From an uncultured Bacilli bacterium (GTDB taxonomy: Bacteria > Bacillota_I > Bacilli_A > RF39 > UBA660): 38,164 nt of DNA. The notes beneath the pieces were generated by a model. That model was given only the letters and a program-made list of their open reading frames with translations. It was not told where the DNA came from and ran no database searches. Below, in pieces: positions 1-38,164 of this stretch. Location of the stretch: contig CANQVV010000003.1 of the NCBI GenBank assembly GCA_947627385.1, positions 1 through 38,164 of the forward strand, read 5' to 3'. Position 1 is the stretch's first letter; each line of letters starts with the position of its first letter. Made by a program: the position numbers and the translations under genes.

Positions 1-285
1 AAAGAAGTAAAAAATATAAGTTATGTCTATAAAACAGGAATGCCAAGTACATCAGGTGTATCAGAAGATATGGAAGTGAATTTAACATTAAATTATTCTA
101 ACGAAGAAGTGCCAAAAGAAGAAATTCCAAAAGAAGAAATAAAAAAAGATGAATATGTAGATCAAAAAGCAGATAGTGTTCAAACTGGAACAATGACAAT
201 TGGAATAATTACATTAATTGGCGTAATTGTATATTTAACTTATTACTTAATAGTAAAAAGAAAAAACAAATTATATAAATTGTAA
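1..285 (+). CDS. C-terminal end of a surface protein with a membrane anchor (partial)
   Basis: The reading frame is open from the first base, so the 5' part lies outside the window; the internal ATG at 40 is probably not the start. The visible 94 residues have a Thr/Ser-rich segment, a Glu/Lys/Pro repeat (EVPKEEIPKEEI), the motif SVQTGT, one hydrophobic segment of about 20 residues and a basic tail (VKRKNKLYKL). Motif, hydrophobic span and basic tail in this order resemble a sortase sorting signal, but QTGT is not a canonical LPxTG, so it could simply be a C-terminal membrane anchor. The bulk of the protein is probably extracellular. Function unknown. Confidence 0.6.
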   Translation, partial: KEVKNISYVYKTGMPSTSGVSEDMEVNLTLNYSNEEVPKEEIPKEEIKKDEYVDQKADSVQTGTMTIGIITLIGVIVYLTYYLIVKRKNKLYKL

Positions 286-347
286 TAGATAACCTCTATT
301 ACTTTTTTATTATATAAAAATCTTAGATAATATACATAATGTAAAAT

Positions 348-740
348 CTATACTTTTCTTTTTTTAGAATTAGTTTTTAGCGTTTTATATCTTTGGGGAT
401 TATTTTTAACATACGAAACATTAGCTTTGTAATTAATTTTTTTCTTTGGTGTATTATTTTTCACAATTTTTTTATTAATTTTGTTCTTATTACTTTTAAT
501 TGTATTTTTGGGCTTAGAATTTGTTTTCTTTTTAATTTTATTGTTAACAATAACTTTTTTAGATTTCTTTTTCTTATTTTTACTCTTTTTCTTTTTAGGT
601 GTAATATTTTTAGAAACTAATTTGTGATTTTTAATTTGATAATAATCGAAAAATGTAAAGATAAAAATAATTAAAGTTATAAAATATAATGATATAACTA
701 TAATAAAGAATATATCTATTCCATCAAACCTTTTCCCCAT
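348..740 (-). CDS. Small membrane protein with a Lys/Asn-rich tail
   Basis: A 130-residue protein not matched to a known family. Residues about 10-32 form one hydrophobic segment; the rest is extremely rich in Lys and Asn with PKKKK clusters and almost no acidic residues. On the minus strand an AAGGGATG SD sits just before the ATG. The basic tail is expected inside the cell, where it could bind nucleic acid or the membrane surface; that is inference. It lies convergent with the partial gene to its left and divergent from the glucosaminidase gene. The antisense frame at 393-620 is a shadow of the A-rich tail. Confidence 0.65.
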   Translation of the reverse strand: MGKRFDGIDIFFIIVISLYFITLIIFIFTFFDYYQIKNHKLVSKNITPKKKKSKNKKKKSKKVIVNNKIKKKTNSKPKNTIKSNKNKINKKIVKNNTPKKKINYKANVSYVKNNPQRYKTLKTNSKKRKV

Positions 741-869
741 ATAAATTCATCCCTTTTTTATTAAATGATATTATAATATAACTTTTATGAAAATAAAAGA
801 CAAAAAATGTCAAGATTATGGAAATATTTATTATAAATTTACTTACTTATGTAAATAATATGCAAAAAT

Positions 870-881
870 ATGGTAAAATTA
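870..881 (+). promoter_or_regulatory. Extended -10 promoter of the dockerin glucosaminidase gene
   Basis: TGGTAAAAT (871-879) is an extended -10 element 22 bases before the start codon. No good -35 sits 17 bases upstream. The same TGRTAAAAT element recurs before 14087, 32856 and 38119, so it may be a common promoter style in this genome. Confidence 0.5.
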
Positions 882-900
882 ATAAGAAAGTAGGTGTAGC

Positions 901-2619
901 ATGATAAATAAATATATAAAATATCTTATATTAATTGCAATTACGTTTGTTTTAAATATTCATATTTGTTCTGCTATGTCTTATCGAGCTAAAATAACTG
1001 GTTCAAGTGTTAATTTAAGACAAGGGCCAGGTACTAATTATAGTGAAGTTAAAATTCTTGTTAAAAATGCTGAATATAATATGGTAAGTGATACTCTTTA
1101 TCCTGATGAAGGTGGTTGTGAAGAGGGCTGGTATAAAATATATTATGAAGGTAGTGCTTCTGGTTATGTTTGTGCTAAATACGTAGAAAAAAAAGAAATA
1201 GTTTATAATACAGTTCCTACAAGTGCCTGTGAGCAAGAACTTTCTATTGCTGGCTTTCCTGCTACTTATTGGCCAGGATTATGTGCTTTAAAAGCTAAAT
1301 ATCCTAGTTGGCAATTTCAATCAATTATAACTGGTCTTGATTGGAGTACTGCCGTTAATAAAGAAAGTGAATGTGGTACTAGTTACATTGAAAGTAGTGA
1401 TCCTTCCAATGTTGATTCTTCTTGTCGAAATCCTTATTCGTCAAGTTGGTATCCTGCCTCATCAAGTGCAGTTGCTTATTATATGGATCCTAGAAATTGG
1501 TTTAATGAAAAATATATATTTCAATTTGAACATTTAGGTTTTAATGAAGCTTTGGCTGGAATTTATCGTGATGCAGCCATCGACATAATTGATCATGCTG
1601 CTTTTTATAAATATCATGTGGAATTAGGACATGATTTTGGTGGAGCCTTAGTTACAGCAGGAAGATTATCTAATGTAAGCCCTGTTTTTATTGCTGGTAG
1701 AGTTTTACAAGAATTAGGAGCTAAAACATCTGAGTATAATCTATATAGTGGTATATATCCAGGTTTTGAAAATTATTACAATTTTTATAATTATGGAGTT
1801 AGTGATACTTGTGCTACGGGAAAAAGTCCAACTGAATGTGGCTTGTCTTATGCCGTAAATCATGGTTGGTATGGTTTGGAAAATGCCCTAAAAGGAGGAG
1901 CTGATAGTATTTATTCAGGTTATATTTTACAAGGTCAATATTCCGGATATTTGCAAAAATATAATGTAGCTCCAAGTAATGGCAATGTTTATAGTCATCA
2001 ATATATGACTAATATTGCTGCACCATCAAGTGAAGCTAAATCAACATATAATTCTTATAATAAATTAGGTATACTAGGAAATGCCTACATATTTTATATT
2101 CCTGTTTATAATAATATGGATAATTCTAATTATACAGCATCAAGTGGAGCAGTTACTACACCTGATAATAATGATCCATCTAAACTTTCTATAAGTACAA
2201 TTGTTGTTAGTAGTGGTTTTAAATATTCTAGTAATTATATAACGGGAATTAATCCTAATAGTTCAGTAGCAAGTATCAAAAGTGCTCTTGAAAGTATTGC
2301 TGGTGCTAATACAGTAACAATTAAAAATGCTAGTGGTAATGTAGTTGCTGATGGAAATATTGGTACAGGCTTTACTGTTACAGTTCAAAATGCTGAAACT
2401 AATGAGACATTAAATGTTATAGTTCGTGGTGATACCTCTGGTGATGGTAATGTTAATGCCTTAGATTTATTACAAGTACAAAAAAATATATTAGGAACTT
2501 ATGCTTTAAATGGTGCTTATTCTTTGGCTGCTGATACCTCTGGTGATGGCAAAATTAATGCCTTAGATTTATTACAAGTGCAAAAAAATATATTAGGAAC
2601 TTATGTAATTGTTCAATAA
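901..2619 (+). CDS. Secreted SH3-glucosaminidase with C-terminal dockerin
   Basis: A 572-residue exported peptidoglycan hydrolase. A signal peptide covers residues 1-25. A bacterial SH3 domain (about 27-96, with NLRQGPGTNY) would bind cell wall. An endo-beta-N-acetylglucosaminidase (GH73/LytB-like) domain spans about 110-400, with the family signature SPVFIAGRVLQELG at 260-273 and FENYYNFYNYG at 289-299. A beta-rich linker domain runs to about 508. Residues 510-572 hold two dockerin-type calcium-binding repeats, DTSGDGxxNALDLLQVQKN at 511 and 545. Many cysteines lie in the catalytic region. AGGTG precedes the ATG. The next gene, 12 bases on, encodes a membrane-anchored cohesin, the usual dockerin partner. 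Domain calls are firm; substrate is inferred from the family. Confidence 0.85.
   Translation: MINKYIKYLILIAITFVLNIHICSAMSYRAKITGSSVNLRQGPGTNYSEVKILVKNAEYNMVSDTLYPDEGGCEEGWYKIYYEGSASGYVCAKYVEKKEIVYNTVPTSACEQELSIAGFPATYWPGLCALKAKYPSWQFQSIITGLDWSTAVNKESECGTSYIESSDPSNVDSSCRNPYSSSWYPASSSAVAYYMDPRNWFNEKYIFQFEHLGFNEALAGIYRDAAIDIIDHAAFYKYHVELGHDFGGALVTAGRLSNVSPVFIAGRVLQELGAKTSEYNLYSGIYPGFENYYNFYNYGVSDTCATGKSPTECGLSYAVNHGWYGLENALKGGADSIYSGYILQGQYSGYLQKYNVAPSNGNVYSHQYMTNIAAPSSEAKSTYNSYNKLGILGNAYIFYIPVYNNMDNSNYTASSGAVTTPDNNDPSKLSISTIVVSSGFKYSSNYITGINPNSSVASIKSALESIAGANTVTIKNASGNVVADGNIGTGFTVTVQNAETNETLNVIVRGDTSGDGNVNALDLLQVQKNILGTYALNGAYSLAADTSGDGKINALDLLQVQKNILGTYVIVQ
2431..2605 (+). repeat. Near-identical tandem dockerin-coding repeat
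   Basis: The 73-base blocks at 2431-2503 and 2533-2605, 102 bases apart, differ at about four positions. They encode the two calcium-binding loops of the dockerin. Such close DNA identity suggests recent duplication or gene conversion. Confidence 0.85.
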
Positions 2620-2634
2620 TAGAAAGGAATTATG

Positions 2635-4068
2635 ATGAAAAAAATTAAATTTTTAATAATTAGTTTTTTAGCTATTTTAATTTGTCCATTATTTGTTAAT
2701 GCTGCCTCTGGTAGTGTATCAATAAGTGGTACTAATAGAGTTGTTAAAGGTAATAAAATAACTGTAACAGTTACTTTATCTAGTAGTACTTCTATTGGTA
2801 GTTGGAGTATGTCATTGGATTATGATAGTAGTTATCTTAAACTTACATCTTCCTCAGCTGAGGCTGGTGGTAATAAAATGGCTAATGTCGTTACATCAGG
2901 AATAAAATTAAAAAAATATACTTTTACATTTCAAGCGCAAAAAACAGGAACGACTACTTTAAAAATTGGCAATTATGAAGCTTATGCTTTTGATGATATG
3001 AGTGCTATTTCTTTAAGCCCTGGTTCTAAACAAATTAGTATTATTACCCAAGAGCAATTAGAAGCTTCTTATTCCAAAGATAATAATTTAAAAGCCTTAG
3101 CCGTAGAAGGTTATGAAATAACCCCAGAATTTAATAAAGATACCTTAGAATATAGTGTAACTGTTCCTGAGGGAACAACGATGGTTAATGTCATAGCCAC
3201 TAAAAATGATGGTAAAGCAAGTTTAAGTGGTGATGGTGAAGTTCAACTTATTCCCGGAACTAATGAAGTGTCTATTGTGGTTAAAGCTGAAAATGGTAGT
3301 GAGAAAACCTATAAATTAATTATTAATGTTATTGATCAAAATCCTATTAATGTTAAGGTAAATAATATAGATTATACTGTTGTTAAACTTCGAGATGTAT
3401 ATCAATGCCCTAATTTATATACCGAAAGTGAAGTAACAATAAATGATATAGTAGTACCTGCTTGTCATAATGATAAAACTAAATATACCTTAGTAGGTTT
3501 AAAAAGTAGTGATGGTACAGTTAAGAGTTTTATATATGAAAATGGTAAATATACTAAATATAATGAAGTAATTGGTACAAGTTTAAATATTATAGTTTTA
3601 GAATATAATGGTAAATTAAATGGTTTAAAAAAATATAATGAAAAAATAGATGGAAATAGTTATCAAGTATTTAAATCAAATGATAATTCTAAATTTTATG
3701 TAGTTTATGGCATGAATGTAGCTACTGGTAAAAAAGATTTTTATGTTTATGATACAGTAAATAAAACTTTTGGTTTATATGATAGTGATATGATAAATAA
3801 TATGGTTAAATTAAATAAAACATATTTTTATGTAATAGTAGCATTTGGCATAGGATTATTATTAGCATTAATTTGCATAATAAAACTTAGTTCAAAAAAA
3901 CATCAAGTTCAAAAGAAAAATAGTATAGAAGAAATTAAGAATGATAAAAAGAAAATAAAAAAAGAAGAAAAGAAACCCAATGATATTGAAATAGTAGATG
4001 AAGATGAAAATACGGAAACTTATAATATTTTAGAGGAAGATAAGAAACGTAAGAGAAGAAAGAAATAG
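2635..4068 (+). CDS. Membrane-anchored cohesin protein
   Basis: A 477-residue surface protein. A signal peptide covers about 1-24. A cohesin-like beta sandwich spans about 25-137 (VSISG..., ITVTVTLSSS, WSMSLDYDSSYLKL). A cadherin-like beta-sandwich domain spans about 149-232 (NNLKALAVEGYEITPEF, LEYSVTVPEGTTMVNV). An unassigned region with YxVxxxxNxxKF-type repeats follows to about 390. One transmembrane helix lies at about 396-416, with a 61-residue charged cytoplasmic tail. Of the two adjacent ATGs (2632 and 2635), 2635 is better spaced from AAAGGA. It is co-directional with the dockerin enzyme, which it probably holds at the membrane by cohesin-dockerin binding; that link is inferred from the two families. 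Confidence 0.82.
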   Translation: MKKIKFLIISFLAILICPLFVNAASGSVSISGTNRVVKGNKITVTVTLSSSTSIGSWSMSLDYDSSYLKLTSSSAEAGGNKMANVVTSGIKLKKYTFTFQAQKTGTTTLKIGNYEAYAFDDMSAISLSPGSKQISIITQEQLEASYSKDNNLKALAVEGYEITPEFNKDTLEYSVTVPEGTTMVNVIATKNDGKASLSGDGEVQLIPGTNEVSIVVKAENGSEKTYKLIINVIDQNPINVKVNNIDYTVVKLRDVYQCPNLYTESEVTINDIVVPACHNDKTKYTLVGLKSSDGTVKSFIYENGKYTKYNEVIGTSLNIIVLEYNGKLNGLKKYNEKIDGNSYQVFKSNDNSKFYVVYGMNVATGKKDFYVYDTVNKTFGLYDSDMINNMVKLNKTYFYVIVAFGIGLLLALICIIKLSSKKHQVQKKNSIEEIKNDKKKIKKEEKKPNDIEIVDEDENTETYNILEEDKKRKRRKK

Positions 4069-4088
4069 ATTTAATTCTTTCTTTTTTT
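4056..4088 (+). terminator. Intrinsic terminator after the cohesin gene
   Basis: AAGAAAGAA (4056-4064) pairs with TTCTTTCTT (4075-4083), followed by a T run to 4088. The left arm lies in the last codons of the gene and the stop codon is in the loop. Confidence 0.7.
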
Positions 4089-4090
4089 AA

Positions 4091-4119
4091 TTGAAACATT
4101 AAGCAGATTAATATATAAT
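4091..4119 (+). promoter_or_regulatory. Sigma-A promoter of tagO-like gene
   Basis: TTGAAA (4091-4096), a 17-base spacer, and TATAAT (4114-4119). The SD TAGGAG follows at 4125-4130. Confidence 0.8.
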
Positions 4120-4136
4120 GTTACTAGGAGTAAATT

Positions 4137-5216
4137 ATGAATTGGATGATTAATAATCACAATATATTTGAAATAGTATTAGTAACTTTTTTAGTTAGTG
4201 TCATTTTAGTTCCTATTGCTAAAAAAGTAGCTTATCACATTAATGCCTTAGATATACCTAATGAAAGAAAAATTCATAAAGTACCTATTCCGAGATTAGG
4301 TGGTTTAGCTATTTTTGGCTCATTTTTGATTGGCTATGTTTTATATGGCGATGTAACAACGCAAATGTTATCCATTTTAATTGGTTCATTTTTAATTGTT
4401 ATAGTTGGTATTATCGATGATATTAAACCTGTTAGAGCATTATATAAATTTATAGTACAAACAGTAGCAGCTTTAATTGTCGTTATTTATGGGCAAATAT
4501 ATTTTACAGAAATAACATTTTTAGGACTTAATTTAAAATTTAATTTAGTTACAAGTTATGCCTTATCAACATTTTTTATTTTAGCAATATCTAATGCCAT
4601 TAATTTAATCGATGGATTAGATGGCTTATGTAGTGGTATTAGTTCAATTTATTTTGTAACAATAGCTATTATTGCGTTTATATTAAATAAAATAGGTGGT
4701 TTAGATATAATTTTAGCTTTAATAATGTTAGGAGCAACCCTTGGTTTCTTAGTTTATAATTTTCCCCCAGCTAAAATATTTTTAGGTGATACTGGAAGTG
4801 TATTTTTAGGTTTTATGATTTCCATAATTGCTCTTTTAGGATTTAAAGTAGCAACTTTAACTTCATTAGTAATTCCAATAACGGTTTTATCTATTCCTAT
4901 AATTGATACAGGAATGGCAATTCTTAGAAGACTTTTAAAACATAAGAGTATTGCTACACCAGATAAAGAACATTTTCATCATCAATTATTAAAACTTAAT
5001 TTTTCACCCCGAATTAGTATTTTAATAATATATTTAATTAATATTATATTCTCAGTAGTTTCAATATTATATGTAATAAATGATAGTCGGGAAGCTATTA
5101 TATTATATGTTGTATTATTAATACTTTTATTGTTTGTAATTTTAAAAACTGATATATTATATGACCATAGTAAAAATAAGAAAAATAAAGCTAAAAAAAA
5201 TAAACATAAAAAGTAA
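4137..5216 (+). CDS. tagO: Undecaprenyl-phosphate GlcNAc-1-phosphate transferase (TagO/WecA family)
   Basis: A 359-residue polytopic membrane enzyme of the MraY/WecA/TagO family. It moves an N-acetylhexosamine 1-phosphate from a UDP-sugar to undecaprenyl phosphate, the first step of wall teichoic acid or other surface glycan synthesis. Visible family motifs: DIPNERKIHKVPIPRLGG (39-56), IIDD (92-95), NLIDGLDG (156-163), FLGDTGS (215-221) and EHFHHQLL (278-285). About ten hydrophobic helices and a Lys-rich C-terminus are present. It is transcribed alone from a consensus promoter. No teichoic acid genes lie nearby, so the downstream product is not known. Confidence 0.88.
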   Translation: MNWMINNHNIFEIVLVTFLVSVILVPIAKKVAYHINALDIPNERKIHKVPIPRLGGLAIFGSFLIGYVLYGDVTTQMLSILIGSFLIVIVGIIDDIKPVRALYKFIVQTVAALIVVIYGQIYFTEITFLGLNLKFNLVTSYALSTFFILAISNAINLIDGLDGLCSGISSIYFVTIAIIAFILNKIGGLDIILALIMLGATLGFLVYNFPPAKIFLGDTGSVFLGFMISIIALLGFKVATLTSLVIPITVLSIPIIDTGMAILRRLLKHKSIATPDKEHFHHQLLKLNFSPRISILIIYLINIIFSVVSILYVINDSREAIILYVVLLILLLFVILKTDILYDHSKNKKNKAKKNKHKK

Positions 5217-5230
5217 TTTTTTAGATGAAT

Positions 5231-5259
5231 TTGCAAATATTTAGATATTAATATATAAT
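5231..5259 (+). promoter_or_regulatory. Sigma-A promoter of engB
   Basis: TTGCAA (5231-5236), a 17-base spacer, and TATAAT (5254-5259). Transcription would begin near 5266, so the GTG at 5264 cannot be the start codon. Confidence 0.78.
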
Positions 5260-5275
5260 TTAAGTGGTGATTATT

Positions 5276-5860
5276 ATGCAAATTGATTCAGTTGAAGAAC
5301 CACTTATTGCTATCCGTGTTAGTCAATACCCAACTGATAATAAAAGAGAATTTTTATTACTTGGTAGAAGTAATGTTGGTAAAAGTAGTTTTATTAATAC
5401 TTTAATTGAAAGAAAAAATTTTGCTAGAACTTCATCTAAACCAGGTAAAACTCAAACATTAAATTTTTATTTAGTTAATAAAGAATTTTATTTAGTAGAT
5501 GTCCCTGGTTATGGTTATGCTAGTGTAGCCAAAGAAACGCAAAAAAAATTTGGTATTATGATTGAAAATTATTTACAAACCAGAGAAAATTTAAAATGTG
5601 TATTTTTATTAATTGATTATCGTCATAAACCAACCGAAGATGATATTTTAATGTATAATTTTTTAAAGTATTATAATTTAAATATTAAAATAGTAGCTAC
5701 TAAATATGATAAAGTACCTAAAAATAGTCGAATTAAACAAGATAAGTTAATAAAAGAAACTTTGAAGTTAAGTGAAAATGATACTTTTATACCTTTTTCT
5801 ACTATTACCAAAAAGGGTAGAAATGAAGTACTAGAAATAATTGCTGATAATTTAAAATAG
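5276..5860 (+). CDS. engB: Ribosome biogenesis GTPase EngB/YsxC
   Basis: A 194-residue TrmE-Era-EngA-EngB-type GTPase needed for late 50S subunit assembly. Motifs: G1 GRSNVGKSSF, G2 TSSKPGKTQTLNF, G3 DVPGYGYA, G4 TKYD, G5 STITKKG. The length matches the family. The start was set at ATG 5276 rather than GTG 5264 because GGTGAT lies at the right distance and the promoter places the transcript start near 5266. It heads a run engB - pseudopilin - der with gaps of only 9-11 bases, so these are probably co-transcribed. Confidence 0.93.
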   Translation: MQIDSVEEPLIAIRVSQYPTDNKREFLLLGRSNVGKSSFINTLIERKNFARTSSKPGKTQTLNFYLVNKEFYLVDVPGYGYASVAKETQKKFGIMIENYLQTRENLKCVFLLIDYRHKPTEDDILMYNFLKYYNLNIKIVATKYDKVPKNSRIKQDKLIKETLKLSENDTFIPFSTITKKGRNEVLEIIADNLK

Positions 5861-5871
5861 GGTGTGATAAG

Positions 5872-6345
5872 ATGAATACAAAGGGATTTACATTAATTGA
5901 ACTTTTAGGAGTTATTATGCTTTTAGGAATAGTTACTGCTATTGCTGTTCCTAGTATCGGGGCAATTACTGATAGTATTAAAAAAAATATGCTTGATAAA
6001 AAAGTAGAAATTATTGAAAAGGCAGCAAATCTTTTTGGTGAAGATATAAAAGGATCAGTTATTTATAGTAATAAACATTATAAAGAATATCCTTGTAAAA
6101 GTTATATTATTAGTGATTTAGTACCAGATTATTTAGATAAAGATAATGATAATAATTGTATAACTTGTCTTAGTAAAGATGAAAATAATAATTGTACGTC
6201 TTGGAGTACTAGTGATAATATAGGTTGTATAGTTGATCCAAGCAGTCAAGATAAGTATCTAGATAAATTAGAAATCATTATATATTATAAAAATAAAAGA
6301 ATTGCTACCAAAGTAGATACAGAAGGAAATCTTACGTGTAGTTAG
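5872..6345 (+). CDS. Type IV pilin-like (pseudopilin) protein
   Basis: A 157-residue protein with a class III prepilin leader, MNTKG before FTLIELLGV. Cleavage would follow the Gly and leave an N-terminal Phe with Glu at +5. A hydrophobic helix runs to about residue 30. The remainder is a soluble domain with paired cysteines (CITC, NNC) and Asp/Asn-rich turns. No pilus assembly gene is visible nearby. Its place between two ribosome-assembly GTPase genes is unusual. Fibre type (competence, type II-like secretion, adhesion) cannot be decided from sequence. Confidence 0.82.
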   Translation: MNTKGFTLIELLGVIMLLGIVTAIAVPSIGAITDSIKKNMLDKKVEIIEKAANLFGEDIKGSVIYSNKHYKEYPCKSYIISDLVPDYLDKDNDNNCITCLSKDENNNCTSWSTSDNIGCIVDPSSQDKYLDKLEIIIYYKNKRIATKVDTEGNLTCS

Positions 6346-6354
6346 GGGGATTAT

Positions 6355-7659
6355 ATGAAAACAGTTTGCTTAATTGGTAAACCAAATGTTGGTAAAAGTA
6401 GTATTTTTAATCGCTTAATAAATGAAAAAAAAGCGATTATTTTAAGTGAACCTGGTATTACTCGTGATCGTTTATATGGAATTGTTGAATATCAAGGTAA
6501 AAAATTTAATTTAATTGATACTGGTGGTATTCATGGAATAGATGATGATTTTAATAAAGATATTGAAATGCAAGCAATGCTTGCTACGGATGAAGCTGAT
6601 GTAATTTTATTTGTTGTTGATGGTTTGGAAGATTTATCTGAATCAGATAAAAAAATTCGTAATATGTTAAAAAAATCTGGCAAAGAAGTAATAGTAGTAG
6701 TAAATAAATTAGATAATGTAAAAAGAAATGAAAATATATACAATTATTATGAACTTGGTTTTCCCACAGTTTTAGGAGTTTCAGCAGAACATAATTTGGG
6801 ATTTAAAGAATTATTAGATATTTTAACCAAAGATATTGAAGTAATTACCAATGAAGATGAAGATGTTTTAAAATTCTGTTTTATTGGTAGACCTAATGTT
6901 GGAAAATCATCTTTAATAAATGCTCTTTTAAATGAAGAAAGAGTAATAGTTAGTGATGTAGCAGGTACTACAAGGGATGCAATTGATACAAAGTTTACTT
7001 ATAATCAAAAAGATTATATTGTTATTGATACAGCAGGAATGCGTAAAAAAGGTCGTATCTATGAAACAATAGAAAAATATAGTTTGCTTCGTAGTATGAA
7101 AGCCATTGATCGTAGTGATGTTTGTGTTTTAGTAATTGATGCTGAAACAGGTATTATTGAACATGATAAACATATTTTATCTTATGCTCTTGACGCTGGT
7201 AAAGGAGTAGTTATATGTGTTAATAAATGGGATACTGTCAATAATCCTGATGTAGCAATAAAAAAATGGAAATTAGAATTAGAAACTTATTTTAAATTTG
7301 TTCCTTATATTAATTTTGTTTTTACTTCGGCTAAAACAAAGAAAAGACTTGCAACTTTAATGCCAGAAGTAATTAAAGCTTATGAAAACAATAGGAAAGA
7401 AATTAAAACTAGCTTACTTAATGATGTTATAAGTGAGGCTGTATCACTCCATGAAGCTCCTTCATATAAAGGTAAAAGATTAAAAATTTATTTTGTAAGT
7501 CAAACGGGAATGAAACCTCCTAAATTTACATTTAATGTTAATAATAAGAATTTAGTTCATTTTAGTTATGAAAGATATTTAGAAAATAAATTACGGGAAG
7601 CATTTGATTTAGAAGGAACACCCATTATATTGCAATTTAAAAATAAAAGTGATAAGTAA
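6355..7659 (+). CDS. der: Double-domain ribosome GTPase Der (EngA)
   Basis: A 434-residue GTPase with two G domains and a C-terminal KH-like domain, required for 50S assembly. First domain: GKPNVGKSS (8-16), DTGG, NKLD. Second domain: GRPNVGKSS (about residue 178), DTAGM, NKWD. The C-terminal part (GMKPPKFTFNVNN, HFSYERYLENKLREAF) is typical of the KH-like domain. AGGGGGAT is the SD. Length and domain order match the family. Confidence 0.95.
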   Translation: MKTVCLIGKPNVGKSSIFNRLINEKKAIILSEPGITRDRLYGIVEYQGKKFNLIDTGGIHGIDDDFNKDIEMQAMLATDEADVILFVVDGLEDLSESDKKIRNMLKKSGKEVIVVVNKLDNVKRNENIYNYYELGFPTVLGVSAEHNLGFKELLDILTKDIEVITNEDEDVLKFCFIGRPNVGKSSLINALLNEERVIVSDVAGTTRDAIDTKFTYNQKDYIVIDTAGMRKKGRIYETIEKYSLLRSMKAIDRSDVCVLVIDAETGIIEHDKHILSYALDAGKGVVICVNKWDTVNNPDVAIKKWKLELETYFKFVPYINFVFTSAKTKKRLATLMPEVIKAYENNRKEIKTSLLNDVISEAVSLHEAPSYKGKRLKIYFVSQTGMKPPKFTFNVNNKNLVHFSYERYLENKLREAFDLEGTPIILQFKNKSDK

Positions 7660-7675
7660 AATTATTACTTTTTTT
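7654..7675 (+). terminator. Weak terminator after der
   Basis: AAGTAA (7654-7659) pairs with TTACTT (7665-7670), followed by T's. The stem is only six AT-rich pairs and includes the stop codon. Confidence 0.45.
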
Positions 7676-7708
7676 GGTATTAATTTTTAAAAAATTAGTT
7701 TTAAGATA

Positions 7709-7737
7709 TTGACAACTATTTTTTATTTTTGTAGAAT
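7709..7737 (+). promoter_or_regulatory. Consensus sigma-A promoter of the SipW-type secreted protein
   Basis: A perfect TTGACA (7709-7714), a 17-base spacer, and TAGAAT (7732-7737). A 5' leader of about 50 bases ends in a strong AAGGAGG SD. Confidence 0.85.
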
Positions 7738-7796
7738 TATATTAGAAATATAGAAGATAGTATTTCGAAAATTATTAAAATGGAAGGAGGGAAATA

Positions 7797-8453
7797 ATGG
7801 ATAAGAAAAATACAATGTTATTAACAGTTATTGCTGTTGCCACTCTTTTAGTTGCTGTTGTAGGTGCAACATTCGCATATTTTGCAGTTTCAGTAGAACA
7901 AGGAACAGCTGGATCTACTAACGTTACTGGTAGTACTCCTGAACAACCTGGTACTGTTACATTTGCCAATGAAAATGCTAATTTGTACTTAAAATTATCA
8001 GCAGCTGATATGGGTCAAGGAAACGAAAAACCATATTATGCAGTTACTACCAAAGATAGTAGAGGCACAGATGCTACTCCTGTTAATATCATTAAAGCTA
8101 GTGTATCAGGTGGACCAAGTGGAGAAACTTATACTTGCAAAGGTAAAGTAAATGTAACACTTGATGGTACAATGGTTGAACAATTAGAAGCTAATGAAGC
8201 AAAAGTTGTTTTAGCTGGTTTAACTGGAACTGATCTTGAAAAAGATTTAAGTACTGTTAAAGTTGATAAAAGTTATTCTATTAATGATGCTACGTTTACT
8301 GTAACAGAAGGTACTGAACTTCATATTACAGCATTAGTGTCATTAACTAATACAAATCAACCACAACAAACTCGTTTAGCTGATAAAGATTTAACAGTTA
8401 CAATTGCTCTTGGTGAAGGCGTAACTTGTGATACAACAGGAGATGCTGAATAA
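7797..8453 (+). CDS. Secreted protein with SipW-type signal peptide (TasA/CalY-like candidate)
   Basis: A 218-residue exported protein. Its start, MDKKNTMLLTVIAVATLL followed by VAVVGATFAYF, resembles the SipW-dependent signal class of TasA, CalY and related fibre proteins; cleavage is expected near residue 27-33. The mature part is Thr/Val/Gly-rich and beta-prone, with two cysteines (YTCKG, GVTCDTT) that could pair. It is not otherwise recognised. A consensus promoter, a near-perfect SD and more C/G-rich codons than its neighbours suggest high expression. No SipW or sortase gene is seen here. An abundant surface or matrix protein is the best guess. Confidence 0.72.
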   Translation: MDKKNTMLLTVIAVATLLVAVVGATFAYFAVSVEQGTAGSTNVTGSTPEQPGTVTFANENANLYLKLSAADMGQGNEKPYYAVTTKDSRGTDATPVNIIKASVSGGPSGETYTCKGKVNVTLDGTMVEQLEANEAKVVLAGLTGTDLEKDLSTVKVDKSYSINDATFTVTEGTELHITALVSLTNTNQPQQTRLADKDLTVTIALGEGVTCDTTGDAE

Positions 8454-8480
8454 CATATCCGTTATTTAACTTAAAATTTT

Positions 8481-8509
8481 AAAAAAGAAGTATTATCTTC
8501 TTTTTTTTT
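8481..8509 (+). terminator. Terminator after the SipW-type protein gene
   Basis: AAAAAAGAAG (8481-8490) pairs with CTTCTTTTTT (8497-8506) across a TATTAT loop, within a T run. Confidence 0.8.
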
Positions 8510-8591
8510 GCAATTTTTTTGCAAAAATTTCTTTAAAAAAAAGGAAATAGAGATAAAAAAGCGTAAATATAAAGTGAAAGGAGGTAAAAAT

Positions 8592-9479
8592 ATCACGCTT
8601 CAAGAAGAAAAATCAATTCTAATGTATGATCGAATATTTAAAACTATAATAGGGAATCATAAAGATCCTAAAATCTTAGAATATGTCTTAAAAGATATAT
8701 TAGAAGAAGAAGTCCATATAAAGGAATTTGTGAATACCAATTTAAAGGTAAGGAATAAAAAAGAAAGAGTCAAAGTAACAGATTTGATAGTAACAAGTAG
8801 TAAAGGAAAAGAAATATTAGTTGAAGTAAATAGTAATTATTCTAAAAGTATTAAGATAAGGAACTTGTCATATTATTGTTCATACTATTCTCAGATAGTA
8901 GAAAGAGGAAGAGAATATGAAGAAGAGATGGAAACAGTATTAATAAATTTAAACTATCAAATGAATAAAAGCTTACCGATGAAAGAAACCTATTATATAA
9001 TTGGCAAAGAAAGAGGGAAAAGATATACAAATAGTTTTAAAATAATAGATGTGAATCTTGCTAAATATAAAGAACTTTGTTATGATGAGTGTATCAAAGG
9101 GAATAAAGAACATATACATATAGTAATGTTAAATTCAAATATAGAAGAAATAAAAAAGTTAAGTAAAAAAGATGAAGTAGTAAAGGAGTATGAAGAGAAG
9201 ATGTTAACATTAACCAAAGATGGAGTAGTAATAAATCATTTAAGTTATGAAGAAGACCAAGAGAAAATAATGCGATCATTAAAAAAAGAATATAGAAAAG
9301 AAGGATTAGAAGAAGGAAAAGAAAAAGGATTTAAAATTGGTCTTAAAGAAGGCGCAATTAAAAGTAAAAAAGATATTGCTAAAAATATGTTAAAAGATAA
9401 CTTACCAATTGAAACTATAATAAAATACACATCCATAACAGAAAAAGAATTGCAAAAAATTACAAAAGAATTAAATTAA
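8592..9479 (+). CDS. Rpn / PD-(D/E)XK nuclease-transposase family protein
   Basis: About 295 residues of a PD-(D/E)XK nuclease-family 'transposase' (PF12784/Rpn-like), a group linked to recombination-promoting nucleases. Family features: MYDRIFKTIIGNHKDPKILEYVLKD split by the conserved FK, then VTDLIVTSSKGKEILVEVN as the D...ExN core, and a C-terminal coiled segment rich in Glu/Lys with EGLEEGKEKG repeats. The start is a problem. The only strong SD (AAAGGAGGT, 8577-8585) is ideally spaced from ATC at 8592, not from ATG. The frame stays open upstream to TTG 8508, inside the previous terminator, and the next ATG is 8622. It may be a start-codon mutant. Confidence 0.72.
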   Translation: MTLQEEKSILMYDRIFKTIIGNHKDPKILEYVLKDILEEEVHIKEFVNTNLKVRNKKERVKVTDLIVTSSKGKEILVEVNSNYSKSIKIRNLSYYCSYYSQIVERGREYEEEMETVLINLNYQMNKSLPMKETYYIIGKERGKRYTNSFKIIDVNLAKYKELCYDECIKGNKEHIHIVMLNSNIEEIKKLSKKDEVVKEYEEKMLTLTKDGVVINHLSYEEDQEKIMRSLKKEYRKEGLEEGKEKGFKIGLKEGAIKSKKDIAKNMLKDNLPIETIIKYTSITEKELQKITKELN

Positions 9480-9489
9480 GAATAAAGTT

Positions 9490-9523
9490 AGATAACTTGA
9501 TGATTCATGTTATCTTTTTTTTT
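9490..9523 (+). terminator. Terminator after the nuclease-family gene
   Basis: AGATAAC (9490-9496) pairs with GTTATCT (9509-9515), followed by nine T's. Confidence 0.85.
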
Positions 9524-9588
9524 ATTTTTAAATATTTAAAGCCGACACTAAAAATAATGAAATTATTATATTATATTAGGGTGTTTTT

Positions 9589-10389
9589 ATGGTTAATTTT
9601 TATATTAATAGTTCAGTTTATATTCAAGTGTTATTAGCAACATTAATGACTTGGGGGATTACAACATTAGGCTCAGCAATAGTTTTTTTCTTTAAAAAAG
9701 TTAATAATAATATTTTAGATGCAATGCTTGGGTTATCAGCAGGTGTTATGATTTCGGCATCTTTTTGGTCACTTTTAAATCCAGCAATTAATGGTGCTGA
9801 TGCGTTAGGAATGTGCTCTTGGCTAATAGTTTCCTTAGGCTTTTTATGTGGTGGTTTGTTTTTAATTATTAGTGACTTATTTTTTGATAAATATTTAAGT
9901 AAGAAAAAAACTAAAAATATTAAAGGCATTAAAAGAACTTTAATGTTAATGTTTTCAATTACTTTACATAATATTCCCGAAGGTCTTGCAATAGGTGTAG
10001 CCTTTGGTAGTATAGCCTTAGGTATTAAAGAAGCTAATTTAACCGCAGCAGTAATGCTTGCTATTGGAGTTGGGATTCAAAATTTTCCCGAAGGAACAGC
10101 CGTCAGTTTGCCCCTTCGAAGAGAAAATATGAGTCGTTTAAAATCATTTATTTATGGTTCTTTAAGTGGAATAGTCGAACCCATAGCTGGTTTATTTGGT
10201 TGTCTTTTAGTTATTTATGTTCAAAATATTTTGCCTTTTTTTCTAAGTTTTGCAGCCGGGGCAATGATATATGTAGCTGTTAGTGAACTTATACCAGAAA
10301 GTCAACAAAATAAGCATAAAGGTTTAATGAATTTATTTATCATTTTAGGATTTGTAATTATGATGTTACTTGATGTTGCATTTAGTTAA
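9589..10389 (+). CDS. ZIP family metal transporter
   Basis: A 266-residue polytopic membrane protein of the ZIP (ZupT-like) family, which imports divalent metals such as zinc, iron or manganese. The two signature helices carry the metal-site motifs HNIPEGLAIGVAFG (about 124-137) and QNFPEGTAVSLPLR (about 164-177). About eight hydrophobic segments are present, and the His/Lys-rich loop (KKKTKNIKGIKR) precedes helix IV as usual. AGGGTG is the SD. It is flanked by terminators or promoters on both sides, so it is probably monocistronic. The specific metal cannot be told. Confidence 0.9.
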   Translation: MVNFYINSSVYIQVLLATLMTWGITTLGSAIVFFFKKVNNNILDAMLGLSAGVMISASFWSLLNPAINGADALGMCSWLIVSLGFLCGGLFLIISDLFFDKYLSKKKTKNIKGIKRTLMLMFSITLHNIPEGLAIGVAFGSIALGIKEANLTAAVMLAIGVGIQNFPEGTAVSLPLRRENMSRLKSFIYGSLSGIVEPIAGLFGCLLVIYVQNILPFFLSFAAGAMIYVAVSELIPESQQNKHKGLMNLFIILGFVIMMLLDVAFS

Positions 10390-10393
10390 ATAC

Positions 10394-10422
10394 TTGTAAT
10401 AATAATTTAAATAAGTTAAAAT
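10394..10422 (+). promoter_or_regulatory. Promoter of the first pseudopilin of the cluster
   Basis: TTGTAA (10394-10399), a 17-base spacer, and TAAAAT (10417-10422), 18 bases before the ATG. Confidence 0.6.
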
Positions 10423-10439
10423 TATTATAAGGTGAGAGT

Positions 10440-11396
10440 ATGAATAATAAGGGATTTACATTAATTGAATTATTAGCCTCTATAACAATACTTGCACTAG
10501 TTATTGGTCTTGCCGTACCAAGTATAAATGGTGTTACAAAAATAATTCAAAGAAATCACCGTAATAATCAAATCAAAAATATTGAAATAGCTGCTTCTAA
10601 ATATGCTTTTGATACAAATGAAACATTAATTTTTGTCGATAAATTAGTAACAGAAGGGTATATCACTGCTGATAATGAAGATGGTGATATAAAAGATTCT
10701 TATAATAATGAAAGACTTAATTGTTATTTAGTTAAAATGGAAAAGGTAAAAGATCATTATAATGCTTATTTTCAAGATGGTAATAATTATGATAATGATG
10801 GAGTATGTGATAAAAGTAAACTTAATGAATTACAAGAAGAAATTTTAATTAACGTAACTAATAATGGGGTTAATATAACAGATATAAATAGTTGGTTAAA
10901 AGGTAGTATTACTTTAAGAGCATATAGTAATACTTTGGAATTAAATTGTAATGTTAATAGATGTAATTGGTTAAGTAGTACAGGTGGTTTTAGCAAAAGT
11001 GAAGAAGTAACAATAAATCCTAGTGGTGTATTAGAAACTAGATATACATTTCAAATGGTTAAAGATGAAAAGACAATTAAAAGATATAATAGTAGTATTT
11101 ATTTAAAAATTGATAATGAAAATCCTACTATTTATGAAGATGAAATAAATATAAGAGATAAAAATATTCCTACTAATTCAAAAAGGGTAACTATTTCGGC
11201 CTCAGATGGAAAAGGCTCAGGAATAGCTGGTTATTATTTGGGATTAGATACCGGGGCAACTTGTAGTAATATTTCTCTTTCTTATCAAAAAGAAAATTAT
11301 TTTGATGTGCTTAATAATGGTAATTATATAATTTGTGTTAAAGATAATGTCGGTAATATATCTAGTAGTAGTATAATTATTAATAATATTGTATGA
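10440..11396 (+). CDS. Large pseudopilin with C-terminal Ig-like domain
   Basis: A 318-residue type IV pilin-like protein. The prepilin leader MNNKG precedes FTLIELLASITIL, with Glu at +5 and a hydrophobic helix to about residue 30. The middle is unassigned (DEDGDIKDSYNNERLNCYL). The C-terminal 110 residues look like a bacterial Ig-type beta sandwich (KRVTISASDGKGSGIAGYYLG, NGNYIICVKDNVGN). The size and extra domain suggest a minor or tip pilin with an adhesive end; that is inference. It has its own promoter and ends in TGA. Two smaller pilin genes follow after a separate promoter. Confidence 0.8.
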   Translation: MNNKGFTLIELLASITILALVIGLAVPSINGVTKIIQRNHRNNQIKNIEIAASKYAFDTNETLIFVDKLVTEGYITADNEDGDIKDSYNNERLNCYLVKMEKVKDHYNAYFQDGNNYDNDGVCDKSKLNELQEEILINVTNNGVNITDINSWLKGSITLRAYSNTLELNCNVNRCNWLSSTGGFSKSEEVTINPSGVLETRYTFQMVKDEKTIKRYNSSIYLKIDNENPTIYEDEINIRDKNIPTNSKRVTISASDGKGSGIAGYYLGLDTGATCSNISLSYQKENYFDVLNNGNYIICVKDNVGNISSSSIIINNIV

Positions 11397-11424
11397 TTTT
11401 ATACGTAAAGTTACAACCTTATAA

Positions 11425-11453
11425 TTGACATTAAATCATAATTATTGTAAGAT
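11425..11453 (+). promoter_or_regulatory. Sigma-A promoter of the paired pseudopilins
   Basis: TTGACA (11425-11430), a 17-base spacer, and TAAGAT (11448-11453). Confidence 0.75.
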
Positions 11454-11480
11454 TAATTTAAGAATAGAGGTGAAAGTTTG

Positions 11481-12008
11481 ATGAAAACTTTTAAAGATAA
11501 GAAAGGTTTTACTTTGATAGAGTTATTAGCAGTAATTGTTGTTCTAGCTATTGTAACAGCGCTTGCTATGACTACTATGCTTCCTCTTATGAACAAAGCA
11601 ATTAAAAATGGTTTTGTTGATGAAGCTAATGCTGCAAGAGAAACGGCATCTGATGTTATGACATTAATCGGTATTGGTTCTTTTGATGAACCAGAAGCTG
11701 GCCCTGATTATCAATCCAATGATAATAAAACATGTATTTCTCTTAAACTAATGGCTGAAAGAGGATTATATGAAAAAGATATAGAATATTTCACAAATGG
11801 AGATTATGCTGGAAAGGTAATTATTACTAAATCTGGTGAGAGTAGTAATAATTATACATATAAAGTAGTTATGCATAATGATAGATATTATACTGGCAAA
11901 ACAGATGGCGGAAAAGTTACTGATTCTGATGATGATGTCAAAAATTATGATAAAACTACTTATCCTGATACAACATTTAATTGTACAACTAATGATATTG
12001 GGGACTAA
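11481..12008 (+). CDS. Type IV pilin-like protein
   Basis: A 175-residue prepilin-like protein. The start is ATG 11481 rather than TTG 11478, because GAGGTGA lies seven bases before it. After a ten-residue basic leader (MKTFKDKKG), FTLIELLAVIVVLAIVTALA gives the processing site with Glu at +5 and the assembly helix. The soluble domain has two cysteines (NKTCIS, TFNCTT) and is Asp/Asn-rich. The first 30 mature residues are almost identical to those of the next gene, two bases downstream, so the pair arose by duplication and is probably co-translated from one promoter. Confidence 0.83.
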   Translation: MKTFKDKKGFTLIELLAVIVVLAIVTALAMTTMLPLMNKAIKNGFVDEANAARETASDVMTLIGIGSFDEPEAGPDYQSNDNKTCISLKLMAERGLYEKDIEYFTNGDYAGKVIITKSGESSNNYTYKVVMHNDRYYTGKTDGGKVTDSDDDVKNYDKTTYPDTTFNCTTNDIGD

Positions 12009-12010
12009 TT

Positions 12011-12484
12011 ATGAATAAAAATGGTTTTACTTTAATTGAATTATTAGCAGTAATAGTTGTACTAGCTATTGTAACAGCACTTGCTATGACTACGGTCTTG
12101 CCTCTTGGTGGTGAAGCTCGTGAAAAAGCATTTCGGGTAGAAGCTACCAATGCTATTAAAAGTGCTACAACAGCTTATGAGATGTATAATTTAGGCCAAA
12201 TTAAATTAGATAGTAGTAGTACTGATAAATGTTATAATTCAACAACTAAAAATATGTGTTTTACAATTGATTCATTAATAGATTTAGGATATTATGATAT
12301 GGAAAAAGGTACTTTTACTGGTAGTGTTATAATTAATACCTCTAATGATGAATATACTTTAAATTTAAAGAAAAATGATGAATTTCGTTTTGTGGGATAT
12401 AATTTTAAAGATTATAGTAAACAAGGTGAAATAAATAATGAAGATTGGGCTACAACATATAATAGTTGTTCTTGTAGTTCTTAA
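12011..12484 (+). CDS. Type IV pilin-like protein
   Basis: A 157-residue prepilin-like protein with leader MNKNG and FTLIELLAVIVVLAIVTALA, the same N-terminal helix as the gene just upstream. It then diverges: AREKAFRVEATNAIKSATTAYEMYNLG is a typical alpha-1 helix extension, followed by a cysteine-containing beta domain (DKCYNSTTKNMCF, NSCSCSS). The start overlaps the upstream stop region (two-base gap), with GGGGA as SD. A strong terminator follows. The partner secretion ATPase, prepilin peptidase and platform protein are not in the window. Confidence 0.83.
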   Translation: MNKNGFTLIELLAVIVVLAIVTALAMTTVLPLGGEAREKAFRVEATNAIKSATTAYEMYNLGQIKLDSSSTDKCYNSTTKNMCFTIDSLIDLGYYDMEKGTFTGSVIINTSNDEYTLNLKKNDEFRFVGYNFKDYSKQGEINNEDWATTYNSCSCSS

Positions 12485-12506
12485 CTAGGATAATCCTAGT
12501 TTTTTA
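12483..12506 (+). terminator. Terminator after the pseudopilin pair
   Basis: AACTAGGA (12483-12490) pairs with TCCTAGTT (12494-12501), followed by T's. Confidence 0.88.
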
Positions 12507-12542
12507 ATTTTTAAAAATTTTAAGAATATATTAATATAGAAC

Positions 12543-12571
12543 TTGATTTATAAAATTATTTAATTTATAAT
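12543..12571 (+). promoter_or_regulatory. Sigma-A promoter of the tyrS leader
   Basis: TTGATT (12543-12548), a 17-base spacer, and TATAAT (12566-12571). The transcript would begin near 12578, immediately before the T-box Stem I. Confidence 0.78.
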
Positions 12572-12577
12572 TTATTT

Positions 12578-12739
12578 AATTAGTGATGAGAGAACTTACA
12601 ATTCTTGAACTAAATCGGAGCAATTCGTTAAATTTGATAAGTGTATGATGAAATTCATAAATTAAGGTGGTACCGCGGGTAATCTCGTCCTTAAACCTTG
12701 GTTTTTGAATTTTTTTAATTTTAGAAGGAGAAGAGATAA
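12578..12739 (+). promoter_or_regulatory. T-box leader of tyrS with very short Stem I
   Basis: The T-box sequence AAGGTGGTACCGCG is at 12664-12677. TTAAGG (12662-12667) pairs with CCTTAA (12689-12694) as the antiterminator-type stem, and its TGGT bulge fits the ACCA end of tRNA-Tyr. Upstream, TTAGT (12580-12584) pairs with ACTAA (12609-12613), and AGAA with TTCT inside, leaving a loop that contains TAC, a Tyr codon (12597-12599). Only about 85 bases separate the predicted transcript start from the T-box. No clear intrinsic terminator follows. Instead ATCTC-G-TCCTT (12682-12692) can pair with AAGGA-GAA-GAGAT (12725-12737) over the tyrS SD. The T-box call is firm; translational control is inferred. 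Confidence 0.85.
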
Positions 12740-13966
12740 ATGAAATGTTTTGAAGATTTACAATGGCGGGGGCTTATAAAAGATGTGAGCAGTCCAGAAT
12801 TAGAAAAAAAATTAAATGAAGAAAAATTAACTTTCTATATTGGTACTGATCCAACTGCTGATTCAATGCATATTGGTCATTTTTCATCATTTTTAATTGC
12901 TACTAGATTGGCTAAATATGGACATAAACCAATTTTATTAATTGGTGGGGCAACTGGGTTAATCGGTGATCCAAAACCTTCAAATGAAAGACAAATGATT
13001 ACAAAGGAAGAAGTTTTAAAAAATGTAGCCGGATTAACTAAACAAGCCAAGGAAATATTTGGCTTTGAAGTAGTTAATAATTATGACTGGACAAAGGATT
13101 TATCAGTATTAGATTTTTTAAGAGATTATGGTAAATATATTAATGTTAATTATATGTTAGATAAAGATATTATTAATAGACGATTAGAATCTGGTATTAC
13201 ATTCTGTGAATTTGCTTATACTATTTTACAAGGCCTTGATTTTGTTCATTTGTATAAAGATAAAGGCGTAACTTTACAAGTAGCGGGTTCTGATCAATGG
13301 GGAAATATTACCACAGGTATAGAACTAGCTCGTAAAAAAGAAGATGTTGAATTATATGGAATGACTATGCCTCTTGTTTTGGATGCCAATGGTGTTAAAT
13401 TTGGTAAAACTGAGGGTAATGCTTTATGGTTAGATAAAGAAAAAACATCTAGTTATGAATTATATCAATATTTAATTAACACTAGTGATGAATGTGTTAT
13501 TAATTATTTAAAAATGTTGACTTTCTTAACCAAAGAAGAAATAGAGAAAATTGCCAAAGAACATCAAGAAAAACCAGAATTAAGAAAAGCCCAAGAAATT
13601 TTAGCCAAGGAAATTATTACCTTTTTACATGGGGAAGAAGAATTTAATAAAGCTCAAATGATGAGTAAGGCATTATTTACCGAAGAGGTAAATCAATTAT
13701 CTAGTGAAGATATTTTAAATAATTTTAAAGATATGGAACATATTAATATTTCCGAAGAATTACCTCTTGAAGATTTACTGGTAAATGGTGGTATATGTAG
13801 CAGTAAAAGGGAAGCAAGAGAGCTTATTAGTGGTAATGCTATTAGTTTAAATAATCGTAAAATTACTGATAATAAGTATCTTGTTAAAAAAGAGAATGCT
13901 ATTGATAAAAAAGTATATGTTATAAAGAAGGGTAAGAAAAAATATTATTTAGGAATTTTTGAATAA
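12740..13966 (+). CDS. tyrS: Tyrosyl-tRNA synthetase
   Basis: A 408-residue class I aminoacyl-tRNA synthetase that charges tRNA-Tyr with tyrosine. The HIGH motif is MHIGH (43-47) and the KMSKS-type motif is KFGKT (220-224). The substrate-binding loop QVAGSDQWGNI is at about 180-190. A C-terminal S4-like RNA-binding domain runs from about 340 (LEDLLVNGGICSSKREARELI). Length is normal. The SD AAGGAG (12725-12730) lies ten bases before the ATG and can be paired by the upstream T-box region, so expression probably responds to uncharged tRNA-Tyr. Confidence 0.97.
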   Translation: MKCFEDLQWRGLIKDVSSPELEKKLNEEKLTFYIGTDPTADSMHIGHFSSFLIATRLAKYGHKPILLIGGATGLIGDPKPSNERQMITKEEVLKNVAGLTKQAKEIFGFEVVNNYDWTKDLSVLDFLRDYGKYINVNYMLDKDIINRRLESGITFCEFAYTILQGLDFVHLYKDKGVTLQVAGSDQWGNITTGIELARKKEDVELYGMTMPLVLDANGVKFGKTEGNALWLDKEKTSSYELYQYLINTSDECVINYLKMLTFLTKEEIEKIAKEHQEKPELRKAQEILAKEIITFLHGEEEFNKAQMMSKALFTEEVNQLSSEDILNNFKDMEHINISEELPLEDLLVNGGICSSKREARELISGNAISLNNRKITDNKYLVKKENAIDKKVYVIKKGKKKYYLGIFE

Positions 13967-13970
13967 TATG

Positions 13971-14001
13971 AAAAGAAAAGACTAATTATCTTTTCTTTTT
14001 T
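13971..14001 (+). terminator. Terminator after tyrS
   Basis: AAAAGAAAAGA (13971-13981) pairs with TCTTTTCTTTT (13989-13999) and continues in T's. Confidence 0.82.
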
Positions 14002-14012
14002 GTATCAATATG

Positions 14013-14021
14013 TGGTAAAAT
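14013..14021 (+). promoter_or_regulatory. Extended -10 promoter of the qng1 gene
   Basis: TGGTAAAAT at 14013-14021; no good -35. The leader is about 60 bases and ends in an AAAGGAAA SD. Confidence 0.45.
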
Positions 14022-14086
14022 TATCTTAATAAAGATGAAAAAATTATATTTTAAATTAAATGGTGTTAGGTTGAAAGGAAAAGTAA

Positions 14087-15013
14087 ATGAAAGAAAAATT
14101 TAAATATGTTGTAGATAATAGTACGTATGTAAAAATAAATTATGAAAAACTAGATAATTTTATTAATAATTTAGATGACTTAAATTATCAACATTGGAGT
14201 AAAGAAGTTAATTTAAATTTAAACGAAAAAGAATGGATTATATTAGCAATTTTAATAGAATCAATGAATTTTTGTTTTTGGGCAAAACCTAAATGGAAAA
14301 TAGAATATCATAAAGATATATTAAGTGGTTCTAACGCTTTATTTTATAGTGTAATTAAAGAAGTAGAGAATAATAAAAAATTTTTAGATATCAATTATTT
14401 ATATAATTTAAAATATCAAGATTTTAAAAAAATATTTACCTCTGTTGAAGGAGAAATACCTTTAATTGAAAATAGATTCAATAATTTTAAAGAAGTTGTA
14501 AATGTTATACATAATGATTCTAATTTTTTTACTGAATTATTTAAGATAAATAATGATCAAGAATTATTAAAATTTATTACTAGTAAATTTATTAGTTTTG
14601 ATGATAAATCATTATATAAAGGCAAAATAATTTATTTTAATAAAAGAGCAACATTACTTGTTAATGATTTATATTATTTATCAGATACAATTAGAAAAAA
14701 CGTTAAAAATGTAAATAATTTAAGTGGGTGTGCTGATTATGGTATTCCAAGAACATTTAGAGATTATGGTATTTTAGAATATAATAATATCTTAGCTGAA
14801 AAAGTAGATAATGAAAAAGAAATACTACATGATAGTCATATGGAAGTAGAAATTAGAGCTAATATGTTATATGCAATGGAGTTAATTAAAGAAAAATTAC
14901 AAGAAAAAGGTATCATAATTAATTCCGTAGAACTTGATAATTTAATTTGGTGGATGGGTAAAAAACAAGATAAAAAAACTCCTGCTCATCATACGATAAC
15001 TATTTATTATTAA
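14087..15013 (+). CDS. Queuosine salvage protein (Qng1 / DUF2419 family)
   Basis: A 308-residue protein of the DUF2419/Qng1 family, known to release queuine from queuosine 5'-phosphate so the base can be reinserted into tRNA. Family landmarks: SMNFCFWAKPKW (59-70), GSNALFYSV (81-89), NLSGCADYGIPRTFRDYGIL (211-230, holding the conserved Asp of the active site), EVEIRANMLYAM (253-264) and NLIWWMGK near the C-terminus, ending HHTITIYY. Length is usual. No tgt or queuine transporter gene is in the window. A Nudix gene starts right after, with its SD overlapping the stop codon. The family is patchy in bacteria, which fits an accessory gene. Confidence 0.85.
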   Translation: MKEKFKYVVDNSTYVKINYEKLDNFINNLDDLNYQHWSKEVNLNLNEKEWIILAILIESMNFCFWAKPKWKIEYHKDILSGSNALFYSVIKEVENNKKFLDINYLYNLKYQDFKKIFTSVEGEIPLIENRFNNFKEVVNVIHNDSNFFTELFKINNDQELLKFITSKFISFDDKSLYKGKIIYFNKRATLLVNDLYYLSDTIRKNVKNVNNLSGCADYGIPRTFRDYGILEYNNILAEKVDNEKEILHDSHMEVEIRANMLYAMELIKEKLQEKGIIINSVELDNLIWWMGKKQDKKTPAHHTITIYY

Positions 15014-15024
15014 GGAGAATATTA

Positions 15025-15126
15025 ATGGAAATATTAGATTTATATGATGATAATGGTATATTTCTAAATGAAACAATTTTGAGAGGTGAGAAAGTAACTA
15101 CTGCAAAAATATTATGTTATCTGTAA
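15025..15126 (+). pseudogene. 5' fragment of the frameshifted Nudix gene
   Basis: AAGGAG overlapping the qng1 stop is ideally spaced to ATG 15025, which opens a 33-codon frame, MEILDLYDDNGIFLNETI..., like the N-terminus of isopentenyl-diphosphate-isomerase-type Nudix proteins. It ends at TAA 15124. Restoring one A in the run at 15105-15109 would join it to the next frame as ...TTAKNIMLSVIFIKN. Confidence 0.7.
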
Positions 15127-15524
15127 TTTTTATTAAAAATAGAGAAGGAAAATATTTAATTCAAAAAACTTTCAAAGAAAAAGGTGGTAAATTTTCTTCA
15201 ACTGGTGGACATGTAATTCATGGAGAAGATGGATTTACAACTATTATAAGAGAATTTTATGAAGAACTTGGTCTAAAAGTAGATGATAAAGATGTAAAAT
15301 ATATTACTACTTTTAAATATCCAAGTAAAACTTGTATTTTTAATGTTTATAAATTAGAAATAGATAATTTAGATTTAGATAATATTAAGTTACAGGAAAG
15401 TGAAGTAGAATCTATTAATTTTTTAAGTAAAAAAGAAATAGAAAAAATAATAACTGCTGGTAATTTTCTTGAATCTCATGCTTATATATTTAAAAATTAC
15501 ATATTAAAAAAATCTACAATATAA
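15114..15524 (+). CDS. Nudix hydrolase (main frame of a frameshifted gene)
   Basis: 136 residues with a perfect Nudix box, GHVIHGEDGFTTIIREFYEELGL (G, E, REFYEELG spaced as in the family), which binds the metal for cleaving nucleoside-diphosphate-linked substrates. The ATG at 15114 has no SD of its own. The natural gene begins at 15025 and is broken by what looks like one missing A in AAAAA at 15105-15109. The protein may still be made through slippage on the A run, or the gene may be dead, or this may be a sequencing error. Substrate unknown. Confidence 0.75.
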   Translation: MLSVIFIKNREGKYLIQKTFKEKGGKFSSTGGHVIHGEDGFTTIIREFYEELGLKVDDKDVKYITTFKYPSKTCIFNVYKLEIDNLDLDNIKLQESEVESINFLSKKEIEKIITAGNFLESHAYIFKNYILKKSTI

Positions 15525-15553
15525 TAAATTCAAGATAGGAGAACTAAAAATAT

Positions 15554-15949
15554 ATGGAAACAAGAATTGTATTGACAGGTATTTTAAAAGATAATGATTT
15601 AATTTTGATAGTAAAAAGAAATGAATTTGATGAATTATATCCAGGAGCCTGGGAATTTCCTGGTGGACATTTAGAAAAGGGTGAAACATTAAAGGAAGGA
15701 TTAAAAAGAGAACTTCAAGAAGAAATAGGATTTACTAATGATTTTACGCCAATAATTACTCACTATTATGATGAAGTTAAAGAGAAAAATAATGTTTTAG
15801 TTCATGATTTAGAAATTGATTTTATTATCAATGTAGATAGTTCGAAAATAAATGTTAAATTAAGTGATGAACATTGTGATTATAAATGGGTTACAAAAGA
15901 TTCAGAATATTTAGATGCCTTTATAAAAGATAAATTGTCAAATATATAA
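15554..15949 (+). CDS. Nudix hydrolase (MutT-like)
   Basis: A 131-residue single-domain Nudix protein. The box GGHLEKGETLKEGLKRELQEE spans about 38-58, followed by IGF. The N-terminal strand (RIVLTGILKDNDLILIVKR) and EFPGGH are typical of MutT-like enzymes that clean up oxidised or unusual nucleotides. The substrate cannot be told. TAGGAG lies before the ATG, and it follows the frameshifted Nudix gene by 29 bases, probably in the same transcript as qng1. Confidence 0.85.
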   Translation: METRIVLTGILKDNDLILIVKRNEFDELYPGAWEFPGGHLEKGETLKEGLKRELQEEIGFTNDFTPIITHYYDEVKEKNNVLVHDLEIDFIINVDSSKINVKLSDEHCDYKWVTKDSEYLDAFIKDKLSNI

Positions 15950-16280
15950 ATAATTTAAATGTTAATGCTAATTTAAAAGATCGTTTAAATAATTTATATA
16001 TAAGACTTTATATTATGATGTTTTTATTAATAATTATAATTTAGAGTTAAACTTAATAGTAATATTAAAAAGGTGTATAAAGTAGATACAAAATATAATT
16101 ACTTATGTTATCTTTTTAAAAGAAATAATGATTTGTTTATTTAATTATGAAGAATATTATGATTTATTAAATACTAATTTTGTAGATAATTATCAAGATC
16201 TGAATAATGTTTTAGAAATAAAGAATAATAAAGTTATTCGTTTAGATGGTAGTAGTGAAGTAATAGATTTTAAAGAGTAA
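15950..16280 (+). pseudogene. Degraded coding remnants between nudix and ppa-like genes
   Basis: No intact gene lies in this stretch. One frame reads VYKVDTKYNYLCYLFKRNND from 16073 and stops. The next frame continues FNYEEYYDLLNTNFVDNYQD and ends IKNNKVIRLDGSSEVIDFKE* at 16278, as if one frameshift split a gene. Another piece near 15965 reads NVNANLKDRLNNLYIRLY. The source family is not recognised. Confidence 0.4.
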
Positions 16281-16301
16281 GTTTTTTAGTTGGAGGCAGT
16301 T

Positions 16302-16646
16302 ATGAAAAAAATAAATGTTAATGATTATTTGAGGAAAGATGTTACTATAAAAATTGATAGGCAATTAGGTTCAAGGCATCCAAAGCATGGATTTATGTAT
16401 ATGCTAAATTATGGCTATATACCAAATACAATTAGTGGTGATGGTGAAGAATTAGATGCTTATTTAGTTGGTGAATTTGAGCCAGTAGAAGAAAGTAATG
16501 GTAAAGTAATAGCTATAATTCATAGAACTAATGACAATGATGATAAATTAGTAGTTTCAAAAGATGGAAAAGATTATTCTGATGATGCTATTAGAGCAAT
16601 GACAGAATTTCAAGAACAATATTTTGAATCTATTATTATTAGATGA
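16302..16646 (+). CDS. Short inorganic pyrophosphatase-like protein
   Basis: A 114-residue protein of the soluble inorganic pyrophosphatase fold. It has the short form common in Firmicutes, lacking part of the usual 175-residue enzyme. Visible: KIDRQLGSRHPKHGFMYMLNYGY, split from the signature NTISGDGEELDAYLVGEFEP, whose Asp/Glu cluster binds metal in the family, and EDKLVV-type DDKLVVSKDG. The start is ATG 16302, since GGAGG (16292-16296) precedes it; TTG 16290 overlaps that SD. Hydrolysis of pyrophosphate or a related phosphoanhydride is likely but not certain. Confidence 0.8.
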   Translation: MKKINVNDYLRKDVTIKIDRQLGSRHPKHGFMYMLNYGYIPNTISGDGEELDAYLVGEFEPVEESNGKVIAIIHRTNDNDDKLVVSKDGKDYSDDAIRAMTEFQEQYFESIIIR

Positions 16647-16738
16647 AATAAGATTTTGAAAGATAGTGTTTATGGATATAAAAATAAAAAGAACTATAAT
16701 GAAGAAGATGTTTATAAGTTTAAGTTAGATAATAAGTA
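16647..16738 (+). pseudogene. Coding remnant after the pyrophosphatase-like gene
   Basis: A frame without a start reads ILKDSVYGYKNKKNYNEEDV and ends KFKLDNK* at 16738. It looks like the tail of a lost gene. Low confidence; no family recognised. Confidence 0.3.
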
Positions 16739-16752
16739 AAAAATAGTTTAAA

Positions 16753-17247
16753 TTACCAATTAAGATTTAATTTATTTTTAATTTGTTCAAATCTATTTAA
16801 TACAGAAGCAACTATTTTGTTATCATCAATCATTTTTTGAAAATCATTTTTAGTAACCCATTTAATGTTTGATACTTCCTCTTTTTGTAATTTAAAATTA
16901 GTTATTAAATTAGGAAGTTCAACTGTATAAATATCTACAAATTGATTTTTATATATAATAGTATCAATTAGCTTTGGTTTAATATTTAAATCCAAATTAA
17001 TTTCTTCTTTTAACTCACGATAAAGAGTAGTCAAACTATCCTCAGAAGCTTGAGAACATCCTCCTGGTACTTCCCATTCTAATGGATGAGATTTTAGCAT
17101 ACATCTTTCACTCATTAATAATTTATTTTGGCAAGTTATGTATATTTCAACGCCAGCGTTATATTCCTCTTCATTTAATTTAGTTCCTCTTGGATATATT
17201 TTATTTAAAGGCTTTCTATTTTTATCTAATACATCAAAATATTCCAT
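16753..17247 (-). CDS. Nudix hydrolase (IPP isomerase-like group)
   Basis: A 164-residue Nudix protein on the minus strand, opposite to its neighbours. The N-terminus MEYFDVLDKNRKPLNKIYPRG matches the Nudix subgroup that resembles isopentenyl-diphosphate isomerase. The box is GCSQASEDSLTTLYRELKEE followed by INL; the usual Gly after EEx is Asn. AGGTGAT precedes the ATG. The substrate is unknown. It is one of three Nudix genes within 2.2 kb. Confidence 0.85.
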   Translation of the reverse strand: MEYFDVLDKNRKPLNKIYPRGTKLNEEEYNAGVEIYITCQNKLLMSERCMLKSHPLEWEVPGGCSQASEDSLTTLYRELKEEINLDLNIKPKLIDTIIYKNQFVDIYTVELPNLITNFKLQKEEVSNIKWVTKNDFQKMIDDNKIVASVLNRFEQIKNKLNLNW

Positions 17248-17259
17248 TATACATCACCT

Positions 17260-17389
17260 AGAAATATTATATAAAAACAATTATGTAAAAGCAAATATGG
17301 ATATAATATTTATTGAATTGATTAAATCGAAAGAGATTATATTTAATTATAATAATAATGAAATTTATAAACAAATAATAGATTTTTGA
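17260..17389 (+). pseudogene. Possible C-terminal gene remnant before trpS
   Basis: An open frame reads YKNNYVKANMDIIFIELIKS then KEIIFNYNNNEIYKQIIDF* and ends at TGA 17387. It has no start or SD, and its upstream part is antisense to the Nudix gene. It may be a leftover fragment; the trpS -35 box overlaps its end. Confidence 0.25.
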
Positions 17390-17414
17390 CAAAGATAATT
17401 ATGTTTATTATAAT
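17386..17414 (+). promoter_or_regulatory. Perfect consensus sigma-A promoter of trpS
   Basis: TTGACA (17386-17391), a 17-base spacer, and TATAAT (17409-17414). The short leader (about 20 bases) leaves no room for a T-box. Confidence 0.88.
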
Positions 17415-17439
17415 AAAACAAAAGGGAAAGAGTGAAATT

Positions 17440-18423
17440 ATGAAAAGAATATTAACAGGTTTAAAGCCAACAGGTGATTTAACACTAGGCAATTATATTG
17501 GAGCAATTAAACAAATGATAAATATGCAAAATGAGTATGATTCATTTTTGTTTGTTGCTGACTTACATGCGCTTACTATTTATCAAGATCCGGCTGAACT
17601 AAAAGAAAGAATTAGAAAATTTATTGCAATGTATATTGCATGTGGAATTGATCCTCAAAAAAATACAATTTATATTCAATCAGAAAATGAATATATACCA
17701 GCAATATCTTATTTATTAGAATGTAATACTAATTATGGAGAAGCATCTAGAATGATACAATTTAAAGAAAAAAGTAAGCAAAATGCAAATTTTTCTGTTG
17801 GTTTATTAACATATCCTATTTTAATGGCTGCTGATATTTTATATTGTGACTGTGATTATGTTCCGGTGGGAATTGACCAAAAACAACATGTAGAACTGGC
17901 CAGAAATATTGCTGAACGATTTAATAATAAATATGGCAAGACATTTAATTTACCAGAGCCATTATTAAGTAAAACAGGAACAAAAATATATGATTTAAAA
18001 AATCCAACTAAGAAGATGAGTAAATCAGAAGATAATCCAGCTGGTGTTATTAGTTTATTTGATGATCTTCCTAGTATAGTTTCTAAAATTATGCGTGCTA
18101 CTACAGATAGTTTTAATCAAATTAAATATGATCCTGAAAATCAACCTGGTATAGCAAATTTGTTGAATATTGCTTCATCATTAACAAATCTCTCCATTGA
18201 TGATTTAATTAATCAATTTAATGGCAAAGGATATGGAGAATTAAAAAAATATGTTGCTGATGTTACTGCTAATCATATAGGAGAAATTCAAAAACGTTAT
18301 GAGCAAATTGTTAATAGTAAATTATTAGATGAGATTTTAAATAATGGTATAGAACGGTCTAGAAAATTAGCAAAGCAAAAATATGAAACTATGAAATTAA
18401 AAGTAGGAACTGTTAGAAAATAA
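17440..18423 (+). CDS. trpS: Tryptophanyl-tRNA synthetase
   Basis: A 327-residue class I synthetase that charges tRNA-Trp. The N-terminus MKRILTGLKPTGDLTLGNYI carries the HIGH-equivalent TLGNY, and the KMSKS loop is KKMSKSEDNP. Also seen: the ATP and Trp-site segments DLHALTIYQDP and LMAADILYCDCDYVPVGIDQ. The start is ATG 17440; the upstream in-frame extension to 17386 lies in the promoter. Length is normal. It has a perfect consensus promoter and, unlike tyrS, no T-box. Confidence 0.96.
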   Translation: MKRILTGLKPTGDLTLGNYIGAIKQMINMQNEYDSFLFVADLHALTIYQDPAELKERIRKFIAMYIACGIDPQKNTIYIQSENEYIPAISYLLECNTNYGEASRMIQFKEKSKQNANFSVGLLTYPILMAADILYCDCDYVPVGIDQKQHVELARNIAERFNNKYGKTFNLPEPLLSKTGTKIYDLKNPTKKMSKSEDNPAGVISLFDDLPSIVSKIMRATTDSFNQIKYDPENQPGIANLLNIASSLTNLSIDDLINQFNGKGYGELKKYVADVTANHIGEIQKRYEQIVNSKLLDEILNNGIERSRKLAKQKYETMKLKVGTVRK

Positions 18424-18499
18424 TTGATAATAAAGTATATTAAGAAATGTTTATGAATTTAAGTTATAAAATAAATATGTATGAAAGAAAGAATATTTT

Positions 18500-19258
18500 A
18501 TGAAATTTGGAATGCCAACATTAATTGAATTTGATAGTATTTCTGCAAATGTTAAATTTGCTAAGGATAATAATTTAGATTTTATTGAATTAAATATGGA
18601 TCTTCCATATAATTTAGAAATAGATAAAATTGATTTAAAAAAGTATAATATTGAATTTACTATGCATTTATCAGAAAAATTAAATGTGGCTGATTTAAAT
18701 AATTGTATGCAAAAAAATTATTTAAAAGAAGCTATTAGACAAATAAAACTTGGTATCAAAAATAATATTAAGAAATATAATATTCATATTGATTCAGGAG
18801 TTTATTTTACTTTACCAACTAAAAAATTTTATTTAAATGAAAAATATGTAAAACTATATTGTAAGGAATTAAATAAAAGTTGTAAAACTTTAAATAAATT
18901 AGCCAAAGATAATAATATCGAAATTAATTTTGAAAATACTAAAATTCATTCATTTACTTATGAAGCTATAAAAATTATAAATAACTATGAATGTTTAGGT
19001 TTTACCCTAGATATTGGTCATAATGAAAAAAATGGTAATAAAGCATATCCTGCTTTTAAAGAAACTGGTAAAATTAGACATATTCATCTTCATGATTTTG
19101 ATGATAAAAGTGATCATTTAGAAATAGGTAAAGGTAATATAAATTTTAATTTATATAAAAATGTAATAAAAAATAATTATGTTGTTATTGAAGTTAAATT
19201 AAAAGATGAATTAGAAAATAGTATTAAAAAGATTAATAATTTTTTGTTATTTCAATAA
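18500..19258 (+). CDS. Sugar phosphate isomerase/epimerase-like TIM barrel protein
   Basis: A 252-residue AP-endonuclease-2/xylose-isomerase-like TIM barrel. Metal-site-type motifs: ENTK (Glu at the end of a strand), TLDIGHNEKNG, HIHLHDFDDKSDHLEIGKG and a terminal VVIEVK. These match the conserved Glu-Asp/His-His-Glu pattern of the superfamily. The substrate is unknown, because this fold covers isomerases, epimerases and endonucleases. Its last codons and stop are duplicated directly downstream in a 23-base tandem repeat. The SD is weak (GAAAG). Confidence 0.72.
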   Translation: MKFGMPTLIEFDSISANVKFAKDNNLDFIELNMDLPYNLEIDKIDLKKYNIEFTMHLSEKLNVADLNNCMQKNYLKEAIRQIKLGIKNNIKKYNIHIDSGVYFTLPTKKFYLNEKYVKLYCKELNKSCKTLNKLAKDNNIEINFENTKIHSFTYEAIKIINNYECLGFTLDIGHNEKNGNKAYPAFKETGKIRHIHLHDFDDKSDHLEIGKGNINFNLYKNVIKNNYVVIEVKLKDELENSIKKINNFLLFQ

Positions 19259-19294
19259 TTTGCTTGATTTTATTTCAATAATTTGCTTGATTTT
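19249..19294 (+). repeat. Perfect 23-bp tandem repeat at the gene end
   Basis: ATTTCAATAATTTGCTTGATTTT occurs at 19249-19271 and again at 19272-19294. The first copy covers the stop codon of the TIM barrel gene. It is either a small slippage duplication or an integration scar. Confidence 0.9.
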
Positions 19295-19340
19295 TTTAAC
19301 TATTTAAAATACAATAAATTTTAAGAAAGGAGAAACTAAT

Positions 19341-19613
19341 GTGTTAGAACATTTAGATAATATAATTAAAGATATTAATATTATAAAAGATTCAAATAAT
19401 TATAATTTAGAAAATGTTGATATAAATTATTTGAAAAATAAAATAAACGATTTAAAAGATAATATTAATTTAGAAACTGTAAAAGAATTAGCTAATATTA
19501 TATATCAATTAAATATTGATAATACATTTTCTGAATTAACTGATCACATTAGTAACGAATTTTATGCTTTTGAATTTTTATTAGAGCAAAAAATTAAGGA
19601 GGGAAAAGTTTAA
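19341..19613 (+). CDS. Small acidic helical protein of unknown function
   Basis: A 90-residue protein that I do not recognise. It is Asn/Asp/Glu/Lys-rich and predicted mostly helical (NLENVDINYLKNKINDLKDN), with no membrane segment. The start is GTG 19341; the ATG two bases earlier runs into a stop at once. AAAGGAGAA lies upstream at suitable spacing. It ends exactly where the next gene begins, so the two are probably translated together and may act as a pair. Confidence 0.65.
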   Translation: MLEHLDNIIKDINIIKDSNNYNLENVDINYLKNKINDLKDNINLETVKELANIIYQLNIDNTFSELTDHISNEFYAFEFLLEQKIKEGKV

Positions 19614-20183
19614 ATGGGTGAAAAAGATAAATATGGTTATAAGCATAATGATGGCCATTATTCAAAAATGACTGGAAATGGTTCTAATTCTTCATATTCA
19701 ATATATGATAAAAATCCTTCAGAAAAAGGACATTCAGCGATTCATGTTAATATAAATACAAATACTGGTAAAGGTTCAATAGTAGAACATGGTCCAGATG
19801 GTAAGACAACTAAAACAGATACTAGTTGTTATTTAACATCAGCATGTATGAGATATTTTCAAGAAAAATTTGACGATAATTGTTATGAATTAAGAGTTTT
19901 AAGATGGTTTAGAGATAACTTTGTATCTCAAGAAGATATTGATCATTATTATGAAATTGCTCCTGTAATAGTAGAAGCAATAGATAAAGAAGAAAAAAGT
20001 GATATTATTTATGATTACATATATGATAATGTTGTTGATTATTGTGTAATGCAAATTGAAAATGGTAATTATGAAGAAGCATATTCTAGATATAAAAATA
20101 GTATATTATGTTTTGAAGAATATTTTGCTAAACCACTTTTAGAGCAACAAATTATAGCAACTTTAAAAAAAGTAAGAGTATAA
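19614..20183 (+). CDS. Conserved protein with a Cys-containing CYLTSAC domain
   Basis: A 189-residue cytoplasmic protein. The N-terminal 75 residues are Gly/Ser/Asn/His-rich and probably flexible (KHNDGHYSKMTGNGSNSS). From about 72, CYLTSACMRYF and NCYELRVLRWFRDNFV form a conserved core that resembles the CFI-box type (C[FY][IL]TTA ... LRxFRD), followed by a helical tail with HYYEIAPVIVEAI. The function of this core is unknown. The strong SD AAGGAGGG lies in the end of the upstream gene. A terminator follows, so the two genes form a small unit. Confidence 0.68.
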   Translation: MGEKDKYGYKHNDGHYSKMTGNGSNSSYSIYDKNPSEKGHSAIHVNINTNTGKGSIVEHGPDGKTTKTDTSCYLTSACMRYFQEKFDDNCYELRVLRWFRDNFVSQEDIDHYYEIAPVIVEAIDKEEKSDIIYDYIYDNVVDYCVMQIENGNYEEAYSRYKNSILCFEEYFAKPLLEQQIIATLKKVRV

Positions 20184-20191
20184 TAAAAAAT

Positions 20192-20222
20192 TGTTAGTGT
20201 AATTAAACAACTAACATTTTTT
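20192..20222 (+). terminator. Terminator after the unknown gene pair
   Basis: TGTTAGT (20192-20198) pairs with ACTAACA (20210-20216), followed by T's. Confidence 0.82.
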
Positions 20223-20271
20223 ATTATAAACTTTTTTAATCAACAGCTATGTACAATTTGTGTAAACTTGC

Positions 20272-20314
20272 TTGTAATATCTTGTATATTGTTTTAATAT
20301 AAAAAGTATACAAG
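20272..20314 (+). promoter_or_regulatory. Promoter with overlapping inverted repeat (operator candidate)
   Basis: TTGTAA (20272-20277), a 17-base spacer, and TAATAT (20295-20300) form the promoter. CTTGTATA (20281-20288), inside the spacer, is mirrored by TATACAAG (20307-20314) at the predicted transcript start. CTTGTAATAT (20271-20280) is a near copy of CTTGTATATT next to it. A repressor bound here would cover the polymerase site. The regulator is unknown. Confidence 0.55.
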
Positions 20315-20338
20315 AAAGCGAGTGTTAGTCTGAAAAAT

Positions 20339-21301
20339 ATGGAAAATTTTAAATTTTTATCAGGTAAACAAATAGATGCATTGTCTGTTTATGAAAAAGA
20401 AAAATATTATTATAAATTAAAATCTTATAGTTTGGCATTAGACTATAAAAGGAAATCAGAAATTGTGAGAAAAGCATTAGTGTCTATATGTCCCGCTTTA
20501 AATGGAATGAAAATTGAATTAAGAGGAGTAGAAAATATTCCCGAAAATGATTCAGCAATTTTTGTATGTAACCATTCTAATGCTCATGATATGTATACTA
20601 CTCAAGATGTATTTCATAAATTAGGTCGAATTGTAAGTCCTTTTGCAGGTTCTGATTGTTTATCAACTTTTGCTAAAATGGCATTTATATATTTAAATAC
20701 CACTTTTGTTGATCGTATGGATAAGAGTTCTGGAGAAACAGCAACTTATGAACTTATTAATAGAGTTTCTAATAATCAGGATTTATTTATTTGTGGTGAA
20801 TCAACTTGGAATATTCATCCTCAAAAGCCAATGCATCAAATTAAATTTGGCCCTGCAATTATTGGGGGAGCATCCGGTAAACTTGTTGTCCCAATGAATT
20901 ATGAGTATGTTGAAACACCTAAATTAGTAAAAAATGAAAGAGATATTTTTGAAAAATGTATTGTTACATTTGGAGTGCCAATTAAAATTGACCCGAGATT
21001 AAGTTTGCTTGAACAAACAATGTTAATTCAACAATCTTTAACAAATATTCGTTTAAACACTTGGAATGAATTAGGAATCAATAAATCACATTTAAGTGAT
21101 AAGGATATTTTGTTATACTTAAACCATACATATTTTAAAAAATTTGGAGCTTTTGCTTTTGAATATAATTCATCTTATGAACAACAATTTTTGTATTCTA
21201 ATAATGGCATTCTTACCGAAAATGAATATCACTTGGATGAAAATGGCCATTTTGTTCCAGGAGTAACTTTAAAAAGAGAAAAAAGCAAATTAAAAAAGTA
21301 A
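20339..21301 (+). CDS. PlsC-like 1-acylglycerol-3-phosphate acyltransferase family protein
   Basis: A 320-residue acyltransferase of the PlsC/LPLAT superfamily, which moves acyl chains onto glycerol-phosphate lipids. The HxxxxD active-site motif is NHSNAHD (HSNAHD), and the glycerolipid-binding motif is the changed CGESTWN, where families often have PEGTR. There is no obvious membrane helix beyond the N-terminal amphipathic region. It is longer than a minimal PlsC, with an extra C-terminal 90 residues. Its SD is weak. The promoter carries direct and inverted CTTGTATA elements. The histidine kinase operon follows from a separate promoter. Confidence 0.78.
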   Translation: MENFKFLSGKQIDALSVYEKEKYYYKLKSYSLALDYKRKSEIVRKALVSICPALNGMKIELRGVENIPENDSAIFVCNHSNAHDMYTTQDVFHKLGRIVSPFAGSDCLSTFAKMAFIYLNTTFVDRMDKSSGETATYELINRVSNNQDLFICGESTWNIHPQKPMHQIKFGPAIIGGASGKLVVPMNYEYVETPKLVKNERDIFEKCIVTFGVPIKIDPRLSLLEQTMLIQQSLTNIRLNTWNELGINKSHLSDKDILLYLNHTYFKKFGAFAFEYNSSYEQQFLYSNNGILTENEYHLDENGHFVPGVTLKREKSKLKK

Positions 21302-21302
21302 G

Positions 21303-21331
21303 TTTACAAAAAGATGCATATTTGCTATACT
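21303..21331 (+). promoter_or_regulatory. Promoter of the phosphorelay operon
   Basis: TTTACA (21303-21308), a 17-base spacer ending in TGC (extended -10), and TATACT (21326-21331). Confidence 0.78.
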
Positions 21332-21356
21332 TAAATTATAAGGTAGGAATGAAGTT

Positions 21357-23186
21357 ATGAGTAACTTATATTTTCCAATATGTGGTTTATTTTGCATCAT
21401 ATTGATAGTAATTATGTATTTTTCCCATAAAAGGATTGATTCTAAAGAAACCAAAATATATGGTATTATGATTATTAGTAGTTTAATTGATACTGTTTTG
21501 GTATTTATAATAATAAGTTTTGGTGTATTAGGAATTACACCTATTAATTTTTTGAAATTACTGAATAAAATTGATTTTATTCATTATATAATTTGGCCTG
21601 GTTTAATGTTTTTATATATTTATTATGTTAGTAATTTAAATAATAAAAATGTTAATGAAAAATATAATTTGATTAAAAACATTGTAATTATATTTGATAT
21701 ATTATGTATTTTAATTGAGTTTATTTTACCTGTTGAAATAATTTATAACAACGATATTATGGGTGTTGTTGGAATAAGCACTATATTTGTATATTTTGTT
21801 GTTTTGGTATATATAATAGGAACAATTATTGTTTTTTTGTGCCATGTTAGAAGAGAATTTAACAGAAAATATATTCCTTTTATATTTTTGCTGTTTTTTT
21901 TAGTATTAGCATTAATTGTTAGAGCAATAAATCCTACATTAATAATAATTCCAACTATTATAGACTTTATTAATTTAATCATGTACTTTACTATTGAAAA
22001 TCCAGATGTTAAAATGATTGAACAACTTAATATAGCACGTGATCAAGCAGAACGCGCTAATAATGCTAAAACAGAATTCTTATCAAATATGTCTCATGAA
22101 ATAAGAACCCCACTTAATGCTATTGATGGTTTTAGTCAATTAATACTTGAAGAAAAAAATATAAAAGTTATTAAAGATGAAGCACGAGATATTATGGCGG
22201 CATCCCAAAACTTACTAGAAATAGTAAATGGTATATTGGATATTTCAAAAATTGAAGCTAATAAATTAGAAATAGTTAATGTCGAATATGAGCCGGCTAA
22301 AGTATTTGATGAACTTGTTAAACTTACTAAAGCAAGAATTGGTGATAAGCCTTTAGAGTTTAAGGTAAATATTGCGAAAGACCTACCAGAATATTTAAAT
22401 GGTGATTATGTTCGTCTTAAACAAATTGCTGTCAATCTTTTAACTAATGCAGTTAAGTATACTAAGAAAGGCTCAATTACTTTAAATGTTGATATAGTTA
22501 AAAAAGATAATATTTGTCGTTTAATTATCAGTGTTAAAGATACAGGTATTGGAATTAAAAAAGAAAATCTAGATAAGATATTTACTAAATTTGAAAGATT
22601 AGACTTAGAGAAAAATATTACCATTGAAGGAACTGGTTTAGGTCTTGCTATTACTAAAAAATTAGTTGAGTTAATGCATGGTAAAATTGTCGTTGATTCT
22701 ACTTATGGTAAAGGTTCTAACTTTACGGTAGCAATTGATCAAGGAATAGTTAATAAAGTTAAAACTATTAAAGAAGTCAAAGAAGAAAAACCAACTAAAC
22801 AAATAAATTTAAAAGGTAAAAAGGTACTAATCGTTGATGATAATTTAATCAATCTAAAAGTAGCAGCCCGTCTTCTTCTATCTTATAAAATTGATACCGA
22901 AGAAGTATCAAGTGGTTTTGATTGTTTAAAGAAAATTGATGAGGGAAATAATTATGATTTGATATTAATGGATGATATGATGCCTAAAATGAGTGGAGTA
23001 GAAACATTTAAGAAATTAAAAGAAAATCCAGAATTTAACATTCCAGTTATTGCGCTTACTGCTAATGCCATTGCCGGTATGAAAGAAAATTATTTAAAAG
23101 AAGGCTTTAATGATTATATTTCTAAGCCAATTGACAAAAAAGAATTAGAAAGAGTCTTAACAACTTATTTAACTGCAAAAAAATAA
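21357..23186 (+). CDS. Hybrid histidine kinase with receiver domain
   Basis: A 609-residue membrane sensor. Residues 1-212 form about seven hydrophobic helices of the 7TM/MASE-like sensor type. HisKA follows, with the phospho-acceptor H247 in [15 protein letters not shown]. The ATPase domain has N-box ISNLL-like [11 protein letters not shown] (about 359-369), G1 DTGIGI (395-400) and G2 GTGLGLAI. The C-terminal receiver (488-609) has DD at 494-495, acceptor D539 in LMDDMMP and a Lys in SKPID. The signal sensed is unknown. The HPt and receiver genes just downstream would complete a His-Asp-His-Asp relay. Confidence 0.92.
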
Positions 23187-23222
23187 ATTATATGATATAA
23201 TTTTAATGTAAGGATGGTAGAT

Positions 23223-23585
23223 ATGAAAGATGTAAGTATTTTAGAGAATAATGGAGTTGATTTAGAGTATGCTGTTTCCCTACTTGGTGATTTAGCTTTT
23301 TATGATGAAACATTAGAAACATTTTTAGATGAGAATAAGACAAGAGTACCAAATATTGAAAAGTATAAAAATGAACAAAATATGGAAGGTTATGCCATAT
23401 TAGTACATGCTTTAAAAAGTGATGCCAAATACTTAGGATTTATGAGTTTAGTAGATATTGCTTATGCTCATGAACTTGCTAGTAAAGCTAATAATGTTGA
23501 TGAAGTAAATAAAACGTATGATAAACTTGTTAGTGAAATTAATAAATATACTGATTTGGCTCATAAATACTTAGGAGATGAATAA
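23223..23585 (+). CDS. HPt phosphotransfer protein
   Basis: A 120-residue HPt-domain protein. The phospho-His is H62 in YAILVHALKSDAKYLG, the conserved HxLKxxAxxLG signature, within a predicted four-helix bundle. The start is ATG 23223 rather than 23214, as AAGGATGG then has proper spacing. It should carry phosphate from the hybrid kinase receiver to the receiver protein encoded next. It ends two bases before the next start. Confidence 0.85.
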   Translation: MKDVSILENNGVDLEYAVSLLGDLAFYDETLETFLDENKTRVPNIEKYKNEQNMEGYAILVHALKSDAKYLGFMSLVDIAYAHELASKANNVDEVNKTYDKLVSEINKYTDLAHKYLGDE

Positions 23586-23586
23586 A

Positions 23587-23970
23587 ATGAAAAAAATAAT
23601 TGTAGCAGATGATTCAAAAATTATAAGTAATATTGTTGAAAGAGCTTTTAAAGATGAATATGAAATTTTAAAAGCTGTTAATGGTCAAGAAGCAATTGAT
23701 ATTATTAAAAATAATGTTGATGATAGTATTGTTGGTATTCTTCTTGATTTGAATATGCCAGAAGTTGATGGCTTTGCTGTTTTAGATTATTTTAAAACTA
23801 ATAATTTATTTAAAAGAATACCAGTTTGTATTATAACTGGTGATGTTCAAAAAGAGAGAATTGATCGAGCATTTAATTATGATATAGTAGATGTTTTAGC
23901 AAAACCATTTACTTTTGAAAATGTTCGTGAAGAAGTTGAAAAACTTATTAATTTAGGTTCAATAAGATAA
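23587..23970 (+). CDS. Single-domain response regulator (CheY-like)
   Basis: A 127-residue receiver domain without an output domain. Acid pocket D8/D9 (VADDS), phospho-acceptor D54 ([11 protein letters not shown]), conserved Thr/Gly in ITGD and Lys in AKPFTF. The start is taken as ATG 23587, right after the HPt stop; ATG 23578 overlaps the stop and sits only a few bases from AGGAG. With no DNA-binding domain it must act through a protein partner. It is the last element of the kinase-HPt-receiver set. Confidence 0.88.
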
Positions 23971-23971
23971 G

Positions 23972-24628
23972 ATGGATAAAAATTTATTTAAAAATTTTAC
24001 TTATGGTTTATATATTGTAAGCAGTAAATATAACGATAAAATGGTTGGCTGTGTAGTTAATGCAGTAATGCAAATAACTTCCAATGATCCTATTTTTGCA
24101 GTTAGTTTAAATAAAGATAATTATACTAATAAAATACTTAAATCATCTAAAAAAATTGCTATATCTATCTTGGATAATACTACAACGTTAGAAAATATTC
24201 AAAATTTTGGTTTTCATTCTTCCAAAGATATTAATAAATTTGCTAATTGTAATTATTTAATAGATGATGATTTACCAATTATAAATGAGGGTAGTTTAGG
24301 TTATATGATTGGTAATGTTATTGAAATTATTTATACTGAAACTCATGATATATTTTTAATTAACATTTTGAAAACCAAAATGTTAAATAATAACAAACCA
24401 TTAACTTATGAATATTATCAAAAAAATATGAAAGGAATTTCTCCAAAGAAAGCTCCGACTTATATTGAAAATCAAGGAGAAGAAAGTGGTTCTGCTAAAT
24501 ATCGTTGTTTGATATGTGGCTATATTTATGATGATGCCAAAGAAAAAGTCAAGTTTGCTGATTTACCAGATGATTGGGTATGTCCAATGTGTGGAGTACC
24601 AAAGTCAAAGTTTGAAAAAATAAATTAA
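23972..24628 (+). CDS. Flavin reductase-rubredoxin fusion
   Basis: A 218-residue fusion. Residues 1-160 are an FMN-binding flavin reductase-like domain ([23 protein letters not shown]). Residues 175-218 are a rubredoxin with four iron-binding cysteines, C179xxC182 (YRCLICGY) and C204xxC207 (CPMCG), and the family's DDWVCP. In anaerobes such proteins (high-molecular-weight rubredoxin type) pass electrons from NADH to oxygen or peroxide scavenging partners. The partner is not in the window. The gene begins one base after the receiver stop, so it is co-transcribed with the phosphorelay and may be one of its outputs; that is inference. Confidence 0.88.
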
Positions 24629-24652
24629 AAAAAGGATTTTAATCCTTTTTTT
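24627..24652. terminator. Bidirectional terminator between convergent genes
   Basis: AAAAAAAGGATT (24627-24638) mirrors AATCCTTTTTTT (24641-24652). It serves the rubredoxin gene on the plus strand and the PBP gene on the minus strand. Confidence 0.85.
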
Positions 24653-27254
24653 AATTGGTTGATTCTGTATCATTCTCTGGTTCCGGAGTTTGAGTATTAT
24701 TGTCATCATCATCGGTTGGGCCACCAGAGTTACCGATATTACTATCAATTGTTTTAACAGTATGAGTTATTCCCGAACTGCGATTAGATTTAAATATAGA
24801 ATAAGCAGATTTAATTGTAAATGTATATTCACCACCAATTGGAGCATTGAAAGTTATTGATGAGTTATTAGTCCAACCTAAACTTTGTTCTGTACCATTA
24901 GGAAGTTTAACACTAACTTCATAACCAATAGAACCAATATAAGAATTATTATAACTTATTCTTTTATTATAGTATTCATTAGCATCAACATCATAATATT
25001 GTTGGAAATGTTTACTTAAATAATCACTGTCAATAGCATCAGGAGTTTTAATTGGTGTCCATTTTAGAGTAATAGTACTGCCATTTACCGAACTTGTAGC
25101 ATTGGTTGGATTACTTAAAGTATCATATCTACTAGATACATCAGTTGGCTCAGCCCCAGTTACAAACCATTCCGTAGAGCACATATCACTTGGAGTATAA
25201 GCACTACATAATTGAGCTGGGAATGTTTCAAGTTCTACGTTAGCTTGGGTTACTGTTTTAGGAACATTCCAAGCTTTGATGCCTTTATGAATTTGACCAG
25301 CTAATTTACTCATTACGCTACTTCTCATATTACCACCAGTAGTACTATTGAAATAATCTTTTTTTCCGGCTGCTTTATTGGCAGCATAAGCCTCAGAGAA
25401 TTTAGTTAAATCTTCATAACCATACCAGAAAGATATCGAATATTTAGAAGAGTAACTAATTATCCAAGCATCACGAATAGCACCTCCTGGAAGACTATAT
25501 TGACTTTTAACATCAGAAGGTAGATTAGTTGTTCCGGTTTTACCAGCAACATTATTACCACTACCACTATAAACTGAATCCAGAATATTATTCATTATAT
25601 AAGCAGTTGATTCTTCCATAACTTTTTCTTTACTATAACTATGATTGATTACTTTACCAGTTTCATTATTGATGACTTTGGTATAACTATAAGGTTCAAT
25701 GTAGTAACCACCTCGACCAAAAGTAGCATAAGCTGCCGACATTTGAAGTGGTGATACGCCATCAAAACCACCAATAGAAGCAGATTCAACTAAATCTTTA
25801 CCATAGTCGATACCAACACTATGAACAAAGTCAGCAATTATTTTAGGATCAATTTTATAAACCGCTTTAAATGCTTTTAAGGCAGGAATATTACGAGAAT
25901 CTCTTAAACATTCTCGCATAGTTAATAAGCCGCGATATTTATTATCATAGTCGGTAATTGATTGACCAGTGGAATATTTAGTTGGGGTATCTAAAAACAT
26001 TGCATAAGTACTTTGAGAAATGTTTTCTACATACATTGCGTAATCAAAAATTGGTTTAGCAGTTGAACCAGGTTGTCTTCTGATATCAGTCGCAAAATTT
26101 GTTGATTTAGCTTGATAATTACGACCACCTGATAAAGCTACAATTGAACCATCTTCAACACTAGTAACAGCAATACCTTCTTGAATAACATCATCAATAT
26201 AAGAATGAACTTCACCGTTTTCCACAGCTTCTAAGTATTTTTGAATGGTTGGATCAAAAGTAGTGTAAATTTTAAGAGAAGTTGAATGAGCATTAAGTTT
26301 TAAATCATCAGCAACTTGGTTTAAAACATAATCAATAAAGGCTTGACTGCTTTCAACTTTATCAGTTGTTTTTTGTTTTTCTACAACCATTGATGAAATA
26401 GGTATTTTTAAAACAGCATCCATTTCTTCTTGGGTAATATAACCATGTCTAACCATTAATTTTAAAACAGTTTTTTGTCTAGTTCGACATTTATCAGGAA
26501 ATCTATAAATATTGTATTGGGTAGGATTTTGAAACATTCCAGCAAGTAGAGAAGCTTCGGCTAAATTCAAATCTTTACTTGATTTACCAAAGTAGAAAAT
26601 ACTAGCTTGTTCAATTCCAACAATACCATTATAGTTAATATTACCATCACTAGCAAACCATTGTGAATTTAAATAAAATTCAATAATTTCTTCTTTGGTA
26701 TAGTTAGCTTCTAATTTAAATACTGCCATATAGATATCTTTAAATTTTCGAATAATACCAGGAATACCATGAGCTTCATCACCATTATAAGTTCTTTTCA
26801 TAATTTGCATTGATAAAGTCGAAGCTCCACCAGCACTATCATTACCAAGTAATTGTAAGACCGAAGCTTTTAAAAATCTAAATAAATCTAAGCCAGTATG
26901 TTGAAAAAATCTTGAATCTTCCGTTGCAATAAGAGCATCAATCATAACATCTGGTATATCATCATAACTAATAACAGTACTATTTTCAGCTCCAACTCTG
27001 GCAAATTCTTTGCCTGTTTTATCATATAAAATAGTAGGTTCTTTTTGATATAATTGTTGTTTATCAAAGTTTGGTGAAGTTAAAACTATATATAAGGCAA
27101 AAACCAATATTAAACTAACACCAACAATAGCAATTATTAATAAAATACTAAGTACAGATTTCCATGTTACTTTTTTTTCATTTGTACTTTTTGTAGTTTT
27201 TCCGTCATTACTAGCAACTTTACTAACTTTCTTTTTTAATTTAACTTTTTTCAT
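24651..27254 (-). CDS. ponA: Class A penicillin-binding protein (PBP1)
   Basis: An 867-residue bifunctional peptidoglycan synthase. A Lys-rich cytoplasmic start precedes one membrane helix (about 34-59). The GT51 glycosyltransferase has catalytic E112 in ATEDSRFFQHTG and GGASTLSMQIMKR (142-154). The transpeptidase has S397xxK400 (PGSTAK), S453-R-N455 and K572-T-G (GKTGTT). A fibronectin-like domain lies near 720-830, with an Asp/Glu-rich end. All catalytic motifs are present. Its start overlaps recU by four bases, the classical recU-ponA arrangement. It polymerises and crosslinks glycan strands at the membrane. Confidence 0.95.
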   Translation of the reverse strand: MKKVKLKKKVSKVASNDGKTTKSTNEKKVTWKSVLSILLIIAIVGVSLILVFALYIVLTSPNFDKQQLYQKEPTILYDKTGKEFARVGAENSTVISYDDIPDVMIDALIATEDSRFFQHTGLDLFRFLKASVLQLLGNDSAGGASTLSMQIMKRTYNGDEAHGIPGIIRKFKDIYMAVFKLEANYTKEEIIEFYLNSQWFASDGNINYNGIVGIEQASIFYFGKSSKDLNLAEASLLAGMFQNPTQYNIYRFPDKCRTRQKTVLKLMVRHGYITQEEMDAVLKIPISSMVVEKQKTTDKVESSQAFIDYVLNQVADDLKLNAHSTSLKIYTTFDPTIQKYLEAVENGEVHSYIDDVIQEGIAVTSVEDGSIVALSGGRNYQAKSTNFATDIRRQPGSTAKPIFDYAMYVENISQSTYAMFLDTPTKYSTGQSITDYDNKYRGLLTMRECLRDSRNIPALKAFKAVYKIDPKIIADFVHSVGIDYGKDLVESASIGGFDGVSPLQMSAAYATFGRGGYYIEPYSYTKVINNETGKVINHSYSKEKVMEESTAYIMNNILDSVYSGSGNNVAGKTGTTNLPSDVKSQYSLPGGAIRDAWIISYSSKYSISFWYGYEDLTKFSEAYAANKAAGKKDYFNSTTGGNMRSSVMSKLAGQIHKGIKAWNVPKTVTQANVELETFPAQLCSAYTPSDMCSTEWFVTGAEPTDVSSRYDTLSNPTNATSSVNGSTITLKWTPIKTPDAIDSDYLSKHFQQYYDVDANEYYNKRISYNNSYIGSIGYEVSVKLPNGTEQSLGWTNNSSITFNAPIGGEYTFTIKSAYSIFKSNRSSGITHTVKTIDSNIGNSGGPTDDDDNNTQTPEPENDTESTN

Positions 27255-27808
27255 TCTATACCTCCAATGATATCAACATATTTTAAATAATTAAGACCTT
27301 TCAAATAATTATATTCAAGTAAGTAACTATTTTTTTCTATATATGTAAAAGGAATACTTTTTCTTGAATAATTATCTATAAAATTAATTAAATCTGGTCC
27401 ATTAAGTAAATAAAAATTTGAATTCATTTCAATTATTAAAAATACTATTCCTCCATGTCTAATAATATTTCTAATGTGTTCGATTTGATGAGGATGAATA
27501 TTACTTAGAGGAAATGATGTTTTAGATTTAGTACTTTTAGCATCAAATTCAACATATTTACCTTTATATAATCCATTATAATCTAATGTTGATTCCGTAG
27601 CAAAATATGCTTTATTAATTATTTGATGATTATTTTCATAACTGACTTTAACTACTCCAATAGGAGTTGGTTTTTTATAAATAACAGCTAAATCTTTTTC
27701 TAGTAAATATGTATTAGTATCATTTATAATATTTTCTAAATCCATACCTCTATTAGCATAGTTGACATTTTTATGAAATTCTTTTTTGATTTTATTGGGA
27801 TAATTCAC
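27251..27808 (-). CDS. recU: Holliday junction resolvase RecU
   Basis: About 185 residues of the RecU family, which cut Holliday junctions during recombination and chromosome segregation. Family features: NYPNKIKKEF, NRGMDLENIIND, and the nuclease core KGKYVEFDAKSTKSKTSFPL, where EFDAK is the (D/E)xK part, then HPHQIEHI. The start was set at GTG 27808, because AGGTGA then lies just upstream; the in-frame GTG at 27817 is part of that SD. It overlaps the PBP gene by ATGA. It has its own promoter. Confidence 0.92.
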   Translation of the reverse strand: MNYPNKIKKEFHKNVNYANRGMDLENIINDTNTYLLEKDLAVIYKKPTPIGVVKVSYENNHQIINKAYFATESTLDYNGLYKGKYVEFDAKSTKSKTSFPLSNIHPHQIEHIRNIIRHGGIVFLIIEMNSNFYLLNGPDLINFIDNYSRKSIPFTYIEKNSYLLEYNYLKGLNYLKYVDIIGGIE

Positions 27809-27826
27809 ATATTTCACCTATCAATA

Positions 27827-27855
27827 ATTATAGCAAATTTTTTCCTATTTATAAA
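27827..27855 (-). promoter_or_regulatory. Promoter of recU-pbp operon
   Basis: On the minus strand: TTTATA (27855-27850), a 17-base spacer ending TGC (extended -10), and TATAAT (27832-27827). Confidence 0.72.
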
Positions 27856-27868
27856 GTATTTAGATATG

Positions 27869-27893
27869 AAAAAAACTTACTTGACAAAGTAAG
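27869..27893 (-). terminator. Terminator of the vanY-like gene
   Basis: On the minus strand CTTACTT pairs with AAGTAAG around a TGTC loop, followed by seven T's (27875-27869). It includes the stop codon and separates this gene from recU. Confidence 0.88.
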
Positions 27894-28839
27894 CATAATA
27901 TTCATCAAAAGTAATATGATTTTCATAAATATAAGTAGCGGCTTCAATGCCAACATATCTTAAATGTCCTGATTCAAAAGCAAATCCAGTTATTTCTTCT
28001 TTATCACTTGGATATCTTAAAATAAAACCATATTTATAAGCGTTATCAACTAACCAATTATAAGCATCCGTATCTTTAAAAGTAGTATCAGTATAGCCAT
28101 TCATTGTAATATTTAAAGCATAACCACTTTGATGTTCAGAATATCCAGGACGAGCTGCTAATTCATCTGCATATTCTATTCCTTGAATATCTCTATATTT
28201 ATTATAAATTTCTTCTTGTTTTTGATAGCTTCGATAAGATGAATTAACCATTAAGTAAAATCCTGCTTCTTTGCCTGCTGCCCATAAATTAAGAAAAGCA
28301 TCATATGTATCTTGGGTGGCTTTTTGACTACCTATTTCACCAAAAGAATAAGTGGGAGGAATTGTAACTAATTCAGGAGTATAATCATTAGTTAAATAAT
28401 GATATTTATTTATTAACATTAAAGATTCTTTGGAAGTATCCGTAGCTACTGGATCAGTATAGAATTCTTTATTAGTTTGGGTGTTTACTTTTTCGACTGC
28501 TAAGGATGCAGTCATATTTCGATTATTTTGTAAATATTCTAAATAAGTATTAAAATTATCTTTAATAAAATGCTTTTCTTGAATTAAATCAATATATTCT
28601 TGTTTCTTTTTATTATTCTTAAAAAAATCTAATTCTTTATTAACAAATACTTTTTTTAAAATTTTAATTTCTTCGGTATTATAACCAACTTGTTCTAATT
28701 GATATTCATCTGTTTTTTCATAATCTTTTTCCTTTTTTATATTAAAATAAGAGTATAAACCTCCGCTTAATAAAATAATTACAACAATGCTAATTAATAT
28801 TCCATTACGAGCATTCTTTTTAAGTTTTAATTTTTTCAT
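27877..28839 (-). CDS. VanY-type D,D-carboxypeptidase family protein with altered metal ligand
   Basis: A 320-residue M15B peptidase-family protein, anchored by an N-terminal helix (about 13-33), facing outward. Family sequence: SSYRSYQKQEEIYNKY (200-215), PGYSEHQSGYALNI (231-244) and the C-terminal ESGHLRYVG (289-297). In active VanY proteins the second motif is SEHQTGxAxDI, where His and Asp bind zinc. Here the Asp is N243, while H236, E289 and H292 remain. The usual W before the last His is Gly. It may be an inactive or modified peptidase for D-Ala ends. Minus-strand TGGTACAAT (28872-28864) is its likely -10. Confidence 0.85.
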   Translation of the reverse strand: MKKLKLKKNARNGILISIVVIILLSGGLYSYFNIKKEKDYEKTDEYQLEQVGYNTEEIKILKKVFVNKELDFFKNNKKKQEYIDLIQEKHFIKDNFNTYLEYLQNNRNMTASLAVEKVNTQTNKEFYTDPVATDTSKESLMLINKYHYLTNDYTPELVTIPPTYSFGEIGSQKATQDTYDAFLNLWAAGKEAGFYLMVNSSYRSYQKQEEIYNKYRDIQGIEYADELAARPGYSEHQSGYALNITMNGYTDTTFKDTDAYNWLVDNAYKYGFILRYPSDKEEITGFAFESGHLRYVGIEAATYIYENHITFDEYYAYFVK

Positions 28840-28950
28840 TAAATCACCCTTATTATTAATTAAATTGTACCATATCTCTTAAAATAATGCATCTTTAACT
28901 AAAAAAGTGTTAGAAATTTTATTTGTAAATATAATTTACTAGGTGGTTTT

Positions 28951-29883
28951 ATGCTTAAAAAATTTGCTTATAAAAAAATAATTATTATAACTTTATCCTT
29001 TATTTTTCTTTTAATTATTTACTTATTTCCTAGTAAAGATGCTTATAATATAAATACCACCATTACTTATACTGATCCTAAAACTATTCCCATTTATTTA
29101 GTTGATAATAATAATTTAGTATCTCGTTTTGAAGTAATTCAAAAAAGTAATAGTACTAATAAATTAATTGATGAAGTTATTGAAAATTTAACAATCGATG
29201 AAAAAGAAAGTAGTTATATACCTAATAATTTTCGTAAAATAATTCCTAAAAATACTAAACTAATTTCTAAGGATTTAAATGAAGGTTTATTAAAAATTAA
29301 TTTTTCCAAAGAATTTTTAAATGTTACCAAAGAAAATGAAGAAAAATTAATTGAGTCTTTAATTTATTCTTTAACTGAAATTAAAGATGTTAAAAAGATA
29401 ATGATTTTTATTGAAGGAGAAAATTTAAAAGAATTACCTCATAGTAAAAAAATATTACCACTGACCCTAGATAGAAGTTATGGTATTAATAAAGTATATG
29501 AGTTAGAAAGTATGAAAGATGTTGCCAAAGTAACTACATATTATGTTAGTAAAATGGAAGGTTATTCTTATTACATTCCAGTAACTACTATTACTAATTC
29601 TAAAAATGAAAAAGTTGAAATAATTATTGAAAAATTAAAAACATCTCCAACTTATCAAACTAATTTAATTAGTTATTTAGCAGCCTCAGCTGAATTACTT
29701 GATTATGAAATATTAGAAAATTCTGTTAATCTAAGTTTTAATAATGAAGTTTTAAATTTAGATGATAATGCTATTATTGAAGAAGTTAAATATTCCATAG
29801 CGTTATCTATTAGAGATACTTATGATATTAATGAAACTATTTTTTATGTTGATAATAATTTAATTGATGTATTTTTTATCTAA
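28951..29883 (+). CDS. GerM-like protein with two GerMN domains
   Basis: A 310-residue protein with one N-terminal membrane helix (about 9-27) and two GerMN-type repeats. The first spans about 45-165 (PIYLVDNNN, KINFSKEFLN, SLTEIKDVKKIMIFIEG); the second spans about 190-305 (KVTTYYVSKMEG, VNLSFNNEVLN, SLRDTYDINETIFYVD). GerM is a spore-envelope lipoprotein-like factor in Bacillus, needed for normal sporulation and germination. There is no lipobox Cys here. A palindrome GTAAAT-ATA-ATTTAC (28925-28939) overlaps the -10 TATAAT. AGGTGG is the SD. The family is known; the role here is inferred. Confidence 0.75.
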   Translation: MLKKFAYKKIIIITLSFIFLLIIYLFPSKDAYNINTTITYTDPKTIPIYLVDNNNLVSRFEVIQKSNSTNKLIDEVIENLTIDEKESSYIPNNFRKIIPKNTKLISKDLNEGLLKINFSKEFLNVTKENEEKLIESLIYSLTEIKDVKKIMIFIEGENLKELPHSKKILPLTLDRSYGINKVYELESMKDVAKVTTYYVSKMEGYSYYIPVTTITNSKNEKVEIIIEKLKTSPTYQTNLISYLAASAELLDYEILENSVNLSFNNEVLNLDDNAIIEEVKYSIALSIRDTYDINETIFYVDNNLIDVFFI

Positions 29884-29908
29884 AATAGAAGGCAATATGC
29901 ATTTTTTC

Positions 29909-29937
29909 TTGAAATTAGGGGAATAATGTTATATAAT
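29909..29937 (+). promoter_or_regulatory. Promoter of tRNA-Arg
   Basis: TTGAAA (29909-29914), a 17-base spacer, and TATAAT (29932-29937). Transcription would start about 12 bases before the tRNA. Confidence 0.82.
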
Positions 29938-29955
29938 CAAGTTGTTCTGAGTTTC

Positions 29956-30032
29956 GTCTCCGTAGCTCAGCTGGATAGAGCAATCGCCTTCTAAGCGATC
30001 GGTCAAGCGTTCGAATCGCTTCGGAGACACCA
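29956..30032 (+). tRNA. tRNA-Arg (anticodon TCT)
   Basis: A complete cloverleaf. The acceptor GTCTCCG (29956-29962) pairs with CGGAGAC (30022-30028), then discriminator A and an encoded CCA (30030-30032). The D-arm contains AGCTCAGCTGGATAGAGC. The anticodon stem ATCGC/GCGAT encloses CTTCTAA, anticodon TCT (reads AGA). The T-arm has GTTCGAATC. It has its own promoter and terminator, so it is a single-gene unit. AGA is the main Arg codon in these genes. Confidence 0.97.
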
Positions 30033-30043
30033 TTATATTAATT

Positions 30044-30066
30044 ACTCCATATATTATGGAGTTTTT
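30044..30066 (+). terminator. Terminator of tRNA-Arg
   Basis: ACTCCATA (30044-30051) pairs with TATGGAGT (30055-30062), followed by T's. Confidence 0.9.
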
Positions 30067-30140
30067 ATATACTTTAAATAAATATTTAATTTTACTTGCA
30101 TTATTTATAAATTATTAATAATATTATTACTAGGTGGCTT

Positions 30141-31160
30141 ATGAAATTAAAAAAATATTTATTATCAATTCTTTTAATGTTATCACTTTTAGTTATTACT
30201 TATTTTATTATTTTAAAAGATTGTGATTTTAATTTGTTAATAAATTCTTTAAAGAATACTAATTCTTGGTATTTATTTTTAGCTTTCTTATGTATATTTA
30301 TGTATGTTACAATGGGAAGTTTATATTTAAAGAGAATTTTAAAATATTTTAAACATAAGATAAATTTATATCAAGCATATGGTTATAACTTTACGGAAAT
30401 ATATTTTTCATCTATTACGCCAAGTTATGTGGGAGGACAACCTGTGCAAATGTATGAAATGAAAAAAGATGGTATTCCTTATGAAGAGAGTAGTCTTATA
30501 GTTTTACTTACTAATATGTTAAATCGCTCAGCATTAATTATTTTAGCTAGTATTTTCTTTATTATCTATTTTAAAGAAATTTTTCACATCAATACAATTT
30601 ATAATATTTTAATTATTATTGGCTATATTTCGACTTTATTTATTATATTTTTATTTGCCAGTTTAATTTATTCTAAAAAAATAGCTAATTTAGTATTAAA
30701 AATTGGAATTTATATAATAGATCATTTTAAATTTATTAAAAATAAAAAAGAAAAAAAGAATAAATTAAAAGATATGATTGAAAATTATCAAGCTTGTGCT
30801 AAATTAACCAAAGAAAATCCGAAAATATTAAAAGAAGCTTTTATAATTATTTTAGCTCAAAGAATATTTTTACTTTTAACTAGTTATATGGTTTATTTAG
30901 CATTTGGTCTTTCACAATATTCTTTATTTTTAGTTATTACTTTTCAAATATGTGTAACATTAGGTTCTGATTTAATGCCTACTCCTGGGGGAGTATTAGT
31001 TAATGAAAGCCTTCTTTTAGTAGTTAATAAACTTTTATATGGCAAAGATTTAGCCTTATCAGGAATGCTATTACAACGAAGTTTAAATTTTTATATCTTA
31101 GTTATTATAAGTTTTATATATTATTTGATATTTCACTACAAAAAAAGAAAATTTAATTAA
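30141..31160 (+). CDS. Flippase-like integral membrane protein (LPG synthase TM / UPF0104 family)
   Basis: A 339-residue polytopic protein with about eight hydrophobic helices, of the lysylphosphatidylglycerol-synthase transmembrane family (PF03706). Signatures: SSITPSYVGGQPVQMYEMKK broken by family Gly/Pro residues, and TLGSDLMPTPGGVLVNESL. It lacks the soluble aminoacyl-transferase domain of MprF, so it would act only as a lipid flippase or in an unknown lipid role. AGGTGG is the SD. It is a single gene after the tRNA. Substrate unknown. Confidence 0.8.
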   Translation: MKLKKYLLSILLMLSLLVITYFIILKDCDFNLLINSLKNTNSWYLFLAFLCIFMYVTMGSLYLKRILKYFKHKINLYQAYGYNFTEIYFSSITPSYVGGQPVQMYEMKKDGIPYEESSLIVLLTNMLNRSALIILASIFFIIYFKEIFHINTIYNILIIIGYISTLFIIFLFASLIYSKKIANLVLKIGIYIIDHFKFIKNKKEKKNKLKDMIENYQACAKLTKENPKILKEAFIIILAQRIFLLLTSYMVYLAFGLSQYSLFLVITFQICVTLGSDLMPTPGGVLVNESLLLVVNKLLYGKDLALSGMLLQRSLNFYILVIISFIYYLIFHYKKRKFN

Positions 31161-31263
31161 ATTTTTGAAAATAAAAAGGAAAAACACCTCTAAGTACACT
31201 ATATATATAAGTGAAAGGAGTTAAATATTTTCATTTAATTTATTGTGTATAGATAGAAAGAAG

Positions 31264-31470
31264 ATGATGTTAATGAATAAGAAAGAATATTTAAAATCTC
31301 AAAAAGATTGTGCTAAAATGTTAGGACTATCTTTGAAAAAATATAATGAAAGTTTACAAAATATTAAAATTGTAAAATTTAAAAATAAAAAGGAAAATAA
31401 AAAAGATACAATAAATTTATTACATGAGTTAGGATTAAGTGAAAAAGATTTAAAAAAGCATACATGTTAA
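31264..31470 (+). CDS. Putative antitoxin of a MazF-like module
   Basis: A small basic protein of about 66-69 residues (start at ATG 31264, 31267 or 31273; GAAAGAAG lies just before). The centre, KDCAKMLGLSLKKYNESLQN, resembles a short helix-turn-helix, and the C-terminal helix LLHELGLSEKDLKKH could bind a toxin. It overlaps the next gene by seven bases, a common antitoxin-toxin layout. It matches no antitoxin family that I recognise; the role comes from its position. Confidence 0.6.
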   Translation: MMLMNKKEYLKSQKDCAKMLGLSLKKYNESLQNIKIVKFKNKKENKKDTINLLHELGLSEKDLKKHTC

Positions 31471-31865
31471 AACAAAAACCAAAGATAGGTGAAATTTGGT
31501 TAGCAGTTCTACCAATTATTTATGTTGACAATAAAGAAATTAGTTTTAAAGCACAAAAAAGGCCAGTATTAATTTTAGATAATGGCCAAGGTTTTATTGT
31601 GGAAGAAGATAGAAAAAATTATCATGTTTTTAAATTAACTAGTCAAAAAGATAGTTATAAAAGAATTTTAATAAAAAATTGGCAAGAATTAGGTTTAAAA
31701 ACAAAATCGTATATTAGAATTGAAATGCCAATTAAAATTGAAGAAAGTCAGTTTGTATTTAAAATAACAGAAATACCATTTAAACAAATGATAGAGTATT
31801 ATCAAGAACTTTATAAAATTGTTAATGTTTCTATGTTAGAAAAATTAGTTAATAGAGTTTCATAA
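31464..31865 (+). CDS. PemK/MazF-like toxin
   Basis: A 133-residue protein that fits the PemK/MazF RNase fold. The N-terminal PKIGEIWLAVLPIIY and KRPVLILDNG carry the conserved GEIW and RPVLIL features, followed by HVFKLTSQ and a C-terminal helix pair. MazF proteins cut RNA; here the catalytic Arg/Thr are plausible (KRPV, LTS) but not proven. Start ATG 31464 lies inside the end of the upstream gene, with no separate SD, so translation is coupled. A type II toxin-antitoxin pair is likely. Confidence 0.68.
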   Translation: MLKQKPKIGEIWLAVLPIIYVDNKEISFKAQKRPVLILDNGQGFIVEEDRKNYHVFKLTSQKDSYKRILIKNWQELGLKTKSYIRIEMPIKIEESQFVFKITEIPFKQMIEYYQELYKIVNVSMLEKLVNRVS

Positions 31866-31889
31866 AAAAAGAAATGACTAGCATTTCTT
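31864..31889 (-). terminator. Terminator of gerE
   Basis: AAGAAATG pairs with CATTTCTT (31869-31876 with 31882-31889). The A run at 31864-31870 becomes a U tail on the minus strand. It includes the gerE stop codon. Confidence 0.72.
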
Positions 31890-32094
31890 AAATAGCAAGT
31901 TCTCCTAATTTTAATAATTCAACAACAGCCTGAGCACGACTTTTAACTCCAAGTTTTTGCATAGTATTGGAAATGTGATTGCGAACTGTTTTTTCACTTA
32001 TTCCTAAAAATTCAGCAATTTCTTTTGTAGTTTTATTTAAAACCAGTAGTTCAAAAACTTCTTGTTCTCTGGCTGTTAAGAGTCCTCTGTTCAT
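31888..32094 (-). CDS. gerE: GerE-type LuxR-family regulator
   Basis: A 68-residue stand-alone LuxR/GerE helix-turn-helix, the length of Bacillus GerE (74). It follows that protein closely over LTAREQEVFELLVLNKTTKE, then ISEKTVRNHISNTMQKLGVK and RAQAVVELLKLGEL. In Bacillus GerE acts in the mother cell late in sporulation and controls spore coat genes. AAAGGAAG is the SD. A sigma-K-like promoter lies directly upstream, as for Bacillus gerE. That this cell makes spores is inference. Confidence 0.88.
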   Translation of the reverse strand: MNRGLLTAREQEVFELLVLNKTTKEIAEFLGISEKTVRNHISNTMQKLGVKSRAQAVVELLKLGELAI

Positions 32095-32121
32095 AAAAAA
32101 CTTCCTTTCATACGTTCATAA

Positions 32122-32149
32122 TATTGTATGAAATTTTAATAGTTTTGGT
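32122..32149 (-). promoter_or_regulatory. Sigma-K-like promoter of gerE
   Basis: On the minus strand: AC (32149-32148), 17 bases, then CATACAATA (32130-32122). This fits the AC-N16/17-CATANNNTA form of Bacillus sigma-K promoters. No sigma-A promoter with good spacing is seen. Confidence 0.6.
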
Positions 32150-32153
32150 GTTA

Positions 32154-32597
32154 TTATTGGAGATGGTTTATATCAGTCTTTCCTAGAATATAATCAACAC
32201 TATAATGATATCTTTTGCATAACTCAGCTAACAAAAGAGTTGATATTTGATAATGACCATATTCATAGCCAGTCCAAGTACTTCTAGAAGTATTTAAAAT
32301 TTTAGCTATTCCTTCTTGGGTTAGTTGTTCAGATTTGCGTAATTGTTTCAGTCTTTTAGGCATAACTGTTTTATCAATTTCTGGTTTGCTATTTTCATAT
32401 TGCTTAATATTTGTTAGGCCAACGGCATAATCAATTGATATATTAAAATAATTACATAATTTATTTAAATGTTTAATAGGAATTGTATCTCTTTCCGTTT
32501 CATAAGAAGAATAGGTAGATCTACTAATTCCTAAAATCTTTGCTATATCACTTTGTCTAAGATTGGCATTTTCTCTTACAAGCCTTATTTGCATCAT
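32154..32597 (-). CDS. Double helix-turn-helix (XRE) regulator
   Basis: A 147-residue DNA-binding protein made of two Cro/C1-type HTH domains in tandem. The first (about 3-58) reads IRLVRENANLRQSDIAKILG then ISRSTYSSYETERDTIPI. The second (about 80-140) reads LKQLRKSEQLTQEGIAKILN then TSRSTWTGYEYGHYQIST. Two HTH units in one chain suggest binding to closely spaced half-sites without needing a dimer. AAGGAAG precedes two adjacent ATGs (32597, 32594). A perfect palindrome at 32643-32655 overlaps its -35 region, so autoregulation is likely. Confidence 0.85.
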   Translation of the reverse strand: MMQIRLVRENANLRQSDIAKILGISRSTYSSYETERDTIPIKHLNKLCNYFNISIDYAVGLTNIKQYENSKPEIDKTVMPKRLKQLRKSEQLTQEGIAKILNTSRSTWTGYEYGHYQISTLLLAELCKRYHYSVDYILGKTDINHLQ

Positions 32598-32642
32598 AAA
32601 ACTTCCTTATCTAAGCGTTATTATAAATGGTAATTTTTATAG

Positions 32643-32655
32643 ACATTTAAAATGT
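32643..32655. promoter_or_regulatory. Palindrome ACATTT-A-AAATGT
   Basis: A perfect 13-base palindrome at the -35 position of the HTH gene, whose -10 is minus-strand TATAAT at 32625-32620. A likely operator of that gene. Confidence 0.5.
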
Positions 32656-32676
32656 GTATATATTCAGACAATTTTA

Positions 32677-32705
32677 TTGAATTTGAATGTTGGTTATGTT
32701 ATACT
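32677..32705 (+). promoter_or_regulatory. Promoter of candidate small RNA
   Basis: TTGAAT (32677-32682), a 17-base spacer, and TATACT (32700-32705) with extended -10 TG. The transcript would start near 32712. Confidence 0.65.
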
Positions 32706-32711
32706 TTTTAT

Positions 32712-32804
32712 TGTTAAGTAATATTACTTAACCTAAGCTTATGTCAGATGTTAAAGACGGAAAAACATAACCACAAAAGAAGAGAATTTCTCTTCTTTTC
32801 TATT
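32712..32804 (+). ncRNA. Candidate small RNA with three hairpins
   Basis: A promoter is followed by about 93 bases without a gene, ending in an intrinsic terminator. Predicted hairpins: the perfect palindrome GTTAAGTAATATTACTTAAC (32713-32732); TTATGT (32739-32744) with ACATAA (32765-32770) around a 20-base loop with AAAGACGGAAAA; and the terminator AAAAGAAGAG with CTCTTCTTTT (32775-32784 with 32790-32799). I do not recognise a known RNA or riboswitch family. The first palindrome could instead be a DNA operator at the transcript start. rlmN has its own promoter downstream. Confidence 0.5.
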
Positions 32805-32840
32805 AAATTTTTCTTTTATTCTTACAAATGAGTAAAATTA

Positions 32841-32849
32841 TGATAAAAT
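32841..32849 (+). promoter_or_regulatory. Extended -10 promoter of rlmN, apparently leaderless
   Basis: TGATAAAAT at 32841-32849. The transcript start seven bases on would fall at the A of the ATG (32856), and no SD precedes that ATG. Confidence 0.5.
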
Positions 32850-32855
32850 TAAAGT

Positions 32856-33866
32856 ATGAAAAATTTAATGAGTGCAAATATAGAAAGTTTAGAAGAATAT
32901 TTTTTAAGTATTAAAGAAAAGAAGTTTAAAGCTTTACAAGTTTTTGAGTGGTTATATATTCATAAAGAAAGAAATATTGATAATTTTAGTAATTTAAAGA
33001 AAGAAATTAGAGAACAATTAAAAAAAGATTTTAATTTAGACTTTATTAAAATAAAAAAAATAGAAAAAGGTTTAGAAGTAAAAAAATATTTATTTGAACT
33101 TTTGGATGGTAATTATATTGAAGCAGTTTTAATGGAACATGATTATGGTAATTCTGTATGTGTATCTAGTGAAGTTGGCTGTAATATGGGATGCCGTTTT
33201 TGTGAAAGTGGTCGTCTTAAAAAGGTACGAAATTTAGAAACTTATGAAATGGTAGAACAAATAATTTTAATTGAAAATGATATTGGTCAAAAAGTTCAAT
33301 CGGTAGTAGTCATGGGGATTGGTGAACCTTTTGATAATTATGATAATGTTATTAATTTTATTAAAATTATTAATCATCCCAAAGGTTTAGCTATTGGAGC
33401 CAGACATATTACGGTTTCTACTTGTGGATTAGTAGATAAAATAAAAGAATTTAGTAATTTGCCATTGCAAGTTAATTTAGCTATTAGTTTACATGCTCCG
33501 AATGATGAAATAAGAAATAAAATTATGCCTATTAATAAAGTGTATAATATAAGTAAAGTGATAAGTGCAATCAAAGAGTATATTACAAAAACTAATAGAC
33601 GAGTAACTATTGAATATGTTATGCTTAATATGGTTAATGATAGTTTGGAAAATGCCAAAGAATTAGCTAGTTTATTAAAGGGGTTAAATGTTTATGTTAA
33701 TTTAATTCCTTATAATGAAACAAATAATTTAGAATTTAAAAGAAGCAAACGAATAAAAGAATTTAAAGACATATTATTAAATATGGGAATTAATACAACT
33801 GTAAGAAGAGAGTTTGGCAGTGGTATTTCGGCTGCTTGTGGTCAACTTAGAAGTAAAGAGGTGTAG
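32856..33866 (+). CDS. rlmN: 23S rRNA A2503 / tRNA methyltransferase RlmN
   Basis: A 336-residue radical-SAM enzyme that methylates C2 of A2503 in 23S rRNA and A37 in some tRNAs. The iron-sulfur cluster cysteines are C109, C113 and C116 (CNMGCRFC). The catalytic pair is C102 (CVSSEVG) and C328 (SAACGQL). GIGEPFDNYDN and HAPND...R follow the family. The N-terminal RNA-binding part (KKFKALQVFEWLY) is present. There is no SD before the ATG; the likely promoter lies seven bases upstream. It leads rlmN-prpC-prkC-rsgA-rpe with gaps of 2-3 bases. Confidence 0.95.
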   Translation: MKNLMSANIESLEEYFLSIKEKKFKALQVFEWLYIHKERNIDNFSNLKKEIREQLKKDFNLDFIKIKKIEKGLEVKKYLFELLDGNYIEAVLMEHDYGNSVCVSSEVGCNMGCRFCESGRLKKVRNLETYEMVEQIILIENDIGQKVQSVVVMGIGEPFDNYDNVINFIKIINHPKGLAIGARHITVSTCGLVDKIKEFSNLPLQVNLAISLHAPNDEIRNKIMPINKVYNISKVISAIKEYITKTNRRVTIEYVMLNMVNDSLENAKELASLLKGLNVYVNLIPYNETNNLEFKRSKRIKEFKDILLNMGINTTVRREFGSGISAACGQLRSKEV

Positions 33867-33868
33867 AG

Positions 33869-34606
33869 ATGAGAACATGTTATATGACTGATTCAGGAAG
33901 GGTTAGAAGTCATAATGAAGATAGTGTAACAATCCTAAAAAATGAAAGTGATGAATATTTATTAGTAGTAGCAGATGGTATGGGAGGACATCGAAAAGGT
34001 GAAGTTGCATCAAGTATAGCAGTATCCCATTTGGGAAAAAGATTTAACGAAATACCTTCGGTTGGTTCAAAACTTGATGCTGTTAATTGGCTTAATGATA
34101 ATATTAATGAAATAAATAAAGAAGTTTTAGAATATGGGGAAGATAACATTGATTCCAAAGGTCTTGGAACGACAATTGTTGTGGCTCTTTTAACCAAAGA
34201 TTATTTAATATTTGGTAATATTGGTGATTCATCTGGTTATGTTTTAAAACACAATAAATTACATAAGGTAACTCATGATCATACATTGGTAAATTTACTT
34301 GTTGATGCTGGTAATTTGACCGAAGATGAAGCTAAATTTCATCCGAAAAAAAATGTGTTGATGAAAGCAATTGGAGCTGCGGAAAAAGTAGATTTAGATA
34401 TTTTTGATGTTGATATGGAAAGTGAAGCAATTATGTTATGTAGTGATGGACTTACTAATATGTTAACTGATGAACAAATCGAAAAAGTTTTAATTGATCC
34501 GGAATTAGAAGTTGAGGAAAAAGTTGAAAAATTAATACGAAAATGTAATGCAAGAGGTGGAAATGATAATATTTCAATTGCTTATCTTGTAAGGAATGAG
34601 GAATAA
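33869..34606 (+). CDS. prpC: PP2C-type Ser/Thr phosphatase (PrpC/Stp)
   Basis: A 245-residue PPM-family metal-dependent phosphatase that removes phosphate from Ser/Thr of proteins, reversing the neighbouring PrkC kinase. Motifs: DSGRVRSHNEDS (motif 1), VVADGMGGHRKG (motif 2, metal-binding Asp), GTTIVVALL, FGNIGDSSGY, LCSDGLTNML and GGNDNIS (final Asp). All metal-site residues appear present. It is cytoplasmic, starting two bases after rlmN. Confidence 0.94.
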   Translation: MRTCYMTDSGRVRSHNEDSVTILKNESDEYLLVVADGMGGHRKGEVASSIAVSHLGKRFNEIPSVGSKLDAVNWLNDNINEINKEVLEYGEDNIDSKGLGTTIVVALLTKDYLIFGNIGDSSGYVLKHNKLHKVTHDHTLVNLLVDAGNLTEDEAKFHPKKNVLMKAIGAAEKVDLDIFDVDMESEAIMLCSDGLTNMLTDEQIEKVLIDPELEVEEKVEKLIRKCNARGGNDNISIAYLVRNEE

Positions 34607-34608
34607 AT

Positions 34609-36384
34609 ATGATAATGAAAGGGCAAAAGATTAGTGACCGTTATCAAGTGATAAAATCGATTGGTGAAGGTGGAATGGCTAATGTTTATTTAGCATATGA
34701 TACAATTCTTGATCGAAATGTAGCGGTAAAAGTTTTAAGAGGCGATTTAGCTAGTGATGAAAAGTTTGTTAGACGTTTTCAAAGAGAAGCCTTAGCAGCT
34801 TCATCTTTATCCAACCAAAATATTGTTGAAGTTTATGATGTTGGTGAAGATAATGGTGAATATTACATTGTTATGGAATATATCGAAGGTAAGCATTTAA
34901 AACAATTGTTGAAAAAAAGAGGCAAACTAACAGTTACCGAAGCGGTAGATATTGTTCTGCAAATAACTGATGGTTTATCTGTGGCTCATGATTCTTATAT
35001 TATTCATCGTGATATAAAACCACAAAATATAATGATTTTAGAAAATGGTTTAGTTAAAATAACTGATTTTGGTATTGCAATGGCGATGAATTCAACTCAA
35101 CTTACCCAAACTAATTCAGTTATGGGTAGTGTTCATTATTTGCCACCAGAACAAGCCAGTGGTAAGGGAGCAACTCTTCAAAGTGATATTTATTCAATAG
35201 GTATTTTATTTTATGAACTTTTAACTGGCAAATTACCATTTAAAGGTGAAAATGCCGTAGAGATTGCTTTAAAACATTTAAAAGAGCCACTTCCAAGTAT
35301 TAGATATGAACTACCAAATATTCCGCAAAGTGTAGAGAATATAATTATTAAAGCTACTGCTAAAAATCCTAAAAATAGATATGCAGATGCCAGAGAAATG
35401 CATGAAGATTTAAAAACTTGTTTAGATCCAGCCAGAGCAAATGAAGAAAAAATACGTTTAAAATATCAAGAAATATCTGATGATACAAAAGTTATTAAAC
35501 AAGTTAAGGATGAGGCAAAAAAGAATATTGAACCTAAAAAGGTTAATAATAAAAAGAATGATGAAGAAGAAGTAAAGGTAAAGAAAATTACAGGTGATGA
35601 TTTGAAAAAACAAAATAAAACATTAATTAGATTAGCGGCCATATTTACAGGGTTAATTATGGCAATAACCTTAGTATTTGTAATTATTGTTGTAACTAGT
35701 AGAACATCTACTATTAAAGTACCAGATGTTACAAATAAAAGTGCCAAAGAAGCTGTCAAGATATTACAAGATGCTGGTTTTAAGGTTTCAGACAATGAAG
35801 AGAGTGTATCATCAAAAGATATTGAAGTAGGAAATGTTGTTAGAACTTCGCCAATTGCAGGTACTGAAAGAAAGAAAAATTCAGAAATAAAATTATATAT
35901 ATCTACTGGTGATGAAACTATTAAAATTGAAGATTATAAGGGTAAACCTTATTTAGAAGTTAAAGGAGCATTAGAAGCCCGAGGTATTGTTGTTAATAAA
36001 GAAGATGAAGTAGTTGATGAGGAAAGTGAATTTAAAGAAGGTCAAATTATAAGTCAAACAGTTGAAGCTGGTAAAAGTTTACAAAAAGGTGAATCTATTT
36101 CCTTTAATGTAGCTTCAATTGGTGTAGCTTATCCCGACTTTACTAATGGATCTTATACAGTAGATGATGTTAAAGCATTTTGCAAAGAAAATGATGTCCA
36201 ACTCGATATTGTTGAAACATCTGATGGTAACTATTTAGATGGTACTATTTATCGTCAAAGTCGAGCAGCAGGTAGCCGAGTTACTAAAAATGCTGAATTT
36301 AAAATCTATGTTTATAAAAATAATAATAATGAAGTACCTGATGTCCCAGGTGAATCTGGCGGTTGTGACGATGGATTTTGTTAA
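34609..36384 (+). CDS. prkC: PASTA-domain Ser/Thr kinase (PrkC/StkP type)
   Basis: A 591-residue membrane kinase. The kinase domain spans about 12-270, with GEGGMANVYLAYD (19-31), Lys K41 (VAVKVL), HRDIKPQN (133-140), DFG (153-155) and a T-rich activation loop. A charged juxtamembrane region is followed by a helix at about 338-363. Three PASTA repeats (about 369-433, 434-505 and 506-575) face outward and, in relatives, bind muropeptides or lipid II. The C-terminal GESGGCDDGFC is unusual. It signals wall state to division and wall proteins. It lies next to its phosphatase. Confidence 0.95.
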   Translation: MIMKGQKISDRYQVIKSIGEGGMANVYLAYDTILDRNVAVKVLRGDLASDEKFVRRFQREALAASSLSNQNIVEVYDVGEDNGEYYIVMEYIEGKHLKQLLKKRGKLTVTEAVDIVLQITDGLSVAHDSYIIHRDIKPQNIMILENGLVKITDFGIAMAMNSTQLTQTNSVMGSVHYLPPEQASGKGATLQSDIYSIGILFYELLTGKLPFKGENAVEIALKHLKEPLPSIRYELPNIPQSVENIIIKATAKNPKNRYADAREMHEDLKTCLDPARANEEKIRLKYQEISDDTKVIKQVKDEAKKNIEPKKVNNKKNDEEEVKVKKITGDDLKKQNKTLIRLAAIFTGLIMAITLVFVIIVVTSRTSTIKVPDVTNKSAKEAVKILQDAGFKVSDNEESVSSKDIEVGNVVRTSPIAGTERKKNSEIKLYISTGDETIKIEDYKGKPYLEVKGALEARGIVVNKEDEVVDEESEFKEGQIISQTVEAGKSLQKGESISFNVASIGVAYPDFTNGSYTVDDVKAFCKENDVQLDIVETSDGNYLDGTIYRQSRAAGSRVTKNAEFKIYVYKNNNNEVPDVPGESGGCDDGFC

Positions 36385-36387
36385 TAT

Positions 36388-37224
36388 ATGTTAGTTTTAG
36401 GTAAAATAATAAAAATTAATAGTGATACTTTTACTGTTAAAACTGCCAAAGAAATTATTAATGCTAAGTCAAGGGGAAAATTTCGTAATTTAAATATTAA
36501 ACCTTTGGTTGGGGATAATGTTTTAATTGATACAGAAAAAAGTATTATTGAAAGTATTAATCCTAGAAAAAATTATTTAATGCGTCCCCCAGTAGCTAAT
36601 ATTGATTTAGCTCTTATTGTTACAAGTATAAAAGAACCAGATATAAACTTAACTTTATTGGATAAATTAATTAGTATCATCTCAATTAATAAAATAGAAC
36701 CTGTAATAGTATTTACTAAGTTAGATTTAATTAATAGTGAAGAATTAAAAGAAATAGATAAATTAAAAAAATATTATCAAAAAATAGGTATTAAAGTATT
36801 TGATAATCAAAATAAAAAAAGTATTATTAATTATTTAAAAGGTAAAACTGTTACATTATGTGGTCAAACGGGGGCAGGTAAAACAACATTAATAAATATT
36901 TTTGATAAATCATTAAATCTAAAAACTAGTGCTATATCAAATGCACTGGGAAGAGGTAAACATACTACTAGAATTGTTGAACTTTATAATATTTTAGATT
37001 TTTATATTGTTGACACTCCTGGTTTTTCTTCTCTTGATATAAATATTTATTCAAAAGAAGAAATAAGAAATAGTTTTAGAGAATTTAATAATTTAAATTG
37101 TCGTTTTAAAGATTGTAATCATGATAAAGAAATTGGTTGTTTAGTTAAAGAAAATGTAGATAATGGTCATATATTGTTATCAAGATATGAAAATTATTTA
37201 AAATTTATTAAGGAGTCAAAATGA
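36388..37224 (+). CDS. rsgA: Ribosome small subunit GTPase RsgA
   Basis: A 278-residue circularly permuted GTPase that helps 30S maturation. An OB-fold start (residues 1-65) is followed by G motifs in the order G4 TKLD (110-113), G1 GQTGAGKT (159-166), switch GRGKHTTR (188-195) and G3 DTPG (209-212). The C-terminal zinc site is C238, C243, H245 and C251 (NCRFKDCNHDKEIGC). It is slightly shorter than the usual 290-300. It starts three bases after prkC and overlaps rpe by ATGA. Confidence 0.94.
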   Translation: MLVLGKIIKINSDTFTVKTAKEIINAKSRGKFRNLNIKPLVGDNVLIDTEKSIIESINPRKNYLMRPPVANIDLALIVTSIKEPDINLTLLDKLISIISINKIEPVIVFTKLDLINSEELKEIDKLKKYYQKIGIKVFDNQNKKSIINYLKGKTVTLCGQTGAGKTTLINIFDKSLNLKTSAISNALGRGKHTTRIVELYNILDFYIVDTPGFSSLDINIYSKEEIRNSFREFNNLNCRFKDCNHDKEIGCLVKENVDNGHILLSRYENYLKFIKESK

Positions 37225-37847
37225 TATCAGTAAGTTATTTAAAAAGTATATGTAGTAAGAAAGAAACAATAAAAAAAATAGATGAAAGTATAGCAGATTA
37301 TATTCATGTTGATTTAATGGATGGTATTTATGTAAATAATAAAAATTTTACAATTGAAGAAGTTTTAAATGATTTAGTTAATTGTCATAAAAAATTAGAT
37401 ATTCATTTAATGGTTCAAGAACCTTTACCATATATTAAAGATTTAATAAATTTAAATGTTTGGAATATTACTTTTCATCTAGATGCTACTAAAAATCCTA
37501 AGAAGATTATTGATTATGTCAAAAAACATCATATTAATGTTGGCGTAGCTATTAATCCCCAAGATGATATTCATATAATTGATCAATACTTAAATTTAAT
37601 TGATTATGTATTAATTATGAGTGTAGTACCAGGTTTAGGAGGTCAACAATTTATGATGGAAATATTAGAAAAAGTTAAATATTTAGAAGATAAAAATGTT
37701 TTAATTGGTATTGATGGGGGTATTAATAATATAACAATTAAATATTTAGAAAATTATAAAATAGATAATATAGTAAGTGGTTCTTATGTTTGTATGAGTG
37801 ATAATTACAATGAAAGAATCAATGAATTGAAAAATATTGAAATATAA
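37221..37847 (+). CDS. rpe: Ribulose-phosphate 3-epimerase
   Basis: A 208-residue TIM-barrel enzyme that interconverts ribulose 5-phosphate and xylulose 5-phosphate in the pentose phosphate pathway. Motifs: YIHVDLMDGIYVNN (metal-site His/Asp), DIHLMVQEP, TFHLDA, VLIMSVVPGLGGQQF and IGIDGGI, with VSGSYV binding phosphate. Start ATG overlaps the rsgA stop. Last gene of the operon, as in Bacillus. Confidence 0.94.
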   Translation: MISVSYLKSICSKKETIKKIDESIADYIHVDLMDGIYVNNKNFTIEEVLNDLVNCHKKLDIHLMVQEPLPYIKDLINLNVWNITFHLDATKNPKKIIDYVKKHHINVGVAINPQDDIHIIDQYLNLIDYVLIMSVVPGLGGQQFMMEILEKVKYLEDKNVLIGIDGGINNITIKYLENYKIDNIVSGSYVCMSDNYNERINELKNIEI

Positions 37848-37851
37848 TTAT

Positions 37852-37874
37852 AGTTACAGAGATGTAACTTTTTT
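37852..37874 (+). terminator. Terminator of the rlmN-rpe operon
   Basis: AGTTACA (37852-37858) pairs with TGTAACT (37863-37869) around GAGA, followed by T's. Confidence 0.88.
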
Positions 37875-37923
37875 CTTGAAATAAATTTCTACGACAAATT
37901 TTCCACAAAATGAAAGCAAAATC

Positions 37924-37950
37924 TTGACACTGGGGGGGGTATTATATAAT
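37924..37950 (+). promoter_or_regulatory. Promoter with poly-G tract in the spacer
   Basis: TTGACA (37924-37929) and TATAAT (37945-37950) are separated by 15 bases that contain eight G's (37932-37939). Two more G's would give the ideal 17. It reads toward the gene at 38119. Confidence 0.65.
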
Positions 37951-38046
37951 TACCTTGTAAAATAAGGATAGGTAAATTATATAAAAGATAATAACAAAAA
38001 TTATTTACATAATAAAAAAATAATATATACATAAATACGATAAATA

Positions 38047-38055
38047 TGATAAAAT
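38047..38055 (+). promoter_or_regulatory. Second, extended -10 promoter candidate
   Basis: TGATAAAAT at 38047-38055, about 64 bases before ATG 38119; no convincing -35. It could give basal expression of the last gene. Confidence 0.35.
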
Positions 38056-38118
38056 AAAAAAGTAAGATATACATTAAAGAATAATAATTATCCATAATAA
38101 TAAAAGGAGTAAAGATTT

Positions 38119-38164
38119 ATGGAAGAAAATAGTAATCAAGATAAAAAGAAGATGATAATAACAT
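38119..38164 (+). CDS. Start of a gene cut by the window end
   Basis: AAAGGAG (38103-38109) lies nine bases before ATG 38119. The 15 visible residues, MEENSNQDKKKMIIT, are charged and turn hydrophobic at the edge, like a short cytoplasmic end before a membrane or signal helix. The stretch before it (37875-38118) holds the poly-G promoter and an AT-rich leader, and no gene. Identity unknown. Confidence 0.6.
   Translation, partial: MEENSNQDKKKMIIT

Follow-up and report, generated by a model that had tools for sequence, protein, structure and literature searches.

We describe a two-gene unit of gut Bacilli that most likely uses the plug and socket of the cellulosome to hold a wall-cutting enzyme, not to digest plants. 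Plant-fibre degradation is the setting in which cohesin-dockerin pairs are mostly known; in the present case the two genes probably encode a dedicated two-component tether, in which a membrane-anchored cohesin holds a dockerin-tagged wall hydrolase for hydrolysis of the cell's own wall. In this role cohesin and dockerin seem to form a conserved two-gene component of wall housekeeping in reduced, uncultured gut Bacilli, and it would offer a testable way for a bacterium to hold a lytic enzyme at its own membrane.

The window, by which we mean the whole stretch of DNA analysed here, spans all 38,164 bases of contig C3 in a draft genome of 1.16 Mb that is 71% complete. Related genomes come from gut metagenomes of rabbits, chickens, and ruminants and bear the labels uncultured Bacilli, Tenericutes, Mycoplasmatota, or Candidatus Caccenecus; given such labels and the small genome sizes, we infer that the host and its relatives belong to the order RF39. 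The hosts of the two-gene unit are gut bacteria of the class Bacilli with a wall, and many have very small genomes. A genome search recovered five transpeptidase-domain proteins in the window genome, which suggests that the host has wall-making machinery and agrees with the prediction that most RF39 keep peptidoglycan (PMC10868615); most lyt/cwl wall endopeptidases have been lost from this order (PMC10868615).

Domain architecture of the hydrolase and its neighbor

The preliminary description had reported two adjacent genes, and both the open reading frames and the domains assigned to them are borne out by Pfam and PDB matches. The upstream gene (901..2619, + strand) encodes a secreted, dockerin-tagged SH3 and glucosaminidase protein of 572 aa. 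Its N-terminal signal peptide is followed by an SH3_3 domain (residues 35-96, 1003..1188; PF08239, 33.3 bits) and a GH73/SagB-like glucosaminidase region (residues 175-403, 1423..2109), for which the nearest solved glucosaminidases are the Staphylococcus aureus SagB structures 6fxp and 6u0o (E 2e-13). Pfam searches found no PF01832 (Glucosaminidase) match in this protein or in the rest of the genome, and the glucosaminidase assignment therefore rests on the PDB matches. Within this region, E271 (1711-1713) aligns to the GH73 catalytic glutamate and is invariant in 19 relatives. A beta-rich module with just weak Ig-like Pfam matches (residues about 425-505, 2173..2415) precedes the dockerin and is kept in the alignment of relatives. 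Inspection of the sequence showed no membrane segment, lipobox, or sortase signal in the hydrolase, and the lack of an anchor of its own further supports the tether that the preliminary description had proposed. No paralogue of the hydrolase was found in the 71% complete draft.

The dockerin itself is of type I (residues 510-565, 2428..2595; PF00404, 50-55 bits). Its F-hand repeats, DTSGDGNVNALDLLQVQKNILG and DTSGDGKINALDLLQVQKNILG, had been described as two dockerin repeats; the repeats are present, but they form the two F-hand halves of one dockerin. Calcium ligand positions 1, 3, 5, 9, and 12 read D-S-D-N-D in both repeats, and position 14 is L524 in the first and L558 in the second. The Ala-Leu at positions 10-11 resembles that of mesophilic clostridial dockerins. 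The AlphaFold prediction has a pLDDT of 90-95 in the better of two runs, and its fold matches PDB 8x39 with Z 12.2 and an rmsd of 1.6 over 68 residues (VIA).

After a gap of 12 bp that carries an AAAGGA ribosome-binding site (2620..2631), the second gene (2632..4068, + strand) encodes a putative membrane-anchored cohesin receptor of 478 aa. A signal peptide is followed by the cohesin domain (residues 26-142, 2707..3057), which includes G56 (2797-2799) within an IGSW motif, a cadherin-like beta sandwich (residues 154-231, 3091..3324; PF12733, 35.6 bits), and a conserved ectodomain without family that is defined by the alignment of relatives (residues 236-390, 3337..3801). A transmembrane segment shared by relatives (residues about 397-416, 3820..3879) leads into a Lys/Glu-rich basic tail, predicted to be cytoplasmic, that ends in EDENTETYNILEEDKKRKRRKK (3880..4065). 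The same arrangement of one transmembrane segment in the C-terminal half and then a basic stretch is found in 103 of 104 related anchors, and almost every relative has an ectodomain of ~400 residues, irrespective of receptor type. Matches to Chagasin, FAM176, TMEM51, and Kelch in the Pfam scan fell below cut-off and were dismissed.

The cohesin scored 26.1 bits in a genome search with PF00963 (cut-off 24.1 bits), whereas hmmscan of the full anchor under normal filters missed it; the same domain in relatives reaches up to 37 bits. The profile searches thus recover all three families that the preliminary description had named, and its cohesin call also holds at the level of structure. AlphaFold modeled the domain with a pLDDT of about 97 (better of two runs), and the 25 best VIA-align matches to the predicted fold are all cohesins (Z 14.6-12.3). 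The Clostridium perfringens cohesins 2jh2, 2w1n, and 2vo8 score highest (Z 14.5-14.6), with Z 14.6 and an rmsd of 2.3 over 115 residues for 2jh2, followed by cohesins of C. cellulolyticum and C. thermocellum (Z 12.6-13.4; 2vn5, Z 13.1). Foldseek gave the same result on the predicted folds. The two modules are bona fide members of the cohesin and dockerin families.

A WecA/MraY-family glycosyl-phosphate transferase (PF00953; window 4137-5216) lies directly downstream of the anchor gene, and a WecA-family gene stands 3' of the pair in many genus members.

Conservation and exclusivity of the gene pair

To follow the pair beyond the window, we searched 60 related genomes, in which PF00963 matched 31 and PF00404 matched 36, almost all within the genus, and we ran an anchor profile on 84,980 species genomes, which returned 66 loci. 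Within the genus we recovered 28 adjacent hydrolase-anchor pairs in a single gene order, the two genes being separated by -17 to 20 bp. A dockerin protein lies directly upstream in all 62 related anchors with readable 5' sequence, and upstream of 36 of 37 anchors in further genera of the family; the exception (L236) is preceded by a hydrolase without a dockerin. The anchor profile also matches 79 of 395 Bacilli genomes, some solely through the cadherin-like part. Eight genomes of genus members that are at least 90% complete (G006, G018, G023, G025, G030, G031, G034, and G036) hold exactly one dockerin match and one cohesin match, side by side. The two genes are neighbors in dozens of species, far beyond chance, and the pair is old.

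The cargo upstream of the anchor also bears on its role. Among ten upstream proteins scanned in other Bacilli families, eight match PF01832 (L186, L187, L190, L191, L192, L196, L203, and weakly L202), one is a GH25 muramidase (L185), and the tenth (L194) matches the hydrolase profile alone. These assignments suggest that the fold of the cargo can vary while its predicted activity class, the cutting of peptidoglycan glycans, stays the same, and it is mainly this constancy of cargo class across changing folds that leads us to interpret the unit as a tether for wall hydrolases.

Coevolution of the dockerin and its proposed receptor domain

We compared domain distance matrices across 51 cohesin-type pairs, controlling for the other domains. 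The partial correlation between dockerin and cohesin was 0.46 (0 of 2000 permutations), and that of any other cross-protein domain pair was at most 0.23. Residual correlations above zero for SH3-cohesin (0.23) and glucosaminidase-cohesin (0.20) indicate that shared history was reduced but not fully removed. In a broader set of 101 non-redundant pairs, which spans several families and includes Ig-like receptors, the dockerin correlated with the first domain of the anchor at a partial r of 0.63 and with the rest of the anchor at 0.03, so that the signal is specific to the first domain.

Individual residues follow the same trend. Leucine occupies dockerin position 14 in 74 of 82 aligned pairs, and 71 of these 74 have glycine at the cohesin position corresponding to G56. 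In five clear cohesin pairs position 14 is instead Ala, Gly, or Ser, always in both repeats, and none of the five retains Gly56, which is replaced by Ile/Val, Ser, or Tyr. The pairs that have lost Leu14 fall in four lineages (L155; L140 and L163; L231; L232), and the change from Leu to Ala together with Gly to Val/Ile arose separately in L155 and L140, since their nearest relatives (L109 and the window for the former, L172 for the latter) retain Leu and Gly. Three Val14 pairs are of the Ig-like receptor type and align poorly. We take position 14 to lie on the recognition helix of the dockerin, and, from an alignment made by eye, G56 to lie beside Asn37 and Asp39 on the recognition strand of the C. 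thermocellum cohesin. The joint change of both repeats fits the dual binding mode of clostridial dockerins to which the titles of 2vn5 and 2vn6 refer. In roughly a hundred species, plug (the dockerin) and socket (the first domain) have evolved in step.

Joint replacement of plug and socket

In five genus members (G004, G009, G014, G019, and G021) both sides of the pair have been swapped: the hydrolase carries a dockerin of another type (GATDYVKIKNYIM), and a shorter Ig-like domain replaces the cohesin. Everything from the cadherin-like domain through the ectodomain and membrane segment to the tail is retained in the swapped anchors, which are 42-46% identical overall to that of the window; at four of the five loci the WecA-family gene again follows directly, as it does behind cohesin-type anchors. 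In a tree of the C-terminal half of the anchor, the swapped members fall inside the genus clade (100/99), indicating that the receptor domain was exchanged on an otherwise preserved anchor.

Closest to Big_2, the Ig-like first domain is also found on the same backbone in other Bacilli families, and here as in the genus it always occurs with a matching dockerin type (GATDYVKIKN, SADLLRMRQ, DKLDYLAVLRDYYGY, and others). In profile comparisons with the cohesin, two other divergent receptor types align at 95% probability, whereas the Ig-like type aligns at 75% over 41 columns only (cadherin control, 0.2%). We tentatively suggest, and would not press the point, that at least two kinds of receptor may exist for dockerins, in which case the family would comprise diversified, mutually specific pairs for tethering wall hydrolases, some with receptors that are not classical cohesins. 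The ~100 plug-and-socket pairs that nature supplies here, which have coevolved and are probably specific to one another, could serve the study of specificity change and as orthogonal parts for protein assembly.

Proposed mechanism

In the tether that we favor, the hydrolase would be secreted in soluble form, its SH3 and glucosaminidase parts followed by a calcium-type dockerin at the C terminus, while the neighboring gene would give rise to a protein that crosses the membrane once and bears a cohesin at its N terminus, spaced away from the membrane by the cadherin-like domain and the conserved ectodomain. The dockerin would clip into the cohesin of the neighboring anchor, and the glycan-cutting enzyme, held much as SagB is by SpdC, would work near the cell's own membrane face. 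Its substrate would presumably be nascent or inner peptidoglycan, and as the ectodomain is nearly constant at ~400 residues we propose that the enzyme is held at a set distance from the membrane. We infer dockerin-cohesin binding, its dependence on calcium, the activity of the enzyme, its own-wall substrate, and positional control. The preliminary description had proposed the same tether together with a scaffold shared among other dockerin proteins; adjacency, exclusive pairs, coevolution, residue covariation, and the joint swap argue for the former, and the shared scaffold finds no support in the distribution of the other dockerins (see below).

Alternative explanations

A tethered enzyme could also face outward, and the surface-displayed hydrolase would then digest foreign walls or free muropeptides, as food or as a weapon (the "lyticome" idea). 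RF39 miss steps toward peptidoglycan precursors and may need scavenged muropeptides (PMC10868615), and lysozyme activity and dockerin-bearing wall hydrolases have been reported in cellulosomes (PMC6403190). We nevertheless consider this explanation unlikely, given that the anchor is a single-pass protein with ~400 ectodomain residues that is neither wall-anchored nor a multi-cohesin scaffold, that the hydrolase gene is single copy and kept through the genus, that the pair adjoins a WecA/MraY-type envelope gene, and that the sortases encoded in the window genome could have displayed the hydrolase further out. It is more doubtful still that the window dockerin and cohesin are only co-regulated and that each has another partner, because many relatives hold only this one dockerin and one cohesin, and because first-domain coevolution, the covariation of position 14 with G56, and the joint swap are hard to explain otherwise. 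On the side of separate partners stand two more cohesins in the window genome and the AlphaFold prediction of the complex, which reached a pTM of 0.52 and 0.56 in two runs and folded both domains but gave no confident placement of the dockerin on the cohesin; this model is a modeling device in which dockerin and cohesin were fused and two in-frame stops read as Gln (NCBI table 6), and its signal-peptide linker makes it a poor test of docking.

That the unit is a reduced cellulosome, with a remnant scaffold gathering several dockerin enzymes, is very improbable, even though its cohesin and dockerin are true members of cellulosomal families. Profile searches of the 71% complete draft found five dockerin proteins and three cohesin proteins in total, and the four additional dockerin proteins form a cluster on contig C14 that also contains two cohesin anchors, separate from that of the window. 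The recognition residues of the C14 dockerins are Met-Pro/Met-Ala, unlike those of the window dockerin, which argues against the earlier suggestion that they share its scaffold. Each of the three cohesin proteins in the draft has a single cohesin match and none is a multi-cohesin scaffoldin; the five dockerin proteins comprise the wall hydrolase and surface proteins with CAP, LRR, or Big_2 domains, and no enzyme acting on plant polysaccharides is among them. By the features tested, the window system is not a cellulosome.

The C14 cluster (L008:7903-20000 and L009:2-1183; G000:C14) encodes dockerin surface proteins with Big_2, a CAP domain, and LRR_5. One of its anchors combines a cohesin with at least nine Big_2 repeats and a sortase-like signal (SPKTGD), and the other combines a cohesin with Big_2 and a membrane segment. 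Genus members (L011-L017, L103; G022:C5, G016:C50, G012:C18, and others) also have cohesins in proteins of 2400-4000 aa, some of which carry a dockerin in the same reading frame.

Comparison to known systems

By analogy, the closest functional counterpart of the predicted tether is SagB-SpdC of S. aureus (6u0o), in which a membrane protein binds a GH73 glucosaminidase, governs where and how it cuts glycan, including its product length, and so releases new peptidoglycan (PMC12272431). Both systems combine a glucosaminidase with a membrane protein, and the window enzyme matches SagB best; SpdC, however, is a multi-pass protein of the CAAX-protease family, whereas the window anchor is an unrelated single-pass protein with a predicted dockerin-cohesin link and, in the Pfam scan, no CAAX-protease-like match. 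The non-cellulosomal cohesins of C. perfringens (2jh2, 2w1n, and 2vo8), which also have dockerin partners, show the closest fold and, as in the window, are single cohesins outside a cellulosome, but they occur on secreted glycoside hydrolases (PMC12997984) rather than on a membrane anchor with a peptidoglycan hydrolase as cargo.

Both module families are shared with the type I cohesin-dockerin system of cellulosomes, from which the window pair differs in its one cohesin and one dockerin neighbor, without a multi-cohesin scaffoldin or plant-polymer enzymes. Wall-hydrolase-type domains fused to dockerins, as in the window, have been reported in Ruminococcus: binding to the surface cohesin ScaE was described for RflaF_05439 (NlpC/P60-XDoc; PMC3573020), and dockerin-bearing lysozymes for R. 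champanellensis (PMC6403190). The Ruminococcus wall enzymes join a large cellulosome, whereas the window hydrolase has a private partner gene next to it, conserved without any cellulosome. In the literature searched, with subscription journals mostly outside its scope, no study turned up that describes an adjacent, membrane-anchored cohesin dedicated to a peptidoglycan hydrolase.

Additional observations

Many anchors end in a motif of the form Tyr-x-Ile/Leu-Phe/Leu-Glu-Asp-Asp-Lys/Arg with a lysine run, a possible intracellular docking site. As a strict pattern finds this motif (YDIFEDDRKK) in just 35 of 104 anchors, we left it out of the proposed mechanism. In the hydrolases that we term type B (L148:4279-5997 and L162:3945-5765), the glucosaminidase is a circular permutation of that in the window enzyme: residues 109-204 correspond to window residues 320-416, and residues 221-424 to 111-318. 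One locus (L104; G014:C3) encodes a second pair, in which an M6 (immune-inhibitor-A-like) peptidase with a dockerin (7422-10358) lies beside another Ig and cadherin-like protein (10345-11595), and dockerin proteins about 3000 aa long (L105) also occur in this genome. Close to the pair, the window further encodes a secreted protein without a family match (7797-8453) and two type IV pilin-like proteins (N_methyl; 5872-6345 and 10440-11396).

Follow-up and report, generated by a model that had tools for sequence, protein, structure and literature searches.

A predicted transcription-attenuating T-box with an ultrashort Stem I and inverted terminator wiring in front of tyrS in an uncultured Bacilli bacterium

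The leader of the tyrosyl-tRNA synthetase gene tyrS in the 38,164-nt stretch of DNA analysed here (the window) is very probably a transcription-attenuating T-box that combines an exceptionally small tRNA-binding domain with termination whenever tRNA support is missing. Its Stem I, only about 34 nt long, lies at the 5′ end of the RNA and contains a K-turn; with no Stem II in between, a IIA/B pseudoknot follows, and then Stem III and the antiterminator. In the proposed mechanism, uncharged tRNA-Tyr would make two contacts, one between its anticodon and the UAC of the Stem I apical loop and one between its ACCA end and the UGGU in the T-box bulge. These contacts would hold Stem III and the antiterminator helices A1 and A2 together (the ON state) and keep 12651–12668 away from the terminator arm. 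With charged tRNA or none, 12695–12712 would capture 12651–12668; the resulting intrinsic terminator, with U7 at its end, would halt transcription ahead of tyrS (the OFF state). From the leader sequences we infer tRNA binding, the sensing of charging, termination itself and the direction of control. All features described below lie on the forward strand.

The gene at 12740–13966 encodes a protein of 408 aa that matches the tyrosyl-tRNA synthetase family TIGR00234 of NCBIfam with 381 bits (cut-off 113.8), and an Rfam scan of the window places the T-box family RF00230 at 12577–12695 (64.1 bits, E 9.6e-14). This score lies below the gathering score of 93, a curator's threshold rather than a biological feature; about 70 positions of Stem I are absent from the leader, and the low score accompanies the lack of its distal part. 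Further Rfam hits, to snoRNAs among others, are weak (E about 1–9) and were taken as chance. The stretch 12662–12694, AAGGUGGUACCGCG, carries the UGGN bulge and both antiterminator helices, with A1 formed by 12662–12667 and 12689–12694, the bulge UGGUACC at 12668–12674, and A2 formed by 12675–12679 and 12684–12688; A1 and A2 both contain pairs that change on both sides among related leaders. The genome's tRNA-Tyr has the anticodon GUA and the discriminator A73, which fit the UAC specifier and the U of UGGU, and the specifier thus agrees with both the downstream gene and the genomic tRNA. Judged by sequence, specifier and discriminator, the tyrS leader is a T-box, and the original prediction of a T-box on tyrS is borne out by the RF00230 and TIGR00234 matches together with the fit of UAC to the tRNA. 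A Shine-Dalgarno (SD) sequence, AAGGAG, is read at 12725–12730. The genome itself is a 1.16 Mb draft, 71% complete, and it belongs together with its relatives to what we take to be the GTDB order RF39. Just 5′ of the tyrS unit, at 10440–12484, three ORFs with GFTLIEL starts lie in a row; these starts are presumably prepilin-like.

A pattern scan locates a promoter at 12543–12571, with a −35 hexamer TTGATT (12543–12548), a 17-nt spacer and a −10 hexamer TATAAT (12566–12571), matching at 10 of 12 positions. Taken alone this is weak evidence, as the region contains four promoter-like sites against a shuffle mean of 2.7. The call becomes convincing because the position of the −10 hexamer, 7–9 nt 5′ of the Stem I base helix, is kept in 29/29 aligned leaders (TATAAT in 28, TAAAAT in one); in the window, Stem I starts 8 nt past the end of the −10 box. 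Transcription would thus begin at about 12578. A transcription start that looks fixed at Stem I leaves no space for a long Stem I, and a much longer leader is further disfavoured because the terminator scan finds the terminator of the upstream gene at 12483–12501.

The comparison draws on relatives of the window genome. tyrS was found in 55 of the 60 relatives searched, and the best 30 loci were fetched, the window's own among them and every one from the same genus. The relatives found through tyrS are MAGs from gut and rumen that bear the names Bacilli, Bacillales, Erysipelotrichaceae or Tenericutes. The element lies at most 420 nt from the start codon in 28 of these 30 loci; in L021 it stands before an intervening gene, and in L020 (genome G035), where tyrS sits directly behind another ORF, no T-box is present within 420 nt of tyrS. 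The extra ORF of L021, at about 1000–1500 between the ultrashort T-box and tyrS, encodes by eye what we take to be a CYTH-type protein. The structural alignment comprises 29 leaders, 25 from same-genus loci and four from other genomes. The near-copies L016 and L018 of L015 were excluded from both alignment A1 and alignment A2, L021, L033, L088 and L092–L094 were excluded from alignment A2, and L020 is in neither. Across the 29 leaders, 99.2% of the cells of the ON-state structure are paired and nine pairs change on both sides. Shuffles, which keep the column make-up but not the relatedness of the leaders, give a mean of 2.6 such pairs, with 0/500 reaching nine, and slid structures, which keep relatedness, are 38–47% paired.

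Stem I (12580–12613) consists of a base helix (12580–12584 with 12609–12613) and an upper helix (12590–12594 with 12602–12606), documented in the alignment by pairing in 100% of cells in both helices and by two-sided changes in 4/5 base-helix and 2/3 upper-helix pairs counted. Between them lies the K-turn, GAUGA (12585–12589) with GA (12607–12608), which has GA at the end of its 5′ side in 29/29 leaders and GA on its 3′ side in 28/29. The 7-nt apical loop CUUACAA (12595–12601) presents the tyrosine specifier UAC at 12597–12599 and follows the consensus YUUACRA in 29/29 aligned leaders. The promoter and an RNA start directly at a very short Stem I, of about 35 bases with TAC in its loop, had both been predicted, and the comparison supports them, with 34 nt as the length and conserved −10 placement and two-sided base changes as the evidence. 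Only 2 nt separate Stem I from IIA in the 29 aligned leaders, leaving Stem II absent. In the IIA/B pseudoknot (12616–12637), IIA pairs 12616–12617 with 12626–12627, and the loop 12618–12625 pairs with bases at about 12630–12637. The IIA pairs are invariant in the aligned leaders. Coevolution documents the loop–linker pairing, which is stronger for own than for swapped partners (−2.84 versus −1.03 kcal/mol; 24 distinct leaders, 0/20,000 permutations) and is weak in the window's own copy (−0.5). Stem III (12644–12659) pairs UAUGA (12644–12648) with UCAUA (12655–12659) and is flanked by the purines AAGUG and AA; in the 29-leader alignment, 96.6% of its cells are paired and zero pairs change on both sides.

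Beyond the antiterminator, the original prediction had found the usual terminator missing and only a tiny AAAC-CTTG-GTTT stem before the T's. That stem has a predicted energy of 0.0 kcal/mol and was rejected as the relevant structure; the same bases serve as the 3′ arm of a hairpin of 17 pairs followed by U7. The hairpin (12651–12716) joins a 5′ arm at 12651–12668 with a 3′ arm at 12695–12712, its U tract occupying 12710–12716, has a predicted energy of −20.9 kcal/mol alone, and is contained in the leader's minimum-energy fold. Its wiring appears inverted. According to two papers (PMC7583486, PMC10907184), the 5′ arm of a standard transcriptional terminator consists of the 3′ strands of A1 and A2; here it consists of the Stem III 3′ strand, the A1 5′ strand and the first U of the T-box bulge, and the hairpin encloses the A2 hairpin. 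When both wirings were scored by the platform script in the tyrS element (L004), the 5′-side arm reached −17.1 kcal/mol and the arm from the 3′ strands only −2.8 kcal/mol; the canonical terminator, with a 5′ arm made of the A1 and A2 3′ strands, is thus not what this leader contains. The terminator stem of the window and of its closest relatives is A+U-rich with one U–U mismatch, and the terminator scan, with a loop limit of 3–8 nt, omits the hairpin, whose loop is longer. In some leaders (e.g., L087) A1 can persist within the terminator hairpin, and in these only Stem III would be displaced.

The case for this terminator rests on comparison and not on energy, because the whole-leader fold is not unusually stable relative to shuffles (z −0.69) and is uninformative. 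At the decision point, the free-RNA OFF fold is computed at −30.1 and the constrained ON fold at −20.2; tRNA would need to overcome an OFF advantage of about 10 kcal/mol, and a free RNA favouring the terminator hairpin would fit a T-box that is OFF by default. The two arms coevolve. In a test with fixed arm lengths over 26 leaders hand-chosen for differing arms, in which the script-picked arm of L010 is not its best, own arms pair at −10.17 versus −5.96 kcal/mol for swapped arms (0/20,000 permutations); the own 5′ arm is the best partner of the 3′ arm in 14/26 leaders, and some foreign 5′ arm is better in 12/26. With the A1 bases left out, an earlier set of 12 diverged leaders gives −9.7 for own versus −6.2 for swapped arms (0/10,000); in that analysis the 3′ arms of L087, L092, L093, L094 and L109 extended into a second T run. 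At least five U residues follow the terminator arm in 35/36 leaders, and four in L093. The 5′ arm is nearly invariant within the genus, and the coevolution signal comes mostly from other genera.

The original prediction had instead cast the leader as a translational T-box, in which charged tRNA would let 12682–12692 pair with 12725–12737 and hide the SD, and uncharged tRNA would keep the anti-SD strand in A1/A2. Its arithmetic holds: the pairing (spanning 12682–12737) can form in the window with 10 bp, at −10.0 kcal/mol as a duplex and −7.0 kcal/mol as a hairpin alone, and published ultrashort Stem I elements accompany translational control. We nevertheless consider this reading very unlikely and the pairing incidental. 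The terminator is far more stable (−20.9 versus −7.0 kcal/mol) and its arms coevolve, whereas the SD and anti-SD arms pair no better with their own than with swapped partners, either in the 12 diverged leaders (−6.4 own versus −6.7 swapped) or over 36 leaders (−6.6 own versus −7.0 swapped). The ATCTC/GAGAT extension of the window is not common to other leaders, and conservation does not extend beyond CCUU/AAGG. In L021, moreover, a different gene comes after the T-box, such that the nearest SD is not that of tyrS, and the terminator arm and a U8 tract are retained. Covariation among relatives' leaders had been suggested as a check on SD pairing, and it picks out the terminator arms; likewise, the sequence predicts termination before 12720, the very outcome that the original prediction had set against itself. 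As far as sequence can decide between the two readings, a coevolving terminator and a non-coevolving SD pairing do so.

An intermediate scheme, in which termination is the main control but the SD of read-through transcripts can also be paired by the A1 3′ strand once this is freed, is unlikely in our view: a terminator that takes the A1 5′ strand does free the A1 CCUU for any SD AAGG, and the window permits this, but pairing past CCUU/AAGG bears no sign of selection. Least credible of all is a decayed, constitutive leader that has lost tRNA sensing, shrunk its Stem I and kept a weak terminator. It would account for the loss of both known tRNA-augmenting modules, yet different genera conserve Stem I, the K-turn, UAC, IIA/B and the T-box bulge and show compensatory changes in them, the specifier and the bulge still fit tRNA-Tyr, and ultrashort leaders of the UAC type also precede other genes.

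The terminator side was scored by script in 39 T-boxes of the order, comprising the nine of the window's own genome (the tyrS element included) and 30 of 98 from 10 further genomes, and in 30 class controls taken from the 121 T-boxes of eight other genomes of the class; the loci classified were mostly the best-scoring fetched ones, and neither set is random. Within the order, 26 have the terminator arm on the 5′ side and 9 have it on the usual 3′ strands, with 2 ties and 2 in which the script found no arm; for the class controls the corresponding counts are 4, 22, 1 and 3. All nine own-genome T-boxes (L001–L009) use the 5′ side, either the Stem III side or the T-box sequence; in L002, L005, L007 and L008, as in the tyrS leaders L202, L203, L205 and L209, the 3′ arm largely complements the T-box sequence around AAGGNUGGUACC. 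That this wiring belongs to the order alone is less tenable given the 4/30 class controls with a 5′-side arm, among which L269 looks genuine and L261 reflects a misplaced U tract. In L269, which comes from another lineage of the class (genome G048), the terminator likewise lies on the Stem III side (a −17.3 versus b −6.7 kcal/mol).

Of the 80 tyrS loci taken from named genomes, 62 match the leader model and 26 show both features used to define an ultrashort Stem I; an earlier regular expression for such leaders proved too strict (9/62) and was replaced. At E 1e-11 the model hits 15/395 genomes of the class, all of the same family, a strict threshold that may miss diverged copies. Ultrashort T-boxes of many specificities throughout the order were also considered, as 188/193 genomes match model R1 at E 1e-6, and rejected because most of the weaker matches inspected have a longer Stem I and owe their alignment to the 3′ half of the T-box. 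A pattern search allowing two mismatches gave hits in 44/146 genomes, many of them probably by chance. Three tyrS T-boxes from beyond the order, L244, L254 and L247, have a long Stem I; by eye they also possess a Stem II, a short one in two cases. Inside the order, leaders such as L108 have a long Stem I seemingly without Stem II. Taken together, these T-boxes suggest a stepwise loss, Stem II first and the distal Stem I afterwards.

Tyr-type ultrashort leaders also occur where the next gene is not tyrS (L190, L191, L195, L196, L198, L200, L101 and L079). By eye, we take the genes that follow to encode HAD-like hydrolases, aminopeptidase-like and dUTPase-like proteins, and others. T-boxes with a longer Stem I are found about 500–1000 nt 5′ of tyrS, before a gene that by eye is deoC-like (L051, L097, L108, L078, L049 and L104), hinting at a tyrS operon. 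In the glyS leaders L009 (own genome), L270, L271, L273 and L274, the −10 box adjoins a very short Stem I with GGA or GGC in its loop, and L275 is a leader of this kind before another gene. No Stem II and no IIA/B were seen in these six leaders, which are perhaps among the smallest T-boxes.

In the published account, specifier–anticodon pairing is strengthened by a Stem I elbow module, a Stem II S-turn or both (PMC10482949). A review (PMC7583486) reports that tRNA binding by a truncated Stem I is very poor when Stem II is missing, and that T-boxes acting on transcription depend in general on the elbow module to be fast enough. The affinity problem posed by the loss of both strengthening modules might be solved by the likeness of the specifier loop to an anticodon loop. 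The loop order Y-U-codon-R-A (29/29 leaders) equals the order C-U-anticodon-A-A of the genome's own tRNA-Tyr, and all 29 leaders have U just before UAC; in the long-Stem-I tyrS leaders outside the order it is A in L244 and L254 and U in L247. A tentative, rather doubtful extension is a fifth, transcriptional T-box architecture in which loss of the elbow module and Stem II is offset by a Stem I that copies the anticodon stem-loop. The T-box and tRNA-Tyr would then contact each other through their loops, as two tRNAs with complementary anticodons do, and form up to 5–6 pairs (UUACA of the window against UGUAA). Against this, A37 may carry a modification that blocks the additional pairs, and a loop length of 7 nt is not clear for some of the ultrashort Gly leaders.

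A natural, conserved T-box that has neither module and carries a predicted terminator puts the published rules to a direct test, and raises the question of how little RNA suffices for tRNA recognition while transcription is under way. Its inverted wiring would show the same sensor coupled to termination via the opposite strand. For annotation, the Rfam threshold misses the tyrS leader, and anyone looking for a terminator of the usual kind would label it translational, as the earlier reading did.

T-boxes were sorted into four classes in a 2023 paper (PMC10482949), and the comparison below follows that paper and the review PMC7583486. Like class I (Bacillus subtilis tyrS), the leader has UAC, a K-turn at the Stem I base, IIA/B, Stem III, the UGGN bulge, tyrS downstream and predicted transcription termination. 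Unlike class I, it has a Stem I of 34 nt in place of a long one with an elbow module, has no Stem II (PMC10482949), and draws its terminator 5′ arm from the 5′ side of Stem III/A1 and not from the A1/A2 3′ strands (PMC7583486). With class II (B. subtilis glyQS) it shares the absence of Stem II and transcription termination, but that type has a long elbow-module Stem I and glycine specificity, whereas the window's leader is ultrashort, tyrosine-specific and keeps IIA/B (PMC10482949). The likeness to actinobacterial ileS leaders noted in the original prediction stands for the ultrashort Stem I and fails for Stem II, which those leaders need: as in class III (Nocardia farcinica ileS), a short Stem I without elbow module carries an apical-loop specifier, a K-turn and IIA/B follow the same plan, but class III requires a Stem II with an S-turn for tRNA binding, is mostly translational and has a loop of 5–6 nt (PMC10482949). 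The window, by contrast, has 2 nt between Stem I and IIA, a 7-nt loop, tyrosine specificity, a Bacilli host and predicted transcription termination, a terminator taking the place of SD sequestration, for which a pairing is possible yet not coevolving. Class IV, defined by an intermediate Stem I with a side-bulge specifier, differs from the 34-nt Stem I with its apical-loop specifier. Because each class has a stated feature that the tyrS leader does not show, it falls outside classes I–IV of the 2023 paper, and on the sequence evidence it is probably a transcriptional T-box that has neither the tRNA-elbow module nor Stem II. In open-licence PMC papers we found no report of a transcriptional T-box that combines a short Stem I with the absence of Stem II, and none of the inverted terminator wiring. 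Within the order, the glyS leaders L009, L270, L271, L273 and L274 differ in having a Gly codon (GGA/GGC) and no IIA/B seen, and resemble the tyrS leader in a promoter that adjoins a short Stem I, a codon in the loop, the absence of Stem II and a terminator arm on the Stem III side.

Follow-up and report, generated by a model that had tools for sequence, protein, structure and literature searches.

A run of eight G residues separates the −35 and −10 elements of a promoter close to the end of the window (that is, the whole stretch of 38,164 nucleotides that we analyzed, contig C3 of its assembly), and at least 22 promoters built in this way are present in the genome of the uncultured member of the Bacilli from which the window comes. 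Because nearly all of the 22 poly-G promoters precede genes for surface proteins, random on/off control of those proteins is probable; in particular, we put at roughly 0.78 the probability, as judged by comparing sequences, that these promoters form a genome-wide set of slipped-strand switches acting through the promoter spacer on surface-protein genes, in the manner of porA and tp0126. This reading draws on the architecture of the promoters, their copy number, their placement, the differences in run length among near-identical copies, and their off-optimum spacing, each of which is directly observed.

The poly-G promoter in the window

The sequence TTGACACTGGGGGGGGTATTATATAAT (positions 37924–37950, plus strand) comprises a −35 hexamer, TTGACA (37924–37929), that is kept in 21 copies in the genome, a spacer of 15 nt (37930–37944) with the layout CT-G8-TATTA, and a −10 hexamer, TATAAT (37945–37950). 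The G run itself, GGGGGGGG, occupies positions 37932–37939 and consists of 8–10 G in the paralogues. These coordinates were exact when checked against the sequence, confirming the initial annotation, which had placed eight G residues between TTGACA and TATAAT at a spacing of 15. Immediately upstream of the −35 element is a conserved stretch of the promoter cassette, TTTTCCACAAAATGAAAGCAAAATC (37892–37923, plus strand), that is common to most of the copies in this genome. The gene upstream of the promoter (37221–37847, plus strand) is most likely rpe, encoding ribulose-phosphate 3-epimerase, a name that comes from sequence motifs rather than from a family search. It is followed on the same strand by a weak hairpin with a T-run (37852–37874; −6.4 kcal/mol, z −1.4), a possible terminator for which a terminator scan made no call.

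A motif resembling a DnaA box, TTTTCCACA, is found exactly 16 nt before the −35 element in 8 of 19 copies in the genome of the window (for example at window positions 37892–37910; 0.26 in shuffled sequences). As a general upstream element this motif was rejected, being confined to the copies in this genome and a few other genera; in other species, a CAACA motif occurs ~20 nt upstream of the −35 element.

Poly-G promoters are dispersed throughout the genome

The assembly, which by inference is of the metagenome type, comprises 1.16 Mb in 66 contigs and is 71% complete, with an estimated contamination of 0.67%. Closely matching records are MAGs of uncultured Bacilli from rabbit gut, together with one rumen record that shares a short pattern. 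A genome-wide search with the pattern TTGAC-N0-6-G6+-N0-10-TATAAT returned 21 matches, and the reversed pattern, used as a control, returned none, which excludes a chance arrangement. A G7 search of the assembly located 22 runs of at least seven G, every one of which lies inside a promoter spacer and measures 8–10 G; the 22nd run, at C16:165, falls outside the search pattern (TTGACA-AATTTTC-G8-TATACT) and has a membrane-protein gene downstream. Eight G are present in 13 of the copies, nine in seven and ten in two, and one spacer carries an interrupted run (G9-AGG).

The spacers of these 22 promoters are 15 nt (nine copies), 16 nt (eight), 17 nt (three), 18 nt (one) or 20 nt (one) in length, whereas the most common spacer among ordinary TTGACA/TATAAT promoters in this genome is 17 nt (16 of 35). 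It would thus take one or two additional G to bring most poly-G promoters to the optimum. Comparison of spacers of 15 or 16 nt with all other lengths in the two sets of promoters gave a Fisher p of 3 × 10−6, a value that, like within-genome p-values in general, overstates the evidence because paralogous copies are not independent. The poly-G copies are spread over at least 18 contigs and precede several protein families.

Downstream genes resemble genes for surface proteins

Among the ORFs downstream of poly-G promoters in eight genomes, 97 of 99 encode a hydrophobic segment within the first 60 residues, compared with 13 of 37 genes in the window (p = 3 × 10−15, with the 37 genes of the window alone serving as the control). 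Together with the adhesin-type domains Laminin_G_3 (LamG) and ALK_LTK_GRD, which are found in downstream proteins, these N-terminal segments suggest that what the promoters control is surface-exposed protein, as at porA. In the genome of the window, the downstream genes fall into three main kinds: type A genes begin MEENSNQDKKK and have a leader of ~170–180 nt, type B genes begin MEVINKYRK and start ~30 nt after the −10 element, and type C genes encode a Laminin_G_3 domain; Pfam and NCBIfam searches with the type A and type B proteins found no family. An ordinary promoter, TTGACA-N17-TAAAAT, precedes a LamG-type paralogue in the same genome (L118, C24:11000–12500, match at 11543, minus strand); this promoter is framed by the inverted repeat AACACATA...TATGTGTT and adjoins an apparent divergent helix-turn-helix gene.

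The groups of downstream proteins include lectin-like LamG proteins, camelysin-like proteins with the motif 'YAYFQV', and a large family whose members end in 'RPVFYLSS', for which structure prediction gave a pLDDT of 41. In the relative 016_44, the proteins have a conserved N-terminal anchor and exchanged C-terminal parts, the latter including glycine-rich ALK_LTK_GRD domains. Many short versions of surface proteins also occur in 016_44 (146–151 aa, ending ...CTNIQCAIDELYKANF; L080, L102, L108, L112 and others), and these anchor-bearing versions are possibly truncated or silent copies. The downstream proteins of G054 and G117 are of different kinds.

A clear exception to the surface-gene rule is L201 (G117 C4:35673–38200), where a poly-G promoter precedes a gene for a protein that lacks a membrane segment, MGFIKAFAGALGGTFADQWKDYYG.... 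In another relative, a poly-G promoter (G9, spacer 17) lies before a signal-peptidase-like gene with a weak Peptidase_S26 match (L109:928–1545, minus strand); this gene is possibly SipW-like, and its product might process surface proteins of the YAYF type. Four tandem camelysin-like genes at L227 (G009 C9:9966–14976) are each preceded by TTGACA...GATAC-G8/9/9/10-TATAAT, in which the run adjoins the −10 element and the spacers are 18–20 nt.

The length of the G run varies among near-identical copies

In the relative G009, 22 of the 23 promoter cores do not differ outside the run, which contains eight G in 11 copies, nine in 11 and seven in one. The run is more variable than each of the 110 neighboring alignment columns, and close pairs of copies differ in run length about as often as distant pairs do, a pattern that has the appearance of a fast-mutating tract within an otherwise homogenized cassette. 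As at porA, the homopolymer lies between the −35 and −10 elements, and its length varies among near-identical copies both in G009 (7–9 G) and in the genome of the window (8–10 G). We also considered compensation between the G count and the remainder of the spacer, which was rejected across lineages (rho 0.19).

Poly-G promoters recur across the genus and family

Strict matches to the pattern are present in 25 of the 38 species of the genus, with five or more in 19 of these and a maximum of 40 per genome. This species count is an undercount, as illustrated by G003, which is without a strict match yet has 31 runs; those sampled are mostly TTGACTTC-G8/9-TAATA-TATACT, with a spacer of 15 or 16. 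At the level of the family (probably UBA660, order RF39 in GTDB), matches were found in 28 of 150 sampled genera, several of them multi-copy and with different flanks, and a class-wide sample yielded matches in just 3 of 341 genomes from outside the family, at one site each. The reversed-pattern controls gave no match in the genome, genus, family or class-wide searches. Genera differ in where the run sits within the spacer and in the surrounding bases.

Species with few or no poly-G promoters (G001, G002, G004 and G019) have 0–4 G7 runs per genome, and the runs inspected in G002 and G004 sit in contexts other than promoters of this kind. In G054, G095, G270 and a camelysin-like set (G009, G006 and G008), the spacers, measured to TATAAT as the putative −10 element, are 18–20 nt and thus beyond the optimum, and in the camelysin-like set the run is near this putative element. 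G008 also contains ~10 copies of the repeat TTAGTAGTTCTAATAAGTAGCATC-G9/10-TTATTGTAACACCCTAATATC (L234–L236, L239–L242, L244 and L246), a different poly-G type with no recognizable TTGACA/TATAAT promoter.

The promoter cassette appears to have been placed before other genes, because the leaders of type A genes hold a short relic of the start of a type B gene (ATGGAAGTTAATAACAAAAAATAA; MEVNNKK-stop); in the window copy, the ATG of this relic is lost. At the rpe locus, a poly-G promoter is present in 2 of 30 species (G000, the genome of the window, and G009), with different genes behind it.

The gene at 38119 and alternative explanations

In the window, the poly-G promoter is followed by a conserved leader of ~168 nt (37951–38118, plus strand), common to type A paralogues, and by the start of a surface-protein gene whose ATG is at 38119 and whose first 15 codons, MEENSNQDKKKMIIT, run to the end of the contig (38119–38164, plus strand). 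Because the gene leaves the contig at this point, the window alone gives no basis for judging the initial annotation's suggestion of a start like that of a membrane protein, but the suggestion does hold for a near-identical paralogue on contig C19 (557 aa, MEENSNQDKKKMIITLVVGIVTLLILVIGATYAYFQV), in which a membrane segment is present. Within the leader is a second promoter-like element (38026–38055, plus strand; TATACA-N18-TAAAAT, with TG upstream) that is nearly invariant across long leaders, and one such leader, on contig C20 (L019), contains it without a poly-G promoter in the available sequence. These features would be explained if the 38119 gene were transcribed mainly from the second element and the poly-G promoter were accessory, an arrangement that we regard as somewhat unlikely: a promoter scan found five sites like this element versus 6.1 expected in shuffled DNA, and in type B genes, as well as in most genes of other species, the poly-G promoter is just ~20–70 nt before the start codon, so that a second promoter has no space. 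Given the presence of the second element, the interpretation of the G run as a switch is firmer for type B genes and for the relatives than for the 38119 gene.

The G run might instead be a fixed element that has a structural or recognition role in a class of surface-gene promoters, for instance as the binding site of a regulator or as a means of tuning a weak promoter, with lengths that drift slowly. A modal run length of eight in most species of the genus, including 30 of 34 runs in 016_44, is in keeping with such an element, as are the equal G counts of orthologous loci that share a promoter core (three pairs, in a scan limited to runs of at least 8 G) and the partly conserved stretch ~20 nt upstream of the −35 element, which could be a regulator site. 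Mismatch repair points in the same direction: mutS and mutL are intact in the genome of the window and present in nearly all relatives, and slippage in an 8-G run should therefore be slowed. (Hypermutation through loss of mismatch repair was rejected for the presence of these genes.) We nevertheless consider a fixed element unlikely, as half of the G009 copies differ in run length while the remaining core is frozen, the spacers avoid the optimum of ordinary promoters, and the position and neighbors of the run change among genera, unlike those of a fixed binding site. That the promoter simply spread by duplication with its genes, the G run having hitch-hiked, would fit the flanks shared by copies within a genome and the relic in type A leaders, which is a sign of cassette reuse, but is very improbable, because flanks, run positions and protein families are unrelated across the many genera in which this architecture recurs. 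Finally, several copies are located at contig ends of an incomplete assembly, as might be expected of an artefact of assembly or binning (collapsed repeats or contamination); this explanation is scarcely credible, however, since internal copies lie in unique contexts (for example after rpe in both G000 and G009), estimated contamination is low, and the arrangement recurs in dozens of separate genomes.

Discussion

In the reading that we favor, the promoter would be of the sigma-A type and the G run its mutable part. G residues would be gained or lost through slipped-strand mispairing, which would shift the distance between the −35 and −10 elements, giving a spacing of 15 with eight G, 16 with nine, and 17, the optimum in this genome, with ten. 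Each run length would specify a different level of transcription, and because that level would depend on run length, the downstream surface-protein gene would be set low or high at random. With at least 22 such promoters before genes for membrane-anchored or exported proteins, the result would be a combinatorial, stochastically varied cell surface. Slippage may take place in growing cells, alter transcription, and play a role in interactions with the host or with phage. The phase-variable reading put forward in the initial annotation gains support from the comparisons made here, namely from paralogous promoters that are identical except in G count and have spacers just off 17 nt, from a near-exclusive placement before surface genes, and from recurrence across genera with unrelated flanks.

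Change in the length of a promoter-spacer tract is, as had been stated at the outset, a known means of switching surface genes, with experimental precedents in porA and tp0126 (PMC7864442). At porA of Neisseria meningitidis, the promoter of which was originally described by van der Ende 1995 (cited in PMC5084427), a poly-G tract between the −35 and −10 elements alters their spacing and the transcription of a surface protein, and shortening this spacer from 17 lowers transcription (PMC7864442). Similarly, tp0126 of Treponema pallidum is transcribed best when its poly-G tract gives a total spacing of 17 (PMC7864442). The promoters described here share with porA a poly-G tract in the spacer before a surface-protein gene, but porA is one gene in a Gram-negative pathogen, whereas here there are at least 22 promoters in one genome, in an uncultured lineage of the Bacilli, before different protein families. 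With tp0126 and the tpr genes they share a promoter poly-G and several surface genes per genome; the treponemal genes are different ones from another phylum, and the tprL run overlaps the −10 region, whereas every copy here shows the spacer layout.

The Vlp proteins of Mycoplasma hyorhinis are a multigene surface family encoded in a single gene cluster, with a poly-A tract in each promoter region. Compared by description, the two systems are alike in combining a surface multigene family with a homopolymer in each promoter region in AT-rich, low-G+C bacteria, but a system of the Vlp type was rejected, since the run here is of G rather than A and the copies are dispersed over at least 18 contigs, rather than clustered, and represent several protein families. 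Stochastic switching of surface genes, as proposed here, is also brought about in gut bacteria by invertible promoters (Jiang et al. 2019, cited in PMC11868660). They depend on inverted repeats and a recombinase, however, and an invertible promoter was rejected because no clean inverted repeats flank the poly-G promoter.

For the family as a whole, we would give even odds to a promoter-switch system with 20–40 promoters per 1-Mb genome, in which a movable cassette would lie before unrelated surface genes and the spacer would fall below the optimum by one or two bases (in other lineages, exceed it by one to three), and through which each cell would display a random subset of many adhesins. A literature search that lay largely outside the subscription journals found no paper linking RF39 with phase variation or describing such a system, and both the scale (20–40 promoters per genome) and the lineage appear to be new. 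Switches of the poly-G spacer type are known for a small number of pathogen genes; here, they appear to be the standard means of controlling the surface repertoire in an uncultured lineage of gut bacteria whose genome is 1.2 Mb. If this is true, metagenomes that are already available could be used to read the tract lengths directly, and random variation of the surface on this large scale would bear on how gut commensals persist, resist phage and are recognized by the immune system.
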